64,000 nucleotides of DNA from an uncultured Opitutia bacterium (GTDB taxonomy: Bacteria; Verrucomicrobiota; Verrucomicrobiia; Opitutales; Opitutaceae), in the NCBI GenBank assembly GCA_903825285.1, contig CAIJZY010000006.1, positions 1 to 64,000 on the forward strand, read 5' to 3'. The notes under the pieces were generated by a model that saw nothing but the letters and a program-made list of their open reading frames with translations, was not told the DNA's origin and did no database searches. Numbering within the stretch: the stretch's first letter is position 1; every line of letters starts with the position of its first letter. Made by a program: the position numbers and the translations under genes. Below, piece after piece: positions 1 to 64,000 of the stretch.

Positions 1-1
1 C

Positions 2-160
2 AACTGGAGCGACGACAAGATCGCCGCCGTCCTCACCTATGTCCGGGCCTCCTTCGGCAACAGCGCCAAGGCAATCACCGCCGAGCAGGTCACCGCCATC
101 CGCACCAAGGAAGGCGACCGCAAGGAGTGGTCACAGGAAGAACTGCTGAAGCTCCCGTAG
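2..160 (+). CDS. c-type cytochrome, C-terminal fragment (5' end outside window)
   Basis: Reading frame 2 is open from the window edge to a TAG at 158-160 and encodes 52 residues. The segment AVLTYVRASFGN resembles the last helix of class I cytochrome c domains, where a conserved Tyr/Val-Arg stretch packs on the haem. The CXXCH haem site would lie upstream, outside the window, so the haem claim is an inference from this helix. A good intrinsic terminator follows 24 bases later, so this is the last gene of its transcript. It could belong to a stand-alone cytochrome or to a larger dehydrogenase-type protein with a C-terminal cytochrome domain. Confidence 0.6.
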   Translation, partial: NWSDDKIAAVLTYVRASFGNSAKAITAEQVTAIRTKEGDRKEWSQEELLKLP

Positions 161-183
161 AGCAGAAACAGATTGCAATCTCC

Positions 184-212
184 AAGCCGCCTCAATCGAG
201 GCGGCTTTTTTT
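184..212 (+). terminator. intrinsic terminator of the cytochrome gene
   Basis: A perfect 10-bp stem (AAGCCGCCTC with GAGGCGGCTT, loop AATC) runs directly into a seven-T tract. It stands 24 bases after the cytochrome stop codon. Confidence 0.9.
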
Positions 213-429
213 GTCGCGAAAACAGGGGGAGGAAGATCGCGGGAAAGCCATGCTTGCGCTGGCATGGGCGATGGGACCTTCGTGGTAACCTGCATGCTCA
301 CTTGGCGTCTCTTAGAAATGCCCTCGGCCGTTTCTAGGTATTCTTATCTAGTTTCGCAGCGGTTACTTGCACAGCAAATTCACAATTGGTATATTGCATC
401 AGTCTGCCCTTAACGTAAATCTACCACCA

Positions 430-1047
430 ATGTTGCTCAGCATGCACATTCCGAAGACTGCGGGAGTCAGTTTCCGGAAAATCCTGGCCCAACTATATGG
501 ATCAGGATTTGTGCAATATTATTGGGAAATCACGGACGCGCACGGCCGCGTGCAGCGCGAGATTCCGACCGGCGCGACCTGCATTCATGGTCACTTCATG
601 GCCCATGCGCTGGCGGACAAGTTTCCTGAGGCCAAGCTGGTGACTTGGGTGCGTGATCCGGTGGACCGCGTGATCTCCTCCTATTTCCACCGCCTACGGG
701 AACCCGACTTGCGTCACCCCGTGTGCATGGAACTGCATGCGAAGAAGCTCTCGATCGTGGAGTATTCGCGGCTGGAGCTGGTGCGGAACGAAATGACGCG
801 GTTCTTTGGGGAGAGGCAGCCCGAGGATTTCGCCTTCATCGGCATGTTTGAGCAGCTGGAGCTTTCGATGGCCCGGTTCTTCGATGAGTTCTCACTGCCG
901 CCGGTGCCCATTCCCCGCGAAAATGTGAACCCGGAGCGGAGGACTCTGCATTATGAGATCAGCCCGTGCGAGCGGGAGCAGATCCTGGAGTTCAACGAAC
1001 GGGACGCCGAGCTTTACGCGAGCTGCATGGATCGCACCCGCGTCTGA
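430..1047 (+). CDS. sulfotransferase family protein
   Basis: A 205-residue protein that looks like a PAPS-dependent sulfotransferase of the Sulfotransfer_2 type, which transfers sulfate to carbohydrates. Near the N-terminus HIPKTAGVSF (residues 6-15) matches the 5'-phosphosulfate loop, and WVRDPVDRVISSY (about 73-85) matches the 3'-phosphate-binding motif of the family. The ATG at 430 is preferred; an in-frame TTG at 367 would add 21 residues with no family likeness, and the ATG at 442 is also possible. No clear Shine-Dalgarno sequence is visible. Family members that modify glycans are usually membrane-anchored, but this one shows no membrane segment. The flanking sequence from 215 to 430 is less G+C-rich than its neighbours, which hints at transfer. 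The substrate is unknown. Confidence 0.7.
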   Translation: MLLSMHIPKTAGVSFRKILAQLYGSGFVQYYWEITDAHGRVQREIPTGATCIHGHFMAHALADKFPEAKLVTWVRDPVDRVISSYFHRLREPDLRHPVCMELHAKKLSIVEYSRLELVRNEMTRFFGERQPEDFAFIGMFEQLELSMARFFDEFSLPPVPIPRENVNPERRTLHYEISPCEREQILEFNERDAELYASCMDRTRV

Positions 1048-1096
1048 GCGCCCAAGGCGCGAGGATCCGCGAATGGGTTTTCAAACAACCCTTCGC
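1048..1096. terminator. hairpins between convergent genes
   Basis: Two hairpins fill the 60 bases between the convergent sulfotransferase gene and hldD. GCGCC/GGCGC pairs around CAA at 1048-1060, and a longer stem (GCGAATGGGTT with AACCCTTCGC, one bulge) occupies 1069-1096. They could end transcription from either side. There is no long T tract, so the efficiency is uncertain. Confidence 0.45.
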
Positions 1097-1107
1097 AGCG
1101 CGTAGCG

Positions 1108-2106
1108 TCAGTCCCCGAGCTTCTTGCCGGTCACGAGGTAGCCCTGCACGTAGTCGCGCACGGCCTCGGCGAGGGGCGTCATCGGACGGACGTAGCCGCT
1201 GGCGCGCAGCTTGGCCACGTCGGCCTTCGTGAAGTACTGGTATTTGCCGCGCAGCGCCTCGGGCATGTCGATGAAATCGACCTTCGGTTCGCGGCCGAGG
1301 GCGGTGAAGATCGCGCGGGTGAGCGTGAGCCAGGTATTCGCCTCGCCGGACCCGAGGTTGTACAGGCCCGCCGCCATCGGCGCCTTCTCGGCGAAATGGA
1401 GGGTCATCTCGACCGCGTCCTTCACGTAGAGAAAGTCGCGCATCTGCTCGCCGTCCTTGTACTCCGGCCGGTGGCTCTTGAAGAGCTGCACCCGGCCCGA
1501 TGCCTGGATCTGCTGGTAGGCCTTGTTGACCAGCGAGCGCATGTCGCCCTTGTGGTCCTCGTTCGGGCCGAAGACGTTGAAATACTTCACGCCGACGATC
1601 CGCTTCAGCCAGCCGACCTGCTGCGCGTACTGGTCGAACAGGTGCTTCGAGTAGCCGTACATGTTCAGCGGCCGCAGCCGCCCAAGGTCCTCCGCGCGGT
1701 CGTCCATGCCCTGCGCACCGTCGCCGTACGTGGCGGCCGACGAGGCGTAGATGAACCGGGCGCTGTGCTCCAGCGACCAGGCGGCGAGCTCCTTCGTCAC
1801 GTTGTAATTGTTGTCGACCAGGTAACCGGCGTTGCGCTCGGTTGTGGACGAGCATGCGCCGAGGTGAAACACAGTCGTGAACGTGCCGAAGGCCCGCGGA
1901 TTGGCCGCGAGGTGGCGGCGGAAGGCGTCGGCCTCGACGTAGTCATGAAACTTCAGCGGGACCAGGTTCCGCCACTTCTCATCGGTGCCGAGGACGTCGG
2001 TCACGACGATGTCCGTGTGGCCGCGCTGGTTCAGGGCCCAGACGAGGGCGCTGCCGATGAAGCCGGCGCCACCGGTGACGAGGATGCGGCCGGAAAGTGA
2101 GCTCAT
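1108..2106 (-). CDS. hldD: ADP-L-glycero-D-manno-heptose 6-epimerase
   Basis: The 332-residue enzyme epimerises ADP-D-glycero- to ADP-L-glycero-beta-D-manno-heptose, the last step in making the heptose used in LPS inner core. It is an extended SDR. The Rossmann glycine motif TGGAGFIGS is at residues 11-19, and the catalytic Y150-x-x-x-K154 pair lies in NMYGYSKH, with the usual SSAATYG stretch before it. Length is close to the E. coli enzyme (about 310). It overlaps the proC stop by four bases (ATGA), so it is translationally coupled behind proC. Presence of the gene argues for a heptose-containing LPS. The fold family also includes UDP-glucose epimerases, but the sequence pattern, including the FHLGACSSTTE stretch, is that of HldD. 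Confidence 0.93.
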   Translation of the reverse strand: MSSLSGRILVTGGAGFIGSALVWALNQRGHTDIVVTDVLGTDEKWRNLVPLKFHDYVEADAFRRHLAANPRAFGTFTTVFHLGACSSTTERNAGYLVDNNYNVTKELAAWSLEHSARFIYASSAATYGDGAQGMDDRAEDLGRLRPLNMYGYSKHLFDQYAQQVGWLKRIVGVKYFNVFGPNEDHKGDMRSLVNKAYQQIQASGRVQLFKSHRPEYKDGEQMRDFLYVKDAVEMTLHFAEKAPMAAGLYNLGSGEANTWLTLTRAIFTALGREPKVDFIDMPEALRGKYQYFTKADVAKLRASGYVRPMTPLAEAVRDYVQGYLVTGKKLGD

Positions 2107-2915
2107 GCGTCCCTCGACATCTCCTCGGAACGGGCCTTGGCCGCAAGCACGGTCTCGCGCAGCGTGCCGCGGAAGTCGCGGGCCTCCATCTTGGTCAGGC
2201 CCGCCAGGGTCATGCCCTTGGGCGAGGTGACCTGGCGGCGCAGTTCCTCCGGGTCGGTGCCGGTCCGGGCCAGCAGGCGGGCCGCGCCGAGCACGGTCTC
2301 GACCGCCAGGTCCTTGGCCGTCTCGGCCGGCAGGCCGGCGGCGACGCCGCCGTCGCGCAGCGCGGCGGCAAACTCGAAGAGAAAGGCTGGGCCGCTGGCG
2401 CTGACGGCCGCCGCGGCATCCATGAGCGCCTCGTCAATCTCGACGACGCGACCCAGGGCGGTGAGGAGCATCTCCACCGTGGTGCGGTCGGCGGTGGACA
2501 GCGGCGCGAGGCTGCACCAGGCGGTCATGCCGGCACCGATGCGGGCGGGCGTGTTGGGCATGGCCCACACAATCGCGCGGGCGCGGGGGAAGGTCTGGGC
2601 GAGGCGGGCAGGGCGCTTGCCGGCGAGGACGGAGACGACGAGCTTGCCCGCCGTGAGCTCGGCCAGGCGGGGATCGGCGCCCGCGAGCTGCTGCGGCTTG
2701 AACGCCACCACGAGGGTGTCGGCGCTCGCCGTGAGGGCGGGCAGCGAGGAGGCGAGGGTGATGCCGGTGCGGGCGACGAGCGCGGCGGCGGTCGCCCCGC
2801 CGCCGCCGAGGCATGCGAGGTCGGCCGGGAGGGCCGCGCCCCGGGCCAGCAGACCGTCGACCATCGCCGAGGCCATGTTGCCGGCGCCGAGAAACGCATA
2901 GCGGGTCGTGCTCAT
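2103..2915 (-). CDS. proC: pyrroline-5-carboxylate reductase
   Basis: The 270-residue protein reduces pyrroline-5-carboxylate to proline with NAD(P)H, the last step of proline synthesis in the cytoplasm. The N-terminus carries the dinucleotide motif FLGAGNMASAM (from residue 9). The C-terminal half has the family pattern VSASGPAFLFEF and the VTSPKGMT segment that lines the substrate site. Length is typical (about 270). It is upstream of hldD on the same strand with a 4-bp ATGA overlap, so the two are co-transcribed despite unrelated pathways. Confidence 0.93.
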   Translation of the reverse strand: MSTTRYAFLGAGNMASAMVDGLLARGAALPADLACLGGGGATAAALVARTGITLASSLPALTASADTLVVAFKPQQLAGADPRLAELTAGKLVVSVLAGKRPARLAQTFPRARAIVWAMPNTPARIGAGMTAWCSLAPLSTADRTTVEMLLTALGRVVEIDEALMDAAAAVSASGPAFLFEFAAALRDGGVAAGLPAETAKDLAVETVLGAARLLARTGTDPEELRRQVTSPKGMTLAGLTKMEARDFRGTLRETVLAAKARSEEMSRDA

Positions 2916-2941
2916 GAAAGGGATGTGCGCGGGTAAGTACG

Positions 2942-2973
2942 GCCGGCCGGGGTCACCGTCCCGACTGGCCGGC
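2942..2973 (-). terminator. GC hairpin downstream of the receiver-kinase gene
   Basis: GCCGGCC at 2942-2948 pairs with GGCCGGC at 2967-2973. It lies 24 bases past the stop of the receiver-kinase gene and just upstream of proC. No T tract follows, so attenuation rather than full termination is likely. Confidence 0.3.
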
Positions 2974-2996
2974 TGCGGGGCATGCCGCCGGCGCGC

Positions 2997-4130
2997 TCAG
3001 GCGTTGCCGACGCGACGGGCCTTCTGCTCGAGCGGATTGAGCAGGGTGGCGACGGCGCCGCCGCCCTCGCGGTCGGTGAGGGTCACCTCGCCATCGAGGT
3101 TGCGCAGCGAGTGCCGGGCGATGGTCAGGCCCATGCCCACGCCGACGGTGTGCTTGGAGCTGATGAACGGCTCGAAGACGCGGTCGCGGATCTCCGCGTC
3201 GATACCGCGGCCCTGGTCCTCGACGCGCACCTGCAGGTATTTCCGGCCGCCGGGCTTTTCCACCAGCTCGGTGTGGATCGTGATCGGGCGGGCACCGGTG
3301 TGGTCGGAGCCGTAGGCCTCGTAGGCGTTGATCAGGACCTTGGAGACGACCTCCTCGAAGATCTCGTAGTTGGTGTCGAAGATGAACTCGCCGAGCGGAT
3401 TGTCGATGGTCACCGGCGCGGTGAGCGAGTTCTCGATGTGGAAGCGCTGGATGCTGCCCTGGAGCAGGTGCTGCAGGTTGCCCTTGGCGAGCGGCGGGCT
3501 GGTCTTCACCAGCAGCAGGCTGAGCTGCTTGATGATCGAGACGATGCGGCCGATGGCCTCCTCCACGTGCTGGGCGTTCTTCTTCACCTGCTCCGGCTTG
3601 TCGTGGTAGGCCTTGATCAGGTCGAGGTGGCCCATCACGACGCCGAGGAGGTTGTTGAGGTTGTGGGCGATGCCCTGCGTCACCGCCCCGATCGTCGAGG
3701 CCCGGCGGGCGTCCACCAGCCGGCGCTGCAGCTCGATCATCTCGCGGTTGACGGAGACGAAGCGCAGCTGCGTCTGCACGCGGGCCAGCGTCTCGTCGAG
3801 GTCGATCGGCTTGGTGATGTAGTCGACGGCGCCGACGTTGAGGCCCTCGATCTTGCCCTCCTTCGAGGTGCGCGCGGTGACGAAGATCACGGGGATCGTG
3901 CGGGTGTCATCCGACGCCTGCAGGCGCTGGCACACCTCGATGCCGTCCATGTCCGGCATCATCACGTCGAGCAGGATCAGGTCGGGCCGGTCCTTGCGCA
4001 CAAGGTCGAGCGCCTCGAGGCCGTTGTAGGCCGCGAGGACGCGCATGTTCTCCCGCTCCAACTTCCGCTTCAGCAGCTGGACGTTGATGGGCTGGTCATC
4101 GACAATCAGGATCGTGGGGGCGGCGCTCAT
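2997..4130 (-). CDS. response regulator with C-terminal histidine kinase module
   Basis: A 377-residue cytoplasmic signalling protein with the receiver domain first. The receiver occupies about residues 5-122, with the acidic pair D11/D12, phospho-acceptor D55 (LILLDVMMPDMDG) and K107 (YITKPID). A coiled linker leads to a dimerisation helix with H156 in TQGIAHNLNNLL. The ATPase domain has the N box (KVLINAYEAY), G1 (VEDQGRGID), the F box (FEPFISSK) and G2 (GVGMGLTIA). The residue after H156 is Asn, not the usual Glu or Asp; AHNxNN variants occur in other bacterial kinases, so it need not be dead. No DNA-binding or sensor domain is present, so it probably takes phosphate from another kinase. 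The start is the ATG before the receiver; the open frame continues far upstream but runs antisense through folD. Output unknown. Confidence 0.85.
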   Translation of the reverse strand: MSAAPTILIVDDQPINVQLLKRKLERENMRVLAAYNGLEALDLVRKDRPDLILLDVMMPDMDGIEVCQRLQASDDTRTIPVIFVTARTSKEGKIEGLNVGAVDYITKPIDLDETLARVQTQLRFVSVNREMIELQRRLVDARRASTIGAVTQGIAHNLNNLLGVVMGHLDLIKAYHDKPEQVKKNAQHVEEAIGRIVSIIKQLSLLLVKTSPPLAKGNLQHLLQGSIQRFHIENSLTAPVTIDNPLGEFIFDTNYEIFEEVVSKVLINAYEAYGSDHTGARPITIHTELVEKPGGRKYLQVRVEDQGRGIDAEIRDRVFEPFISSKHTVGVGMGLTIARHSLRNLDGEVTLTDREGGGAVATLLNPLEQKARRVGNA

Positions 4131-4168
4131 GCGGGAGGGAGATAAGCGACTGCCCGGCGGAGCGCAAG

Positions 4169-5044
4169 CTACTGCGCAGCCTGTAGGCGAAAGGCCTTGA
4201 CCGTGTTTTTCATCAGCATGGCCACGGTCATGGGCCCGACGCCACCGGGCACCGGGGTGATCTTGCTGGCCAGGGGGGACACCGTCGGGAAGTGGACGTC
4301 GCCGGTGAGGCGATAGCCGGTCTTCTTGGTCGCGTCCGCCACGCGGTTGATGCCCACGTCGATCACGACGGCGCCGGGCTTGACCATGGCGGCGGTCACG
4401 AACTCGGCCCGGCCGATGGCGGCGATGAGCACGTCGGCCTGCCGCGTGATGGCGGGCAGGTTGCTGGTCTGGGAATGGCAGACGGTCACGGTGCCGTTGG
4501 CGCCGGCCTTCTTCTGCAGGGCGAGGAGGGCGACGGGCTTGCCGACGATGAGCGAGCGGCCCAGCACGACGACATGCTTGCCCTTCAGGTCCACGCCGCT
4601 GCGGGCCAGCAGCTCCATGATGCCGGCGGGCGTGCAGGACACGAAGCCGGTGGGATCCTCCTGCGCAATCTTGCCGAGGTTCAGCGTGTTGAAGCCGTCC
4701 ACGTCCTTGGCCGCCGAGACGCGGCGGAAAACCGCCACCTCGTCCATGTGCTTCGGCAGCGGCGACTGCACCAGGATGCCGTCCACGGTCGGATCGGCAT
4801 TGAGCTCGTCGAGCAGCTTGAACAGGTCCGCCTGCGTGATCGTGATCGGCGGCAGGATGACCCGGCTGGTGATGCCGATCTCGACCGCCGTCTTCTCCTT
4901 CTTCTTCACGTACGAGACGGATGCTGGGTCCTCCCCCACGCGCACGAGGGCGATGCACGGCTTGCGTCCGGGAAAGGACGCGACCTCGGCCTTGAGTTCG
5001 GCAATTATCTTTGCGGCGATGACATTTCCGTCGATGAGTTCCAT
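4169..5044 (-). CDS. folD: methylenetetrahydrofolate dehydrogenase/cyclohydrolase
   Basis: The 291-residue bifunctional enzyme interconverts 5,10-methylene-, 5,10-methenyl- and 10-formyl-tetrahydrofolate, feeding purine and formyl-Met synthesis. The substrate site shows Y45-x-x-x-K49 (SYVKKKEK, with the catalytic Lys) and VQSPLPKHM at 92-100. The NADP-binding segment GRSLIVGKP is at 162-170, followed by CHSQT and the C-terminal [12 protein letters not shown]. All family signatures are intact and the length is normal. It lies 38 bases upstream of the receiver-kinase gene on the same strand. Confidence 0.95.
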
Positions 5045-5100
5045 GGGAAAAGTGTCCGGCCGCCGACCGCAGGAGGGCGGCCCGGGAAAACGGGGGCGCC

Positions 5101-5922
5101 CTACTTGAGCTGCAGGCTCTCGACCTCGATCACGATGTCGGGCGTGCCCGGCACGGCCTTGCCCGCGCCATACACGACCACCACGTGGCCGATGTAATTG
5201 TCGATCTGCTCGGTGAGCAGGAGCTTGCTGATGTCCAGGTAAGCGTACCGCGAGCCGGAGTCGTCGTTCAGCGCCCAGTCGTACGGCCGGCGGGGCTTGA
5301 AGGCGCTCCGCGTGGACACGAACCGACCCTGGAAAAGGCGCGGCAGCATGCTCGAGCCACCGTCGCCGAGATTGACGACCGGCACCGCCCGGCCGGGGGT
5401 GGTCACGCCGTAGGCGAGGGGCGCGACGGGCGCGGCGTCCACGACGTTGGAGCGCGCCGGGATCGGGGCGGGGGCGGCGGCGGTCGCCGGCACATAGGTG
5501 GACGGGCCGCTGACATGGATGAAGGCCGTGACCTTCTTCTCCAGGCGGATCTGCGTGTACTTGCCGTGCAGGCCGGTGATGTCGGTCTTGTCCGTGGCCT
5601 CGAAGGTGGTGAGCTCGACCGCCCCGGCCTTGGGGGCGAGGTAGACGGCGGCGCCGGGGCGGACATCAAGGTTCTTCAGGATGTCGCCGTTCTTCACATA
5701 ACCGTCGAACGGGCCCGGCAGCTCGACGGCCATCCAGCCGGCGGGCGTGGTGGCGGGGGCGGTGGTGGACGGGACCGGCTCGCTGCCGGCCTTGAGGTAG
5801 GTGATGATGGCGGAGGAATCGTCCGGCTTGACGTGGACGGCGGTGGTTCCGATCAGGGGTGCGGCGACGGCGGCCAGGGCGGTCGTGAGCAGCAGGGCGG
5901 CGAGACGGAGGTTAGTCTTCAT
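5101..5922 (-). CDS. secreted SH3-like protein of unknown function
   Basis: A 273-residue exported protein. Residues 1-20 form a typical signal peptide ([20 protein letters not shown], cut before APL). Residues 22 to about 90 look like a bacterial SH3-type beta fold, with a phrase resembling [20 protein letters not shown] of such domains, and a second similar beta segment spans about 92-150. A Pro/Ala-rich linker follows, then a beta-rich C-terminal region. Bacterial SH3 domains commonly bind peptidoglycan peptides, so an envelope role is likely but unproven. The start overlaps the end of the pseudouridine synthase gene by 11 bases, so the two are coupled. Not recognised beyond this. Confidence 0.7.
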
Positions 5923-6712
5923 GGTCGAGGTCGGAGGGAAGAGTGGAGGCTTCGAGCGCGGCGCGCGGCGTGGAGGGAGTATGGAACAACAGTTCGATCT
6001 CCTTGATAGAAAGTTGTTTCATCGCGTGCAACGGGATTCCCTTCAACCGCAGGGCCCCGATCTGGTAGCGGCGCAGCCGTTTCACGTCGTAGCCGAGGAG
6101 CGTGAAGAGCTGGCGGATCTCCCGCTTCTTGCCGTGGTGCATGTGCACGTCGAGGTGGGTCGAGCCCTGGCTGGCGCCGGGATTCACGAGGGCGGCGCGC
6201 TCGACCTTGAGCCGCTCGCCCTCGATCACGACGCCCTTGATCAGCTGCGTCAGGCGCGACGCGGGGAAGGGCTGCTTGAGAATCACGTAATAGCGCTTCA
6301 CCACCACGTTCGACGGGTGCATCAGCCGGTGGGCGAGGTCGCCGTCGGTCGTGAGGATCACCAGGCCCTCGCTGTCCATGTCCAGCCGGCCCGCGCAGAA
6401 GAAACGGTACTTGGCGAACTCGCGGGGCAGCACGCTGAAGATCGTGTCGGCGTGGTGCGGGTCGTCGTTCGAGCAGACCAGGCCGCGGGGCTTGTTCATC
6501 GCGAGCGTGATGCGTGGCTGGGGCGTGGCGCGGACGGACTTCCCGCTCACGGTCACCTTGTCGACCCCGGGGGTGATTTTCTGGCCGAGCGTGGCCTTGG
6601 CGCCGTTCACCCAGACCTCGCCCTGCGCGATCAGTGCCTCGGCCGAGCGGCGCGAGCAGACACCGGCCTCGGCGATGAACTTCTGCAGGCGGATGGGCTC
6701 GGCGGCGGTCAT
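5912..6712 (-). CDS. rRNA pseudouridine synthase, RsuA/RluB family
   Basis: A 266-residue enzyme that isomerises a specific uridine in rRNA. An N-terminal S4 RNA-binding domain (about residues 7-54, LQKFIAEAGVCSRRSAEALI) precedes the catalytic domain with AMNKPRGLVCS and the active-site Asp in CAGRLDMDSEGL (D111). The C-terminal half has HHGKKREIRQLF, typical of the RluB/RluE/RsuA group. Domain order and length fit RluB best (23S rRNA U2605 in E. coli), but RsuA cannot be excluded from sequence reading alone. The start is the ATG directly before the S4 domain; the same frame stays open upstream only because it is antisense to the next gene. Confidence 0.88.
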   Translation of the reverse strand: MTAAEPIRLQKFIAEAGVCSRRSAEALIAQGEVWVNGAKATLGQKITPGVDKVTVSGKSVRATPQPRITLAMNKPRGLVCSNDDPHHADTIFSVLPREFAKYRFFCAGRLDMDSEGLVILTTDGDLAHRLMHPSNVVVKRYYVILKQPFPASRLTQLIKGVVIEGERLKVERAALVNPGASQGSTHLDVHMHHGKKREIRQLFTLLGYDVKRLRRYQIGALRLKGIPLHAMKQLSIKEIELLFHTPSTPRAALEASTLPSDLDHED

Positions 6713-6817
6713 GGTGGTCTGGTCAGTTGGCGGCAGAATTCCCGGCGTAGCAAGCCTGCGCACCGCTGAAACCAGGCTTGCCAGCGGCCGCAACCGCCGC
6801 CTTTTTTCCCGCACCCC

Positions 6818-7975
6818 ATGGCCGACTCGCTTTACTCGAAGGACCATCCGTTTCCCGCGCGCATGACGGAAAGCCGGCTCCTGACCCGGCCGGGCTCCGC
6901 CAAGGAAACGCGCCACTTCGTGGTCAGCCTCGCGGGCAGCGGCCTGCACTACAAGGCGGGTGACTCCCTGGGCGTCTTCCCGGAGAATCGTGCCACCGAG
7001 GTGGACGAGATCATCGCGCGCCTGGGCGCGACCGGCGACGAGCCCGTCTCGCCCGCCATGCTCAAGCTCCCGGCGCCGCTGCCGTTCCGTGAGGTGCTCC
7101 GGTCCCGGGTCGCGCTGGCCGGCCCGACGCGGAAGATCGTCGAGACGCTCGCCGGCAAGGCGACGCACCCGGACGAGCGCTCCCGGCTGGCCGGCCTGCT
7201 GCAGCCCGAGTCCAAGGACCTGCTGGCCTCCTTCCTGGAGCAGCGCGAGTTCGCGGACCTGCTCGCGGAGTTTCCCAGCGCGCGGCTCACGCCGCAGGAG
7301 CTGGTGGACCACCTGCGCAAGCTGATGCCCCGGCTCTACTCGATCGCCTCGTCGGCCCGCGTCCATCCGGAGGAGATCCACCTCACCGTGGCCGTCGTGC
7401 GCTACACGACCAACCACCGCGAGCGGGCGGGGGTGTGCTCGACCTTCCTCGCGGACCGCGTGCAGGTGGGGACGACGCCCGTGCCGGTGTTCGTGTCCCA
7501 TTCCCATTTCGGCCCGCCCGAGGACGGCGCGCGGGACTGCATCATGGTCGGCCCGGGCACGGGCATCGCGCCCTTCCGCGCCTTTGTGCAGGACCGCGTG
7601 GCGGCCGGCGCGACCGGGCGCAACTGGGTCTTCTTCGGCGACCAGCACCGGGCCACGGACTTCCTGTACGAGTCCGAGTGGCGCCAGTACCTCGCCGCGG
7701 GCCAGGTGGCACGCGTGGACACCGCGTTCTCGCGGGACCAGCTCACGAAGGTCTACGTGCAGGACCGCATGCGGGAGCACGCCGCCGAGCTTTGGGCGTG
7801 GCTCAAGGGCGGCGCCCATTTCTACGTGTGCGGCGACGCCAAGCGCATGGCAAAGGACGTGGACACGGCGCTCCTCGACGTGGTCGCCCAGCAGGGCGGC
7901 ATGGATGTGGCCGCGGCGGCGGAATACGTGAAGCAGCTCAAGAAGGACAAGCGCTACCAGCGCGACGTGTACTAG
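6818..7975 (+). CDS. CysJ-type NADPH flavoprotein reductase lacking the flavodoxin domain
   Basis: The 385-residue protein matches the FAD- and NADPH-binding half of sulfite reductase alpha subunit and cytochrome P450 reductase. FAD contacts are RLYSIASS (172-179) and GVCSTFLAD (205-213); the NADPH side has GPGTGIAPFR (245-254), a FYVCGDAKRM stretch near 325 and the terminal aromatic Tyr that stacks on FAD. There is no N-terminal FMN/flavodoxin domain: the FAD part starts within about 15 residues of the initiator. It must take its partner flavodoxin, or a CysI-like subunit, from elsewhere. Compact reductases of this kind are annotated as sulfite reductase alpha subunits in other phyla. Divergent from the pseudouridine synthase gene; fabG follows on the same strand. 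Confidence 0.85.
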   Translation: MADSLYSKDHPFPARMTESRLLTRPGSAKETRHFVVSLAGSGLHYKAGDSLGVFPENRATEVDEIIARLGATGDEPVSPAMLKLPAPLPFREVLRSRVALAGPTRKIVETLAGKATHPDERSRLAGLLQPESKDLLASFLEQREFADLLAEFPSARLTPQELVDHLRKLMPRLYSIASSARVHPEEIHLTVAVVRYTTNHRERAGVCSTFLADRVQVGTTPVPVFVSHSHFGPPEDGARDCIMVGPGTGIAPFRAFVQDRVAAGATGRNWVFFGDQHRATDFLYESEWRQYLAAGQVARVDTAFSRDQLTKVYVQDRMREHAAELWAWLKGGAHFYVCGDAKRMAKDVDTALLDVVAQQGGMDVAAAAEYVKQLKKDKRYQRDVY

Positions 7976-8033
7976 CCGCGCGCTGCGCGGCGGGCGTAAG
8001 ACGGGGCCGAGGATCCGGCGGCTGGATTTTTTT

Positions 8034-8068
8034 CTGTTCCTCCGCCCTTGTCCCTGTTCCCTTCTCCA
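8034..8068. repeat. one-armed heptad array upstream of fabG
   Basis: Five consecutive seven-base words in strict register, CTGTTCC at 8034 through TTCTCCA at 8062-8068, each C/T-rich and ending mostly in CC. They follow a T7 run (8027-8033). No matching inverted arm is visible nearby. It looks like a half version of the paired word arrays seen elsewhere in the window. Confidence 0.5.
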
Positions 8069-8086
8069 GCGCGCCACGCGCTCCCC

Positions 8087-8836
<750 letters not shown>

Positions 8837-8865
8837 ACCCTCCACCCCACTGGATCTTACCCAAT

Positions 8866-9129
8866 ATGGCTGACCAAAAAACTATCGAACAGCGCGTCAA
8901 AGAGATCATCGTTAATCAGCTCAACGTGAACGAGGAGCAGATTACCCCGACGGCTTCTTTTCTGGATGATCTTGGCGCCGATTCGCTCGACACCGTCGAG
9001 CTCATCATGGCTTTCGAGGAGGAATTCAAGGACGAGATCAAGGGTGAGATTCCCGAGACGGATGCCGAGAAGCTCCAGACGGTCGGCCAAGTGATCGACT
9101 ACATCAAAGGCAAAGCCGGCAAGGCCTGA
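8866..9129 (+). CDS. acpP: acyl carrier protein
   Basis: An acidic 87-residue protein carrying the growing acyl chain on phosphopantetheine. The attachment Ser is S40 in [11 protein letters not shown], the classic DSL motif. The length is slightly above the usual 78 because of a C-terminal GKAGKA tail. The ATG at 8866 gives the normal ACP N-terminus ([15 protein letters not shown]); an upstream in-frame ATG at 8833, overlapping the end of fabG, would add 11 unlikely residues. It sits between fabG and fabF, the standard fab order, with a terminator after it. Confidence 0.97.
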
Positions 9130-9150
9130 GCTTTCCCCGTTAGACTTTCT

Positions 9151-9199
9151 GGCGTTCTGCCTGTTTCCCGCGCGGAAATTTCTGGCAGGACGCCTTTTT
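9151..9199 (+). terminator. terminator between acpP and fabF
   Basis: GGCGTTCTGCC (9151-9161) pairs with GGCAGGACGCC (9184-9194), with an inner TTTCC/GGAAA hairpin, followed by five T. It would let acpP be expressed at a different level from fabF, as is common because ACP is needed in excess. Confidence 0.8.
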
Positions 9200-9229
9200 G
9201 TTTTCTGAGATTCACCCCGCTTTCTTGCC

Positions 9230-10480
9230 ATGGAAAACTCCGCCTCTCCCCGTCGCGTGGTCGTCACCGGCCTCGGCGCCGTCGTCTCCATCGGTCATAC
9301 GGTGGACGCCTTCTGGGCCAGCCTGATCGCCGGCCGCTCGGGCATTGACCGCGTCACCCACTTCGACTCGACCGCGTACTCCAGCCAGATCGGCGCCGAG
9401 GTGCGCGACTGGGACGCGGCGCAATTCATGGACCCGAAGGAGGCGCGGCGCAACGACCGCTACACGCACTTCGCCTTCGCCGCGGCGCGGCAGGCAGTGA
9501 AGGACTCGAACCTCGACGTCACCCATGAGAACGGGGACCGCGTCGGCGTCATCGTCGGCTCCGGCATCGGCGGCATGCAGACGATCGAGACGCAGCACGA
9601 CGTCATGCGTCAGCGCGGCCCGCGCAAGGTCTCGCCGTTCATGATCCCCTCGCTGATCGGCAACATGGCCAGCGGCCTGATCGCGATCGACCTCGGCGCG
9701 CGCGGCCCGAACTTCGGCATCGTCTCGGCCTGCGCCACGGGCACCCACGCGATCGGCGAGGCGTTCCATGCCATCCGCCGCGGCGACGCCGACGTGATGG
9801 TGGCCGGCGGCAGCGAGGCCTCCATCACCGAGCAGGCCTACGCGGGCTTCTGCTCGATGAAGGCCATGAGCACCCGCAACGACGACCCGAAGCGGGCCTG
9901 CCGGCCGTTCGACAAGCACCGCGACGGCTTCATCATGGGCGAGGGCTCCGGCATCCTCGTGCTGGAGCTGCTCGAGCACGCCCAGGCGCGCGGCGCCCGC
10001 ATCTACTGCGAGCTCGTCGGCTACGCGGCCACGTGCGACGCCTTCCACATCACCCAGCCCGACCCCGAGGGGCGCGGCCTCTCGCTCGCGATGCGCCGCG
10101 CGCTGGCCTGCGGCGGCGTCCTGCCCGAGCAGGTGGACTACATCAACGCTCACGGCACCTCCACGCCCTACAACGACAAGTTCGAGACCCTCGCGATCAA
10201 GAAGGTCTTCGGCGAGCACGCCCGGAAGGTCGCGATCAGCTCGACGAAGTCCATGACCGGCCACCTCCTCGGCGCCGCCGGCGGGATCGAGTCCGTCATC
10301 TCGGTCAAGACCATCCAGACCGGCATGATCGCGCCGACCATCAACCTGGAGGAGCCGGATCCGGACTGCGACCTCGACTATGTCCCGCTCCACGCGCGCG
10401 CGGCCCGCGTGCGCACGGTGCTGAGCAACAACCTCGGCTTCGGCGGCCAGAACGCCGCCGTGGTGTTCCGCGCCCTGTAG
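9230..10480 (+). CDS. fabF: 3-oxoacyl-[acyl-carrier-protein] synthase II
   Basis: The 416-residue condensing enzyme extends acyl-ACP with malonyl-ACP. The thiolase-fold active site is complete: C168 (VSACATGTH), H308 ([11 protein letters not shown]) and H345 ([12 protein letters not shown]). Length and motifs match FabF rather than FabB in details such as the GTSTPYND stretch. It lies 100 bases downstream of acpP beyond a terminator and 11 bases upstream of a lytic transglycosylase gene. Confidence 0.95.
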
Positions 10481-10491
10481 CGGCGAAAGCC

Positions 10492-11016
10492 ATGCGTGCG
10501 TCCGGCCTGCTCCTCCTGGTGCTCGCCCTCGCCGCCTGCACCCGGCCCGCCCCGCCGGCGGAGCCGCCGCCCACCCGGCCCGAGATCTGGGCGGCCATCC
10601 AGCCGCTCGCGGCCCGCTACCGGATCGCACCGGGCTTCATCTACGCCCTCGTGGCGGCCGAGTCGGACTTCAACCCGCAGGCCCGCAATGGCCAGGCGCG
10701 GGGACTCCTCCAGCTCACGCCCGCGGCGTGGCGGGCCGTGTCGAAGGCCCCGTACGAGCCGACGGTCTGGGACTGGCGCGCCAACCTGGAGGCGGGCATC
10801 GATTACCTTGCCTATTCCCGCGCCTATCTGCACCGCCGGACGGCTTTTTCCTATCCACTGCTCCTGGCATCCTTCCACTACGGCCTGGACTACGTGGAAG
10901 AGCGGCAATTCGACATCGGCCGCATCGCCGTGCCTCCCAGTCCGATCTATCGTCAGTTGTGGGACGGCAACCTGGAGCCGGTTGCGCCGCCCGGCGGCGC
11001 AACCGGCTCCAGGTGA
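10492..11016 (+). CDS. lytic transglycosylase lipoprotein (SLT domain)
   Basis: A 174-residue lipoprotein that should cleave peptidoglycan glycan strands with anhydro-muramyl ends. The lipobox LALAAC puts the lipidated Cys at residue 16. The Slt-type catalytic Glu is E57 in LVAAESDFNPQARN, followed by ARGLLQLTPAAW, the family signature. The domain is short but complete to the Tyr-containing helices (YLAYSRAYL). The start ATG is 11 bases after fabF. The last 14 codons are part of a perfect 20-bp inverted repeat, so the C-terminal residues are shaped by an RNA hairpin. Confidence 0.85.
   Translation: MRASGLLLLVLALAACTRPAPPAEPPPTRPEIWAAIQPLAARYRIAPGFIYALVAAESDFNPQARNGQARGLLQLTPAAWRAVSKAPYEPTVWDWRANLEAGIDYLAYSRAYLHRRTAFSYPLLLASFHYGLDYVEERQFDIGRIAVPPSPIYRQLWDGNLEPVAPPGGATGSR
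10971..11013 (+). terminator. perfect 20-bp hairpin overlapping the 3' end of the transglycosylase gene
   Basis: Bases 10971-10990 are the exact reverse complement of 10994-11013, with a 3-base loop (CCG). The stem ends directly before the TGA stop at 11014. No T tract follows, so it may protect the 3' end or pause RNA polymerase rather than act as a classical terminator. Confidence 0.7.
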
Positions 11017-11111
11017 GAGTTGAAAGCTGAAAGTTGAAAGCCAGGCCCGGGAAAATGTCAGACCGGGGTTTCGGGTCCCAGGCCTTTCATCTTTCAACCT
11101 TCAACTCGCAA
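11013..11111. repeat. inverted heptad-word array A
   Basis: The left arm holds heptads in strict register (11013-11040) with the core word TTGAAAG at 11020 and 11034 and CTGAAAG at 11027. The right arm (11084-11111) holds CTTTCAT, CTTTCAA, CCTTCAA and CTCGCAA, the inverted version of the same words. The centre is GC-rich. It separates the convergent transglycosylase and hybrid-kinase genes, and the right arm runs into the last codons of the kinase. Same word family as the array at 34707-34796. Confidence 0.75.
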
Positions 11112-12900
11112 CAGGCTTGCCCCGAGCAAGCCATTTCCCAAGGCAGGCATGCAGCTCCTCGCGGCGGACGGGCTTGGCGAGAAAGTCATCCATGCCGGCC
11201 GCGGCGCAGGCCGCGCGGTCCTCGCTCAGCGCATTGGCGGTGAGGGCGATGATCGGCAGCCGTCGGCCGGCGAGCTTGGTGCGGATGCGCTGCGTGGCCT
11301 CGTAGCCGTCCATGCCCGGCATCTGGCAGTCCATCAGCACGACATCCCAATTGCCGCGCACGGCGAGGTCGGCGGCGGTCTCGCCGTTGTCCACGACGGT
11401 GCACTCGAGGCCCGCCTTCTCGAGCATGAGGCGAATGACCTGCTGGTTCACCCGGTCGTCCTCCACGATCAGCACGCGGCCGTGCAGCGGCTGGAGTCCC
11501 ACGCCCGCCGCGGCCGGCGCCGGCGCGGTCTCGGCCGCGACCGGGAGGGTGACGTCGAAGCGGAACTCCGAGCCCTGGCCGGGCTCGCTCTGCACGGTGA
11601 TGAGCCCGTGCATGCGCTCCACGAGGCGCTGCGAGATCGCGAGGCCCAGGCCCGTGCCGCCGAAGCGCCGGCTCATCGAGCTGTCAGCCTGCGTGAAAAC
11701 CTGGAAGAGCCGCTGCCGCATCGACGCGTCGATGCCGATGCCGGTGTCTGTCACCGTGAACCGCACCGTCGCCGTCCGGTCGCCGCGGCCCACGGCCTCG
11801 ACCCCGACGGTGATCGAGCCGCGCTCGGTGAACTTGATCGCGTTGCCGACGAGGTTGAGCAGGACCTGCTTCAGCCGGCCGGCGTCGCCCACGACGGTGC
11901 CGGGCAGGCCGGGGCCCAGGCGGCAGACGAGCGCGAGCTGCTTGGCCCGGGCGCCGGCCTGCATCAGCTCGACCACCTCCTCGGCGGCCCCGGCGAGCGG
12001 GAAGGGCAGGGATTCGAACTCCAGTTTGCCGCTCTCGATCTTGGAGAAGTCCAGGAGGTCGTTAAGCAGCCGCAGAAGGGTGTCGGCCGAGCCGCTGGCG
12101 ATTTCCGCCTGGGTCTTCTGCTCGGGACTCAGCGGCGAGGCCTGCAGCACCTGCAGCATGCCCATGATCCCGTTCATCGGCGTGCGGATCTCATGGCTCA
12201 TGGTCGCGAGGAACTCGCTCTTCGCCAGGCTGGCGGCCTCGGCCCGCTGCTTGGCCGTGCTGAGCGTGGCGACGAGGTGCTCGTTCTCGAAGATCAGCTG
12301 GTAGAGGTGGCGGACCGCCGCATGGTGCAGGTGCGTGGTGTTGACGAGAAAACCGATGTAGACGAGGGCGACGATCACGAGGGCCATCGAGCCGGGCTCG
12401 GGAGTCGTTGCCAGCCGCACCATGATCGGGATGAACGTGCTCAGCACGTAGAGCCAGTAGCCGGCCGGCACCGGGGCCAGTGACCGGGCGGCGCCGGCGT
12501 TCAGGCCGACGATGATGCAGAGGATCAGGAGCCGCGGCAGGACCTCGTGGGTGTTGAGGTAGAACCAGCCCGCCACGCCCCAGGTCAGGCCGGCCAGCGC
12601 CAGGCCGGTGAGGAACAGGGTGCGCCACCTCGGCAGCTGGGCGGAGGCCGGGCGCAGCTGCCCAAACGCGAGGTTGAGGCCCAGCCGGAGCAACGAGATC
12701 GCCAGGATGACCGAGAACCACCAGACGTTCAGCGCGGTTGGGAAATGCTGGCCAGAGACGATCACGAGGATCGCCGCCAGGACGAAGTTCGAGAAGAGCC
12801 CGAAATTCGCCGACCGAAACAGCAGCCGGGTCATCTCATCCTCAACCCGGCGCATCACGCCAATTTCCGTGCCGGCCGAGGCTGAAGCGGGTTGCTCCAT
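11101..12900 (-). CDS. membrane hybrid histidine kinase with C-terminal receiver
   Basis: The 599-residue sensor begins with about six hydrophobic segments between residues 35 and 190 and no recognisable periplasmic sensor domain. The HisKA box follows (H236 in [13 protein letters not shown]), then the ATPase domain with DTGIGID and GTGLGLAIS motifs. A receiver domain forms the C-terminus: acidic pair in IVEDDR, phospho-acceptor D524 ([10 protein letters not shown]) and LAKPV with its Lys. Such hybrids pass phosphate from His to Asp and onward to an Hpt protein or a separate regulator, neither of which is adjacent. The stop codon lies inside the right arm of a word array. Stimulus unknown. 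Confidence 0.9.
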
Positions 12901-12980
12901 GTGACGTCAGTCTGTCCCTTGCGGGGACGGGCGAAAGCGAATTCGGACGCTGTCAGGTCCGCCGATTGGCCGGAGTAGGC

Positions 12981-13010
12981 AAAGAAAAAGCCCGCGGCGC
13001 GCCGCGGGCT
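12981..13010 (-). terminator. terminator of rpmB
   Basis: An uninterrupted 22-base palindrome at 12989-13010 (AGCCCGCGGCG with its complement) is followed on the minus strand by CTTTTTCTTT. It lies 25 bases after the rpmB stop. Confidence 0.85.
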
Positions 13011-13034
13011 GGAAAGGGAAGGAGATCGGACGAC

Positions 13035-13265
13035 TCAGGCCTTAACGACCAGGCCGGCCTTGATGGCCTTGACCGAGACCAGGATGCGCTTCGTGCCGCC
13101 ATTGGGCATCTTGACGCGGATCCGCTGCAGGTTCGGGCGGAATTTCCGCTTCGTGATCGTGGTCACGTGCGTGCCGATGCCGCCGCTCTTCTTCGACTGA
13201 CCCTTGCGGTTGATGATCGAGCCTTTGACGGGGCGACGACCGGTGATTGCACAGATTCTGGCCAT
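13035..13265 (-). CDS. rpmB: 50S ribosomal protein L28
   Basis: A 76-residue basic protein of the large ribosomal subunit. It shows the L28 pattern: MARICAITGRRPVKGS at the start, then a basic loop (SKKSGGIGTH), RKFRPNLQRIRV, and the C-terminal VSVKAIKAGLVVKA. There is no zinc-binding Cys pair, so this is the C-minus form. It is monocistronic, closed by its own terminator and separated from the upstream methyltransferase gene by 62 bases. rpmG, often its neighbour, is not here. Confidence 0.95.
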   Translation of the reverse strand: MARICAITGRRPVKGSIINRKGQSKKSGGIGTHVTTITKRKFRPNLQRIRVKMPNGGTKRILVSVKAIKAGLVVKA

Positions 13266-13327
13266 GGTTTTTGAGTGGTTAAAGGGTCACACGTAAAGGT
13301 CGGGCCAAGGGCGACGCAAGGGGAATT

Positions 13328-14314
13328 TTAGAGGCGCCGCGCATGCAGGACCTGGAACTTCTGGCCGAGGTGCGTGGGATGCAGCAACTGCAGGAGCGAA
13401 AGCTTCTTGGGACTGAAACGCGCGGCCTCCGCGGCGGTGATCGCGGCGATGAATTCGCCGGCGTGGCGGATGAAGAACGCCTCCTGCGACTCCACCTCGG
13501 CCTGGCCGAAGCCGGCACCGCGGAGACGGTCCGCCAGCCAGTCCCAGCACACGTGGCAGGTGAGGTCCTGCTCGCCGGGCTGGGCCAGCAGGTCGTTCGA
13601 CTGCGTGTGCCGATGGTAGGCCCGGGCCGTGCCCGCGGGTGTGGCTTCCGTCAGCTCGCGCCAGGATTTTCCGTAGTCGCACGCGACAAACAGCCCGGTC
13701 CAGGGCTGGGCCGCCAGCCGCGCCGCAAGGTCTGCGGCCGCCACCGGGGCATCGATGACGTAGCCCTCGGGCGCCGTGGCGGGCAGGGAGACGTCCAACG
13801 GGCGCGTCACCACGACTTCGACAAAACCGCCATCCTGCTCGCGCACGCCCAGCTCCTGCCAGACCGGACCGCGGAAGACGAACCGCCGGAATGGCTGCGC
13901 GTCGAACAGCTCGTTCGAGAACACCACGCACCGCCCGGCCAGCTCCAGCGGATCGCCCAGCCGCAGCGTGCGGGTCGCGCCGAAGGGATGCTCGACGCCG
14001 GCTAGGACGCCGCCGCCCGGCTCCGCGCCGATTTCCACGAAAGTGTAGCCCCGCAGGTCCTGGCCCGTCAGCAGCTGCGCCGCCGCCGCCGCGACCAGGC
14101 CGCCGAACACGGGCCCGCTGGTGCTCGCCGTGAAAAAGTCCGTGCCCGGGCCGTACCCCACGCGCGGTGCGCTGCGGCGATAGTAGCCGGCCTCGGGGTG
14201 ATAGAGCGCGAGCGCCATGAACTCGTCAAACGGCAGCGCCCCGCCCGCGCCGGCGCGGGCGCGGAAGGCGGCGACAAATTCCGCGGCGGGAGGCGGCAGG
14301 GATGACGAACCCAT
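13328..14314 (-). CDS. SAM-dependent methyltransferase, MidA/NDUFAF7 family
   Basis: A 328-residue protein of the DUF185 (COG1565) family. The opening FDEFMALALYHPEAGYYRR and YGPGTDFFTAS are hallmarks, the SAM site is FVEIGAEPGG (G-x-G-type motif I), and FSNELFDAQPFRRFV follows as in the family. In eukaryotes NDUFAF7 dimethylates an Arg of a complex I subunit; the bacterial substrate is not known. Divergent from ctpA with only 16 bases between start codons, so the two promoters must overlap the coding starts or each other. Confidence 0.85.
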   Translation of the reverse strand: MGSSSLPPPAAEFVAAFRARAGAGGALPFDEFMALALYHPEAGYYRRSAPRVGYGPGTDFFTASTSGPVFGGLVAAAAAQLLTGQDLRGYTFVEIGAEPGGGVLAGVEHPFGATRTLRLGDPLELAGRCVVFSNELFDAQPFRRFVFRGPVWQELGVREQDGGFVEVVVTRPLDVSLPATAPEGYVIDAPVAAADLAARLAAQPWTGLFVACDYGKSWRELTEATPAGTARAYHRHTQSNDLLAQPGEQDLTCHVCWDWLADRLRGAGFGQAEVESQEAFFIRHAGEFIAAITAAEAARFSPKKLSLLQLLHPTHLGQKFQVLHARRL

Positions 14315-14330
14315 TTACAAAGCGAAGCAG

Positions 14331-15644
14331 ATGCACACAGTCACCCCGATGCTCAAACGCATTCTCACCCTCGCCGCCGGCATCGTGCTGGGCTTCGGCC
14401 TCGCGGTCGCCGCGGGCCGGGTGGCGCTCGCGTGGGGTATCTTCCCCGACCGGGAACTCAGCCATGCCTCGGCCTACGTGAAGGAGGTCCTGCAGCTGGT
14501 GAACGAGAACTATGTGGACGCACCCGCCGTCGGCTACGACCACCTGGCAAAGTCCGCCATCCATGGACTGGTCGAATCGCTCGACCCGCATTCCGAGTTC
14601 CTCGAGTCGAAGGACTATTCCACGCTGGAGGAGGAGCTCAGCGGCGATTTCAGCGGCATCGGCGTCCAGGTCGAGCTGCGCAAGGGCCGGGTGGTGGTCA
14701 TCGCGCCCATCGCCGGCTCGCCCGGCGAGCGCGCCGGCATCCAGCGCGGCGACGAGATCCTGCGGGTGGACGGCAAGGCGCTCGAGAAGGGGCTGTCCAT
14801 GGACGCGGTCGTCGACCGCCTGCGGGGCCAGCCCGGGACCAAGGTGGTGGTGGGCCTGCTCCGCCCGGGCACGGGCCGCAGCTTCGAGCTCACACTCAAG
14901 CGCGAGCTCATCAAGCAGGCCAGCGTCCGCGTCGCGCGCGTGCTGCCGCCGCACACGGGCTACATCCAGATCGCCGAGTTTTCCGAGCACACGGGCGACG
15001 AGTTCATCGAGGCCCTGAACAAGCTGCTGAAGCAGGACATCGACGGTCTCGTCATCGACCTGCGCGGCAACCCCGGCGGGCTGCTCGATGCCGCCGTCGA
15101 GGTGGCGGAGCCGTTCTTCCGCAAGAACGAGCTCATCGTCTACACCCAGGGCCGCAAGCCGTCCGACCGCGAGGAGTACCGTGCCAGCGTGGACGAGGAG
15201 CCCCTGACGCTGCCCGTGGCCGTCCTGATCAACGCCGGCAGCGCCAGCGCGGCCGAGGTCGTGACCGGCGCGCTCAAGGACACCGGCCGCGCCGTCATCG
15301 TCGGCGAGCGCTCCTTCGGCAAGGGCTCCGTCCAGTCCATCTTCAAGCTCAAGAACGGCGAGGGCCTGCGCCTCACCACGGCCCGCTACTACACGCCCAG
15401 CGGCGTCAGCATCCACGAGAAGGGCATCGCCCCGCAGGTGGAGGTGGTAATGACGCCGGACGAGGACGCGAAGCTGCGGCTGCAGCGCCTGCGGCCCGAT
15501 GTGTCGGATCCCGCGGAGTTCAAGGAGCGCTTCGGCTTCCTGCCGATTGCGGACCGCCAGCTGCAGGCCGCGCTCGACGTGCTGAAGGGCGTCAACCTGT
15601 TCGACACGGCGGCCGCGCCCGCGCCGTCGGCCCGGCTGCCATGA
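14331..15644 (+). CDS. carboxyl-terminal processing protease (S41 family)
   Basis: A 437-residue periplasmic serine protease anchored by an N-terminal hydrophobic segment (residues 9-36). A PDZ domain lies at about 105-190 (FSGIGVQVELR with GDEILRVDGKA). The catalytic core carries LRGNPGG, the nucleophile Ser306 in NAGSASAAEV and general base Lys331 in SFGKGSVQ. Such proteases trim C-termini of envelope proteins and peptidoglycan hydrolases. The ATG at 14331 is chosen because it just precedes the membrane segment; the ATG at 14349 is also possible. The TGA overlaps the ATG of tsaD. Confidence 0.9.
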   Translation: MHTVTPMLKRILTLAAGIVLGFGLAVAAGRVALAWGIFPDRELSHASAYVKEVLQLVNENYVDAPAVGYDHLAKSAIHGLVESLDPHSEFLESKDYSTLEEELSGDFSGIGVQVELRKGRVVVIAPIAGSPGERAGIQRGDEILRVDGKALEKGLSMDAVVDRLRGQPGTKVVVGLLRPGTGRSFELTLKRELIKQASVRVARVLPPHTGYIQIAEFSEHTGDEFIEALNKLLKQDIDGLVIDLRGNPGGLLDAAVEVAEPFFRKNELIVYTQGRKPSDREEYRASVDEEPLTLPVAVLINAGSASAAEVVTGALKDTGRAVIVGERSFGKGSVQSIFKLKNGEGLRLTTARYYTPSGVSIHEKGIAPQVEVVMTPDEDAKLRLQRLRPDVSDPAEFKERFGFLPIADRQLQAALDVLKGVNLFDTAAAPAPSARLP

Positions 15645-16675
15645 TCCTGGCGCTGGAAAGTTCCTGCGACGAGACGGCGGTGGCGCTCTTCGACCCGGCC
15701 CGCGGGCTGGCAGGCGAATGGGTGCAGAGCCAGATCGCCCTGCACGGCCGGCATGGCGGCGTGGTGCCCGACCTGGCCACGCGCGAGCATCTCCGGAATT
15801 TCCCGCCGCTGCTGGCCCAGGCGCAGGCGGAAGTCGGCTTGGGTAACGTCTCAACCGTCGCGGTGACAAATGGCCCCGGCCTGGCCGCGTGCCTCGCCGT
15901 CGGCGTCGCGGCGGCGAAGGCCCTCGCGCTGGCGCGGCGCGTGCCGGTCGTGGGCGTGAACCACCTGCGGGGCCATGTGTGGTCGCCCTTCATCGCGCGG
16001 CACGCGGCCGCGCCGGCGGAGTTTGCGGACGGCCTCGCCGCGCGGCTGCCGCACCTCGGGCTCATTGTCTCGGGCGGCAACACGGTGCTGTTCGTGCTCG
16101 GCGCGGACCGCAGCGTGCGCGTGCTGTCCTCGACCCGCGACGACGCGGCGGGCGAGGCGCTGGACAAGGGCGCGAAGCTGCTGGGGCTCGGTTATCCCGG
16201 CGGGCCCCTGATCGAGCGGCTGGCGGCCGGCGGGCGTCCCGACGCCTACGATTTTCCCCGCGGCATCGGCCGCCGGGACGACCTCGACTTCAGTTTTTCC
16301 GGCGTGAAGACGAGCCTCCGCTACCTGATCGAGAAGCTGTCGCCCGCCGAGGTGGCGGCGCGGCTGCCGGACCTCTGCGCCAGCTATCAGCAGGCGGTGA
16401 TCGACGCGCTGGTGCGGAAGACACGGGCCGCGCTGCGGCAGGGCGAGGGCGGTTACCGCAGCCTCGGCTTGTCGGGCGGCGTGGCCAACAACGGCACCCT
16501 CCGCGCCGCGCTGGCCGCCCTCGCGCAGCGCGAGCGGATCGAGTGTCTCGCGGCGCAACCGCGGCACACCGGCGACAACGCCGGCATGATCGCCTTCGCC
16601 GCGTGGGCGGATCCGGCGGGGACGGACCGCGCCGCCGGCCTGGATCTCCGCGTGGAGCCGAGCGCGGGGCTGTAG
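15641..16675 (+). CDS. tsaD: tRNA N6-adenosine threonylcarbamoyltransferase
   Basis: The 344-residue subunit transfers threonylcarbamoyl from TC-AMP to A37 of ANN-decoding tRNAs, working with TsaB and TsaE. The ASKHA signature starts the protein (MILALESSCDETAVA). The metal-binding histidines are H108 and H112 in NHLRGH, and VSGGNTVL and the C-terminal HTGDNAGMIA match the family. Start overlaps the ctpA stop by four bases (ATGA), giving coupled translation. Convergent with rpoN. Confidence 0.95.
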   Translation: MILALESSCDETAVALFDPARGLAGEWVQSQIALHGRHGGVVPDLATREHLRNFPPLLAQAQAEVGLGNVSTVAVTNGPGLAACLAVGVAAAKALALARRVPVVGVNHLRGHVWSPFIARHAAAPAEFADGLAARLPHLGLIVSGGNTVLFVLGADRSVRVLSSTRDDAAGEALDKGAKLLGLGYPGGPLIERLAAGGRPDAYDFPRGIGRRDDLDFSFSGVKTSLRYLIEKLSPAEVAARLPDLCASYQQAVIDALVRKTRAALRQGEGGYRSLGLSGGVANNGTLRAALAALAQRERIECLAAQPRHTGDNAGMIAFAAWADPAGTDRAAGLDLRVEPSAGL

Positions 16676-16676
16676 C

Positions 16677-16700
16677 ATGCCGGATCCCGAAATCCGGCAT
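16677..16700. terminator. hairpin between convergent tsaD and rpoN
   Basis: ATGCCGGAT (16677-16685) pairs with ATCCGGCAT (16692-16700) around a six-base loop. It fills the 24 bases between the tsaD and rpoN stop codons, so it can serve both strands. No T tract. Confidence 0.5.
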
Positions 16701-18172
16701 CACTTGTAGTCCCGGCGCAGGTTGCTCGGCAGGATGCCCAGCTCCTCGCGGTACTTGGCGACGGTGCGGCGGGCGAGGGTGAGGCCCTTTTCCTGGAGCT
16801 TCACGACCAGCTCCTGGTCGCTCAGCGGCGCGCCCTTGTCCTCGATGGCGACGAGGTCGGCGAGCATCTCCTTCACGCTGGTGTTGGACACCGAGGCGCC
16901 GCTGTCGGCGCGATAGCCGGTGGTGAAGAAAAACTTGAAGTCGAAGATCCCGTGCGGGGTCTTCATGAACTTGTTCGCGATGGCGCGGCTGACGGTCGTC
17001 TCGTGGACGCCCACGATGTCCGCGATCTGCGTCATGGTGAGCGGCTGGAGGTGGGCGGTGCCCTTCTCAAAGAACGGCGCCTGGGCCTTGATGATCTCCC
17101 GCGTGATCCGCTCGATCGTCCGCTGGCGCTGCTCGATGGAATCGATCAGGAACTTGCCCGAGCGCATACGCTCGGCGAGGTAGTCCTTCTCCTCCTTGGA
17201 CAGGGTGCCCTTGGCGATGAGGTCGCGGTAGGTGCTCGAGATGCGCAGCCGCGGGATGTAGTCGCTGTTGAGCTCGATCTTCCACTCCTTGCCGTCCTGC
17301 TCGACGATGACGTCCGGCACGACGACCCGGTTGTTGTCCTCGGCGAAGCGGCGGCCGGGGGCGGGGTCGAGTTTGCCGATCTCCTCGATGGCGGCCTGGA
17401 TGTCATCGGCGGGGGCGGCGAGCTTCCGGGCGAGCTCCGGGATGCGCCGGCGGGCGAGCAGCTCGAACTGGTCGCGGATCATGCGCGCGGCGAGCGAGTC
17501 GCCCCGGCCCTTGGCCCGGAGCTGGGCGATGAGGCACTCGGCGAGGGTCTGGCTGCCGATGCCCGGCGGATCGAACCCCTGCAGGAGCTTCAGCGCCTCC
17601 AGCACGGTCTCGTAGGGCAGCCCGGTCTGCAGCGCGATGTCCGCCGGCGACTGCGAGAGGTAGCCGCGGTCATCCAGGCTGCCCACCAGGTGGCGGAGCG
17701 CGGCCAGCGTCGCCGGCGCGAGCGCGTCGAGGGCCACCTGCTGCAGCAGGTGCTCCTGCAGGGAGGTCTCGCTGACGAGCGAGTCGAAGAAGTGCTGGCG
17801 CCGCTCCGCGTCCTCCGCGGTGTGGGGCTGGGCGCCGCCGGCGCTCGCCATGTGGTCGCGCCAGTCCTGGTCGATCTTGCCGAGGATCTCAAACTGCTTG
17901 GTGAAATCCATCTCGTCGCGCCGCGCGTCGTCCGCGCTGTTGGCGGCCCCGGTCTCGTCCTCGGCCTGGCTGGCGGCGAGCTTGTCGAGGCTCTCGCCGT
18001 CCATCGGCTGCTCCTCGAGCGTGGGGTTGGATTGCAGCTCCTCCTGGATGACCGAGCGGAGATCAAGCGCGGCGACCTGCAGGATTTTCAGCGAATGCCG
18101 AAGCTGCGGCGCAAGAACGAGGGACTGGGTCTGGCGCTGGCGAAGGTCGTGACTAAATCCTGGCCCGCTCAT
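16700..18172 (-). CDS. rpoN: RNA polymerase sigma-54 factor
   Basis: A 490-residue alternative sigma factor that needs AAA+ activators to open promoters of the GG-N10-GC type. Region I is Gln/Leu-rich (QRQTQSLVLAPQLRHSLKILQ region), an acidic region II follows, and region III has the core-binding and HTH segments (TQIADIVGVHETTVSRAI). The RpoN box ARRTVAKYRE is at 467-476. No activator protein is encoded nearby. It is preceded by a Ser/Thr kinase gene on the same strand with a 24-base gap. Confidence 0.96.
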   Translation of the reverse strand: MSGPGFSHDLRQRQTQSLVLAPQLRHSLKILQVAALDLRSVIQEELQSNPTLEEQPMDGESLDKLAASQAEDETGAANSADDARRDEMDFTKQFEILGKIDQDWRDHMASAGGAQPHTAEDAERRQHFFDSLVSETSLQEHLLQQVALDALAPATLAALRHLVGSLDDRGYLSQSPADIALQTGLPYETVLEALKLLQGFDPPGIGSQTLAECLIAQLRAKGRGDSLAARMIRDQFELLARRRIPELARKLAAPADDIQAAIEEIGKLDPAPGRRFAEDNNRVVVPDVIVEQDGKEWKIELNSDYIPRLRISSTYRDLIAKGTLSKEEKDYLAERMRSGKFLIDSIEQRQRTIERITREIIKAQAPFFEKGTAHLQPLTMTQIADIVGVHETTVSRAIANKFMKTPHGIFDFKFFFTTGYRADSGASVSNTSVKEMLADLVAIEDKGAPLSDQELVVKLQEKGLTLARRTVAKYREELGILPSNLRRDYK

Positions 18173-18196
18173 GAGCTGGGGGATGGCCGGATGTCC

Positions 18197-19183
18197 TCAT
18201 AGCTTGGGGACGAGCGGGGGGCGCGAGGACAGCGAGGTGCCGCCGGGGTCACTGATGCCGAAGAGTTCCTTGATGTAGACGCCGAGCTTCTCGTTGGTGG
18301 GGCCGTAACGGTCGCTGTAAAGGTACATCTCGAGGTCCGTGAGCATCTCGAACGCGGACTGGTAGCGCTGGTCGCGGTCGCGGAGGAGGGCCTTCTGGAT
18401 GATCGCCTCGAGGCGGGGCTCGATGTCGTCCCGCATCGTGCTGAACTTCGGGATGGCCATCGTCAGGATGTTCCGGCGCGACTGCGTGCGGTCGAGCGAG
18501 CGGAACAGGTTCTTGCCGAGCAGCAGCTCGGTCAGGACGATGCCCAGCGGGAAGAGGTCCGCGCGGGCGTCGGTCACCGCGTAGTTGGCCTGCTCGGGGG
18601 AGAGGTACTCGTCCTTGCCCGCGATGACCTTGCCTTCCTCGTTGTACATCAGGTCGAGGGCCTTCGCGATGCCGAAGTCGGTCAGCTTCACGTCGCCCTC
18701 GTAGGCCAGCAGCACGTTCTTCGGGCCGATGTCGCGGTGGACGATGTTGAGGTGCCGGCCCTCGCGGTCGCACTTCTGGTGGGCGTAGGCGAGGCCGCGG
18801 GCGATGCGGGAGATGATGAAGGCCGCGAGCTCGACCGGGATCTTCCGTCCCAGCGCGCGGTGCTTTTCGATGAAGACCTCCAGGTTCATGCCCCGGACAA
18901 ACTCCATCACCATGAAGTACTGGCCGCCGATCTGGCCGAGATGGTACGTCTGGACGATGTTCGTGTGGATGAGGTCCGCCACCAGGCGCGCCTCGCCGAT
19001 GAAATTCTTCTGAAACTCCTCGATGGCGGAGAATTCCTCGCGGATCAGCTTCACGGCGACGACCTTCTTGAAGTTGCCCGCGCCGAGCTGCACCGCCTCG
19101 TAGACGACGCCCATGCCGCCTTCCGCCAGCTTGCGGATCATCTCGTAGTGAATCTCGTTGAAAATGTGTTTGATGGACGCCAC
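18197..19183 (-). CDS. serine/threonine protein kinase (Hanks type)
   Basis: A 328-residue soluble kinase. The Gly-rich loop is [12 protein letters not shown] (19-30), ATP-binding Lys is K45 (VVAVKLI), the catalytic loop is HRDIGPKN (149-156) and DFG is at 169-171. In the catalytic loop the Lys that usually follows HRD-x is replaced by Gly, a variant also met in other bacterial kinases (HRDISPxN type). There is no membrane segment and no C-terminal sensor repeat, unlike PknB. It stands directly upstream of rpoN, so the two may be co-transcribed; a functional link is not shown. Substrate unknown. Confidence 0.9.
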
Positions 19184-19296
19184 GGAGGACTAGAAAAGAC
19201 GCCGCGGGCGCGACTGGCAAGAGTGCAGTCGAGATTCGGCGTGAAATCTGCTGCGCCGGCATTTGACAGCCGCGCCGGCGATTCTACGGTGCGGTC

Positions 19297-19614
19297 ATGA
19301 TCACCCTCACGACCCGCGCCGCCGAGCGCGTCCGCACCCTGCAGACGGAGGCGGCCGCGCCCGCGAAGCGCCTGCGGGTGTTCGTCGAGTCCGGCGGTTG
19401 CTCGGGCTTCCAGTACGGGATGTCGTTCGACGAGCGCAAGGAGGGCGACACCGAGCTCGTGAGCGAGGGCGTGCAGTTCTACGTCGACCCGACGAGCCTC
19501 GCCTACCTGAAGGGCTCGAACATCGATTTCGACGACGGACTCCACGGCAAGGGTTTCGAGATCCGCAATCCGAACGCCCAGAGCACCTGCGGCTGCGGCA
19601 AGTCCTTCAACTAG
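19297..19614 (+). CDS. erpA: iron-sulfur cluster insertion protein, ErpA/IscA type
   Basis: A 105-residue A-type carrier that hands Fe-S clusters to apo-proteins. The three conserved cysteines are present: C35 (ESGGCSGFQYG) and C98/C100 (STCGCGKSF). The sequence is closest to ErpA, but IscA and SufA share the motifs. There is no isc or suf operon beside it. Divergent from the kinase gene across 113 bases and convergent with ubiE with 15 bases between stops. Confidence 0.85.
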   Translation: MITLTTRAAERVRTLQTEAAAPAKRLRVFVESGGCSGFQYGMSFDERKEGDTELVSEGVQFYVDPTSLAYLKGSNIDFDDGLHGKGFEIRNPNAQSTCGCGKSFN

Positions 19615-19629
19615 GACCCGCGCCGGCGA

Positions 19630-20331
19630 TCAGCGCGTGGCCACGTGCAGCGCCACGGTCCCGAACGTCAATCCGCTCGCCGCGACCTGCGTAAAGCCCG
19701 CCGCGCGGATTTCCCCGGCCAGCGCCGCGCGATCGGGGAACTGCTCGATGGTCTCGTTGAGGTAGACATACGCCGCCCGGTCGCCCGTGACGAGGCCGGC
19801 GATCCGCGGCAATACCCGCCTCAGGTAGAAAAAATAGAACGGCCGCACCCACCGCTGGGGCTGCGAGAACTCGAGCACGTAAAGCCGGCCGCCGGGCCGC
19901 AGCACGCGGCGCATCTCCGTGAGCGAGCGATGGCGGTCAGCCATGTTACGCAGCCCAAACGAGATCGTCACCGCGTCGTAGCTTGAATCCGGCAACGGCA
20001 GGGCCAGCCCGTCGCCCTGCAGAAAGGTGAGTCGCGCCTGTTGCGGGGCCGGCCGCAGGGCCTTCTTTTGCTCCGCCTGGTCGAGCATCGGCTGGCAAAA
20101 ATCCATGCCCACGATGCGGGTTTTTGGGTCCAAACTCTCGCATAATGCGAAGGCCACATCGCCGCTGCCGGTGGCCAGATCCAGCACGTCAATTGGTGAA
20201 TAACGGCGTACTGCCGCCACCAGCCGCCGCCGCCACAAGATGTCCAAGTAGAAGCTTAACAGGTGGTTGGCCAAGTCATAGCGCCAAGCGATGCGCCCGA
20301 ACATGGAATTGACTGCGGCAGGATCAGGCAT
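19630..20331 (-). CDS. ubiE: demethylmenaquinone/ubiquinone C-methyltransferase
   Basis: A 233-residue SAM methyltransferase acting on the quinone ring. Motif I is VLDLATGSGDVA, and the family patterns MFGRIAWRYDLANHLLSF at the N-terminus and ISFGLRNMADRHRSLTEMRRVLRPGG in the second half (LRNM.D) are clear. In this kind of bacterium menaquinone is the more likely substrate, so menG would be an equally good name. Divergent from the HU-family gene. Confidence 0.9.
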   Translation of the reverse strand: MPDPAAVNSMFGRIAWRYDLANHLLSFYLDILWRRRLVAAVRRYSPIDVLDLATGSGDVAFALCESLDPKTRIVGMDFCQPMLDQAEQKKALRPAPQQARLTFLQGDGLALPLPDSSYDAVTISFGLRNMADRHRSLTEMRRVLRPGGRLYVLEFSQPQRWVRPFYFFYLRRVLPRIAGLVTGDRAAYVYLNETIEQFPDRAALAGEIRAAGFTQVAASGLTFGTVALHVATR

Positions 20332-20375
20332 GGAAGAAGGCTCTTGGCAGGGAGTTAATTACCTGACCATAGGTG

Positions 20376-20405
20376 TTGACGCAATTAAAGATGTGGGAAT
20401 AGTTT
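20376..20405 (+). promoter_or_regulatory. sigma-70-like promoter of the HU-family gene
   Basis: TTGACG at 20376-20381 and TAGTTT at 20400-20405 with an 18-base spacer. It lies 45 bases upstream of the start codon, in an A/T-rich intergenic stretch that stands out from its surroundings. The -35 is strong and the -10 weak. Confidence 0.45.
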
Positions 20406-20449
20406 AGCCCTGTCTGCAAGAGGCTCTTACGAAAGAAAGGAAAATTCTC

Positions 20450-20785
20450 ATGTCCACTAACCTTACGAAAAGAGAAATCGTCCTCGAGATCTATAAGAAG
20501 ACCAGCTTCCCCCAGAAGCAGGTCGTGGAGACAGTGCAGCTCACGCTCGACATCATTCAGAAGGCCTTGGCTGACGGACGCAACGTGGAGTTGCGCAACT
20601 TCGGCGTCCTGGAAGTCCAGGTCCGCAAGGCCCGCATCGGCCGCAATCCGAACAAGCCCGAAGCCGAGGTGGTGATCCCGCAGCGCGCCGTCGTGAAGTT
20701 CAAGTCCGGCAAGATCCTGAAGCAGCAGCTCAAGAAGCTCGATCTGGCCAAGTTGCAGCCGCCGGCGCCGCCCCCGGCGACCTGA
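20450..20785 (+). CDS. HU/IHF-family DNA-binding protein
   Basis: A 111-residue histone-like protein that bends DNA. It starts MSTNLTKREIVLEIYKK and has the family arm region RNFGVLEVQVRKARIGRNPNKPE, where the conserved RNP beta-arm tip inserts in the minor groove. A C-terminal Lys-rich extension ending in PPAPPPAT goes beyond the usual 90-95 residues. The arm reads more like IHF than HU, but a single copy cannot be assigned. A clear Shine-Dalgarno (AAAGGA, 20436-20441) precedes the ATG, and promoter and terminator flank it. Confidence 0.92.
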   Translation: MSTNLTKREIVLEIYKKTSFPQKQVVETVQLTLDIIQKALADGRNVELRNFGVLEVQVRKARIGRNPNKPEAEVVIPQRAVVKFKSGKILKQQLKKLDLAKLQPPAPPPAT

Positions 20786-20809
20786 GCGCCGCGCGCATCA
20801 ACTGTTTTC

Positions 20810-20839
20810 CGGCCGGGCCCCGCCCCGGCCGTTTTTTTT
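20810..20839 (+). terminator. terminator of the HU-family gene
   Basis: GGCCGGG (20811-20817) pairs with CCCGGCC (20824-20830), then G and eight T. It is 25 bases after the stop. Confidence 0.85.
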
Positions 20840-20881
20840 GGCGCGAAAAAATAGCATCGCGCTGCCTCCCGCCGTTTTGCC

Positions 20882-22207
20882 ATGTTCGCTCCGATGGCGA
20901 CGTTCCAGTCACTTCCCGGCTTCCGTGAGTTCTATCCCGACGACCTCGCCCGGCGGAAGCACCTCTTTGACCTCTGGCGGCGCACCGCGCACACCTTCGG
21001 GTTTGCGGAGTACGACGCCCCCGTCCTCGAGCCGCTCGAGCTCTACAAGGCCAAGTCCGGGGACGAGATCGAGGCGCAGCTGTTCAGCTTCACCGACAAG
21101 GGCGGGCGCGAGGTCGCGCTGCGGCCCGAGATGACGCCCACCGTGTGCCGGCTGGTTGGCGCGAAGGCGAGCGCCCTCAAGCGCCCGATCAAGTGGTTCA
21201 GCATCGCCGAATTCTACCGCTACGAGCGGATGCAGAAGGGCCGCGGCCGGTGCTTCTTCCAGTTCAACGCCGACATCTTCGGCGAGCCCGGACCCGAGGC
21301 CGAGATCGAGCTCATCGCGATGCTCGTCCAGTGCCTCGCCGCCTTCGGGCTGACCGAGCAGGACTTCTACGTGCGGCTGAGCGACCGCAACCTCTGGTTT
21401 TATTTCCTCGAGGCGCTGGGGCTGGACGAGCCCCGGATCCGCACCGTGCTGGGCGCGGTGGACCGCTACGAGAAGTACGGCGACGAGGCCTTCAAAGGCT
21501 ACGCCGAGCAGTTCGGGCCGCTGGACGAGGGCGTGAAGGCGCGCGTGCTGAGCTTCCTGCAGATCAAGACGCTCGCCGCGCTGGAGTCCGCGGTCGCGGC
21601 GCTGGGCAGCGACAAGATCGCCGCCCGGATCGCCGACTGGAAAAAGCTCCTGGGCGGGCTCGAGGCCATGGGCCTCGGCCGTTTCATCGCGGTCGACCTG
21701 GGCGTGGTCCGCGGCCTGGCCTACTACACCGGCTTCGTGTTCGAGGCGTTCGACCGCAAGGGCGAGCTGCGCGCGCTGGCGGGCGGCGGCCGCTATGACG
21801 ACCTCGTCGCGAAGCTCGGCGGGCCGGCGCTCCCGGCGGTCGGTTTCGCCATCGGCGACATGACCTTTGCCCTGCTGCTCGAGCAACGCGGCCTGATGCC
21901 GACCTTCGTGCAGGCGCCGGATGTCTACTGCGTGATTGGCGGCGAAGCGGCCCGGCTCGCGGCCTTCGCCGACGTCCATGCGCTGCGCGCCTCCGGCCGG
22001 CGGGTGGATTACCCGATGAAGGAGGTCGCCTTCGGCAAGCAGTTCAAGCTGGCCGCCGACTCCGGTGCCAAGCTCGCCCTGATCTACGGTGACGACGAGG
22101 TCGCCAAGGGCACGGTGAAGATCCGCGACATGAAGGACCGCTCCGAACACGAGGTCCCCCGCGCCCACGTGCAGGCGGTGGTGCGCGACTTCTTTTCCGC
22201 CGGGTAA
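20882..22207 (+). CDS. hisS: histidyl-tRNA synthetase
   Basis: The 441-residue class II synthetase charges tRNA-His. Motif 1 region LPGFREFYPDD is at the start, motif 2 is AEFYRYERMQKGRGR followed by CFFQF, and the His-specific GLAYYTGFVFEA and motif 3 GGGRYDDLV are intact, followed by a C-terminal anticodon-binding domain. The presence of that domain and the RGLAYYTG motif separates it from the HisZ regulatory paralogue. Start could be the ATG at 20882 or 20894; neither has a strong ribosome site. Convergent with cdd; its terminator lies in the end of cdd. Confidence 0.93.
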   Translation: MFAPMATFQSLPGFREFYPDDLARRKHLFDLWRRTAHTFGFAEYDAPVLEPLELYKAKSGDEIEAQLFSFTDKGGREVALRPEMTPTVCRLVGAKASALKRPIKWFSIAEFYRYERMQKGRGRCFFQFNADIFGEPGPEAEIELIAMLVQCLAAFGLTEQDFYVRLSDRNLWFYFLEALGLDEPRIRTVLGAVDRYEKYGDEAFKGYAEQFGPLDEGVKARVLSFLQIKTLAALESAVAALGSDKIAARIADWKKLLGGLEAMGLGRFIAVDLGVVRGLAYYTGFVFEAFDRKGELRALAGGGRYDDLVAKLGGPALPAVGFAIGDMTFALLLEQRGLMPTFVQAPDVYCVIGGEAARLAAFADVHALRASGRRVDYPMKEVAFGKQFKLAADSGAKLALIYGDDEVAKGTVKIRDMKDRSEHEVPRAHVQAVVRDFFSAG

Positions 22208-22268
22208 CAGAGGGGTTGGGGAAACCGCAAATCTACGCTAATTCCCCCTTATCCGAACCGGGCTGACT

Positions 22269-22292
22269 GCCGGTTTAACGACCGGCTTTTTT
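22269..22292 (+). terminator. terminator of hisS inside the 3' end of cdd
   Basis: GCCGGT (22269-22274) pairs with ACCGGC (22281-22286), followed by six T. The hairpin overlaps the last codons and stop of the convergent cdd gene (stop at 22275-22277). Confidence 0.75.
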
Positions 22293-22706
22293 CCGGCGGC
22301 GGCGCAGGTCGCTCGGCCCAAAGGCGGACGGGAGGAGTTGGTCCAGGGTGGTCTCGAGGCGGCTGCTTCCCTGGCAGACGGAAATCACGAGGGCGTCGGG
22401 GCCGAATTCATTGATCACCTGCCGGCAGGCGCCACAGGGAGCGGTCGGCTGCGGGGTCGGCGTGTAGACCGCGACCGCCTTGACGACCCGCTCACCCGCG
22501 GCGGCGGCGGTGAAGATCGCGGTGCGCTCGGCGCAGTTGCAGAGACCGTAGGAGGCGTTCTCCACATTGGTGCCCGCGTAGATGCGGCCCGACCCGGTGA
22601 GAACGGCGGCGCCGACGCGGAACTTGGAATAGGGCGAGTACGACGCCTTGGCGGCGCGGCGGGCGGCGGACTCGAGCTGGCGGCGGAGCGGGGCAGGGAG
22701 CTTCAC
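22275..22706 (-). CDS. cdd: cytidine deaminase
   Basis: A 143-residue zinc enzyme deaminating cytidine and deoxycytidine for salvage. The zinc ligands and catalytic Glu are C58-A-E60 (NCAERTAIF) and C91/C94 (APCGACRQV). FRVGAAVLTGSG and NVENASYG (47-54) bind the nucleoside. It is the short homotetrameric type. The coding end overlaps the terminator of hisS, which explains the Lys/Arg-rich, likely dispensable tail. Confidence 0.93.
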   Translation of the reverse strand: MKLPAPLRRQLESAARRAAKASYSPYSKFRVGAAVLTGSGRIYAGTNVENASYGLCNCAERTAIFTAAAAGERVVKAVAVYTPTPQPTAPCGACRQVINEFGPDALVISVCQGSSRLETTLDQLLPSAFGPSDLRRRRKKAGR

Positions 22707-22773
22707 GCCCCGACTCTAGCAGAATGCACGGCGGGGCGAAGCGAAGAATGCAGGCGGGGTCGGCGACCTCGCC

Positions 22774-23964
22774 CTACAGCCCGAGCTCGCGCTTCACCTC
22801 GGCGAAGGCGTTGATCGCGAAGTCGAGGTCCTCCCGGCTGTGTGCCGCGCTGACCTGCGTGCGGATGCGCGCGGCGCCCTGCGGCACGACGGGATAGAAG
22901 AAGCCGATCACGTACACGCCCTTCTCGAGCATGCGCGCGGCGAATTTCTGCGAGAGGGCCGCGTCGCCGAGCATCACGGGAACGATCGGGTGGGTGCCGG
23001 GGCGAAGCGTCAGCCCGGCCTTGGTCAGGCCCTCGCGGAAATACCGGGTGCTGGCCTCGAGCTTGTCCCGCAGCTCCGTGGAGCGCGTGATCAGGTCGAG
23101 CGTGGTGATCGAGGCCGCCGCGATGACCGGGGCGAGCGAGTTGGAGAACAGGTAGGGCCGCGAGCGCTGCCGCAGGAGGTCGACGATCTCCTTCCGTCCG
23201 CTGACATAGCCGCCGCTGGCGCCGCCGAGGGCCTTGCCGAGCGTGCCGGTGAGGAGGTCAACCCGGCCCATCACGCCGCAGTGCTCGTGCGTGCCGCGCC
23301 CGGTCCGGCCCATGAAGCCGACCGCGTGGCTGTCGTCCACCATCACGAGCGCGCCGTACTTGTCGGCCAGGTCGCAGACCGCCTTCAGGTTGGCAATATA
23401 GCCGTCCATCGAGAACACGCCGTCGGTGGCGATCAGCTTGAAGCGGGCCTTGGCGGCGTCCGCCTCCTTCAGCTTCGCCTCGAGGTCGGCCATGTCATTG
23501 TTCTTGTAACGATACCGCTGCGCCTTGCAGAGCCGGATGCCGTCGATGATCGAGGCGTGGTTCAGCTCGTCGCTGATCACCGCGTCCTCGGCGCCGAGCA
23601 GCGTCTCGAACACGCCCCCGTTGGCGTCGAAGCACGAGCTATAGAGGATCGTGTCGTCCGTGCCGAGGAACGAGCTCAGCCGCGTCTCCAGATCCTTGTG
23701 GATCTGCTGCGTGCCGCAGATGAAGCGGACCGAGGCGAGGCCGTAGCCCCAGCGGTCGAGCGTGGCGTGCGCCGCCCGGATGATCTCCGGGTTGTCCGCC
23801 AGCCCGAGGTAGTTGTTGGCGCAGAAATTCAGGACCGGGCGGTTGCCCGCGACCGTGACATGCGCGCTCTGGGGCGTGGTGATCACGCGCTCGCGCTTGT
23901 AAAGTCCGGCGGCCTCGATCTCGGAGAGGATTTTCTGCAGGTGGGCCTGATAGGCGGGTGTCAT
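22774..23964 (-). CDS. kbl: glycine C-acetyltransferase (2-amino-3-ketobutyrate CoA ligase)
   Basis: The 396-residue PLP enzyme cleaves 2-amino-3-ketobutyrate with CoA to glycine and acetyl-CoA, the second step of threonine breakdown. The PLP Lys is K244 ([15 protein letters not shown]); [17 protein letters not shown] and DGVFSMDG are the family signatures. It lies downstream of tdh on the same strand, the usual pairing, but 112 bases apart because a word array sits between them. Confidence 0.93.
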
Positions 23965-23975
23965 GGCGTTGAGAG

Positions 23976-24059
23976 TTTTTACCGCGATGACCGCGAAGGT
24001 CGCGAAGCTTGGGCTGCGGCTGGCTGGGCTTCGCGGGCTTGGCGACCTTGGCGGTAAAA
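23976..24059. repeat. inverted nonamer-word array B between tdh and kbl
   Basis: The left arm has nine-base words in register: ACCGCGATG (23981), ACCGCGAAG (23990) and GTCGCGAAG (23999). The right arm has GCTTCGCGG (24028), GCTTGGCGA (24037) and CCTTGGCGG (24046), the inverted equivalents, and TTTTACC/GGTAAAA caps close the ends. It belongs to the same word family as the inner array at 27103-27184. Confidence 0.75.
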
Positions 24060-24076
24060 TGGATTGGGAGGGTGGC

Positions 24077-25117
24077 TCAGCTCCAGGTGAGGACGATCTT
24101 GCCGCTCTTGCCCGAGCGCATGAGGTCGAAGCCCTGCTGGAACTCCGTGAAGTGGAAGCGGTGCGTGATGACCGGCGAGATATCGAGGCCGCTCTGGATC
24201 ATCGCGGTCATCTTGTACCAGGTCTCGTACATCTCGCGGCCGTAGATGCCGCGGATCGTGAGCATGTTGAAGACGACCTTGTTCCAGTCGACCGCCGCGG
24301 CGCCGGGCATGATGCCGAGCAGGGCGATCCGGCCGCCGTGCGCCATGTTGTCGATCATGTCGTTCAGCGCCTTCGGATTGCCGGACATCTCCAGGCCGAT
24401 GTCGAAGCCCTCCTTCATGCCGATCTCGCGCTGGACGTCGGGCAGCTTCTCCTTCGTGACGTCGACGGTGCGCGTGGCACCCATCTTCATCGCGAGTTCC
24501 AGGCGGGCAGGATTCACGTCGGTGACGACAATCTTGCGCGCGCCGGCGTGCTTGGCGATCGCGACGGCCATGCAGCCAATGGGGCCGGCGCCGGTGATGA
24601 GGACATCCTCGCCCACGAGGTCGTACTGCAGGGTGGTGTGCGTGGCATTGCCGAGCGGGTCGAAGCAGGACAGCACGTCGAGCGGGATTGCCGGGTCGAC
24701 ATGGACGGCGTTGCTGGCCGGGATGCAGAGGTACTCGGCGAAGGCGCCCGGGCGGTTGACGCCGACGCCCTTGGTGTCCTTGCAGAGGTGCCGGCGGCCG
24801 GCGAGGCAGTTGCGGCAGATGCCGCAGACGATGTGACCCTCGCCGTCGACCAGGTCGCCGGGCTTGAAGCCGATCACGTTGCTGCCGACCTCCTCGATCA
24901 CGCCGACAAACTCGTGGCCCACCACCATCGGCGCCGGAATCGTCTTCTGGGCCCAGTCATCCCAGTTGTAGATGTGGACGTCCGTGCCGCAGATGGAGGT
25001 CTTCTTGATCTTGATGAGGACGTCATTGATGCCTGGCTTTGGCACCGGCACCTCGGTCAACTGGAGCCCGGGACCGGGCGTTAGCTTGGCAATGGCGCGC
25101 ATCGTGGGAGCAGGCAT
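24077..25117 (-). CDS. tdh: L-threonine 3-dehydrogenase
   Basis: The 346-residue zinc alcohol-dehydrogenase family enzyme oxidises threonine to 2-amino-3-ketobutyrate with NAD. Catalytic zinc ligands are C43 ([16 protein letters not shown]) and H68-E69 (VVGHEF). The structural zinc loop has four Cys in [19 protein letters not shown], and the Rossmann motif is GAGPIGCMA. The IYNWDDWAQ stretch is specific to Tdh. Start could also be Met6. Paired with kbl, so the operon converts threonine to glycine. Confidence 0.94.
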
Positions 25118-25153
25118 GGGAGATAGATTTGGACCCAGTGTGGGCCTCCCGGC

Positions 25154-25642
25154 TCACTCCGCAATCAGTTCCGAGCCTTCCAGGACCAGCAGTCTTAGCT
25201 TGGTGGCGATCCCGCCGGGGCCGGAAAATCCTGTCATCTTGCCGTCGGCCCCCACGATCCGGTGGCAGGGCACGAGCAGCGGCCAGGGGTTCGCGCCGAG
25301 GGCGGAGCCGACTGCGCGGCTGGCGGCGGGCGGCTGGCCCATGGCCGCGGCGATCTCGCCGTAGCTGGCGGTCCGCCCGGGTTTCACGGCCAGCGTCGCC
25401 CGGTACACCTCGCGCGCAAACTCCGGCACGCGGACGAAATCATAGCGCAGGTCGGAGAAATCCTGCAGCTTGCCCATCAGGTGCTGGCGCACGCGGACGA
25501 TGATGGCGGCGATCTCCGCCGGCGGGTGGGCCACGTCGTCCGCCCGCGCCTCGGCGCCCGGCAGCTCGAAACCGGTCAGGCCCGACTCGTCCCACGCGAT
25601 GGCGCAGGGACCCAGCGGCGTAGGGAAGGTGGCTCTGGACAT
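25154..25642 (-). CDS. ogt: methylated-DNA--protein-cysteine methyltransferase
   Basis: A 162-residue suicide repair protein that moves the methyl of O6-methylguanine to its own Cys. The active Cys is C126 in LLVPCHRIVG, preceded by the DNA-binding helix with ASRAVGSALGANP and its Arg finger. FARGVY-like EFAREVYRATLAVKPGRTASYGEIA is typical. It lacks an Ada regulatory domain, so ogt suits better than ada. The ATG at 25642 is preferred; the ATG at 25657 would add five residues. Divergent from dgt. Confidence 0.9.
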   Translation of the reverse strand: MSRATFPTPLGPCAIAWDESGLTGFELPGAEARADDVAHPPAEIAAIIVRVRQHLMGKLQDFSDLRYDFVRVPEFAREVYRATLAVKPGRTASYGEIAAAMGQPPAASRAVGSALGANPWPLLVPCHRIVGADGKMTGFSGPGGIATKLRLLVLEGSELIAE

Positions 25643-25770
25643 GGAGGGAAAGACCATGGGATTTCCGGCATTTGTCCAGTGTTGGGGCTTTGGTGGGATT
25701 TGTCCGTTTGCCGTTTCCCTTCTCTGGGATTGCATCGCGGGCGCGTTCGCCTTCCTTCTCGGGGTTTCCC

Positions 25771-27039
25771 ATGCAGAATCGGTTCTACACGGAGTACGAC
25801 GTCGAGACCTACGGCGGCGGCCGAAAACCGGACTACCGCAGCCCGTTCCAGATCGACCGCGACCGCATCATCCATGCGCACGCCTTCCGGAAGCTGCAGT
25901 CGAAGACGCAGGTCTTCCTCTCGGGCGAGTACGACTTCTACCGCACGCGGCTCACGCACTCGATGGAGGTCGCGCAGATCGGCCGCTCGATCTGCCACTA
26001 TCTCCAGACCCGCGGGGGCGTGCTCAAGGAGGACTTCACCATCGACAGCGACCTGGTCGAGGCGATCTGTCTCTCGCACGACCTCGGGCATCCACCGTTT
26101 GGCCACTCCGGCGAGCGCACCCTGCAGGAGCTGATGCGCCCGTGGGGCGGCTTCGAGGGCAACGCGCAGACGCTGCGCCTCCTCACCGGCACGATCTACC
26201 AGAACGAGACCAGCGTGCGCGGCATGCAGCCGACCCGCGCGCTCCTCGACGGCGTGCTGAAGTACAAGAAGCTCTACCGCGAGTTCCCGCAGCAGCCGTC
26301 GAACCACTTCCTCTACGACCCGCAGGCCGCGGAGCGCGACTTCGTCTTCAGCCCCGCCCGGATCCCGCGCGAATTGCACCCGGGCGAGAAGCTCAACGCG
26401 TTCAAGAGCGTTGAGTGCCAGGTCATGGACTGGGCGGACGACGCCGCCTACTCGCTGAACGACATCGTGGACGGTGTGAAGGCCGGTTTCCTCACCCGCG
26501 AGAAGGTCGAGACCTGGGCCGCCGGCGAGCCGATCGACGCGGCGCAGCAGGTGCTGCTCGACGTGCTGTTCGACGCCATCCGCGGGGACCGCCTGGAAGG
26601 GGTGTTCTCCCAGAAAATCGGCCGTTTCATCGCCGCGTGCCGGCTGCGCGAGCGCAAGAACTTCATGTCCGCCCGGACGAACCGCTATCGCTTCGAGCTG
26701 GTCGTGGATCCCGAGGCGGAGCGCGAGGCGCTCTTTTTCAAGAAGATGGCCAACGACATCATCTTCGAGAGCCCCCAGCTCCAGCAGATCGAGCACAAGG
26801 CCCGGCGGGTCCTGTTCGACCTCTGGGATTCCTGCTGGCGGAACTACGTCGAGAAAGGGCCGCGCGTCATCAACATCCTGCCCGCGCGCGTCGGCAAGCT
26901 GATCAACGCCGAGAAGACACCGGCCGGGAAGGCCCGGCAGATCTGCGACTTCCTCGCCGGCCTGACGGACGGCATGATCGTGCACACCTACCGCCGGCTG
27001 TTCGACCCCGAGTTCGGCTCTCTTCGCGACCTCAGCTGA
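25771..27039 (+). CDS. dgt: deoxyguanosinetriphosphate triphosphohydrolase-like protein
   Basis: A 422-residue HD-domain enzyme that removes the triphosphate from dGTP or other dNTPs. Metal ligands are H63 (RTRLTHSMEVAQI) and H103-D104 (LSHDLGHPPFGHSGE), a run that names this family, with the later Asp in MDWADDAAYSLND. HAFRKLQSKTQVF near residue 35 is also characteristic. The ATG at 25771 gives the usual N-terminus; the frame is open upstream without family likeness. Convergent with the HD-domain gene downstream. Confidence 0.9.
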   Translation: MQNRFYTEYDVETYGGGRKPDYRSPFQIDRDRIIHAHAFRKLQSKTQVFLSGEYDFYRTRLTHSMEVAQIGRSICHYLQTRGGVLKEDFTIDSDLVEAICLSHDLGHPPFGHSGERTLQELMRPWGGFEGNAQTLRLLTGTIYQNETSVRGMQPTRALLDGVLKYKKLYREFPQQPSNHFLYDPQAAERDFVFSPARIPRELHPGEKLNAFKSVECQVMDWADDAAYSLNDIVDGVKAGFLTREKVETWAAGEPIDAAQQVLLDVLFDAIRGDRLEGVFSQKIGRFIAACRLRERKNFMSARTNRYRFELVVDPEAEREALFFKKMANDIIFESPQLQQIEHKARRVLFDLWDSCWRNYVEKGPRVINILPARVGKLINAEKTPAGKARQICDFLAGLTDGMIVHTYRRLFDPEFGSLRDLS

Positions 27040-27061
27040 GTCGCTATGCGGGTGGTGCGAG

Positions 27062-27232
27062 TTTCACCACGAAGGACACGAAGCGCACGAAGGCCTGACT
27101 CCGATCTTTGCGCTCGTTGCGGCCTTGGCGGTAAAACAATTCCACCCGGACCATTTTACCGCCAAGATCGCGAAGCGCGCGGAGCAAGACCAAGGCTTGG
27201 GCTTCGTGCGCTACGTGCCCTTCGTGGTGAAA
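27062..27232. repeat. nested inverted nonamer-word array C between convergent genes
   Basis: Outer arms: ACCACGAAG (27066), GACACGAAG (27075) and CGCACGAAG (27084), mirrored by CTTCGTGCG (27202), CTACGTGCC (27211) and CTTCGTGGT (27220), capped by TTTC and GAAA. Inside sits a second inverted pair: GATCTTTGC (27103), GCTCGTTGC, GGCCTTGGC and GGTAAAA, facing TTTTACC with ACCGCCAAG (27158), ATCGCGAAG (27167) and CGCGCGGAG. The inner pair uses the words of array B. Thus one element is nested in another. Confidence 0.8.
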
Positions 27233-27246
27233 TCAACCCGCCTCGC

Positions 27247-27864
27247 TCAGGAGTCGGGCGCCTGCTTGAGGTGCCCGGCGTCCACCGCCTCCTGCACCAT
27301 CCGCTCGGCGTAGCGCCAGAGCTCCGCGCAGCCGTCGGCGATGTGGCGGTTGCGGGCGAGCACGCGGTCCTGCGTGATGCCGTGGCGCGCCCATGCGGCG
27401 CCCTCCGTCCGGCAGTTCAGCAGCATCGGCTGGAAGCGGTCGACCGCCGTGGCGAAGCGCGCCTCGGGCGTCTGCTTGGCCTCAAACTCGTCCCACAGCG
27501 CGCGGAACGACCGCGCCTGGTCCTCCGGCAGCAGCCCGAAGATGCGGTCGGCCGCGCGCGCCTCGCGCTCGTGCTGGCCGGCCATGGCGGCGGTGTCGTA
27601 GGCGAAGGTGTCGCCGGCGTCGATCTCGACGAGGTCGTGCACGATGAGCATCCGGAGGACGCGCAGCACGTCGAGGCCCGGGTGGTTGGCATGCTCGGCG
27701 AGGACGATCACGCAAAGGCAGAGGTGCCAGGAGTGCTCAGCGTCGTTTTCCGCCCGGCGGCTCCGGGTGTTGATCGTCTGCCGGAAGATCTCCTTCAGCC
27801 GGTCGACCTCGTAGATGAACTCGATCTGGCGGGCGAGGCGGGCGGGGGGAGAGGGGTCGGGCAT
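27247..27864 (-). CDS. HD-domain hydrolase, YfbR/HDDC2-like
   Basis: A 205-residue single HD-domain protein. H44 (ENDAEHSWHLC), the HD pair at 76-77 (LIVHDLVEIDAGDTF) and a later Asp in ATAVDRFQ fit the metal site. The HDLVEIDAGD run is characteristic of the COG1896 group, in which YfbR is a deoxyribonucleoside 5'-monophosphatase. A nucleotidase role would fit beside dgt and cdd, but the substrate is inferred. The second ATG (27864) is chosen because it fits the family N-terminus; 27894 is possible. Confidence 0.8.
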   Translation of the reverse strand: MPDPSPPARLARQIEFIYEVDRLKEIFRQTINTRSRRAENDAEHSWHLCLCVIVLAEHANHPGLDVLRVLRMLIVHDLVEIDAGDTFAYDTAAMAGQHEREARAADRIFGLLPEDQARSFRALWDEFEAKQTPEARFATAVDRFQPMLLNCRTEGAAWARHGITQDRVLARNRHIADGCAELWRYAERMVQEAVDAGHLKQAPDS

Positions 27865-27974
27865 GCCGTCACGAAAACGGCCCGGCGGGTCCAAGGCAAT
27901 GCGCGCGTGGCCGCCGGCCTCACGAAGAAACGAGGCCAGAACGGGTTCGATGGACGCACGGAACCGGTCCGGCC

Positions 27975-28077
27975 GCCACCCCCTCCGGGTGGGGTGGTGC
28001 TGCCTTTGTCATATCTCACCTTTTCCTTGCTTGCCCGGCGCGGCGAGATTTCCCTCATGGGCATTTTGCCCCCATGA
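27975..28077 (+). promoter_or_regulatory. serA leader with hairpins and a six-codon minicistron
   Basis: Between the HD gene and serA is a CCACCCC/GGGGTGG hairpin (about 27976-27997). At 28057-28077 a six-codon reading frame (MGILPP) begins and its TGA overlaps the serA ATG by four bases. CATGGG (28056-28061) also pairs with CCCATG (28071-28076), so the minicistron start and serA start can hide each other. Function unproven. Confidence 0.35.
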
Positions 28078-29663
28078 AAGTCCTCGTCGCCGACAAGATT
28101 TCCGCCAAGGGAGTGGCCTGCCTGCGCCAGCAGGCCGGCCTGACGGTGGTGGAGGCCTACGGCTCCACGCCGGCGCAGCTGCTGGAGCTGGTGAAGGACG
28201 TGCATGCGATCGCCGTGCGCTCGGAGAGCAAGATCACGGCCGAGGTCCTCGCCGCCGCCCCGCTGCTCAAGGTGGTCGGCCGCGCCGGCGTGGGCGTGGA
28301 CAACGTGGACGTCGAGGCGGCCACGGAGCGGGGCGTGATTGTGATGAACACGCCGACCGGCAACACCATCGCGACCGCCGAGCTGACCTTCACCCACATC
28401 CTGGCCGGCGCTCGCCCGCTGGCCCAGGCCGCGGCCTCGATGCGCGCGGGGCAGTGGGACCGCAAGAACCTCTCGGGCGGCGAGCTGTTCCGCAAGACCC
28501 TCGGCATCGTGGGACTCGGCCGCATCGGCTCCGAGGTGGCCAAGCGCGCGCAGGCGTTCGGCATGCGCGTCCTCGCCTACGACCCGTACCTCGCGCCCAG
28601 CCGGGCCAAGGCGATGCAGGTCGAGGCCGTGGCGCTGGACGAGCTGCTGGCCCAGGCGGACTACATCACGGTCCACATGCCGCTGACGGATGCGACGCAG
28701 TACCTCATCGACGAGGCGGCGCTCGCGAAGTGCAAACGGGGCGTCCGCCTGTTCAACTGTGCCCGCGGCGGGATCATCAAGGAGTCCGCCCTGATCGCGG
28801 CGCTCAAGTCCGGGCAGGTCGCCGGGGCCGGGCTCGACGTGTTTGAGACGGAGCCGCTGGCGAAGGACAGCGAGCTCCGGACGCTCCCCAACGTCGTCCT
28901 CACGCCGCACCTCGGCGCCTCGACGGCCGAGGCGCAGGACGCGGTCGGCCTGGAGATTGCCGAGCAGATCTGCGACGTCCTCGCGGGCGGTATCATCCGC
29001 AACGCCGTCAACATGCCCAGCATCGACGCCGCGGGGCTGAAGATCCTGGGACCCTACCTCGACCTCGGCGAGAAGCTCGGCACGCTGGTGCAGCAGGTCG
29101 CGCCGCCGCAGGTCGCGTCCCTGAGGATCACCTACTGGGGCAAGATGATCGACCTCGACGTCACCGCCGTCACCCGCTCGATCCAGCGCGGCTGGCTGCG
29201 CCGCATCAGCGGTGACTCCGTCAATTTCGTCAACGCGCCGCTCATGCTCCAGCGCCTGGGCGTGAAGCTCGACGTGGTGAAGTCCACCGACGACACCGAC
29301 TACACCGAGCTGATCGCGGTGGAGGCGGTGGCGGGCGACGGCTCGGTGCACTCCGCCCGGGGCACGCTCCTGGGCAAGACGGCGCGGCCACGGCTGGTCG
29401 AGCTCAACGGCCGCGAGGTCGAGGCCGAGGCGCACGGCAAGCTGCTGATCATCGAGAACCACGACGAGCCCGGCATGATCGGCTACGTCGGCACCCTGCT
29501 GGGCAAGGACAAGGTCAACATCGCGAACATGTCCCTGAGCCGCCAGCGGCCGGGCGAGACGGCGCTGATGGTGATCAACCTCGACAGCGAGCCGAGCGCG
29601 GCGGCCCGCAAGGAATTGAAGTCGCACCCCGCGATCAAACTGGCGAAGTTCGCCCAGCTCTAG
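28074..29663 (+). CDS. serA: D-3-phosphoglycerate dehydrogenase
   Basis: The 529-residue enzyme makes 3-phosphohydroxypyruvate, the first step of serine synthesis. The NAD site is LGIVGLGRIGSEVAKRAQAFG, with the substrate/catalytic residues R (CARGGIIKE), E (DVFETEPL) and H (VLTPHLGAST). It is the long form, with an intervening ASB domain (about 320-450) and a C-terminal ACT domain (IIENHDEPGMIGYVGTLLG), so serine feedback is likely. First gene of serA-plsY-hom-lysC. A 6-codon leader frame overlaps its start. Confidence 0.95.
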   Translation: MKVLVADKISAKGVACLRQQAGLTVVEAYGSTPAQLLELVKDVHAIAVRSESKITAEVLAAAPLLKVVGRAGVGVDNVDVEAATERGVIVMNTPTGNTIATAELTFTHILAGARPLAQAAASMRAGQWDRKNLSGGELFRKTLGIVGLGRIGSEVAKRAQAFGMRVLAYDPYLAPSRAKAMQVEAVALDELLAQADYITVHMPLTDATQYLIDEAALAKCKRGVRLFNCARGGIIKESALIAALKSGQVAGAGLDVFETEPLAKDSELRTLPNVVLTPHLGASTAEAQDAVGLEIAEQICDVLAGGIIRNAVNMPSIDAAGLKILGPYLDLGEKLGTLVQQVAPPQVASLRITYWGKMIDLDVTAVTRSIQRGWLRRISGDSVNFVNAPLMLQRLGVKLDVVKSTDDTDYTELIAVEAVAGDGSVHSARGTLLGKTARPRLVELNGREVEAEAHGKLLIIENHDEPGMIGYVGTLLGKDKVNIANMSLSRQRPGETALMVINLDSEPSAAARKELKSHPAIKLAKFAQL

Positions 29664-29669
29664 CCCCGC

Positions 29670-30278
29670 ATGCTCCTCTCCCTCCTTCTCGCCGGCGTGG
29701 TTGGATACCTCCTGGGCTCGCTGCCCTTCGGGTACCTCGTGGCGCGGGCCAAGGGCGTGAACATCTTCGAGGTGGGCAGCCGGAGCTCCGGCGCGACCAA
29801 TGTCCGCCGCGTGCTCGGCAACGGCCCGGGCTTCCTCGTGCTGTTCCTCGACGCGGCCAAGGGCGCGGCGGCGGCCTCCCCGAGCCTCTTCCATGCCGAC
29901 TGGCAGGTGGTCGGGCTGGTCGGGTTGCTGGGCGCGCTGGTGGGCCATGCGTTCTCGTGCTTCACCGGGTTCCGCGGCGGCAAGAGCGTGGCCACGGCCG
30001 CGGGCGGCTTCCTGGTGCTCTTCCCGATAGGCGTCCTCGCGGCCGCGGTGGTCTGGGGCCTGACTGTGGCCGCCACGCGCTATGTTTCGCTGGCCTCGAT
30101 GTTGGCGGCGGTGGGTCTGACCGTCACGGCCGCGGTGCTCCGCGTGCCTCTGGTCCTCCTGCTTTCCTCCGCCGCCGTGACGGTCTTTGTCATCGTCCGT
30201 CACCGCGCCAACATCTCCCGGCTGCTCGCGGGCACCGAGAGCAAGATCGGCCAGAAGCCGGCGCACCCCTCGCCATGA
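29670..30278 (+). CDS. plsY: glycerol-3-phosphate acyltransferase (acyl-phosphate type)
   Basis: A 202-residue integral membrane enzyme that acylates glycerol 3-phosphate from acyl-phosphate, first step of phospholipid synthesis. The three short loop motifs are visible: GSLPFGYLVA, SRSSGATNVRRVLG and GFRGGKSVATA. About five membrane helices are predicted. It begins six bases after serA and overlaps hom by four. Placement in an amino-acid operon is unusual but is simple co-transcription. Confidence 0.93.
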   Translation: MLLSLLLAGVVGYLLGSLPFGYLVARAKGVNIFEVGSRSSGATNVRRVLGNGPGFLVLFLDAAKGAAAASPSLFHADWQVVGLVGLLGALVGHAFSCFTGFRGGKSVATAAGGFLVLFPIGVLAAAVVWGLTVAATRYVSLASMLAAVGLTVTAAVLRVPLVLLLSSAAVTVFVIVRHRANISRLLAGTESKIGQKPAHPSP

Positions 30279-31606
30279 GCCCCGTCACGGTCATCCGCAT
30301 CGGCGTCTGCGGCCTCGGCACGGTGGGGCAGGGAGTGTGGAAGCATCTCTCGCGCGTCCGGCCCGAGCTGGAGGCCCGGCTGGGCGTGAAGCTCGAGCTC
30401 ACGCGCGCCTCGGTGCGCGACCTGCGCAAGCGCCGGGGCGTGAAGGTGCCGGCGTCGAAGCTCACGACCGACCCGCTGGAGGTGGCCACCGACCCGAACA
30501 TCGACATCGTCTGCGAGCTGATTGGCGGCACCACGCTGGCGCGCGACATCACGCTGGCCGCGCTGGCCTGCGGCAAGGTCGTGGTCTCGGCCAACAAGGC
30601 CCTGATCTGCGCCCATGGCGCGGAGCTCTTCGCCACCGCCCGCCGCCACGGCGGCCACTTCCTCTTCGAGGCCAGCGTCGCCGGCGGCATCCCGATCATC
30701 AAGGCCCTGCGCGAGGGCCTGGTCGCGAACCGCTTCCCGCTGATCTACGGCATCCTCAACGGCACCTGCAATTACATCCTCACCCAGATGGAGGAGCAGG
30801 ACGCCCCCTACACGTCCGTCCTGGGCGAGGCCAAGCGGCTGGGCTACGCCGAGGCCGACGAGTCGCTCGACGTCCAGGGCTGGGATACCGCGCACAAGGC
30901 CGCCGTGCTGGCGTACCTCGCGCACCACACCTGGGTGAAGCCGGAGCAGATGATCGTCGAGGGCATCGACCGGATCACGCCCGACGACTTCAAGCACGCC
31001 TCCGCGCTCGGCTACGGCATCAAGCTGCTGGCGGTGATCGCGCGCGACTTTGCGACCGACGAGCTCAGCGTGCGCGTGCACCCGACGCTGCTGCCCGAGA
31101 GCCACGTCGTCGCGAAGGTCAGCGGCGTCTTCAACGCCGTCTCGGTCCGCGGCGACGTGGCCGGCACGACCCTCTACATCGGCCGCGGCGCGGGGCAGGA
31201 TGCCACGGCCAGCGCGGTGATCAGCGACCTGGTGGATGCCGTCTCGCTCCTCAAGAACGACCGGCGCGCGTTCATCACCGCCCGCCGGTCCAGCCGGCCG
31301 GAGTCGGCGGCCCGGCCCTGCCGGCTGGCGCCTCCCGAGCACATCCGCTGCCGGTACTACCTGCGCATGACGGTGAGCGACGAGCCGGGCGTGCTCGCCC
31401 AGATCGCGGCCGTCATGGCGGCCCGGCGCGTCAGCATCGCCAGCGTCATCCAGAGCGCCCAGGAGCCCGCCGGCGCGGCCTCGCTGGTGCTCACCACCCA
31501 CTGGAGCGACGAGCACGCGCTCCGCGGCACGCTCGCGAAGCTGACCCGCCTCCCGTGCGTGCTGGAGCCGCCGCTGCTCCTCCGGATCGGCGACTTCGCC
31601 GACTGA
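30275..31606 (+). CDS. hom: homoserine dehydrogenase
   Basis: The 443-residue NAD(P)-dependent enzyme makes homoserine from aspartate semialdehyde. The Rossmann motif is GVCGLGTVGQGV; the catalytic Lys region is VVVSANKALI and GGIPIIKALREGL; NGTCNYILTQME is the family signature. A C-terminal ACT domain (about 355-435, MTVSDEPGVLAQIAAVM) probably senses threonine. The start at 30275 overlaps the plsY stop (ATGA). Next in operon is lysC. Confidence 0.95.
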   Translation: MSPVTVIRIGVCGLGTVGQGVWKHLSRVRPELEARLGVKLELTRASVRDLRKRRGVKVPASKLTTDPLEVATDPNIDIVCELIGGTTLARDITLAALACGKVVVSANKALICAHGAELFATARRHGGHFLFEASVAGGIPIIKALREGLVANRFPLIYGILNGTCNYILTQMEEQDAPYTSVLGEAKRLGYAEADESLDVQGWDTAHKAAVLAYLAHHTWVKPEQMIVEGIDRITPDDFKHASALGYGIKLLAVIARDFATDELSVRVHPTLLPESHVVAKVSGVFNAVSVRGDVAGTTLYIGRGAGQDATASAVISDLVDAVSLLKNDRRAFITARRSSRPESAARPCRLAPPEHIRCRYYLRMTVSDEPGVLAQIAAVMAARRVSIASVIQSAQEPAGAASLVLTTHWSDEHALRGTLAKLTRLPCVLEPPLLLRIGDFAD

Positions 31607-31617
31607 CCCTCTCGACC

Positions 31618-32835
31618 ATGCCACGCATCGTCCAAAAATATGGCGGCACCTCGGTGGGTGACGTCGAACGCATCAAGAAGGTCGCCGAGCGGATCAAGGC
31701 CTCGCGCGACGAGGGCCACGAGCTCGTCGTCGTGGTCTCCGCCCGCTCCGGCGTCACCAACGAGCTGATCGCCCGGGCCAAGGCGGTGTGCGAGTTCCCG
31801 AGCGAGCGCGAGCTCGACATGCTCCTCGCCACCGGGGAGCAGGAGACGATCGCGCTGACCGCGATGGCGCTGCACGGCATCGGCGTCGCCGCCGTGAGCT
31901 ACACCGGCGCGCAGGCCGGCATCTTCACCGACAAGGTCCACACCAAGGCCAAGATCAAGACGATCAACGCCCAGCCGGTGATCAAGGACCTCAAGGCCGG
32001 CAAGGTCGTCATCGTCGCGGGCTTCCAGGGCATCAACGAGGAGGGCCACATCACCACCCTCGGCCGCGGCGGCTCCGACCTCACCGCGATCGCGCTCGCC
32101 GCCGCCATCAAGGCCGACAAGTGCGAGATCTACACCGACGTCGACGGCGTCTACACCGCCGACCCGCGCGTGGTGAAGACGGCGCACAAGCTCGACGAGA
32201 TCTCCTACGACGAGATGCTCGAGCTCGCCTCCTCGGGCAGCAAGGTCATGCAGACCCGCTCCGTCGAGTTCGCGAAGAAGTACAACGTCGTGTTCGAGGT
32301 CCGCTCCTCCTTTAACCACAACCCAGGAACCATCGTGAAAGAAGAAGTCGCCTACATGGAGAAGGTCGTCGTCCGCGGCGTTGCCGTCGACAAGGACCAG
32401 GCCAAGATCATCGTCAGCAACATCCGCGACAAACCCGGCTCCGCCGCCCGCGTGTTCCGCTCGCTGGCGGACGCCAACGTGAACGTCGACATGATCGTCC
32501 AGAACGTCGGCCGCCAGGGCGTGGCGAACCTCACCTTCACGGTGCCCCAGACCGAGACTTCCCGCGCGGTCCGCGCCCTCGAGCCGGTGCTCGAGGCAAT
32601 CGGCGGCGGCCAGGTGTCGGTGCACGAGCACATCGCGAAGCTCTCCGTCGTCGGCGTCGGCATGAAGACCCACTCCGGCGTCGCCGCCACGCTGTTCCAG
32701 GCGCTGGCCGACTCGGGCATCAACATCGAGCTGATCAGCACGTCCGAGATCAAGATCTCCATCGTCCTCGACCTTGACCGCGCCGACGAGGCCGCCCGCG
32801 TCGCGCACGCGGCGTTCAACCTCGACAAGGTCTGA
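31618..32835 (+). CDS. lysC: aspartokinase
   Basis: The 405-residue kinase phosphorylates aspartate at the head of the Lys/Thr/Met pathway. KYGGTSVGD opens the protein, GRGGSDLTAIALA and EIYTDVDGVYTADPR follow, and the C-terminal regulatory half holds two ACT domains (about 265-405). The size is that of monofunctional alpha-type subunits; an internal start for a beta subunit is plausible around the ACT boundary but not shown. It is 11 bases after hom. No lysine riboswitch is visible upstream. Confidence 0.95.
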   Translation: MPRIVQKYGGTSVGDVERIKKVAERIKASRDEGHELVVVVSARSGVTNELIARAKAVCEFPSERELDMLLATGEQETIALTAMALHGIGVAAVSYTGAQAGIFTDKVHTKAKIKTINAQPVIKDLKAGKVVIVAGFQGINEEGHITTLGRGGSDLTAIALAAAIKADKCEIYTDVDGVYTADPRVVKTAHKLDEISYDEMLELASSGSKVMQTRSVEFAKKYNVVFEVRSSFNHNPGTIVKEEVAYMEKVVVRGVAVDKDQAKIIVSNIRDKPGSAARVFRSLADANVNVDMIVQNVGRQGVANLTFTVPQTETSRAVRALEPVLEAIGGGQVSVHEHIAKLSVVGVGMKTHSGVAATLFQALADSGINIELISTSEIKISIVLDLDRADEAARVAHAAFNLDKV

Positions 32836-32849
32836 GCGCGGCCGCGTTT

Positions 32850-33326
32850 AGAGGTCAGAGCTCAGATGCCAGAGGTCAGCCAGCCACCGCGCCGTCCGCC
32901 CACGGCAATTCGTCACTTCACCGAGTTGATCGTCTGGCAGAAATCCCATCGCGTGGCGCTGGAAGTCTTTCGGCTCCCCAAAGCCTTTCCGCCGGAGGAG
33001 CGATATGCCCTCACCGATCAGGTCCGCCGCTCCTCGCGCGCGATCGGCGCCAAGATTGCCGAGGCCTGGGGCAAGCGTCGCTATGAGGCCGCGTTTGTGG
33101 CCAAGCTGGTGGATGCGGATGCCGAGGCCCACGAGACCGAGCACTGGCTGATCAACGCGTGTGCCCATGGCTACTGCACGGAGGCGCAGGTGGCGGTCAT
33201 TCGTGCACTTCTGCTCGAAGTGGGCCGAATGCTGGGCAGCATGATGAACGCACCCGCCACCTTCCTCACCAAGCGCCCAGTTTAAGTATGCAGGTCCTGA
33301 CCTCTGATCTCTAGCCTCTGACATCT
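32850..33326. repeat. inverted heptad-word array D enclosing a four-helix-bundle gene
   Basis: The left arm is four heptads in register: AGAGGTC (32850), AGAGCTC (32857), AGATGCC (32864) and AGAGGTC (32871). The right arm is CCTGACC (33296), TCTGATC (33303), TCTAGCC (33310) and TCTGACA (33317), plus TCT at 33324. The two arms mirror each other and enclose the 139-residue gene. The gene's ATG (32866) is inside the third left-arm word, and the thrC ATG (33327) abuts the right arm. Confidence 0.85.
32866..33285 (+). CDS. four-helix-bundle protein (23S rRNA intervening-sequence protein family)
   Basis: A 139-residue protein of the PF05635/TIGR02436 type. The family pattern is IVWQKSHRVALEVFRL near residue 24, then DQVRRSSRAIGAKIAEAWGKRR and a final helix with LLLEVGRMLGSM. 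Relatives were first noted as intervening sequences in 23S rRNA genes of Leptospira and include Avd, the accessory protein of diversity-generating retroelements; they form helical bundles that bind nucleic acids. The first residues (MPEVSQ) are encoded by arm words of array D. It interrupts the lysC-thrC pair, as an insertion would. Its function, and any role in moving the arrays, is inference. Confidence 0.85.
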   Translation: MPEVSQPPRRPPTAIRHFTELIVWQKSHRVALEVFRLPKAFPPEERYALTDQVRRSSRAIGAKIAEAWGKRRYEAAFVAKLVDADAEAHETEHWLINACAHGYCTEAQVAVIRALLLEVGRMLGSMMNAPATFLTKRPV

Positions 33327-34685
33327 ATGAAGTTCATCTCCACCCGCGGCCAGACCCCGCCGCTCGGCTTCCGCGATGCCGTGGCGACGGGCCTGGCGCC
33401 CGATGGCGGGCTGTTCCTGCCCGAGACGCTGCCGGACCTCTCCGGCCGGCTGGCGGGGTGGGCCGGGCTGGGCTACGCGGACCTCTGCTTTGAGTTCATG
33501 CGGGTCTTCGCGACCGATCTCCCGGCGGCGACCCTGCGCCCGCTCGTGGACCAGTCGTACCGCGGCTTCGAGGACCCGGCCATCGCGCCGCTGCGCCCGC
33601 TGGCGCCCGGCCTGCAGGTGCTGGAGCTGTTCCACGGCCCCACGCTCGCGTTCAAGGACTTTGCCCTCCAGCTCCTCGGCCAGCTGTACGGCCAGCAGTG
33701 CCGCGACCGCGGCGAGACCATCAATGTCCTCGGCGCCACCTCCGGCGACACCGGCGCGGCCGCGATCCACGGCCTGCTGGGCCGGCCGGGCACCGCGATC
33801 TTCATCCTCTATCCCGACGGCCGCGTGTCGCCGCTGCAGGAGCGGCAGATGGCGTGCACGGGGGCGGACAACGTCTATGCGCTGGCGGTCGAAGGCACCT
33901 TTGATGACGCCCAGGCGGCGCTGAAGGAGGTCTTCGGCGACCAGGCCTTCCGCACCGCCCACCGGCTCTCGGCGGTCAACTCGATCAACCTCGCGCGCGT
34001 CCTGGCCCAGTGCGTGTACTACCTTTACGCCTGGCTGCGGTTGCCGGCGGCGGAGCGGGCGGACGTCGAGTTCGTGGTGCCCACCGGCAACTTTGGCAAT
34101 GTGCTCGCCGGGTGGCTGCTCCAGCAGATGGGCGTGCCGATCGGCGGCTTCCGGATCGCCACCAACCAGAACGACATCCTCTACCGGCTGTTCACCACCG
34201 GAGAGTATCGCGTGGCGGACGTGAAGCCGAGCCTGGCGCCCTCGATGGACATCCAGGTCGCGTCGAACTTCGAGCGCTTCCTCTATTACCGCGTCGGCCG
34301 CGACCCGGCCCGGGTGCGGGCGGTCATGGAACAGTTCCGGGCCACGGGCGCCTGCCGTTTTTCCGACTGGGATCATGCCGGCTTCACGGCGTCGCGCTGC
34401 GACGACGCGGAGATCCCCGGCATCATCCGCCGCGTGCATCGGGATTATGGCTACGTGACGGACCCGCACACGGCGTGCGCCTTCAAGGACCTGACGCCAG
34501 GTCGATCGCGTGTGGTGCTGGCGACGGCGAGCCCGGCGAAGTTTCCCGAGACGATTCGCGCGGCGATCGGGATTGAGCCGACGCATCCCGCGCTCGAGGC
34601 GCTCAAGTCGCGTCCCGTGGTGAAGCACCGGCTGCGCGCCGCGAAGGGCCCGATCCAGGATTTCATCGCGGCCCACGCAGTGTGA
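33327..34685 (+). CDS. thrC: threonine synthase
   Basis: The 452-residue PLP enzyme converts O-phosphohomoserine to threonine. The PLP Lys is K110 in HGPTLAFKDFALQLLG; the phosphate loop is GATSGDTGAAA; FVVPTGNFGN and the C-terminal PHTACAF match the long (fungal/proteobacterial) class. It is preceded immediately by the right arm of array D, so any ribosome site must lie in the arm (none is obvious). thrB is not in the window. Confidence 0.94.
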   Translation: MKFISTRGQTPPLGFRDAVATGLAPDGGLFLPETLPDLSGRLAGWAGLGYADLCFEFMRVFATDLPAATLRPLVDQSYRGFEDPAIAPLRPLAPGLQVLELFHGPTLAFKDFALQLLGQLYGQQCRDRGETINVLGATSGDTGAAAIHGLLGRPGTAIFILYPDGRVSPLQERQMACTGADNVYALAVEGTFDDAQAALKEVFGDQAFRTAHRLSAVNSINLARVLAQCVYYLYAWLRLPAAERADVEFVVPTGNFGNVLAGWLLQQMGVPIGGFRIATNQNDILYRLFTTGEYRVADVKPSLAPSMDIQVASNFERFLYYRVGRDPARVRAVMEQFRATGACRFSDWDHAGFTASRCDDAEIPGIIRRVHRDYGYVTDPHTACAFKDLTPGRSRVVLATASPAKFPETIRAAIGIEPTHPALEALKSRPVVKHRLRAAKGPIQDFIAAHAV

Positions 34686-34706
34686 CGGGGCGGGGCCTGT
34701 TGTTAG

Positions 34707-34796
34707 TTTAAGGTTGAAAGTTGAAAGCGGCGGACCTGCGGCCGCACCACGGTTTGGGTTCCGCGTCTTTCAACCTTCAACCCTCAACTTTCAACC
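34707..34796. repeat. inverted heptad-word array E downstream of thrC
   Basis: The left arm is TTTAAGG, TTGAAAG (34714) and TTGAAAG (34721). The right arm is CTTTCAA (34767), CCTTCAA, CCCTCAA and CTTTCAA (34788) in register. An outer GACGGGGC/GGCCCCGTC pair flanks them (34684 and 34801). It shares its word with array A at 11 kb. Confidence 0.75.
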
Positions 34797-34873
34797 GCCC
34801 GGCCCCGTCGCGGGGTCGGGCCACAGGTGAAGTTACGACGCTAATTTTTCGGAGTTTGCACTCGCCCAGCGGA

Positions 34874-36019
34874 GTGGCCGCCAGCATCGTACCGGCCATC
34901 GTGCCCTTCCGACTTCCCTCCTCCCGGATTAATTGGACCAACAGCGCCTTCCTCATGGGGACGGCGTTTTTGACCTGCACTGCGGTCCCGTACTACCTCT
35001 GGCGCTTCGGCGTGGATTGGTTCCAGGTAAGCATGTTCCTGGGCTTCTTCATCGCCACGGGCCTCAGCATCACGCTGGGCTACCACCGCCTGTTCGCGCA
35101 CAAGGCCTTCGAGGCCCGCTCGCCGGTGCGGCTGCTGACGCTGCTGTTCGGCGCGGCCGCCTTTGAAAACAGCGTGATGGCGTGGGTGTCCGACCACCGC
35201 CGGCACCACAAGCACGTGGACAGCGACAACGATCCCTACGACATCTCCAAGGGTTTCTGGCACGCGCACATCGGCTGGATCCTGTTCCGCCTCGAGCCCG
35301 AGCCGCCGTGGGACAACATCACCGACCTGCGCCGCGACCGCCTCGTGGTGCTGCAGGAGCAGTATTACGTCCTCATCGCCGTGACGGTTGGCTTCGTGGT
35401 GCCGATGATCCTGGGCTACCTGCATGCCGGGTGGCTCGGCGCGCTCGGCGGCCTCCTGCTGGCGGGCGTGGCCCGGGTGGTCGCGGTCCAGCACATGACC
35501 TTTTTCATCAACTCGCTCTGCCACACCCTCGGCCGGCAGCCCTATTCCGACCGCTGCAGCGCCCGCGACAGCGCGCTGATGGCGATCTTCACGTTCGGCG
35601 AGGGCTACCATAATTATCACCACGAGTTCCAGCACGACTACCGCAACGGCGTGAAGTGGTGGCAGTGGGACCCGACGAAGTGGACGATCTGGACGCTCGC
35701 GAAGCTCGGGCTCGCCAGCGATCTCCGCCGGGTGACCGAGGAGAAGGTCCTCCTGTTCCAGCTGGTGGAGGTCCGCCGCCGCCTCGAGGAACGCCTGGCC
35801 TGCCAGGTGTCGCCCCTTTCCACCCGCACCCGCCAGTTGCTCCAGGACTCGCGCACCAAGCTCCACCAGCTGGGCGACCGCTGGACAGTGCTGAAGGCCG
35901 AGTACGCGGAGAAAACCGACGTGCAGATCGTGCATGCCCGGGCCGCCCTGGCGGAGATCCGCGCGGAGATCCGGCTGGCGTTCGAGCTGCTGGACCAGGC
36001 GAGCGCGATGCCCGCCTGA
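34874..36019 (+). CDS. membrane fatty-acid desaturase (delta-9 acyl-CoA type)
   Basis: About 381 residues. The di-iron histidine boxes are HRLFAH (residues 71-76), HRRHH (108-112) and HNYHH (about 244-248), in the spacing of stearoyl-CoA desaturases; four hydrophobic helices surround them. The C-terminal third is a long helical extension (about 290-381) rich in Leu, Glu and Arg, beyond the usual enzyme. The start is uncertain: no ATG precedes the first helix, and GTG at 34874 or 34901 or a TTG at 34856 are candidates, close to array E. It should introduce a double bond in membrane lipids. Convergent with cls, six bases apart. Confidence 0.88.
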   Translation: MAASIVPAIVPFRLPSSRINWTNSAFLMGTAFLTCTAVPYYLWRFGVDWFQVSMFLGFFIATGLSITLGYHRLFAHKAFEARSPVRLLTLLFGAAAFENSVMAWVSDHRRHHKHVDSDNDPYDISKGFWHAHIGWILFRLEPEPPWDNITDLRRDRLVVLQEQYYVLIAVTVGFVVPMILGYLHAGWLGALGGLLLAGVARVVAVQHMTFFINSLCHTLGRQPYSDRCSARDSALMAIFTFGEGYHNYHHEFQHDYRNGVKWWQWDPTKWTIWTLAKLGLASDLRRVTEEKVLLFQLVEVRRRLEERLACQVSPLSTRTRQLLQDSRTKLHQLGDRWTVLKAEYAEKTDVQIVHARAALAEIRAEIRLAFELLDQASAMPA

Positions 36020-36025
36020 GCCGGA

Positions 36026-37492
36026 CTAGAGCAGCGGGGCCAGGAGGCGGCTGAAGTCCTCCATGATCCGCGCCGGCAGCCGCTGGCGCTTGGTCGGGTC
36101 GGTGCGCAGCTCCCGGCAGTGGTGCAGCAGCGACTCGGCCCAGGCCTTGATCGCGCGCACCTCGGCCTCGGAGTGCACCACCAGGCCGATCTCAAAGTTC
36201 ACGAACAGGCTGCGGAGGTCGAAATTGGCCGAGCCGAGCAGGCCGATGCGGTCGTCCACGATCAGCGCCTTGCTGTGCATCATGCCCGCGCCGAAGAGCA
36301 TCACCCGGCCGCCGGCCTGCCGCAGCTCGCGCACGTAGTGGCGGCGGGCGAAGTCCGTGACGGGGTGGTTGGAGCGCGCCGGCAGGACCAGTGTCACGGC
36401 GCGGCCGGCGCGGGCCTTGACGATCAGCGAGCGCAGCAGGACGTCGTCGGGGATGAAGTAGGGCGTGACGATCCAGATGCTCTCCTCGGCCTCCTGGATC
36501 ATGGAGATGATGCCCTCGTAGAGCGGGTCGCCTGGGACGTCGGGCCCGCTGGCGACCACCTGCAGCTCGGCGTCGCCGCAGACGGAGGCGGCGGCCTCAG
36601 ATGCGGGGGCGCGCAGCGGTCCCGGCGGCCGGCGGCTGGCAAAGCTCCAGTCGGCGACAAACACCTCGTGGAGCAGCAGGGCGGCGGGTCCCTCGACCAG
36701 GGCGCCAAGGTCATTGAACCGCTTCCGGTACGGCAGGGGTCCCATGTACTCCTCGGCGAGGTTATGCCCGCCGATGATCGCCGCGGTGTGGTCGAAGACG
36801 GCGATTTTCCGGTGATTGCGGAGGTTGGCCGAGCCGCGCGAGGTGAAGGGCAGCACGGGCATGAACCGGATGACCTCGCCGCCCGCCTGGCGCAGGGGGG
36901 CGAGGAAATTCCCGCCGATGAACATGGATCCGACCGAGTCGAGCAGCAGGCGCACCTTGACGCCGGCCCGGGCCCGCTCGGCAAGCAGGCGGACGATGCG
37001 ACGGCCGGTATCGTCACGGCCGAGGATGAACGTGGTGATGTGGATGGTGTGCCGGGCGCCTTGGATGCGGCGTTCCAGCTCGTCGTAGATCTCCTCGCCG
37101 GTGGTCAGGAGCCGCAGGCGGTTGCCGGCCACGGGGGTCCCGGCGCCGGCGGCCATGATCGTCTGGGCGACGGGCCAGTGGGCGTAGAACGACGGCGCGC
37201 CCGGCTGGCCGGGGAGCGTCGGCGCGAGCGGGGTCTTGCGCGCGGCGAGCCGGCGCAGCTTGCGGCCGCCGAGGAGGAGGTAAAGCGGGACGCCGACGTA
37301 GGGGACGAGGATGATGACCAGCAGCCAGGCAAACGTGTTCGCCGGGGCCTTTTTTTGGCTCATGAGCCGCGCGAGGACGAAGAGGGCCAGGATGAACCCG
37401 GCCAGGGTGGTGAAGTTCGCCACGAGGCCCTGGGCGAGGAAGTCCGCCAGCCACTCTTTCACGTTCGCGACCATAGGCGTGGGCTCCAACAC
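36026..37492 (-). CDS. cls: cardiolipin synthase
   Basis: The 488-residue phospholipase-D-superfamily enzyme joins phosphatidylglycerols into cardiolipin. Two N-terminal membrane segments (about 22-45 and 55-75) anchor it. The two HKD motifs are NHRKIAVFDHTAAIIGGHN and HSKALIVDDRIGLLGSANFD. In the first, the HxKxxxxD pattern is kept as HRKIAVFD. Length is close to ClsA. Start could be Met7 (37474), which better fits the next helix. Confidence 0.92.
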   Translation of the reverse strand: MLEPTPMVANVKEWLADFLAQGLVANFTTLAGFILALFVLARLMSQKKAPANTFAWLLVIILVPYVGVPLYLLLGGRKLRRLAARKTPLAPTLPGQPGAPSFYAHWPVAQTIMAAGAGTPVAGNRLRLLTTGEEIYDELERRIQGARHTIHITTFILGRDDTGRRIVRLLAERARAGVKVRLLLDSVGSMFIGGNFLAPLRQAGGEVIRFMPVLPFTSRGSANLRNHRKIAVFDHTAAIIGGHNLAEEYMGPLPYRKRFNDLGALVEGPAALLLHEVFVADWSFASRRPPGPLRAPASEAAASVCGDAELQVVASGPDVPGDPLYEGIISMIQEAEESIWIVTPYFIPDDVLLRSLIVKARAGRAVTLVLPARSNHPVTDFARRHYVRELRQAGGRVMLFGAGMMHSKALIVDDRIGLLGSANFDLRSLFVNFEIGLVVHSEAEVRAIKAWAESLLHHCRELRTDPTKRQRLPARIMEDFSRLLAPLL

Positions 37493-37577
37493 ATCCCGGC
37501 GGCGTCAAGGAGGCAAGGCGGCGGTGAAAAAAACCTTGAACTTGGCTGGGTGAGTCGAGAGTTTGCGCGCTCTTTTT

Positions 37578-37663
<86 letters not shown>

Positions 37664-37674
37664 CTCTCCCCGCC

Positions 37675-37701
37675 GCCGGCGGCCCCCCCGGGGGGGCCGG
37701 C
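37675..37701. terminator. GC palindrome downstream of tRNA-Tyr
   Basis: GGCCCCCCC (37681-37689) is directly followed by GGGGGGGCC (37690-37698), a loopless palindrome flanked by a further GCCGGC/GGC pair. It lies 17 bases after the tRNA. There is no T tract. A 3'-end processing or transcript-stop role is likely. Confidence 0.4.
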
Positions 37702-37716
37702 TTGGAGACCCTTCGG

Positions 37717-37818
37717 GGTCAATAGCGGATGCGCCATCGCGGAAACAGGGAGGAGCGCAAATACCGGGAAACTGCACCGAAATCCGCGTTTCCGCCCCTC
37801 CGCGCTTCCGCGATGACC
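37717..37818. repeat. inverted octamer-word array F between tRNA-Tyr and radC
   Basis: The right arm is four eight-base words in register, AATCCGCG (37781), TTTCCGCC, CCTCCGCG and CTTCCGCG (37805). The left arm carries CGCGGAAA (37738), CAGGGAGG, AGCGCAAA and TACCGGGA in the mirrored sense. Outer GGTC/GACC caps close it. Period 8 distinguishes it from the 7- and 9-base arrays. Confidence 0.65.
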
Positions 37819-37894
37819 CAGGACGCATGCATGCAGCCCGACCAATGCGCGAAGCCTTCGTGGGCTTAGTGGCTAAATCCAACCCGCCCGGTGC

Positions 37895-38656
37895 CTAGAG
37901 CAGTCCGGCCTCGCGGAAGCTGAAAAAGCCCTTTCCTGCCGGGTCCATGGCCGCCCGGCCGAGCACGACGTGGTCCACGAGGTCGATATCGACCACCTTG
38001 GCCGCCTCCCGGAGCTGGCGCGTGATCTGGAGGTCGGCCGTGCTGGGGGAGGGGTCGCCGCTGGGGTGGTTGTGCGCGCAGACGACGCAGGCCGCGCCCT
38101 CCCGGACCGCGGCGCGGAACACCTCCCGGGGATGGGCCAGGGCGGCGGTGGCGGTGCCGGAGGTGACCTCCACGCGCTTGAGCAGGCGGTGCTTCCGGTT
38201 CAGGCAGAGCACCCAGAACTTCTCCACCTCCAGCCCGAGGGCGAGTGGCTCAAGGTGCGCGGCGATGAGGTCGGCGCGATTGAGCTGGGGCAGGACGGCT
38301 CCCTGCTCGCGCACCACGCGGCGGGCGAGTTCCATGCCGGCGACAAGCTGCAGCGCCTTCACGCGGCCGATGCCCTTGAACTGGCGGAACTCCGCCTCGC
38401 GCCACGCCAGCAGGCCCGCCAGCGAGCCGGCCTCGGCCAGCAGCCGCGTGGCCAGCGTCATCACGTCCTGGCCCTGCGTGCCGTTGCGCAGCAGCAGCGC
38501 GAGCAGCTCTGTGTCGCTCAGCGCGCCGGCGCCGTGGCGCTCGAGCCGCTCCTGCGGACGCTCGTCCGCCGCCATCTCGCGCAGCCGGTTGGGGGGAGGA
38601 ATAATCGGGAGGGCCGGCCATGCGTTTGGCTTGGACAGCTTTTCCAAAGCTGCCAA
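37895..38656 (-). CDS. radC: RadC-family JAMM-domain protein
   Basis: A 253-residue protein with an N-terminal helix-hairpin-helix segment ([15 protein letters not shown]) and a C-terminal JAMM metalloprotease-like domain. The zinc signature is [14 protein letters not shown], complete, with an upstream Glu in the EVTSG region. Despite the name, a role in DNA repair is doubtful for this family, and related domains often occur on mobile elements. The start could also be Met28. Divergent from the ThuA-like gene over 17 bases. Confidence 0.9.
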
Positions 38657-38673
38657 TCCTCCGTACTCTCACC

Positions 38674-39414
38674 ATGAAAACACTCCAAGTGGTTGTCTGG
38701 GGCGAAAACGTCCATGAGCACCGCAACGCCAAGGTCAGCGCGATCTATCCCCGGGGTATGCACGCGACCATTGCCGAGGGGGTCCGGGAGCTGCTGGCCG
38801 GGTCCAGCGTGACCACCGCCACGCTGCAGGAGCCGGAGCACGGCCTCACCGAGGAGCGGCTGGCGGCGACGGATGTCCTGGTCTGGTGGGGGCACATGGC
38901 CCACGACCAGGTCAACGACAAGGTGGTCGACCGGGTGCAGAAGCGCGTTTTGGAGGGCATGGGCCTTGTGGTGCTGCACTCGGGCCATTACTCGAAGATC
39001 TTCAAGCGGCTCCTGGGCACGACGTGCTCGCTGACCTGGCGCGAGGCGGACGAGCGCGAGCGCCTGTGGGTGTGCAACCCGGGTCACCCGATCGCGCGGG
39101 GCATCGACAAGTATTTCGAGCTGCCGCAGGAGGAGATGTACGGCGAACCCTTTGCGATCCCGGCGCCCGATGAGCAGGTGTTCATCTCCTGGTTCGAGGG
39201 CGGGGAAGTGTTCCGCAGCGGCTGCTGCTGGACGCGGGGCAACGGCAAGATCTTCTATTTCCGTCCCGGCCACGAGACCTACCCGACGTACCACGACAAG
39301 AATGTCCGCCGCGTCATTGCCAATGCCGTGGAGTGGGCGCGCCCGCAGGGCGTGTGGATCGACTCCTGCCCGAATGCCAAGGTCCCGCTCGAGAAGCTCA
39401 CGCGCAAGGCGTGA
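38674..39414 (+). CDS. ThuA-domain protein
   Basis: A 246-residue protein with the ThuA fold (class I glutamine-amidotransferase-like, trehalose-utilisation protein A). It begins [16 protein letters not shown], with [33 protein letters not shown] and [18 protein letters not shown] further on, all typical. ThuA-like proteins modify disaccharides in some soil bacteria, but most have no proven reaction. No sugar genes are adjacent. The ATG at 38674 is chosen as it starts the first beta strand. Confidence 0.85.
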
Positions 39415-39418
39415 GCGG

Positions 39419-39542
39419 TTCGAAATTCGAACGACAAAGCACGAAATTCGAGGGTAAGCGCCAAACCCCAAGGCTTGGTGCGTGCCACGGCTTGAAGCTG
39501 AAATCCTCTCGGATTTCGTGCCTCGAGTTTCGTGCCTACGCT
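39419..39542. repeat. inverted heptad-word array G between convergent genes
   Basis: Left-arm heptads: TTCGAAA (39419), TTCGAAC, GACAAAG, CACGAAA (39440), TTCGAGG. Right-arm heptads: CTCGGAT (39508), TTCGTGC, CTCGAGT, TTCGTGC (39529), CTACGCT, ending in the stop codon of the isomerase gene at 39542. The words mirror each other. Confidence 0.75.
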
Positions 39543-40528
39543 CAGTAGTGCTTCACGTACCCGTTGCGGCGGAGGCGCTCGAGCCAGCGCTCCTGGCTGA
39601 CCTGCGCCATCTGCTGCACGAGGATGCGCTCGATCTGGTCGCGGACATCGTCGAGGGACTGGATGCCGGCGTACTTGCGGTCGTCCACGTGCAGGAGGAA
39701 GCAGCCCTCGGGCGTGAGCACGGGGGCGGTGGTCTCGCCCTTCTTGAGGGCAAAGAGGGGATCGCTGAAGGCGGGCTTCAGGTCGGAGCGCTTCTGCCAG
39801 CCCCAGTCGCCGCCCTTGGCGCGACGGGAGTCCTGGCTGAATTCCTTGGCGAGGTCGTCGAACTTCTCGCCGCCATTGAGGCGCGCGATCACGTTCTGGG
39901 CCTTGGCGAGGAGCTCGCTGTCATTCTCGCCGTTGCTGCGGGTGAACTGGATGAGGCGCAGGTGGACGCCGTCCTCCTGGTAGAACCGGTCCTTGTTCTC
40001 CTTGTAGAAGGTCTCGATCCGCACCGGGCTGACCAGGCTCGTGGACTTGCGCTGCTGGTTGCGCATGTAGCTGTAAATGACGTCCTCCTCCACCTCGCGG
40101 CGGTAATCCTGGAGCGTCGTGTTTCGCGAGCGCAGGTAGGCGAGGAACTTCGAGCGGTCATTGTCGAACTGCTCGGCCTGGATGTCGGCGATGCGATTGT
40201 CGATGAAGCTGGCCGGGATGTGCTTTTTGTCGTCCTTCCGGAATTCCTTCACGATCAGCACGCGGTCGATCAGCTGCTGGATGACGTCGTCCTGGAGCGA
40301 CTCCAGCTTCTCGTTGAATTCCTTCTCGCTGCGCGCCTCGCGCTGCAGCTGCGGGATCAGGGGGGAAATTTCCCGGCGGACGTCATCCACGGTGATCACC
40401 TTGTCCTCCGCGATCGCGGCGATGCCATTGGCAAAACGGAGGTTTAGGTTGTCCACCATCTCCGCGCGACCCAGAGTCGCGAGGGCGGTGGCAATCAGGG
40501 CAAAGGCAAGGCGGCGGCCAGACATCAT
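39542..40528 (-). CDS. periplasmic parvulin-type peptidyl-prolyl isomerase (SurA-like)
   Basis: A 328-residue exported folding factor. A signal peptide (about 1-22) is followed by a SurA-like N-terminal helical domain (AIAEDKVITVDDVRREI) and one parvulin rotamase domain at about 180-285 (HLRLIQFTR through GGDWGWQKRSDLKPAF and the FLLHVDDRK end). E. coli SurA has two rotamase domains; here one. It should help outer-membrane proteins fold. The start overlaps the end of mfd by four bases, so it is coupled to mfd. Confidence 0.87.
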   Translation of the reverse strand: MMSGRRLAFALIATALATLGRAEMVDNLNLRFANGIAAIAEDKVITVDDVRREISPLIPQLQREARSEKEFNEKLESLQDDVIQQLIDRVLIVKEFRKDDKKHIPASFIDNRIADIQAEQFDNDRSKFLAYLRSRNTTLQDYRREVEEDVIYSYMRNQQRKSTSLVSPVRIETFYKENKDRFYQEDGVHLRLIQFTRSNGENDSELLAKAQNVIARLNGGEKFDDLAKEFSQDSRRAKGGDWGWQKRSDLKPAFSDPLFALKKGETTAPVLTPEGCFLLHVDDRKYAGIQSLDDVRDQIERILVQQMAQVSQERWLERLRRNGYVKHY

Positions 40529-43500
40529 GGATTGGGCAAATTATTCAGAAACGAGGCGATTTCCCGCAACCGTAGAAGGGGCCGGGGGGCGGTCAACCTT
40601 GGAAACCGGGTGCCAACCTGCACCCAGTCATCGCGGCGACCGCTGGTCCGCAGGCACTTCAAGCGGCTGGACTCGGTTTCGACGGAACCTATCCCCTTTT
40701 GTTCCGCCCGAATACGGATTTCCGTGACCAGCAGGAGCGCCTTCACCTCGTCGCCAAACTTGCCAAAACGGTCTCGCAGGTCCGATTCGATCTGCTTCAA
40801 CACGCCCAACGTGTCGGCCAGGGCCAGTTTGCGATAGAAATCGATGCGCAGACGGGTTTCGCCGACGTAATTGAGCGGAATCCTGGCCTGGATCATCGGA
40901 ATCTCGGCACCGTTCGCCTCATCCTCGGCGTCCTTGAGGGCGGTGTAGCCGTCCTCATGACGACCCCGGGTGGGGTTGGAGGAGCGGCCGGAGCCTTCGC
41001 CGACGAACACAAAGTCGAGTTTTACATTGGCCCGGATGGCCGCGGCGGTCTTCTCGCCCTTGAGCCGGGCAACGGACTGGCGCAGGAGCTGGCAGTAAAG
41101 CTCGAAGCCGACACCGACAATGTGGCCGCTCTGCTCGGCGCCGAGGAGGTTGCCGGCACCGCGCAGTTCCAGGTCCCGCATCGCGATGCGGAAGCCGGCG
41201 CCGAGCTGGTTGTGCTGGCGCATGGCGGTGAGCCGCTGCCTTGCGACATCGAGCAGCCGGGTGTGGCGGTGGAGCAGGAGATAGGCGTAGGCCTGGTGCT
41301 TGAACCGGCCCACGCGGCCGCGGAGCTGGTACAGCTGCGACAGGCCGAAGCGGTCGGCGCCCTCGATGATGATCGTGTTGCAGTTCGGGATATCGAGGCC
41401 GCTCTCGATGATGGTCGTGCACACCAGCACCTGGTAGCGGCCGGCAACGAACTCGGTCATGACCCGCTCCAGCTCGGCGGCCTCCATCTGGCCATGGCCC
41501 ACGCCCACCGTGAGCGTCGGGAGCATCTCGCGGAGCCGCGCGGCGACGAGTTCGATGGTCTGGACGCGGTTGTGGAGGTAGAACACCTGGCCGCCGCGGC
41601 GGATCTCGTGGTGCACGGCATCCACCACGCTCTTCTCGTCGTAGGTCTTGACGATGGTCTGGATCGGATGGCGGTTGGTCGGCGCCGTCTCGATCACGCT
41701 CAGGTCGCGCGCGCCGGTGAGCGCCATGTAGAGCGTCCGCGGGATCGGCGTGGCGCTCATCGAGAGCACGTCCACCGTGGCGCGCATCGCCTTGAAGCGC
41801 TCCTTGTGCTTCACACCGAAGCGCTGCTCCTCGTCGATCACGACCAGCCCGAGGTCCCGGAACCTCACGTCGGCCTGGAGCAGGCGGTGCGTGCCGATGA
41901 GGATGTCGACGTGCCCCGCGGCGGCGGCGGTGAGGATCCGGGCCTGCTCGGCCCGCGTGCGAAACCGGCTGAGCATCTCGACCGCGACGGGGTAGCCGGC
42001 CATGCGCTCGCGGAAGGTGTTGAGATGCTGCTGGGCGAGCACGGTCGTCGGCACGAGCACGGCGACCTGCCGGCCGCCCTGCACGGCCTTGAAGGCGGCG
42101 CGGATCGCGACCTCGGTCTTGCCGAAGCCGACGTCGCCGCAGATCAGCCGGTCCATCGGCCGGGTGCGCTCCATGTCGGCCTTGGCCTCCTGGATCGCCC
42201 GGAGCTGGTCGCGCGTCTCGGTGAAGGGGAACGACGCCTCGAACTCCTTCTGCCAGGTCGTGTCCGCCGCGAACGCGTGGCCCGGCTGCGCCTCGCGCGC
42301 GGCGTGGATGCGCAGCAGCTCGGCGGCAAGGTCGATGGTGGCGCGCTCGGCGGCCTGCCGGGCCTTCTCCCACCGGCCGGAGCCGATGCGGCCGAGCTGC
42401 GGGCGCGTCTTGCTGAGGCCGACGTAGCGGCTGATGAGGTGCGACTCCTGCAGCGGCACGTGCAGGGTGACGTGGTCGTCGAACTCCAGCGAGATGACCT
42501 CGCGCAGGCCCTGGGCGGTGTCGAGCTTGGTGAGCCCGCGGTAGAGCGCGATGCCGTGCTGCAGGTGCACCACGAAGTCGCCCTCCACGAGCTCGGAAAA
42601 GTCGAGGAGCTGGTCGATCTGTGCGCGCTGGGCCAGCGCGCGCGGGTTGAGCACCGGCCGCCGCGCCCGCTGGCGGCCGAAGATTTCGGTCTCCGTGACG
42701 ACCACCAGCCCGGCCGCGCCGGCGGGGAGGGTCGGCCAGGCCAGCGCGGGCTGGCCCGCGCCGAAGGTGATGCGGAAACCCTCGTTCAGCGTGCCGCGGA
42801 GGAAGCGCGGTCGGATGACCTTGAGGGCGGAGTCCTCCGCCAGGATCTCCTGGATGCGCTGGGTCTCGCCCTCCTTGGCCGCCACGACGTCCACGGCGTA
42901 GCCTTCGCGGCGCCAGGCGGCGACCTGACGCAGGAACCGCTGCCGGGCCTCCTCCTCGACTTGCAGGCGCTCCTGGGCGACCAGGGCGTCCTCCGGATAA
43001 CTGCGGTGATGGCTCAGGCTCTCGGTGTTCCAGGTGGCTTCCTCCGTGCCGCTCTCGAACAGTGCGCTGGCCTCGTCGAGATCGCCCACGCCGTGAAGCG
43101 CGGCGCAGCGCGCAAGCAGCGGCGCCAGGCCGTCGGCCCCCTCGCGGGTGAAGGCGCTGAACTCCTCGTCGAGGGCCGCCGGCTCCACGAAGGCCAGCTG
43201 CGTCGCCGTGGAAAGATAGTCGGCCAGCCCGGTCGCGGAGGCGGCGAGCTTCACTCGCGGCGAGGCGGAGAGCGTGATTTGCTCGACGCCAGCGCCCGAG
43301 CGCTGTGTCACGGGGTCGAACTCGCGGATCTCCTCAAGGACGTCGCCGAAGAAATCGAGCCGGTACGGCTGGTTCGCGGTGACCGGATAGACGTCAATGA
43401 TCCCGCCGCGGATCGCATAGTGTCCGGGCGCCTCGCAGACGGCCTCGGAGTCGTAGTCGAGCTGGCGAAGCTGCTCCAGCAGGCCGGTGAAGGGCTGCGC

Positions 43501-43917
43501 CTGGCCGCGGCGGAGCGTGAGCTCGCGGGTGGAGAACTCCTCGAGCGCGGGCACGGGCTGCAGGAGCGCCGCGGGGGTGGTGACGACCAGGAGCGTGTCG
43601 GGCGCCGCGCCGAGCGCGCGCGTGGCGCGCAGGCGGGAGAGCACCGTCAGCCGGTCGCTCGACGCCGCGAACGCCTCGCGCATGTCGCGGCTGTCGGCCA
43701 TGGACTCGGGAAACACCAGCGGGTGGAGGGGCCGCGGATTCCCGCCGGCCTGGTGGAAGAAGGCGGTGTCCTCGGCGAGGTGCTCGGCGGTCTTGAGGTC
43801 CTCGGCCACGATCAGCCAGACCGGCGCGGGATGCCGGCGCAGCAGCTCGGCAAGCACCGCGCCCCGGGCGGGCGGGCAGACGCCGGTGAGCTTGGAACGC
43901 GGGAGGACGGGAGGCAT
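40525..43917 (-). CDS. mfd: transcription-repair coupling factor
   Basis: A 1130-residue ATPase that removes stalled RNA polymerase and recruits UvrA. The order is the N-terminal UvrB-homology region, the polymerase-interacting CarD-like domain (FVVHLQHGIALYRG, about 440-500), and a helicase core. Walker A (CGDVGFGKTEVA) lies near residue 592 and the DEEQ box (VIDEEQRFGVKHKERF) near 695. The C-terminal TRCF domain (about 980-1130) ends the protein. The ATG at 43917 precedes the first conserved strand; the frame upstream is antisense-like. It lies 70 bases downstream of rnc and is followed by the isomerase gene. Confidence 0.95.
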   Translation of the reverse strand: MPPVLPRSKLTGVCPPARGAVLAELLRRHPAPVWLIVAEDLKTAEHLAEDTAFFHQAGGNPRPLHPLVFPESMADSRDMREAFAASSDRLTVLSRLRATRALGAAPDTLLVVTTPAALLQPVPALEEFSTRELTLRRGQAQPFTGLLEQLRQLDYDSEAVCEAPGHYAIRGGIIDVYPVTANQPYRLDFFGDVLEEIREFDPVTQRSGAGVEQITLSASPRVKLAASATGLADYLSTATQLAFVEPAALDEEFSAFTREGADGLAPLLARCAALHGVGDLDEASALFESGTEEATWNTESLSHHRSYPEDALVAQERLQVEEEARQRFLRQVAAWRREGYAVDVVAAKEGETQRIQEILAEDSALKVIRPRFLRGTLNEGFRITFGAGQPALAWPTLPAGAAGLVVVTETEIFGRQRARRPVLNPRALAQRAQIDQLLDFSELVEGDFVVHLQHGIALYRGLTKLDTAQGLREVISLEFDDHVTLHVPLQESHLISRYVGLSKTRPQLGRIGSGRWEKARQAAERATIDLAAELLRIHAAREAQPGHAFAADTTWQKEFEASFPFTETRDQLRAIQEAKADMERTRPMDRLICGDVGFGKTEVAIRAAFKAVQGGRQVAVLVPTTVLAQQHLNTFRERMAGYPVAVEMLSRFRTRAEQARILTAAAAGHVDILIGTHRLLQADVRFRDLGLVVIDEEQRFGVKHKERFKAMRATVDVLSMSATPIPRTLYMALTGARDLSVIETAPTNRHPIQTIVKTYDEKSVVDAVHHEIRRGGQVFYLHNRVQTIELVAARLREMLPTLTVGVGHGQMEAAELERVMTEFVAGRYQVLVCTTIIESGLDIPNCNTIIIEGADRFGLSQLYQLRGRVGRFKHQAYAYLLLHRHTRLLDVARQRLTAMRQHNQLGAGFRIAMRDLELRGAGNLLGAEQSGHIVGVGFELYCQLLRQSVARLKGEKTAAAIRANVKLDFVFVGEGSGRSSNPTRGRHEDGYTALKDAEDEANGAEIPMIQARIPLNYVGETRLRIDFYRKLALADTLGVLKQIESDLRDRFGKFGDEVKALLLVTEIRIRAEQKGIGSVETESSRLKCLRTSGRRDDWVQVGTRFPRLTAPRPLLRLREIASFLNNLPNP

Positions 43918-43924
43918 GGACGGG

Positions 43925-43962
43925 ACGGAGGCCAACGGAAGCGCGGAAACCAGCGGAGGCCA
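43925..43962. repeat. CGGA-word repeat between rnc and mfd
   Basis: CGGA recurs four times with spacings of 10, 8 and 10 bases, with the longer phrase CGGAGGCCAA nearly repeated at the ends. It resembles a one-armed word array. There is no matching inverted arm nearby, so the call is weak. Confidence 0.3.
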
Positions 43963-43987
43963 AGGCGCAATGCGGCGCCTGCCGCGG

Positions 43988-44683
43988 TCACGCCCCGGAC
44001 TTGAGCGTCGCCAGCGCCGCGAGCGCCGCGGCCTCCTCGGCAAGTTTCTTTGAGGTGCCCCGGCCGGTGCCCAGCGGGCGGTCCAGCAGGCGCACGGTGA
44101 CCTGGTAGGCTCGGGCGTGGTCGGCACCCTCGACCCGCGTCACTTCGTAGTGAAGCGCGTCGTTGCCGTGCCGGGGCTGCACCAGCTCCTGCAGCCGCCC
44201 CTTCGGGTTGTCGGCAGCCTGGCGGGCGAGCCGGTCCGGCAGTGGCCCGTAGAGGGCGAGGATGACGCGGCGGGTCGTGGCCAGGTCGCTGTCGAGATAG
44301 AGCGCGCCGAACACGGCCTCGAGCGCGTCCTCGAGCGCCGAGGCGCGCGTGCGCCCGCCGCCCGCCTCCTCGCTGGCACCGAGCCGCAGGCACGACTCAA
44401 GCCCGAGCTCACGGGCCAGTTCGACCAGGAATGTCCCCTTGGTGAGTGAGGCACGACGGCGCGTGAGCACGCCCTCGCGGTCGTCGGGATAGAGCTGGAA
44501 CAGGGCCTCCGTGAGCACGAGCTGCAGCACGGCGTCGCCGAGAAATTCCAGGCGCTGGTTGCTCGCGGGCTCACCCGGGTGGTCCTGCAGCCAGGACGGG
44601 TGCGTGACGGCCGTCTCGAGGAGGGCCGGGTCGCGGAAAGGGTGGGCGAGCCGCTGCTGAAGCTGGACGAGATCGGGGCTCAT
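43988..44683 (-). CDS. rnc: ribonuclease III
   Basis: The 231-residue endonuclease cleaves double-stranded RNA, including rRNA precursors. The signature is NQRLEFLGDAVL (42-53) with E46 and D50, and the second cluster has D119 and E122 in ALEDALEAVFGALYLD. A dsRNA-binding domain fills about 155-231 (KGRLQEL to KLAEEAAALAAL). The start is 44683; it overlaps the stop of the permease gene by four bases. Confidence 0.94.
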   Translation of the reverse strand: MSPDLVQLQQRLAHPFRDPALLETAVTHPSWLQDHPGEPASNQRLEFLGDAVLQLVLTEALFQLYPDDREGVLTRRRASLTKGTFLVELARELGLESCLRLGASEEAGGGRTRASALEDALEAVFGALYLDSDLATTRRVILALYGPLPDRLARQAADNPKGRLQELVQPRHGNDALHYEVTRVEGADHARAYQVTVRLLDRPLGTGRGTSKKLAEEAAALAALATLKSGA

Positions 44684-45468
44684 GAGCTGGCGCTGTTGTA
44701 GCGACGAAGACCGAGGTGGAAGACGACGAGGGCGGCACTGAACCAGAGGGCCGCGGCGCCGACCAGCGCGAGCGCCCAGATCGGCTGAAAGCCGTGCAGG
44801 ATGGTCTGGGCCGGGGCGTTGCTGACCACCACCACCGGCAGCAGCCACACGAAGGCGAGGCTGGCGAGACCGCGGAAGGCCTCGCGGGGCAGCCGCGAGA
44901 ATTCCGTCAGCGTGAAATAGATGCCCTCGACGCCCTGCGCGCTCGTGATCCAGAAGGCGAGGGAGACCGAGATCACCAGCATGCTGTAGTGGATGACGAG
45001 GCCGCAGAGGATCATCAGCGCGTAGAGCACGAGGTCCAGGGCCGAGGGGTGCAGGCCAAGCTTGTGCGCGGCGTAGGCGACCACGCCCATCGCGACGAAG
45101 GAGTTCACCAGCCCGTCGGGGTCCAGCTTCCGCGTCGTGGCCATGAACAGGATGTTGCCGGGCTGGGCCAGGAAGAAGTCGAAGTAGCCGCTGCGGATGT
45201 TGCGGCCCATCTCGAAGATGCTGCTCCAGAAGAAACCCATGAGGAACCGCTGCACGAGCAGCGAGGTGCCCACGAGCAGCAGCATCTCGTACATGCTCCA
45301 GCCCGCGATGGATTTGGTCTGCGTGTAGATCACCCCGATCATCAGCAGGTTCACGCTCATCCAGAACAGCTCGACCATCGCCCAGAGGAAGAAGTCGAAG
45401 CGGAACATCATCGTCCGCACGATCGAGTAGCGCGCGCTGGCGAGCCAGATCTGGAGGTAGCGGGTCAT
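44680..45468 (-). CDS. ABC-2 type transporter permease (COG3694-like)
   Basis: A 262-residue membrane protein with about six helices, of the uncharacterised ABC-2 permease class often paired with a second permease and an ATPase. The pattern EMGRNIRSGYFDFFLAQPGN after the second helix is typical of the family (coupling-type segment). It is the second permease of a pair, separated from the first by array H. No ATP-binding subunit is encoded nearby. Stop overlaps the rnc start. Cargo unknown. Confidence 0.8.
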   Translation of the reverse strand: MTRYLQIWLASARYSIVRTMMFRFDFFLWAMVELFWMSVNLLMIGVIYTQTKSIAGWSMYEMLLLVGTSLLVQRFLMGFFWSSIFEMGRNIRSGYFDFFLAQPGNILFMATTRKLDPDGLVNSFVAMGVVAYAAHKLGLHPSALDLVLYALMILCGLVIHYSMLVISVSLAFWITSAQGVEGIYFTLTEFSRLPREAFRGLASLAFVWLLPVVVVSNAPAQTILHGFQPIWALALVGAAALWFSAALVVFHLGLRRYNSASS

Positions 45469-45480
45469 GCGAGGGCGGAA

Positions 45481-45647
45481 GTAGCGAGTAGCGGGTAGCG
45501 GGTAGTGAGTAGTGAGTAGCAGGATGCGGATGGCGAGTCGTGGGTAGTTGGCAGGGAAAGCAGGAATTCGCGAGCGGAAGAACGGTGCCGTGGAAAGATC
45601 GAAATCTTGGTTGGGATGCTCGCTGCACGCGACCCACGACTCGCTAC
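45481..45647. repeat. heptad-word array H between two permease genes
   Basis: From 45481 words with consensus GTAGYGR run in unbroken seven-base register, six clear copies up to 45522 and degenerate ones to about 45564. GCGAGTCGTGGGT (45533-45545) is the exact inverse of ACCCACGACTCGC (45632-45644) in the right arm. It fills almost the whole 185-base spacer. Confidence 0.8.
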
Positions 45648-45653
45648 GGCCGC

Positions 45654-46454
45654 TCAGCCTCCGACCGCGGTGTGGCGGCGCAGGCCGCGGGTCCAGAGCA
45701 CCTGGTTGACGGTGAGGAGGGTCACCACCCAGAACAGCTGGATGACGAGTCCCTGGGCGATCGCGCCGGACGCGGAGATGCGGCCGGTGAAGATCGCGAC
45801 GGGAAAATACGTCTGATAGTAGAAGGGCAGGAACTGGGCGACGCGGAAGACGCCGGCCGGGAGCAGGTCGAGCGGGAACATCTGGCCGCCGAGGATGGAT
45901 TCCACCGCCATCGAGAGGATGACGAAGCCCTGGATCTCCAGGAACCAGAACGTCAGCATGCCGAAGCAGTAGGCGATGCTGAACTGGATCAGCGCCGACT
46001 GCGCCATGGCGACGAGGCCGAGCGGGATGCGCCACATCTCGGTCGGCAGCGTGAGGTAATCCCGCAGCAGCGGGATCGTGATGGCCAGCGGAATGAGGAT
46101 CAGCAGGCCGGTGACGAGCCGCGCGGCGATGAAGATGCTGAACCGGTAGAGGAAATAATTGATCGGCTTCAGGAGGAACTGGTTGATCAGCCCGTTCCGG
46201 ATTTCCTCGCTGATCTGGTAGTCCTCGTTGAACGCGCCGACGAAGAACTGCATGACCAGCATCACGAGGAAGTACGTGAGGGTCTGCGCGAAGCTGAACC
46301 CGCCGATGCTGTGGTTCCCGGTATAGGCGGCGCCCCAGAGGATGAAGACCACCGTGAGGTGAAACATCGAGAAGAACCCCCGCACGGCGAAATTCCAGCG
46401 GTAGACCAGGTTGCTCTGCAGCCCGAGGAGAAAGGCGTGGAAGTATTTGTTCAC
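45654..46454 (-). CDS. ABC-2 type transporter permease (COG4587-like)
   Basis: A 266-residue membrane protein with about six helices. EEIRNGLINQFLLKPINYFLYRF after the second helix is the conserved segment contacting the ATPase in this family. The start codon is GTG (46454, minus strand), which lies at the edge of word array I. It forms a pair with the next permease gene; the usual ATPase (COG4586 type) is absent from the window. Export of a lipid, drug or polysaccharide is possible. Confidence 0.8.
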   Translation of the reverse strand: MNKYFHAFLLGLQSNLVYRWNFAVRGFFSMFHLTVVFILWGAAYTGNHSIGGFSFAQTLTYFLVMLVMQFFVGAFNEDYQISEEIRNGLINQFLLKPINYFLYRFSIFIAARLVTGLLILIPLAITIPLLRDYLTLPTEMWRIPLGLVAMAQSALIQFSIAYCFGMLTFWFLEIQGFVILSMAVESILGGQMFPLDLLPAGVFRVAQFLPFYYQTYFPVAIFTGRISASGAIAQGLVIQLFWVVTLLTVNQVLWTRGLRRHTAVGG

Positions 46455-46542
46455 TGCAGAAGGAAGCGAGGAGCGGGTGGCGGGTAGGTTCCCGATCGTG
46501 CGCTGGCGTGAGGCGCGCTACGCGCTACGCGCTGCTTTGCAG
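46454..46542. repeat. inverted heptad-word array I reaching into parA
   Basis: The right arm (46508-46542) has GTGAGGC, GCGCTAC (46515), GCGCTAC, GCGCTGC and TTTGCAG. The left arm (46454-46488) has CTGCAGA, AGGAAGC, GAGGAGC, GGGTGGC and GGGTAGG, their mirror. The last codons and stop of parA (46525) are within the right arm, so the protein tail LQSSA is encoded by repeat words. Confidence 0.7.
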
Positions 46543-47313
46543 CCCGAAGCGCTCGATGACTTCCTTCGCCAGGTTCCGGTATGCCAGCGCGCCGGGCCCG
46601 TGGGGATCGTAGGCGAAGATGGGCTTGCCGAAGCTGGGGGCCTCGCTGAGCCGCACGGTGCGGGGGATGACGGTGTTGAAGATCTTCTCGGGCAGGTGCT
46701 GCCGGACCTCGTCGACGACTTGCTTGGCGAGGTTGGTGCGGCCGTCGAACATGGTCATGACAATGCCGCCGAGGTTGAGGCCGTCGTTTACGTGGGCCGA
46801 CTTGAGCCGGTCCACGTTGCGCAGGATCTGGCCGAGGCCCTCGAGGGCCATGTACTCGCACTGGAGGGTGATCAGGAGCTGGTCGGCCGCGGCGAGGCTG
46901 TTCATCGACAGCATGCCGAGGGCCGGCGGGCAGTCGATGATGATGGCGCGGTAGCCGTTGGAGGCGCGCAGCGGCTCGAGCACGGCGCGCAGCTTCATCA
47001 GGTAGTTCTCCATCTGCGCGAGCTCGATCTCGGCGGCGGCGAGGTCCTCCTCGCTCGGGATGAGGGCGAGGTGCTCGTAGGCGGTCGGCGTGATCATCTC
47101 GATGGCCGAGCCCTCGCCGTGGAGCGGGCCGTAGAGGCTGCGGCCCGCCTGCTTCTCGATGCCGATCGCGCTGGTCGCGTTGGCCTGGGGGTCAAGGTCG
47201 ATCAGGAGCGTGTGGATCTTCTTCTCGGCCAGCGCGGCGGCGAGGTTGACCGCCGTGGTGGTCTTGCCGACGCCGCCCTTCTGGTTGGCGATGGTGAAAA
47301 CGGTGGTGCCCAT
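46525..47313 (-). CDS. parA: ParA/Soj-type ATPase
   Basis: A 262-residue Walker-type ATPase of chromosome segregation and positioning. The deviant Walker A is ANQKGGVGKTTTAV (about 9-22) with the signature Lys; Walker A' is LLIDLDPQANAT and Walker B is IIIDCPPALGML. Chromosomal Soj proteins have this length. The start is the ATG right before the first strand. No parB follows; the neighbour downstream is the permease gene. It may belong to segregation or to positioning of another complex. Confidence 0.9.
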   Translation of the reverse strand: MGTTVFTIANQKGGVGKTTTAVNLAAALAEKKIHTLLIDLDPQANATSAIGIEKQAGRSLYGPLHGEGSAIEMITPTAYEHLALIPSEEDLAAAEIELAQMENYLMKLRAVLEPLRASNGYRAIIIDCPPALGMLSMNSLAAADQLLITLQCEYMALEGLGQILRNVDRLKSAHVNDGLNLGGIVMTMFDGRTNLAKQVVDEVRQHLPEKIFNTVIPRTVRLSEAPSFGKPIFAYDPHGPGALAYRNLAKEVIERFGLQSSA

Positions 47314-47413
47314 GAGTCCCGCCGAGTAAGGGCGAAACGCCCGGCGCCGCAAGCGTCGCGTTGGCCTGCCGGGCGCGCGACGGGGCGGGAAAGGCGACGC
47401 CGGCCAGGCTCCA

Positions 47414-47535
47414 GACGAACGCCAAACCTTCAACGCCGCACGCCCAACGTCGAAGTACTTTCTAGCGCGCGGCGACGCCGCGCACGGGAATTACTTCGAT
47501 GCTGGGCGTGGGACGTTCGGCGTTGGGAGTACGTC
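47414..47535. repeat. inverted heptad-word array J between DUF455 gene and parA
   Basis: Left-arm heptads in register: GACGAAC (47414), GCCAAAC, CTTCAAC, GCCGCAC, GCCCAAC (47442), GTCGAAG. Right-arm heptads: CTTCGAT (47494), GCTGGGC, GTGGGAC, GTTCGGC (47515), GTTGGGA, GTACGTC. A perfect GCGCGGC/GCCGCGC hairpin occupies the centre (about 47468-47484). Confidence 0.75.
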
Positions 47536-47539
47536 CGGC

Positions 47540-48940
47540 CTACTCCCCGACGAGATGCTCGATCTCCTCGCGGCTGAGGGTCTGCATGTCGATTTCCTTC
47601 TTGATGGCGCCGAGGCTCACCAGGCACTCGGTGAACAGCTCGCGGGTGCGGAGCTCAAGGCTCTTGGCGTCGAGCTGGGTCATCACCTCGATGATCCGCG
47701 TGCCCTTGCGGACATGCGTGCGCTCGTCGGCGCGGATGTAGTCGGAGATGTGGCGGAGCAGCTCGTCGTTGCGCGCGGCGGCGGTGTCGATGAGTTCGTT
47801 GATGGTCTTGAGGACGCCGACCTCGCCGAAGAGGTTGATCTCCGCCATGGCGTACGCGGGCTCCATCGGGCCGCGGCAGGTGGAGCTGGTGAGGCGGTTG
47901 CGCAGCTCGTAGGGGTCGTAGCCCGACGCGAGCATGGCGCGGTGGCCGATCTCGGTGTGGCGGGCCTCGTCCCAGGTGATGCGGGCGAGGTCGTACTCCG
48001 CATTGAAGTCCTTGAAACGGATGTCCCACACGAACGTGCCGAAGGCCTCGATGGCATCGACCTCGTCGCGCTGGGTGCGGATGAACCGCAGGCGCAGGGC
48101 CTCGTAGGAGTCCTTGTCGTAGCGCGTCGCGCCGTCGGCCTTCTCGTAGTCGCCGGTGTGCCGGAAGGTGTCGAAGCGCACGTCGCGCAGCGGCACGGTG
48201 CCGCGCTCATACGGCTTGGTGTCAATCCGCAGCGGCGCGGGCGCCTCGCCGCGCGGGTCGGCGCCGGTGACGCCGCCGATGGCGGCCAGCAGGCGGGTGA
48301 GGTGCCAGCGCCAGGTGGCGAGGCCGGCCTCCTCCTCGCCGCCCGCCACGTAGGCCTCGACCGCGGCGTCGGCCCACTCGAGCATCGGCTCGTAGTCGGT
48401 GAGGATGCGGCGGAGGCAGCGGATGGTCGGGACATCGGTGACCTGGTCGGTGTCGTCGATGTGGTGCCGGTAGGCGGTCGCGAGGGCGCGGCCGAGGACC
48501 TGGTGGACGCCGACGAGCAGCTCGGCGGCGGACTGCGCGCTCAGCATCTCGTCGATGAAGCGGTCGATCTCCGCGTCGCGGTGGGCGTCGACCGCCGGCG
48601 GCCGCATTTCCTGCTCGGTGAGGCGCTCGCGCAGGAAGCGCGCGGCGTCGGCGTGGTAGAAGATGTGGCGCCCGGTCTCGAGCTTCACCTCGTACTCGGG
48701 GATCGAGAGCGTCCAGGACCCCAGCGCGTGCATCAGGCGGCGCTCGAGATAGAAGAAGCGGAGCAGCCGGCGGCTGTTCTCCTTGACGGTGAACTTGCCG
48801 CCCAGCTGGCGGCGGTCGGTCGGGAAGCGGTACGGGTAGCGCGCGCGCCGCTCGGCGGCGGCCTCGCGCTGGCCGGCGAGGCTGTGGGGCGTGATTGGGG
48901 ACGGGGCGGCGGCGCCGTGATTTTCTTCGGGGAGTTTCAT
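47540..48940 (-). CDS. DUF455 ferritin-like protein
   Basis: A 466-residue soluble protein of the DUF455 family, with a ferritin-like four-helix domain in the C-terminal part. Potential di-iron ligands are the pairs in RDEVDAIEAFGTFVWD, WDEARHTEIGHRAM and RADERTHVRKG (ExxH-type). The N-terminal half carries family-specific helices. The ATG at 48940 is used; an upstream start would add 22 non-conserved residues. No function has been shown for the family. It is the first gene of the run DUF455-parA-permeases-rnc. Confidence 0.8.
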   Translation of the reverse strand: MKLPEENHGAAAPSPITPHSLAGQREAAAERRARYPYRFPTDRRQLGGKFTVKENSRRLLRFFYLERRLMHALGSWTLSIPEYEVKLETGRHIFYHADAARFLRERLTEQEMRPPAVDAHRDAEIDRFIDEMLSAQSAAELLVGVHQVLGRALATAYRHHIDDTDQVTDVPTIRCLRRILTDYEPMLEWADAAVEAYVAGGEEEAGLATWRWHLTRLLAAIGGVTGADPRGEAPAPLRIDTKPYERGTVPLRDVRFDTFRHTGDYEKADGATRYDKDSYEALRLRFIRTQRDEVDAIEAFGTFVWDIRFKDFNAEYDLARITWDEARHTEIGHRAMLASGYDPYELRNRLTSSTCRGPMEPAYAMAEINLFGEVGVLKTINELIDTAAARNDELLRHISDYIRADERTHVRKGTRIIEVMTQLDAKSLELRTRELFTECLVSLGAIKKEIDMQTLSREEIEHLVGE

Positions 48941-49033
48941 GGTAGGTTCAGGAAAGGCTGCCTCCGGGGTGCCGGGGCGGGTGGGGTGGTCGCAGCTTAG
49001 GCGCAAAGGCCGGGCCGGGCGTTCAGAATCTTC

Positions 49034-49049
49034 CCTGCAAACGTGCAGG
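49034..49049. terminator. hairpin downstream of the sugar importer genes
   Basis: CCTGCA (49034-49039) pairs with TGCAGG (49044-49049) with a four-base loop, between the last importer gene and the DUF455 gene. Without a T tract the terminator call is weak. Confidence 0.3.
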
Positions 49050-49087
49050 ATCTTTCGACCGCCGGAATTTGCTGAACCCGCCGCGCC

Positions 49088-49954
49088 TCAGCCCTTCACC
49101 GCGCCGCTGGTGAGGCCGGCGATGAACTCGCGCTGGAGGAACAGGAAGAGGGCCATGACCGGGGCGATGGAGATCAGGGTCGCGGCCATGATCATCCCGT
49201 AGTCCGCCCCGTAGAGCCCGCGCAGGTGGAAGATTGCGACCGAGAGGGGATGGCGCTCGGGGTCCTGGAGGATGACTTGGGGCGTGATGAAGTTATTCCA
49301 GGTCCCGATGAAGCTGATGATCAGGAACGCGCCGAGCATGGGCCGCACGAGGGGCAAGACGATTTGGAAGAAGATCCGCGTCTCCCCGCAGCCGTCGATG
49401 CGGGCCGACTCGATGATCTCGGACGGCACGCTGTTCAGCATGGCCTGCCGAAAGAGGTAGAGGCCGAAGGCCGGGGCGAGGGTCGGCAGGATGAATCCGG
49501 CGTAGGTGTCGAGCAGGCCGAGGTGGTAGAGGGTTTCGAAGGCCGGGCCCAGCAGCAGCACGGGCGGGAGGACCACGGTGGCGAGGATGACGACGGTCAC
49601 GGTGCGCTGGCCGCGAAAGGTGAACTTGCTCAGTGCATAGCCGCCGGCCGCGCAGCACAGGGTGCAGAGGACGCTGCAGAGGGACGACAGCATCACGGAG
49701 TTGATGACGGCCCGGGCCACCGGCTGCTCCCGAAACAGGCGCGCGAAGTTGCCGAGGGTCAGCCGCTCCCAAGCCACGCCCAGTAATCCGTCGCCCCCGG
49801 GCAGGAACTGGGACGTGTAGTAGTCCTGGGGGGTCTTGACCGAAGCGCAGATCATCCAGAGGAACGGCAGCAGGGTCAGGGCCGCGGCGGCGAGCAGCAT
49901 GGCGGTCACGAGGATCCGGCCGGTGAATTTCGGCAGGCGGGAGAGGGGGCTCAT
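49088..49954 (-). CDS. carbohydrate ABC transporter permease, MalG/LacG type
   Basis: A 288-residue inner-membrane permease with six helices. The EAA loop is ESARIDGCGETRIFFQIVLP (residues about 190-210), which docks on the ATPase, and LWMICASVKTPQDYYTSQF is the usual start of the second periplasmic region. The start overlaps the upstream permease stop by four bases. Together with the next two genes it forms a CUT1-type importer; the ATPase is absent and probably shared from elsewhere. Confidence 0.9.
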   Translation of the reverse strand: MSPLSRLPKFTGRILVTAMLLAAAALTLLPFLWMICASVKTPQDYYTSQFLPGGDGLLGVAWERLTLGNFARLFREQPVARAVINSVMLSSLCSVLCTLCCAAGGYALSKFTFRGQRTVTVVILATVVLPPVLLLGPAFETLYHLGLLDTYAGFILPTLAPAFGLYLFRQAMLNSVPSEIIESARIDGCGETRIFFQIVLPLVRPMLGAFLIISFIGTWNNFITPQVILQDPERHPLSVAIFHLRGLYGADYGMIMAATLISIAPVMALFLFLQREFIAGLTSGAVKG

Positions 49955-50847
49955 GAGCCGGCCTCCTCATGGCGCGAGAGCCGGCGGTGCAGCAGGGCCG
50001 CGGCGACCAGGACGAGCGTGAGCACCCAGCCGATCGCGCTGGCATAACCCAGGTCGCCGCTGCGGAACCCAGTCTGATAGAGATAGGTGACGATTGAGAG
50101 GGCGGCGTTGTTGGGCCCGTTGCCGAAGCTGTCGGCGTAAAGAATGAAGGGCAGGTCGAACAGCTGGAACGAGCCCACGAGGGTGAGCAGGACGAGAATG
50201 TTGAGCACGGGCTGGATCGCGGGGAAGGTCACGTGCCAGAAGCGCTGCCAGGCGTTCGCGCCGTCGATGCTGGCCGCGTCGAGCTGGTCGGACGGGACAT
50301 TCTGCAGGGCGGCGAGCAGGTAGGCCATGTTGAAGCCGACCGAGAGCCACAGCGACGCCAGGATGAGTGACGGCATGACGAACCCGTCGACCCAGGCAAA
50401 GTCGGGATTCCACGAACGAATGAGGCCGTGGAGCAGCGTGTTGACGAGACCCGTGCGCCGCTCGAGCAAGACGCTGAAAATGACGCCCACGAAGACGGTG
50501 CCGACGATGGTCGGGGAGAAAAACACGAGGCGAAACAGCGCCCGGCCGCGCAGGGCGGGACGGTTGAGCAGCAGGGCGAGGGCGAGGGCGGCCGGGACCT
50601 GAATGACCAGGGTGCCAAACGCGAAGAGCGCGGTGTTGCGGACGGCGACCCAGAACATCGGGTCGTGGAGCATGAAACGGAAATTCAAGAGGCCGACATA
50701 CGTGACCGTGCGGGGCCCGAAGGTCTGCTCAAACGCGAGGATGAGCGAACGCAGCAGCGGCCAGGCGATGAACGCGCTGAACAGCGCCAAAAAGGGCGCG
50801 AGAAACAGCCACGGGGTCCAGGGCGAGTGCGGGCGGCAGGATTTCAT
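49951..50847 (-). CDS. carbohydrate ABC transporter permease, MalF/LacF type
   Basis: A 298-residue permease, six helices. The EAA loop is LDAASIDGANAWQRFWHVTF (ending in PAI), near residues 200-220. It starts at 50847 and overlaps both neighbours by four bases (ATGA), making the three importer genes a tightly coupled unit. The substrate is inferred from the glycosidase genes at 54-60 kb to be an oligosaccharide. Confidence 0.9.
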   Translation of the reverse strand: MKSCRPHSPWTPWLFLAPFLALFSAFIAWPLLRSLILAFEQTFGPRTVTYVGLLNFRFMLHDPMFWVAVRNTALFAFGTLVIQVPAALALALLLNRPALRGRALFRLVFFSPTIVGTVFVGVIFSVLLERRTGLVNTLLHGLIRSWNPDFAWVDGFVMPSLILASLWLSVGFNMAYLLAALQNVPSDQLDAASIDGANAWQRFWHVTFPAIQPVLNILVLLTLVGSFQLFDLPFILYADSFGNGPNNAALSIVTYLYQTGFRSGDLGYASAIGWVLTLVLVAAALLHRRLSRHEEAGS

Positions 50848-52286
50848 GGCTTCGCGCCGGCAAGGAAAACATTGCGGTTCATCTGCGCCACCAGATCCCG
50901 CTGGGCCTGGTCGAGGAGCCGCCGGGCATCCGGCTCCAGCTTGGCCGGATCGGACGTGGCCGAGCGGTCCGCGACCTGCATGAGCTGGTTCAGCGCGCTG
51001 TTCACCAGCTGAATCGCGCTGCTGAAGTAGGGCGACGCCGGCCGCGTGGGCACGTCGGGCGCCTGCTGCAGGCACATGCGCCCGACCGGCTGGCCCGAGT
51101 AATATGGATCTGGCTGGTCGTAGTAGGTCTGCGACCAGTTGGTCTTCATTGGGGAGACAATGTGCGTGAGCTCGAACAACCGCCGGGCCATGACCGGCGA
51201 GAAATACAGGTACTTGGCCAGTTCCCAGGCGGCCTCGGGATGCTTGGACGCCTTCGTGATGCCAAGCATCGTGCCGCCGTTCACCGAGGTGCGCCGCCCG
51301 CCCTTTGCCCAGGCGGGCAGAGGCATGATCTTGAATTTGCCCGCCATCTTCGGCAGCGAGACCGAGAGAGAGCCGAGGTACCAGTCCGCGCCCGGGAGCG
51401 CGATGGCGTAGCCTTCCCCCAGCTGCCGCAGGCCTGATCCGGTGTACATGTTGACGTCGCCGATCATCCGGTCCGGTCCGGCGTACCAACCCCCAAGTTG
51501 GGCGAGGATGCGGACATTGGTGGCCGAGTTGAGCGTAGGATGTCCGGCCGGGTCGAAATAACCTCCGCCGCCCTGCAGGAGGAAAATCTCGCTGAAGAAG
51601 GGATTGGTCAGCGAGACGGTCAGCGGATAGCGGTCGATATAACCGTCGCCATCCAGATCCTTTAGCAGCGGTCGCATCAGGCGGAAATAGTCCGCCCAGG
51701 TCTCGATCTGGCCCACGTCAATGCCCGCGGCCTCGACCAGGTCGGCACGGTAAATGAGCATCACCGGATGGACATCGTGCGGCAGGCCAAAGATGTGCCC
51801 GCGGGAAGTCCAGGGGCTGAAGGAGGAGGTGTTGATCTTGGCAAGCAATCCCTCTTGAGCGAGTCGGTCGGAAAGATCCGCGAAGCCAATGTCCTCCAGC
51901 GGTCCCGCGAAGACCTGGCCGATCTGGCCGCGTTCGACCTCAATGAGATCGGCTACAGGGGTCCCGGAATAAAATCCCGAGAGCATGCGGCTCTGGAGGG
52001 CGGGACCGACGATCAGCGACACCCTGAGCGGCAGATCAGGATGTCGGCGGTTCCACTCGGGCGCCAGGGCGCGGTACAGCATGGCGTGGTTGCCGTCGCC
52101 GACCCAGATTTGGAGGCCGTCGTGCGGCGCCACTGGTAGGAGCGCGACGATCGTCGCGCTCACAACCCCCAGTCCCAGCACAAAGCAAATGCCGGGAGAT
52201 AGGCTGCGGACAATCTCCGCGAAGAAGTGGCACACCATAGTCTTGGGCGAAAAACGGCGCCACCAGTACGCGAGAAATGAAATCAT
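50844..52286 (-). CDS. carbohydrate ABC transporter substrate-binding protein (family 1)
   Basis: A 480-residue binding protein of the MalE-like class. Residues 31-53 are a hydrophobic segment without a lipobox Cys, so it is membrane-anchored or has a long signal peptide. The mature part has typical DVHPVMLIYRADLVEAAG and DLDGDGYIDRYPLTV, the calcium-loop-like DxDxDG motif seen in some relatives, and EAAWELAKYLYFSP near the end. Start at the ATG 52286, upstream of the hydrophobic segment. It is the first gene of the importer unit. Confidence 0.88.
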   Translation of the reverse strand: MISFLAYWWRRFSPKTMVCHFFAEIVRSLSPGICFVLGLGVVSATIVALLPVAPHDGLQIWVGDGNHAMLYRALAPEWNRRHPDLPLRVSLIVGPALQSRMLSGFYSGTPVADLIEVERGQIGQVFAGPLEDIGFADLSDRLAQEGLLAKINTSSFSPWTSRGHIFGLPHDVHPVMLIYRADLVEAAGIDVGQIETWADYFRLMRPLLKDLDGDGYIDRYPLTVSLTNPFFSEIFLLQGGGGYFDPAGHPTLNSATNVRILAQLGGWYAGPDRMIGDVNMYTGSGLRQLGEGYAIALPGADWYLGSLSVSLPKMAGKFKIMPLPAWAKGGRRTSVNGGTMLGITKASKHPEAAWELAKYLYFSPVMARRLFELTHIVSPMKTNWSQTYYDQPDPYYSGQPVGRMCLQQAPDVPTRPASPYFSSAIQLVNSALNQLMQVADRSATSDPAKLEPDARRLLDQAQRDLVAQMNRNVFLAGAKP

Positions 52287-52620
52287 CGGTCGATGGCCAG
52301 TTGACGGTGTGGACCGAGTAAGAAGGGGGCGCGGGAAACGGGCGCGAAGTGGGAGCGTAGCATGATGGAGAGGCGGGTAAAAACCGTAAGGACAGGACCC
52401 ACTGTGCGGCTTAGGAAACTGAGCGCGTGCGACCTCACAAGCTCGCTTTTGCGCCGCTGCAACAGAATGCTCAATCCATGAATCCGCGCGTTCCCCGAGA
52501 ATATTCGGCGCACGCTCTGAACGAACGGTACCTCGTGGAAATTGGCTGAAGCCAACCTTGGCGCGGCCGATAGGTACTATCACTACTGGCGAGAATTCGG
52601 CGACGGAGTATATTCATTCC
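52287..52620. other. intergenic region without a recognised gene (divergent promoters)
   Basis: 334 bases between divergently arranged genes. The palindrome TTGGCTGAAGCCAA (52542-52555) is the only clear symmetric site and could be an operator or small hairpin. TATATTC at 52610 lies close to the next start codon. No word array, tRNA or coding signal is visible. Confidence 0.5.
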
Positions 52621-52851
52621 ATGCTGCACAAACACGTTTTGAAAACATCGGAGCCCACGGTCACCCACCCGGAGCGCCGGAAGGATGTATTGACGCGGGC
52701 CGTTGTGACCGGGCTGGAGCAGTTGAACGCGCACCTCGAGCAGCTGCCCCACGCGCAGGACCGGGCCGCCGCGCTGGCCGCGCTGCATTGCTTCGCGCAG
52801 CGGGTCAAGGACGCCATCGAGACGGTGAATTCCGCCGCCGGCGAAAATTAA
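52621..52851 (+). CDS. small hypothetical protein
   Basis: A 76-residue helical protein, starting MLHKHVLKTSEPTVTH and then with mixed charged helices (LEQLPHAQDRAAALAALHCF). No family is recognised. It is short and could be spurious, but its codon pattern fits coding sequence and the ATG follows an A/T-rich stretch. A similar small gene follows at 53076; the pair is discussed as one observation. An alternative start at 52558 would add 21 residues. Confidence 0.4.
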   Translation: MLHKHVLKTSEPTVTHPERRKDVLTRAVVTGLEQLNAHLEQLPHAQDRAAALAALHCFAQRVKDAIETVNSAAGEN

Positions 52852-53075
52852 ATTTTCAGGTCCCGGCGCGGTCGGGAGTGAAATCATGGGCGAGCGGACT
52901 GGCGGCGGTCCGCGCGAGCGGGGTGTCGAACCCGCTCGCCCCAAGGCGCTTGTCCGGGTGCAGGATGAAAGTTCCCCGCCGGCGGACGTTAGCAAAACAC
53001 GAATGGTGTATTAGTGAAATTAGGTGGGTAATGATACATCTCGTTCCCGGACGGCGCGAAAATTATGCTCGGTCC

Positions 53076-53363
53076 ATGCAAACCGAAACTCATGTCGAAC
53101 AGAGCAATTCGGGACAGTTGCCGCCGGGAATGGTGGAGCGGCGGCATCGGTCCGACCCGCGGCGGGACTATCAGACCCGTGCGATGATCTTCTGTCAGGC
53201 CAAGCTGCAGGAGGTTGAGCACATGCCCGATGGCCCGAAGAAGACCGCGGCCTTGGCCGAGGTGGTCCGGCTGATGGGCGAGAAGCACGCCGGCGCCTCG
53301 GATCGCCGCCGCGCCAGCACGACGAAGAAAACCGGCTGGACGGACGAGTATTTCTTCCCCTGA
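53076..53363 (+). CDS. small hypothetical protein
   Basis: A 95-residue, mostly helical, charged protein. It begins MQTETHVEQSNSGQLPPGM and carries RRHRSDPRRDYQTRAMIFCQ and a C-terminal KKTGWTDEYFFP. No domain is recognised and no signal peptide is present. The lysine/arginine balance and single Cys give no clue to function. Upstream (52852-53075) there is no gene; an A/T-rich stretch at 53000-53040 may hold its promoter. Confidence 0.45.
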   Translation: MQTETHVEQSNSGQLPPGMVERRHRSDPRRDYQTRAMIFCQAKLQEVEHMPDGPKKTAALAEVVRLMGEKHAGASDRRRASTTKKTGWTDEYFFP

Positions 53364-53533
53364 TACGAATGGGGTTTGGCCGAGACCTTGGGGACTTCGG
53401 CCGTGGGCTCTCCGCAGGTCGCAGTCCCGCGGCTGGTGAGTGCTACTGTTGCCGTTGAATGAGGACGGCCAGTCAGGCCCGTTGCGCCGATTGATTCTCG
53501 CCAGCACCTTAGGCAAGTTCTCCACGGCTAATT

Positions 53534-53565
53534 GACATAAGCATGGCGCATGAGGACTATAAGAA
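53534..53565 (+). promoter_or_regulatory. candidate sigma-70 promoter of the exported-protein gene
   Basis: TTGACA at 53534-53539 is a perfect -35; TATAAG at 53560-53565 is a good -10, with a spacer of 20 bases (longer than ideal). It lies 64 bases upstream of the ATG at 53630 and argues for that start rather than an upstream one. Confidence 0.4.
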
Positions 53566-53629
53566 TGTACACGCTGAGGGCATCCCGCCGTCCGCGTTGA
53601 ACCTAAGTCAGGAGAGCAACACTACCCCC

Positions 53630-54076
53630 ATGAAAAGTCTGATTCCAAAGCTGCTGTTCGTCGGTCTCATGCTGGCCGCCACATCCCTCGTCGCAACCGC
53701 CAAGGACGAAGTCCCCTATAGCGAGGGCCCGGTCTGCGAACTGAGCTACATCAAGATCAAGGCTGGCATGTTCGACGCCTATATGAGCTGGCTCGCGAAC
53801 GACTGGAAGAAGCTGAACGAAGAATACAAGAAGGCCGGCATCATCCTGGACGCCCAAGTCTACGCGACGCGGGCCCGCAACCCGCACGAGGCCGATCTGA
53901 TCCTGTGCGTGACCTACAAGAACATGGCCGCACTGGACAACATGGATGCACGCACGGCGGCGATTGACGCGAAGTTTTGGGGCACTCGCCAGAAGGCGAA
54001 CGAGGCCTCCATTGACCGCGAGAAGATGCGCGAGGTGCTCGGCTCGGAGTTGGTGCAGGAGCTTGTGCTCAAGTAA
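53630..54076 (+). CDS. exported protein of unknown function
   Basis: A 148-residue protein with a signal peptide (MKSLIPKLLFVGLMLAATSL, cut after VATA at about 24). The mature part has alternating strands and helices (CELSYIKIKAGMFDAYMSWL, AGIILDAQVYATRA, DLILCVTYKNMAAL), which recall a dimeric alpha/beta-barrel fold, but no family is assigned. Preferred start is the ATG before the signal peptide; an open frame extends upstream through the promoter. A terminator follows closely, so it is monocistronic. Confidence 0.65.
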   Translation: MKSLIPKLLFVGLMLAATSLVATAKDEVPYSEGPVCELSYIKIKAGMFDAYMSWLANDWKKLNEEYKKAGIILDAQVYATRARNPHEADLILCVTYKNMAALDNMDARTAAIDAKFWGTRQKANEASIDREKMREVLGSELVQELVLK

Positions 54077-54112
54077 GCCCTCGGCGCCGTTCCGGGAATT
54101 CTCGAATTCCAG

Positions 54113-54145
54113 CCCGCCCCGCTCATCGCGGGCGCGGGTTTTTTT
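54113..54145 (+). terminator. terminator of the exported-protein gene
   Basis: CCCGC-CCCG (54113-54121) pairs with CGGG-GCGGG (54129-54138), then seven T. A GGAATTC/GAATTCC hairpin lies just before it. Confidence 0.8.
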
Positions 54146-54244
54146 GCGCCGAGTGGTGCACTGCACTCGCGCCGCGCGGTGACCGTGACGGCACCCATTT
54201 TCCTCTGCACTTTCCAAACCGCCCGGATCGCGTTACGAACAGCC

Positions 54245-56614
54245 ATGGAGGTGTTCGCTCCCGCTGCGTCTGCCGATGCCCTGTGCCCGCGCCCGCCGGT
54301 CTCCAACTTGGCGGGTTCATGGATTTGGGTGCCTGCAGCCGCCGGGCTCAACCCGCGCAACAGCTACGCCTATTTTCGCCGGACCTTCACCGCCGCCGGA
54401 CCACTGGTCCTGCACGTCGCGGCCGACACCACCTACGAGCTGCACGTTGACGGGAAACTGCTCGACCGCGGCACGGCGCCGGCGGACATGGCCTACAAGT
54501 CATTCGACACGCACGCGGTCAGGGTCGGCGCCGGCCGACATGTGGTCGCCGTGCTGGTCCACCATCTCGGCCAGCCCTGCGCCACGGCCATGCAGTCACG
54601 GCCGGGGTTGTTCGTGCACCTTGTGTCTCCGCAGGGTGCACCGGTGGTTTCGGATGCGACCTGGAAAACCCTGCCGGCCGCCGCCTACCAGCCGGACCTG
54701 CCCTGCATGATGTCCCATTTCGGGTTTTATGAAGTCTGCGACCACGGGAAAATCCCACGGGGTTGGACGGCCTTGGAATTCGACGACTCGGACTGGCCCG
54801 CGGCGGAGGTCATCGGCCCGGCCGGATGCCGCGCATGGCCGCGACTGATTCCGCGCGATATTCCGCTACTTGCCACCACGACGCTTGCCGCGAAAAAGTT
54901 CGCAGGGCAGGGACACTTCCAGGCCGGTCCCATCAGCGGGGCCGAGCGCGACCTCACTCCGGCGGTCGAGATGGCCGCCCGGATCCGTCGGCCCACCCCG
55001 ACATTGGCCGAAGATTTTCCGCTCGTCCTCGCGCCGGGCGCAGAGGGCCAGTATGTGACGCTGGATTTTGGTCGCGAGGTCACCGGCCACGTGCGTCTCG
55101 AGTTTGCCGGGGCGTGCGCCGGCCAGAGGGTGGACCTGGGCTACGACGAAGTCCTGGACGCGCGCGGCCTGCCCAATCCGCGGCGCACCTACGTGCATTT
55201 CGCCGATCGCGCCTTCCTGCACGAAGGCCAGACGACGTGGCAAATTTACGGGGCCCGCGGCTTCCGCTACCTGCTCGTGGACGTGGAGGCGGGCAGGGGA
55301 GGACTCACGCTGGTCGGCGCTCGGGTGGACGAACGCGTTTTTCCGCTCACGCGGCAGGGACGTTTCCGGTGCTCGGATGCGCGCCTTGATCGTCTTTACC
55401 AGGTCGGCCTGGACACCACCCGGCTTTGCATGCTGGACACGTTCGTGGATTGTCCCTCGCGGGAGCGGGTGCTGTGGATGGATTTCGCGATCGAGGCCCG
55501 CTGCGCCAGCTACGGCTTTGGGACCACCGAGCTCTGGCGCCGCTGCCTGTTTCTCTTCGCCCAGAATGTTTGCCGCGAGGGAGTGCTCGCGGGCGCCATC
55601 AAGGGCTTTGTTCCCACCGACAGCGAGCCCATGCTCGTGAGCTATACCCTTGGCGCCGTGCTGACAGCTGCGGAGTATCACCTGCACAGCGGCGACCGCG
55701 AAGCTTGCGTGGCGCTTTTTCCCACACTCCTGAAACAATTCGAGCTGATCCGGAAATTCACGACGCCCGACGGGCTCGTGAACGAGAAATGGCCGGGCTG
55801 GGGTACGTTCCTTGACTGGTCAGCGATGGATTTTGGCGGCGTTTCCTCGTGCAACAACGCGCTGTATCTCCAGGCCCAGCGAGCCACCGCCCGGCTTGCC
55901 CGGTCGCTCGGCTACGCCGACTGCGCCCGCCAGTTTGAAGAACAGGCCGATGAACTTGCCGTCACGTGCCGGCGGAAATTCTGGTCGGAGTCCGACGGGC
56001 TCTTTGTCGATGCCCTCTACGACGATCAGCCCAGCGCCGTCCGCAGCCAACTGGCCAACGTCATGGCCATCTGGGCTGGCCTGACGAGTGGCTCCGAAAC
56101 CCCGCTCTTGCTCGACAAGATCCTCGATGGGAAAACGCTCCTGCCCCGCAAGGGCGGCGACTTCCGCCTGCGGCCGGGCTTCAAGTGCCAGACCGGCGGA
56201 CTCGTGCCGATCGGCACGCCCAGTGCGGGCGCGCTGCTGACGCAGGTCCTGTTCGAGCACGGTCGCGGGGAGGCGGCGCTCGCGTATCTGCGGGACAATT
56301 GGATTCCGATTTCCCGCAGTGGCACTTTCAGTGAGCACTTCGTCGAGGACACCAACACCAGCCACTGCCACGGCTGGTCCGCGATGCCGGTGGTGCAGCT
56401 GCCGGCGTACATTCTCGGTGTCCGGCCGGTGGCCGCGGGCTGGAGCGAGGTAGAGATTGCGCCGCAATCAGCGGGACTCGATTGGGCCGAGGGCACCGTG
56501 CCCGCGCCGCAGGGTGACATCCACGTGAAATGGCGGCGCGTCGGCGGTCAGCTTCAGGTGGACTACCAAGTTCCGGAAGGCATCAAGGTGCGGCCCACCG
56601 CGATTCGGAGCTAG
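54245..56614 (+). CDS. alpha-L-rhamnosidase-like glycoside hydrolase (GH78)
   Basis: A 789-residue enzyme that should release terminal L-rhamnose from oligosaccharides or glycosides. The N-terminal part has beta-sandwich domains (YFRRTFTAAGPLVLHVAADTTY, then FDDSDWPAAEVI), a middle FGREVTGHVRLEF region, and the (alpha/alpha)6 barrel with DCPSRERVLWMDFAIEARC at about 401-420, which corresponds to the GH78 acid-containing DCPxRxE stretch. WPGWGTFLDWSAMDFGG (about 515) and NTSHCHGWSAMPV are also typical. No signal peptide is visible, so it may be cytoplasmic after import. The ATG at 54245 is chosen; 54179 is in frame. Confidence 0.82.
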   Translation: MEVFAPAASADALCPRPPVSNLAGSWIWVPAAAGLNPRNSYAYFRRTFTAAGPLVLHVAADTTYELHVDGKLLDRGTAPADMAYKSFDTHAVRVGAGRHVVAVLVHHLGQPCATAMQSRPGLFVHLVSPQGAPVVSDATWKTLPAAAYQPDLPCMMSHFGFYEVCDHGKIPRGWTALEFDDSDWPAAEVIGPAGCRAWPRLIPRDIPLLATTTLAAKKFAGQGHFQAGPISGAERDLTPAVEMAARIRRPTPTLAEDFPLVLAPGAEGQYVTLDFGREVTGHVRLEFAGACAGQRVDLGYDEVLDARGLPNPRRTYVHFADRAFLHEGQTTWQIYGARGFRYLLVDVEAGRGGLTLVGARVDERVFPLTRQGRFRCSDARLDRLYQVGLDTTRLCMLDTFVDCPSRERVLWMDFAIEARCASYGFGTTELWRRCLFLFAQNVCREGVLAGAIKGFVPTDSEPMLVSYTLGAVLTAAEYHLHSGDREACVALFPTLLKQFELIRKFTTPDGLVNEKWPGWGTFLDWSAMDFGGVSSCNNALYLQAQRATARLARSLGYADCARQFEEQADELAVTCRRKFWSESDGLFVDALYDDQPSAVRSQLANVMAIWAGLTSGSETPLLLDKILDGKTLLPRKGGDFRLRPGFKCQTGGLVPIGTPSAGALLTQVLFEHGRGEAALAYLRDNWIPISRSGTFSEHFVEDTNTSHCHGWSAMPVVQLPAYILGVRPVAAGWSEVEIAPQSAGLDWAEGTVPAPQGDIHVKWRRVGGQLQVDYQVPEGIKVRPTAIRS

Positions 56615-56689
56615 GCCAGGTATTGATCCGTCGGCCGGCGGAAGGATTCCTTGCCTCATTCGGGCGAAGTGAATTCACGATAGAGAGTG

Positions 56690-57763
56690 ATGCATCATCT
56701 GTTGAAGCGGGGATCTATTTCCCGAGCCTTGGGGAGAGCCGTTGTGGCCTGCGGACTTTGCCACGCGGCGATGTCGGCGGAGCCTTCCGCGGCTGCACCT
56801 GCGGTTCGACTGTCCGCCTTGCCCGGCTGGGTGATTTTCGCCCCAGGGAAGGAAGCCTATGGCTACCGCTATGGCCCGGCGCTGATCCAGAATTCCGACG
56901 GTTCGCTGGACGTCTGGTTGGCCTCGCCGGGTGGCAAGGCCGATGACGGAACCGGGCAATGGGATTGGATCCGGTACAAGCATTCGCCCGATGGTGGAAA
57001 AACCTGGGGGCCTGAGTCCGTCGTGCTGCGTCCGACCGTCGGCTCGCGTGACCGCTGTTCCGTGTGTGATCCGGCCGTGGTGCATATTGGCGACTGGTAT
57101 TACCTCGGCGTGACCAGCGTGGACAACGAGCCGGGCAATCGAAATTGCGTCTTCGTGTCGCGCGCGCGTTCGCCGACCGGGCCGTTCGAGAAGTGGAACG
57201 GCCAGGGCTGGGGCGACGCCCCGGCGCCGATCATCGAGTTTACAACACCCGCCGAGGCCTGGGGCGCCGGCGAGCCGAGCTTTGTCGTCAAGGACTCAAC
57301 CTTGTATGTTTATTACACGTGGTGGGTGACCAAGAACCCCGCCGGCCCGCTCAGCAACCAGACGCGCGTCGCGACCGCACCGGCGAACGACCCCGACTGG
57401 CCGGCGCACCTGCAGCGACGCGGAGTCGCGTTCGACCGCGTGGCCGAGGAGGACTCGGCGGACGTGAAATATTCCGACGATCTGAAGTTGTTCATCTCCA
57501 TTTCCACCGCGAGCCGCATGGGGCCGGAGGCCCACGTCGTTTACCGCACGTCAGCGGATGGCCTGCGATTTGGTCCGCCGGCCAAGCTGACGGAGAACGT
57601 GAAGGCCTGGTGCCACAACGCGGGCCTCTCCGGCACGCCGGAAGGCCATCTCCCTACCGGCCAGCGCCCGCTGCTGGGCTATGCCTACAGCGATGAACCG
57701 AAGGTCAACTGGGGCCATTGGCACACGTTCCTGCAGCCGGTCATCATCGAGCGCGCGCAATAG
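56690..57763 (+). CDS. exported beta-propeller glycosidase-like protein
   Basis: A 357-residue protein with an N-terminal signal peptide (cut after AMSA, about 29). The mature part shows repeated propeller blades (YGPALIQNSDGSLDVWLAS; CDPAVVHIGDWYYLGVTS; AGEPSFVVKDSTLYVYYTWW), as in the five-bladed glycosidase families GH43/GH62/GH117; DPAVVHIGDWYYL resembles the conserved Asp strand. The specific family cannot be read. It follows the rhamnosidase gene, so it probably acts on the same glycan. The ATG at 56690 is chosen over the GTG at 56687. Confidence 0.65.
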   Translation: MHHLLKRGSISRALGRAVVACGLCHAAMSAEPSAAAPAVRLSALPGWVIFAPGKEAYGYRYGPALIQNSDGSLDVWLASPGGKADDGTGQWDWIRYKHSPDGGKTWGPESVVLRPTVGSRDRCSVCDPAVVHIGDWYYLGVTSVDNEPGNRNCVFVSRARSPTGPFEKWNGQGWGDAPAPIIEFTTPAEAWGAGEPSFVVKDSTLYVYYTWWVTKNPAGPLSNQTRVATAPANDPDWPAHLQRRGVAFDRVAEEDSADVKYSDDLKLFISISTASRMGPEAHVVYRTSADGLRFGPPAKLTENVKAWCHNAGLSGTPEGHLPTGQRPLLGYAYSDEPKVNWGHWHTFLQPVIIERAQ

Positions 57764-57891
57764 CAGGCGGGTAATTTGCCAGGCGAACCGCAGGACCTCG
57801 CGCGGGTCGTGCGGCACAGGATCAATAAGGCAAGATATGCAGAGCATCCCGCGGCGGTGCGGCCTATACTATGGGCAGTCCCCAATCCCCG

Positions 57892-58437
57892 ATGTCTCAC
57901 TCCGGAGTTCTGCACTTTGGCGTGTGTAGTGTGGCCGCGCTGGCGGGCGGATTTTCCTGCGGCTGCCTGGTGGTGCCGGTGCCGCATGGCGAGATTGTGA
58001 GCGATCGCTACACGGTGCCCGCGAATGTCGCGGCGTCCCAGCCCATGACCTCCAGTCGCGCGGATATCGCCCTGCAGCTGGGCGCACCGGAGTACCGTTT
58101 TGAGGACGATGCGATCTGGGCCTATCATTGGACCAGCAGCCGGATGGGACTCTTCGCCGTTTCCTATTTTCCACCCATTCCACCCGTCTATGTGAACAAG
58201 GAGGGCACGGAGCATTTCGTGGTCTTTCGTTTCAATGCCTCCGGCCAATTGCTGAGCGTGGTCCGGCTCGCCGGGGAGTATCGCTGGTCCGGCACACCAG
58301 ACTGGCGGGCATCACTCGACGCCTGGCTCCATCCCCAGCAATACCCGAAGCTGGACGAAAAGAACCGTCCCGAGCTTAAGCCCGAGGTGCCGCCCACTCC
58401 TTCCACGACGGCAAGCACCAGCCGCAATCCAACATGA
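57892..58437 (+). CDS. lipoprotein of BamE/SmpA-like type (1 of 3)
   Basis: A 181-residue lipoprotein-like protein. A hydrophobic N-terminus ends in GGFSCGC, a plausible lipobox. Residues 40-120 contain the pattern SRADIALQLGAPEYRFEDDAIWAYHW, similar to the outer-membrane assembly BamE (SmpA/OmlA) fold. The C-terminal tail is Pro/Lys-rich. It is followed with a 4-bp overlap by a second related gene. Function unknown; the start at 57892 fits the signal better than the one at 57871. Confidence 0.6.
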   Translation: MSHSGVLHFGVCSVAALAGGFSCGCLVVPVPHGEIVSDRYTVPANVAASQPMTSSRADIALQLGAPEYRFEDDAIWAYHWTSSRMGLFAVSYFPPIPPVYVNKEGTEHFVVFRFNASGQLLSVVRLAGEYRWSGTPDWRASLDAWLHPQQYPKLDEKNRPELKPEVPPTPSTTASTSRNPT

Positions 58438-58868
58438 GTCGCTGGTCCAGATCGTCCGGCCCGGTTCGTGTCCTGACGGGGATCACCGCTGGGCTCGCGG
58501 TCATGGGCGGGACCGCCTGCTTCGTTGCGCCGGCCCCGCCGACCTCGCGGCAGGCCACCGCGGCCGAGGTGCGGCAGCGCTTCCCGCTGCTGCAGGAAGG
58601 CCGGACCAGCGCACGGGAGATACGCGCCCGGTTTGGCGAGCCGGCCAGCGAGCACGATGCCGGGCGGATGCTCATCTACCTGCTCTGGTTTGACGACTTG
58701 CAGTGCCTGCAGCTGCAGCGGGACAATTCCGGCTCCATGCTGGCGGGCCGCCCGGACGCGTCGCCCACGGCCCAATTGATCCTCGTCTTCACGGCCGATG
58801 GCATCCTCGAGCGCTATCGCCTCCTCTATCGGATGCCCGAGGAAATCATTCCGAAGGTCGCGCACTAA
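58434..58868 (+). CDS. lipoprotein of BamE/SmpA-like type (2 of 3)
   Basis: A 144-residue protein with a lipobox-like stretch VMGGTAC near residue 29. The LLQEGRTSAREIRARFGEPASEHDAGRMLIYLLWF run (two parts) is the BamE-like strand-helix pattern. The start overlaps the preceding gene by four bases. Tandem with two similar genes, so the cluster arose by duplication or serves one complex. Confidence 0.6.
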   Translation: MSRWSRSSGPVRVLTGITAGLAVMGGTACFVAPAPPTSRQATAAEVRQRFPLLQEGRTSAREIRARFGEPASEHDAGRMLIYLLWFDDLQCLQLQRDNSGSMLAGRPDASPTAQLILVFTADGILERYRLLYRMPEEIIPKVAH

Positions 58869-58872
58869 CTCC

Positions 58873-59352
58873 ATGCCCCGTCGTTCAACTCTCCCGGTGC
58901 TGAAACTCCTTTTGGTGGCGGCCTGCATGACACCGCTGGGTGGTTGTCTGGTGGTGGAATCAACTCGGACTGCGCCGGCCACCCCGTTGTCGGTCTTGAA
59001 GGTAGGCTCGACCAGTGCGGATGCTGCCCGACTGCTCGGTGAACCGCTCCGCACCTGGCGGCCAAATGATGAGGTCGTCTATCGCCTATATCCGTTCAAG
59101 CGCCCGCTCAAAGGGGACTACGCTGCCGCGGGTGGCTGCATCCTCATGGACGCCATTACCCTCGGCATGTTCGAGCTGCTGATGCCGATCGATGACAAGA
59201 ACAATGAACTGCACCGGGAACAGTCCGTGGCGCGCGTATGGATTTCGTTTGATGCCAAGGACCACCTGCTGGGCGTATTTGCCGAGATGGACGTGCTGCC
59301 CGCGGATGGACTGCCAATCCGCCATGCTCCGGCGCCTGAGGCGCACCCCTGA
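58873..59352 (+). CDS. lipoprotein of BamE/SmpA-like type (3 of 3)
   Basis: A 159-residue protein with lipobox MTPLGGC (Cys about residue 22). STSADAARLLGEPLRTWRPNDEVVYRLYPF again matches the BamE pattern. A hydrophobic segment (CILMDAITLGMFELLMPI) follows at about 90-110. It starts four bases after the second gene. Regulation and partner unknown. Confidence 0.6.
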   Translation: MPRRSTLPVLKLLLVAACMTPLGGCLVVESTRTAPATPLSVLKVGSTSADAARLLGEPLRTWRPNDEVVYRLYPFKRPLKGDYAAAGGCILMDAITLGMFELLMPIDDKNNELHREQSVARVWISFDAKDHLLGVFAEMDVLPADGLPIRHAPAPEAHP

Positions 59353-59463
59353 CTAACTCCGCTGCACCAGCGAGACTGGGGGCGGCTTGGACAGAAGGAT
59401 CGCCGTCGGGTGAAGTTTAGAATCGGCAAACAAGACAGGTTTCCTCGCCAGACGGGCCCTCTA

Positions 59464-60651
59464 CTACCGGCCTCCGCGGCAACTGAGCATCGCGCGGATG
59501 CCGGCCAGCGGGAGCGCGGCGCTGGCGGTGTAGCCAGGGAGCTGGCACTGGCCTTCGCGGTTGATCCATTCGCACGCACCGTGAACCTGGAAGAAGCGCA
59601 CCATGTCCACGACCGTGCGATCGGCCAGGGCCGGGTCCGCCAGATCCAGCGCATACACGAACCAACCCACGGGCGTGCCCCAGAAGCCGCCGGATTGGTA
59701 CACGCCACTGTTGGCCGCCGTCCGCTGGCCGTTCCAATCCAGGAAGCCCGGCGTGTGGCGGAGCTGGCCGTGCAGGACGAGTTCGTCGTAATGCTCCTTG
59801 AAATAGAGCGCGATCCGCTGCGCCTGCTCCTTCGTCGCCACGTCCAGCCACACGGCGAAGGCCGAGCCCCAGATGTCCGGGACGTTGCAGGTCCCGGTCG
59901 TGGCGCGGAACAATCCCGCTGATTCATCCCAGAAGGCGCGCCGCACACTTGCGGAAATGCGCTCGGCCTCCTGCCGCCACGACCGAGCATCCGCGGCGCG
60001 GTCACCGGCCTCGAGCAAGTCGGCCAGTTGACGCGAGGCCTGCACCAGCAGCAGGGAGCAAAAGAGCTCGTCGCCCGACTTGGGAATGCTGTCGGTGAAA
60101 CCGTAGGCACAGCGCTCGTCCGGCGACGAAATATGGGCCAGCCCGTTGGCCGGGTTGCGCGGCATGGAGCGCATCGTCCCGACCAGCGGATCGAGGATCA
60201 TGCGCAACAGCGTGCGGTCCTGCGTGCGCTGGTACGTCTGCCAGGCCACGCTGACGGTGAACGGGGGCCCATCCAACACAGGCTCGCGGCCCATCGTGCC
60301 GTAGCCGGGCTGATAGATCGGCGTGCCGTTCAAGCGCACGCAGTCCACGGCTGCGCCATCCCCGCGCAGGGCCCGTATGAACACGCGGCAGGCGGCGGAA
60401 AGTTCCTCGTTGGTGAACGATGTCAGGGATCCCTCCAGCGCGTAGGCATAATCGCGCAGCCAGAAGGCATCGTAGCCGATGCCGACCTGCGGCGGGAAGG
60501 CGAGGGTGCCGTCATGCATCGGCACGGCCGAGGCGCGAATCACGCGGTGCGCCTCGGCCGCGAGCCACTGGACCGCCGCCGGAAGGTCGGCCACGAGCGC
60601 CGAGCGCGGCGGCATTTTGGCGGGTGGCTCGGGACTCGGGAGGGAAGTCAT
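59464..60651 (-). CDS. six-hairpin (alpha/alpha-barrel) glycosidase-like protein
   Basis: A 395-residue protein. The pattern YDAFWLRDYAYALEG near residue 61, RNPANGLAHISSPDE, VPDIWGSAFAVWLDVATKEQ and FWGTPVGWFVYALDLADP fits six-hairpin glycosidases, the fold of GH15, GH63, GH65 and GH78 families. No signal peptide is evident. Convergent with the lipoprotein genes. The exact family and substrate are not readable, but placement points to the same sugar pathway. Start chosen at 60651 (ATG); several upstream ATGs are possible. Confidence 0.65.
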   Translation of the reverse strand: MTSLPSPEPPAKMPPRSALVADLPAAVQWLAAEAHRVIRASAVPMHDGTLAFPPQVGIGYDAFWLRDYAYALEGSLTSFTNEELSAACRVFIRALRGDGAAVDCVRLNGTPIYQPGYGTMGREPVLDGPPFTVSVAWQTYQRTQDRTLLRMILDPLVGTMRSMPRNPANGLAHISSPDERCAYGFTDSIPKSGDELFCSLLLVQASRQLADLLEAGDRAADARSWRQEAERISASVRRAFWDESAGLFRATTGTCNVPDIWGSAFAVWLDVATKEQAQRIALYFKEHYDELVLHGQLRHTPGFLDWNGQRTAANSGVYQSGGFWGTPVGWFVYALDLADPALADRTVVDMVRFFQVHGACEWINREGQCQLPGYTASAALPLAGIRAMLSCRGGR

Positions 60652-60804
60652 GGCGGCGGGATCGTCAAACGGGTCGGGCTGTCGGGCTAGATTGTTTCTC
60701 CATGGGCTCCGTGGCGAGATCAGTGGCGGCACATCATTGCCCGAGGCAGGTCCAGCCCGGGGATTGGATGCGGCAATGTTTTTCGTCAGGCGAGTTCTGG
60801 GGAC

Positions 60805-60906
60805 ATGAGCCATCTGCTGCTGGAGCCATCGACTCTCGAACGCTGGAACTTCGCCAGCCGGACGAGTATGTTTTGGCTCGTAAGCGGCGAGCTCAATTGC
60901 CACTAA
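60805..60906 (+). CDS. possible 33-codon small ORF
   Basis: A 33-residue frame (starts MSHLLLEPSTLERWNF, ends LVSGELNCH) closed by TAA and followed 19 bases later by a proper terminator. The GGGGA before the ATG is close to it. It could be a leader, a remnant or noise; it is listed only because a terminator needs a transcript. Confidence 0.2.
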   Translation: MSHLLLEPSTLERWNFASRTSMFWLVSGELNCH

Positions 60907-60924
60907 CAAGCCACCCCAGAACCT

Positions 60925-60955
60925 GCTGAATCCCACCGCGCGGATTCAGCTTTTT
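60925..60955 (+). terminator. orphan intrinsic terminator
   Basis: GCTGAATCC (60925-60933) pairs perfectly with GGATTCAGC (60942-60950), followed by five T. No gene larger than 33 codons ends upstream on the plus strand, so it may close a small RNA or a remnant gene. Confidence 0.75.
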
Positions 60956-61164
60956 CGTTTTCCTTCGGCCCGACCTCGTGCGAGCGGAACTACCCCAAAC
61001 CGTGCATACCGTCCACCACGACACGACGTGTGCCCGCGGCTGCGCGCTGGTCGGCCTGATCGGCCGGTCTCACTCTCACATCGGCGCGGAGGCTTCACCC
61101 GCGGCACCTCCCCATGATCTTGGATTCGTCGCGTCATCTTTCTTTAGCCTGAAACCCATACCCC

Positions 61165-61938
61165 ATGTCATCATTAACCGAAGCTTCCGACGGAGCGTTT
61201 GCAGCTCCCCAGCAGCGCATTCAGCGGGACCGCTGGTTCTACAGCGTGGCCGCGTTCATCCTCCTGTTTTTTCTCATCGCCGGCTTTCAGCACTTTTACC
61301 TCGAGGGGAGAGGCTTTGATGGCAACAAGGTGCCATCCGCCGTGCTGGGGACCGTGCTCGTGCACGGCCTGAGCCTCACCGTCTGGGTGATCCTGTTCTT
61401 CGTCCAATCCGTGCTGATCGGAACGAATAACAAGCTCCTGCACATGAAATTGGGGTGGGGCGCCGCGATCGTGGGGGCCGTGGTCGCAGTCAGCGGGCCC
61501 ATCGTGGCCGTGGTCAGCGTCCGGCTCCGGGGCAGCATGCCCATTTTTGGCATGAGCTATCCGCAGTTCATGCTGCCCATGTTCACGGAGATGCTCGCCT
61601 TCACCGGCTTCGTCCTCCTCGGGCTCTCCTTCCGCAAGACGAACCTGGAGGCCCACCGGGCGATGATGGTGCTGGCGACCCTGGCCGTGATCTCCGGCGC
61701 CACCGCCCGGACCGATTTTGTCTCGAAGCTCTTGGGCGAAAACACGTGGTGGGGGCTCTACGGGGGGCCGTTCATCCTCGGGGCGGCGTTTCTCCTCGTG
61801 CGCTCGCTCCTGCTGCGCCGGCTCGATCGTCCGCTCGCCCTGGGCTACGCCGCGTTGGTCGTCCTCTACGTGGCCGGCGTCTATGCGGCGCTCACGCCGA
61901 CCTGGGGTCGGATCGCGGCCGTGCTCGTTGGCCGCTAA
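61165..61938 (+). CDS. multi-pass membrane protein of unknown function
   Basis: A 257-residue protein with about seven hydrophobic helices. A conserved-looking loop LHMKLGWGAAIV follows the second helix and TNLEAHRAMMVLATLAVISG the fifth. Histidines in the HFYLEG, VHGLSL, LHMKLG and EAHRAMM positions resemble haem-containing or small quinone-interacting membrane proteins, but no family is assigned. The next gene encodes an exported protein on the same strand 118 bases away. Confidence 0.7.
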   Translation: MSSLTEASDGAFAAPQQRIQRDRWFYSVAAFILLFFLIAGFQHFYLEGRGFDGNKVPSAVLGTVLVHGLSLTVWVILFFVQSVLIGTNNKLLHMKLGWGAAIVGAVVAVSGPIVAVVSVRLRGSMPIFGMSYPQFMLPMFTEMLAFTGFVLLGLSFRKTNLEAHRAMMVLATLAVISGATARTDFVSKLLGENTWWGLYGGPFILGAAFLLVRSLLLRRLDRPLALGYAALVVLYVAGVYAALTPTWGRIAAVLVGR

Positions 61939-61968
61939 CCGGATCAACCACCGGCAAAGTCACCACCC

Positions 61969-61992
61969 CTGGCCGCGCACGGCGGCGGCCAG
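61969..61992 (+). terminator. hairpin between the two unknown genes
   Basis: CTGGCCGC (61969-61976) pairs with GCGGCCAG (61985-61992). A GCATTTTCCCC stretch follows, but no clean T run. Transcript end or attenuator. Confidence 0.35.
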
Positions 61993-62056
61993 TCTCGCAT
62001 TTTCCCCTGATCCCGTACTTATTGCGCTGCCCGAGTGCTACCCCAACCTGTGCCCC

Positions 62057-62866
62057 ATGAAATTCTCCTCCATCATTCTCCGTGTGTTTCGCGCCGCCAG
62101 CTGCGCTGCGTTGCTGCTGGCGTGCTCCGGCGCTTATGGCGCCGCCAGCGCGTCGGATCAGCAGTTCCTCGTCCGGGCGCAGAAACCGTACAGCAACCTG
62201 CGCGAGAAAGGCCTCGTCACCTTTGAGGCCTCGCTCACACCCGACTGGACGCTGGCCCTCAAGGGACAGACCCCTGAGGCGACGGCCCAAGGCCTGAAGC
62301 TGCTGCAGAAGATCTGGTTCAAGATGGTCCAGAGCGAGGACAACTCGGTTCGGATCACCCACGGGGGTGAGGTCGGAGCCGTCAGCGAGAAGCAGCAAGC
62401 CGGCCTGAACCAGATCTACGCCGGCATGGAACAGATGGTCACGGGCTTCTTTTCGACCTGGTCCACCTTCATGCTCACTCCCCCGCTGCCCGACCCGGCC
62501 TCCGACTATGAACTTGCCCACCTCGACGAAGGGTACCGGCTGACCTACAAGGAGGATAAATCCCGCGTGACCACGACCCTGGGCAAGGATGCCATCGTCA
62601 CTGAGGTCAGCGTCGTGGATCCCGGCTTTACGAGCACGCTGCACCCTCATTTCGTCGCCAGTCCGCAAGGCCTGCTGCTCGACGGTTACCAGGCACTCTA
62701 TGTCGGGAACGGCAGCGCCAATACCACGACCCTTGACATTCAAATCTCCTATGAACTGGCGGGCGGCCTGCTCCTGCCGAGCAAGCTGCATCTGGCCGGC
62801 ACCTACAACAAGGAGCCGTTCAATGTCGAGGTCGCCTTTTCCGACTACCGGGTGCGGAAGAAGTAA
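62057..62866 (+). CDS. exported protein of unknown function
   Basis: A 269-residue protein with a signal peptide (cut near AYGA, about residue 25). The mature part is beta-rich and regular: HLDEGYRLTYKEDKSRVTTTLGKDAIVTEVSV, then LLLPSKLHLAGTYNKEPFNVEVAF (each given in parts). It resembles an outer-membrane-lipoprotein-like or LolA-type beta barrel, but I do not assign it. Preferred start is the ATG at 62057. Confidence 0.6.
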   Translation: MKFSSIILRVFRAASCAALLLACSGAYGAASASDQQFLVRAQKPYSNLREKGLVTFEASLTPDWTLALKGQTPEATAQGLKLLQKIWFKMVQSEDNSVRITHGGEVGAVSEKQQAGLNQIYAGMEQMVTGFFSTWSTFMLTPPLPDPASDYELAHLDEGYRLTYKEDKSRVTTTLGKDAIVTEVSVVDPGFTSTLHPHFVASPQGLLLDGYQALYVGNGSANTTTLDIQISYELAGGLLLPSKLHLAGTYNKEPFNVEVAFSDYRVRKK

Positions 62867-62880
62867 GCTCCGCACCCGCG

Positions 62881-63120
62881 GCGCGAAGGAGGGTGGACGC
62901 TACTGGGCTCACTGCCTGTCAGAGGTGAGCGCAGGCGCGGTGTCCACGCAGTAGAACGTGCCACCGCGGCTGCCACGGCGAGTGAGGCGGTAGCGGTCTT
63001 TCATGTTTGCGAGTGCAAACACGACGAGCAGCGAAACCGGTCCCAGGGAGTAGCAGGGGAATATCGCATATGCGGCCCTCCTTCGCCCGCTGGGCTACGG
63101 CGGGGCACGCATCGCATCGC
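62881..63120. other. spacer before tRNA-Cys with short inverted repeat
   Basis: GCGAAGGAGGG (62883-62893) is the exact inverse of CCCTCCTTCGC (63077-63087). GCATATGC and CGCATCGCGATGCG palindromes lie close to the tRNA. It might be a further word array, but no steady word period is visible. Confidence 0.35.
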
Positions 63121-63126
63121 GATGCG

Positions 63127-63201
63127 TGGAGGCGCGGGCCGGAATCGAACCGGCGCATAGAGGTTTTGCAGACCTCGGCCTTACCACTTGGCTACCGCGC
63201 C
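63127..63201 (-). tRNA. tRNA-Cys (GCA)
   Basis: A 75-base tRNA on the minus strand with encoded CCA. The acceptor GGCGCGG (63195-63201) pairs with CCGCGCC (63131-63137); the anticodon loop reads CTGCAAA with anticodon GCA; the T-loop is TTCGATT. The discriminator is U, the Cys identity base. Confidence 0.95.
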
Positions 63202-63270
63202 CCAAACAAGGCCGCGCACGTTGCAGGAAAAAAAACGCCGCCGCAAGTGCTGAAATCTAGCTGCCGCCGC

Positions 63271-64000
63271 TCAGGCCTTGAAGCCCGGCTGCGCCAGCGT
63301 CTCGTCAATGAACGCGAGCATGTTCTCGAGCGGGACGTCGCCCTCCACCGCGTGGGCGGGGGCGAGGATGTAGCCGCCGTTGCGGCCGAGCTCGATCAGG
63401 CGCCGCGTCTCCGCGCGGACATCCGCCGTCGTGCCGTACGGCAGCGTGCGCTGGGTCGAGAGCCCGCCGTGGAAGGCGAGCCGGCCGTGGTAGCGCGGGA
63501 TCAGCGCGGCCACGTCCATGACCTCGGGCTGGAAGGGATTGAAGCAGTTCACGCCGTCCGCCACCAGCGAGTCGAACAGCTCGTCCACGTCGCCGCACGA
63601 GTGGATGAAGACATGCTTCCCCGCCGAGCGCACGGTCGCGTACATGCGCACGAGCTCGGGCTCGATGAACTCGTGCCACAGGTCCGGCCCCATCTGCAGG
63701 CCGTGCTGCTGGCCCCAGTCGTCGCCGAAGTACACGCCGTCGATGTCGTAGTGGGTCAGGGCGTGCCGCACCTGCGTGATGTTGTAGTCGGCGATGGCGT
63801 GCAGCAGCTCGCGGACGAAGCCCGGGTTCTCGATAAAGTCCATCATCAGGTTCTCCATGCCGCGCAGGGTCCAGGCGCGCTCATAGAGCGAGAACCCGAT
63901 GGGGAACACGCGGTAGCAGTCGGGCTGGTGCGCCAGCATTGCGGGGATCTCATCGAAGAAGATGCCGGCGGTCGGATCCGGGAATTTGTACCCGGCGAGC
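63271..64000 (-). CDS. uroporphyrinogen decarboxylase-family protein, 5' end outside window
   Basis: At least 242 residues remain in the window, from the edge to a stop at 63271. The pattern FGDDWGQQHGLQMGPDLWHEFIEP and KHVFIHSCGDVDELFDSL, with PEVMDVAALIPRYHGRLAFHGG, is that of the URO-D superfamily (COG0407) that includes MtaA/MtbA cobalamin methyltransferases; the CGDV stretch is typical. True HemE is less likely because these proteins carry the metal-ligand HSCG segment. Downstream of tRNA-Cys there is only a short spacer. Confidence 0.75.
   Translation of the reverse strand, partial: LAGYKFPDPTAGIFFDEIPAMLAHQPDCYRVFPIGFSLYERAWTLRGMENLMMDFIENPGFVRELLHAIADYNITQVRHALTHYDIDGVYFGDDWGQQHGLQMGPDLWHEFIEPELVRMYATVRSAGKHVFIHSCGDVDELFDSLVADGVNCFNPFQPEVMDVAALIPRYHGRLAFHGGLSTQRTLPYGTTADVRAETRRLIELGRNGGYILAPAHAVEGDVPLENMLAFIDETLAQPGFKA

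Follow-up and report, generated by a model that had tools for sequence, protein, structure and literature searches.

A PF05635 gene between heptad arms in the lysC–thrC gap: a probable hairpin cassette of the kind known from rRNA intervening sequences

The stretch of DNA analysed here (the window, 64,000 nucleotides from an uncultured Opitutia bacterium) encodes on its forward strand lysC (31618–32835; 405 aa) and thrC (33327–34685). These names, like those of the other flanking genes in relatives, are readings of translations and not annotations. The gap between the two genes is occupied by two arms of degenerate tandem heptads that enclose a third gene. The left arm (32849–32879, forward strand) begins 13 nt after the lysC stop and consists of the heptads AGAGGTC, AGAGCTC, AGATGCC and AGAGGTC, preceded by T and followed by AG. 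The right arm (33297–33326, forward strand) is made up of the inverted heptads CTGACCT, CTGATCT, CTAGCCT and CTGACAT followed by CT, and thrC starts on the next base. The enclosed gene (32866–33285, forward strand) encodes a four-helix-bundle protein of 139 aa with a predicted pI of 9.56, which matches the profiles PF05635 (E 2.9e-28; 98.6 bits, cut-off 33.8) and TIGR02436 (90.7 bits, cut-off 24) and has the solved homologues 2rld and 2gsc. Its ATG (32866–32868) lies within the third heptad of the left arm. The preliminary description of this locus, which had reported a PF05635/TIGR02436 gene enclosed by arms between lysC and thrC, with a start codon in the third heptad and a right arm adjoining the thrC start, is borne out by the coordinates, the arm complementarity and the profile scores.

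The two arms are complementary at 77% over 31 nt and at 88% over the first 17, and TRF assigns a period of 7 to both with low scores of 30 and 32. The alignment score of 34 narrowly exceeds the best of 60 shuffles (33), and the stability of the folded element is modestly above that of shuffles (z −1.46). Since the window arms alone are barely beyond chance, the case for them rests on the family. The only Rfam match in the 64-kb window is a tRNA at 63130–63201; the element lies between two protein genes and not inside an rRNA gene. Rfam also returned no match in the 20 of 80 loci from other phyla that were submitted.

The family was examined by an arm test, which is passed when the complementarity score of the flanks exceeds the best of 60 shuffles. 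The genome of the window encodes five PF05635 genes, all co-directional with both neighbours according to a reading of ORFs and sequence. Four of them pass, each with its own word (AGAGGTC in the window, AGTAGCG, CGATTTA and AAGTGAC); the fifth (L001) fails with a score of 25 against 36 and has, by eye, worn TTTAAGG-like arms. PF05635 is found in 39 of 57 relatives' genomes with 191 matches in total, 114 of which were examined, mostly from the best score downward. After removal of five with cut flanks, 90 of the remaining 109 loci pass, and a lag of 7 is the best period in 78. Outside these genomes, one conserved peptide retrieved 588 relatives from named genomes of many groups, and the best 80 were taken. 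One had cut flanks, and 61 of the 79 scored loci pass, the best lag being 7 in 45, 8 in 13, 10 in 10, 12 in 7 and 9 in 4. By the same measure, controls drawn from genomes of the window's family only gave 20 passes among 300 random positions, 10 of which had 7 as the best lag, counted over all 300, and none among 79 ORFs of 95–160 aa. The preliminary description had left open how often such genes are bracketed by arrays and had regarded array-free PF05635 genes and an association at chance level as fatal to its view. Bracketing proved to be far beyond chance, so that the refuting outcome did not arise, though there are failures: 19 of the 109 loci in relatives and, elsewhere, 18 of the 79 from the best 80 of 588. 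A control with mispaired arms is weaker than the shuffles: 61 of 109 loci, and 25 of the 79 from the best 80 of 588, have a true score beyond the 99th percentile of mispairs, presumably because many units share AGGAGTC-like words. Inverted terminal repeats able to form a stem are narrowly supported for the window element and strongly for the family.

Arm words are mostly 7 nt long, and words of 6 and 8–10 nt also occur. Among Bacteroidales (L173–L217), many arms consist of units of 8–10 nt, such as GGAGTTAAAA, instead of 7. All ten cyanobacterial plasmid loci pass the arm test, as do five of six viral contigs that encode PF05635 relatives (L305–L310); a search of a phage record collection with a stretch of 2gsc gave no match. 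The cargo gene is under purifying selection: dN/dS has a median of 0.10 and a maximum of 0.21 in the 25 of 50 pairs at ≥70% identity that had usable dS, the pairs not being independent. The proteins are not uniformly basic, with a median pI of 7.91 and 47 of 97 above 8.

The arm words follow the relatedness of the enclosed proteins. Among 107 proteins compared in 5,671 pairs (seven were left out: L061, L126 and five short domains), an arm similarity of ≥30 is reached by 60% of 15 pairs at ≥80% identity, 37% of 35 pairs at 70–80%, 26% of 81 pairs at 60–70%, 7% of 167 pairs at 50–60% and 0–1% of 5,373 pairs below 50%. Many of the close pairs share a site (10 of 15, 21 of 35 and 31 of 81 in the three upper classes). 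The AGTAGCG units L002, L051, L056, L075 and L076 provide eight pairs without a flank match that are 76–85% identical and have arm scores of 42–54. Conversely, the sdhA–sdhB spacer (genes named by reading) holds two unrelated units with 21–27% identity (L004/L141/L143 and L052/L074). The arms of one unit also change together. Of 114 pairs at shared sites, 100 have arms that fit their own partner better than the corresponding arm of the other locus, and 2 are ties; when only pairs with no locus in common are counted, the figure is 24 of 27. An earlier count of 83 of 84 was set aside as biased, the arms having been picked by their own fit. A fixed terminal inverted repeat common to all copies, as in IS elements and MITEs, is not found, the word differing between units. 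The PF05635 protein may act on the arrays, as the preliminary description proposed, the tracking of words with protein relatedness being the best support for such a role.

Comparison of sites shows closely related units at different places, and one and the same spacer may lack the unit, hold arms only, or carry the gene-bearing form. Thirty thrC loci, the window included, were examined among 49 genomes with a match, and lysC was found in 28 of them. Sorted by eye, these 28 lysC–thrC spacers comprise 4 that bear a gene, 8 with a gene-less hairpin (in three congeners with an AGAGGTC-like word), 1 with the right arm alone, 6 of only 21–48 nt and 9 others. The empty sites for which the preliminary description had suggested looking in relatives therefore exist. 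Cyanobacterial plasmids, of which 8 of 25 records were taken first, followed by 10 further regions, present clearer cases. A full unit in Calothrix contrasts with a stop-to-start gap of 3 nt in three plasmid relatives, and the empty nrdB–nrdA gap measures 16 nt by a reading of the start and 40 nt as annotated. A spacer next to TraM is 52 nt in its empty form, and in Nostoc ATCC 53789 it holds arms without a gene, with a left junction nearly the same as in gene-bearing units. The TraM unit recurs at another site in Geminocystis with a protein of 72.5% identity. Similarity between the Nostoc and Geminocystis units covers the arms and what they enclose but does not extend beyond them, and the word differs alike in both arms (ACAGGGA to mostly AAAGGGA). 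No target-site duplication was seen at the cyanobacterial filled and empty pairs; at these pairs, bases of the spacer are not the same or have been replaced. Plasmids from two orders of cyanobacteria (L313 and L318) have an S23 gene between cas6 and cas4, a gap in which Dolichospermum (L321) carries a different inverted repeat, GTAGGTTGGGTTG.

Heptad arrays also occur without a gene. The window contains three gene-less hairpins without assigned strand, at 11010–11112 and, just after thrC, at 34700–34797 (both with the word GTTGAAA), and at 45474–45653 with the word AGTAGCG, which is that of the resident gene-bearing element L002. Arrays of more than 76% GC were excluded from this hairpin listing. 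Two further long inverted repeats with word-like content, one of CAACGCC type at 47411–47538 and one with ACGAAGG at a spacing of about 9 nt at 27043–27246, are perhaps worn members. In 395 kb of the window's genome, 29 period-7 arrays were found as against 2 after 3-mer shuffling, and 22 of them are paired with an inverted array. Background levels are seen for periods 5, 8, 11 and 13; periods 6, 9 and 12 are also high, which we ascribe to coding. The earlier proposal of a wider family of word arrays, with the window unit as one of its gene-bearing forms, is supported by hairpins that carry the same words at other places in the genome but lack the gene. Resident gene-less hairpins with the words AGTAGCG, CGATTTA and AGAGGTC match gene-bearing units in the arms only, and the interiors of six of them are unlike gene-bearing interiors. 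Gene-less hairpins were accordingly rejected as plain deletion derivatives. By eye, members of the AGTAGCG family have GAGCAT at the inner arm ends.

The pairing of arrays varies between genomes. A relative without PF05635 (G015) has 25 period-7 arrays per 400 kb, just 2 of them paired. Among genomes with the gene, 5 of 15 arrays are paired in G014 (8 PF05635 genes) and 1 of 4 in G030 (5 genes); G040, with none, has a single unpaired array. Since the values come from five genomes and scatter this much, any connection of pairing with the gene is a lead only. In G015 (L265–L284), 20 of the 25 arrays are pyrimidine-rich on the sense strand of their neighbours; by eye, many immediately precede a start codon, and some fall within a reading frame.

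The abundance of such arrays with and without the gene would be expected if arrays came first, growing in spacers by slippage and hairpin-templated repair and receiving PF05635 genes as guests. The unrelated interiors of gene-less hairpins fit this explanation, and the joint change of the arms of one unit is what conversion between arms would give. It is nevertheless rather unlikely, as arrays of this origin would not be expected to carry words that track protein relatedness across different sites, homology between the Nostoc and Geminocystis units would not run from arm to arm and stop there, and ORFs of similar size would not fail the arm test throughout. Moreover, where the gene is missing (G015), 23 of the 25 arrays are unpaired.

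The position of the units was determined for 68 relatives' loci with passing arms and co-directional neighbours, in which a unit is about 500 bp long. Between the upstream stop and the beginning of the left arm the median distance is 1 nt, and 51 of 68 loci fall within −10 to +40; from the end of the right arm to the downstream start the median is likewise 1 nt, though this value is approximate (29 of 65 loci fall within −10 to +15). The gene's nearest ATG follows the left arm by a median of 10 nt, and just 15 of the 68 loci have it within the arm, so that a start codon formed by an arm word, emphasised in the preliminary description, is a property of the window locus but not a rule. Orientation was called with a codon model in 106 loci, three of the 109 being too short: both neighbours are co-directional with the gene in 83, both are opposite in 2, one locus is mixed and 20 were not fully called. 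Five of eight annotated cyanobacterial plasmid loci are sense and three antisense to both neighbours; the co-directional bias is thus not absolute.

Co-directionality and a right arm close to the next start codon are also features of a resident regulatory gene of the operon, whose arms would serve as attenuator or RNase III switch for the downstream gene, with the protein as regulator and nothing moving. Purifying selection and the co-variation of the arms are compatible with such a role. A resident regulator is, however, hard to reconcile with relatives whose spacers are empty, gene-less or filled with other words, with related units at unrelated sites and with the antisense cases, and this explanation is considered improbable. 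Least probable is a retroelement or REP-type unit that depends for its movement on a reverse transcriptase or Y1 transposase of its own, supplied from another place in the genome. Although PF05635 is related to Avd of diversity-generating retroelements (the window protein matches PF22296 and NF033474 below their cut-offs; accessible parts of PMC10053308), searches for PF00078 and PF01797 in 57 present-day genomes, many of them drafts, found both missing from element-rich ones: PF00078 gave no match at E 1e-5 in any of the genus's 12 genomes (2–11 PF05635 genes each), and PF01797 gave none in G008, G001, G020, G027 and G033 (11, 3, 7, 5 and 5 PF05635 genes).

The window unit is best regarded as a probable mobile hairpin cassette of the type of the intervening sequences (IVSs), living in operon gaps. 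As the comparison of loci shows, its ends are the two inverted arms of tandem words, its cargo is the PF05635 gene, and it fills the gap between the stop of one gene and the start of the next. The gene would be read from the host operon transcript, which would explain why gene and operon are mostly co-directional. The arms may pair into an imperfect stem as a candidate target of host RNase III, by analogy with rRNA IVSs, and a cut between cistrons would presumably have little cost. As loops of rRNA and operon gaps could both be cut at little cost, both addresses of such elements would be explained. The protein may recognise the hairpin of its own arms and, together with enzymes of the host, help new copies to insert. 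Hairpins that have the same words but no gene would be non-autonomous relatives of the cassette, and the moving form might, speculatively, be RNA or single-stranded DNA. A reverse transcriptase or Y1 transposase is not needed for the proposed cassette.

Several observations count against the cassette. Of the 15 acidobacterial loci in the set taken from the best 80 of 588, 9 fail the arm test. The 25 arrays of G015 show that arrays do not need the gene today, and in G014 most arrays are unpaired despite eight PF05635 genes. The antisense plasmid loci are a further difficulty, and so are the unrelated interiors of gene-less hairpins and, for the window element itself, the narrow margin over shuffles and the modest folding stability. 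No movement and no target-site duplication were observed. Sense-RNA pairing was also looked for in the mismatches of the passing arms among L001–L005 and L036–L224, but the expected excess of G.T is absent. A.C exceeds G.T on the sense strand in two data sets (214 versus 156 and 145 versus 102), which is the opposite of what G.U-tolerant pairing of sense RNA would leave and led to the rejection of this line of support.

A broader proposal can be put forward only tentatively, with the balance somewhat against it. The units may represent a widespread class of mobile elements in at least ten phylum-level groups (judged from record titles) without known transposase, recombinase or reverse transcriptase, which end in hairpin arms of a tandem word matching their own four-helix-bundle protein and enter stop–start junctions. 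Ribosomal IVSs, cyanobacterial heptanucleotide repeats and the heptad hairpins of Xanthomonas would be scattered parts of this class. The cassette itself assigns a common orphan family of "four helix bundle" proteins to a defined setting and structure. It connects rRNA intervening sequences with heptanucleotide repeats and with PF05635/Avd-like proteins, and units with empty sites are available for testing. For annotation, such genes in conserved operons, for example between cas6 and cas4 in two cyanobacterial plasmids, may look operon-associated yet be lodgers; a large CRISPR survey names a 23S rRNA IVP in a figure legend (PMC10910872, legend text).

Several known systems share parts of this organization. 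Avd of diversity-generating retroelements belongs to the same wider protein family as the window protein (available sections of PMC10053308), whereas no reverse transcriptase was found in the genus (PF00078, G000–G012). REP/RAYT systems and MITEs resemble the present units in that few gene-bearing units stand beside many gene-less hairpins with the same end words, but here no Y1 transposase was found, no target duplication was seen, the end words vary and the interiors are unrelated. The proposed comparison with a REP element carrying its own protein consequently goes no deeper than the layout, since PF05635 is no Y1 transposase and no Y1 gene was found in G008, with its 11 PF05635 genes.

Tandem heptanucleotide repeats of cyanobacteria are known as STRR. 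These and the repeats of GGGAATC type in Xanthomonas and Nostoc and TAACTGA in Beggiatoaceae are heptad words in spacers, as here, and the window element with its degenerate tandem heptads in a spacer can be counted among them; it differs in that gene and paired arms form one unit. Two Xanthomonas genomes contain 70 and 75 convergent pairs, and the genes at which the long ones lie are not shared between the two (PMC4692102, in part); the TAACTGA sets are described as mostly intergenic and measured against downstream start codons (PMC4679880, in part). Neither S23 nor four helix turned up in a text search of either paper. The open-access literature yielded no paper linking PF05635 genes to heptad arms outside rRNA, which is weak evidence of absence because subscription papers and most preprints were outside its scope.

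A nearer likeness than REP, not named in the preliminary description, is the S23p-encoding IVS of 23S rRNA, the closest known system. According to the accessible text of PMC4990558, the IVS of Coxiella 23S rRNA contains an S23p ORF of the PF05635 family within terminal inverted repeats, which form a 28-bp stem and lead to excision by RNase III. Cutting by RNase III is thus published there, whereas for the window unit it is suggested by analogy. The Coxiella S23p is seemingly not made (same source, in part), which counts against the cassette reading and contrasts with the purifying selection on the protein here, and the window unit lies between protein genes and not in rRNA. The likeness itself extends to an S23p-type ORF, inverted terminal repeats and heptamers: in the part of PMC4990558 available, the S23p ATG of Coxiella is preceded by heptamers in tandem, three of them GACAGAT and the fourth a variant, and their number varies between strains.
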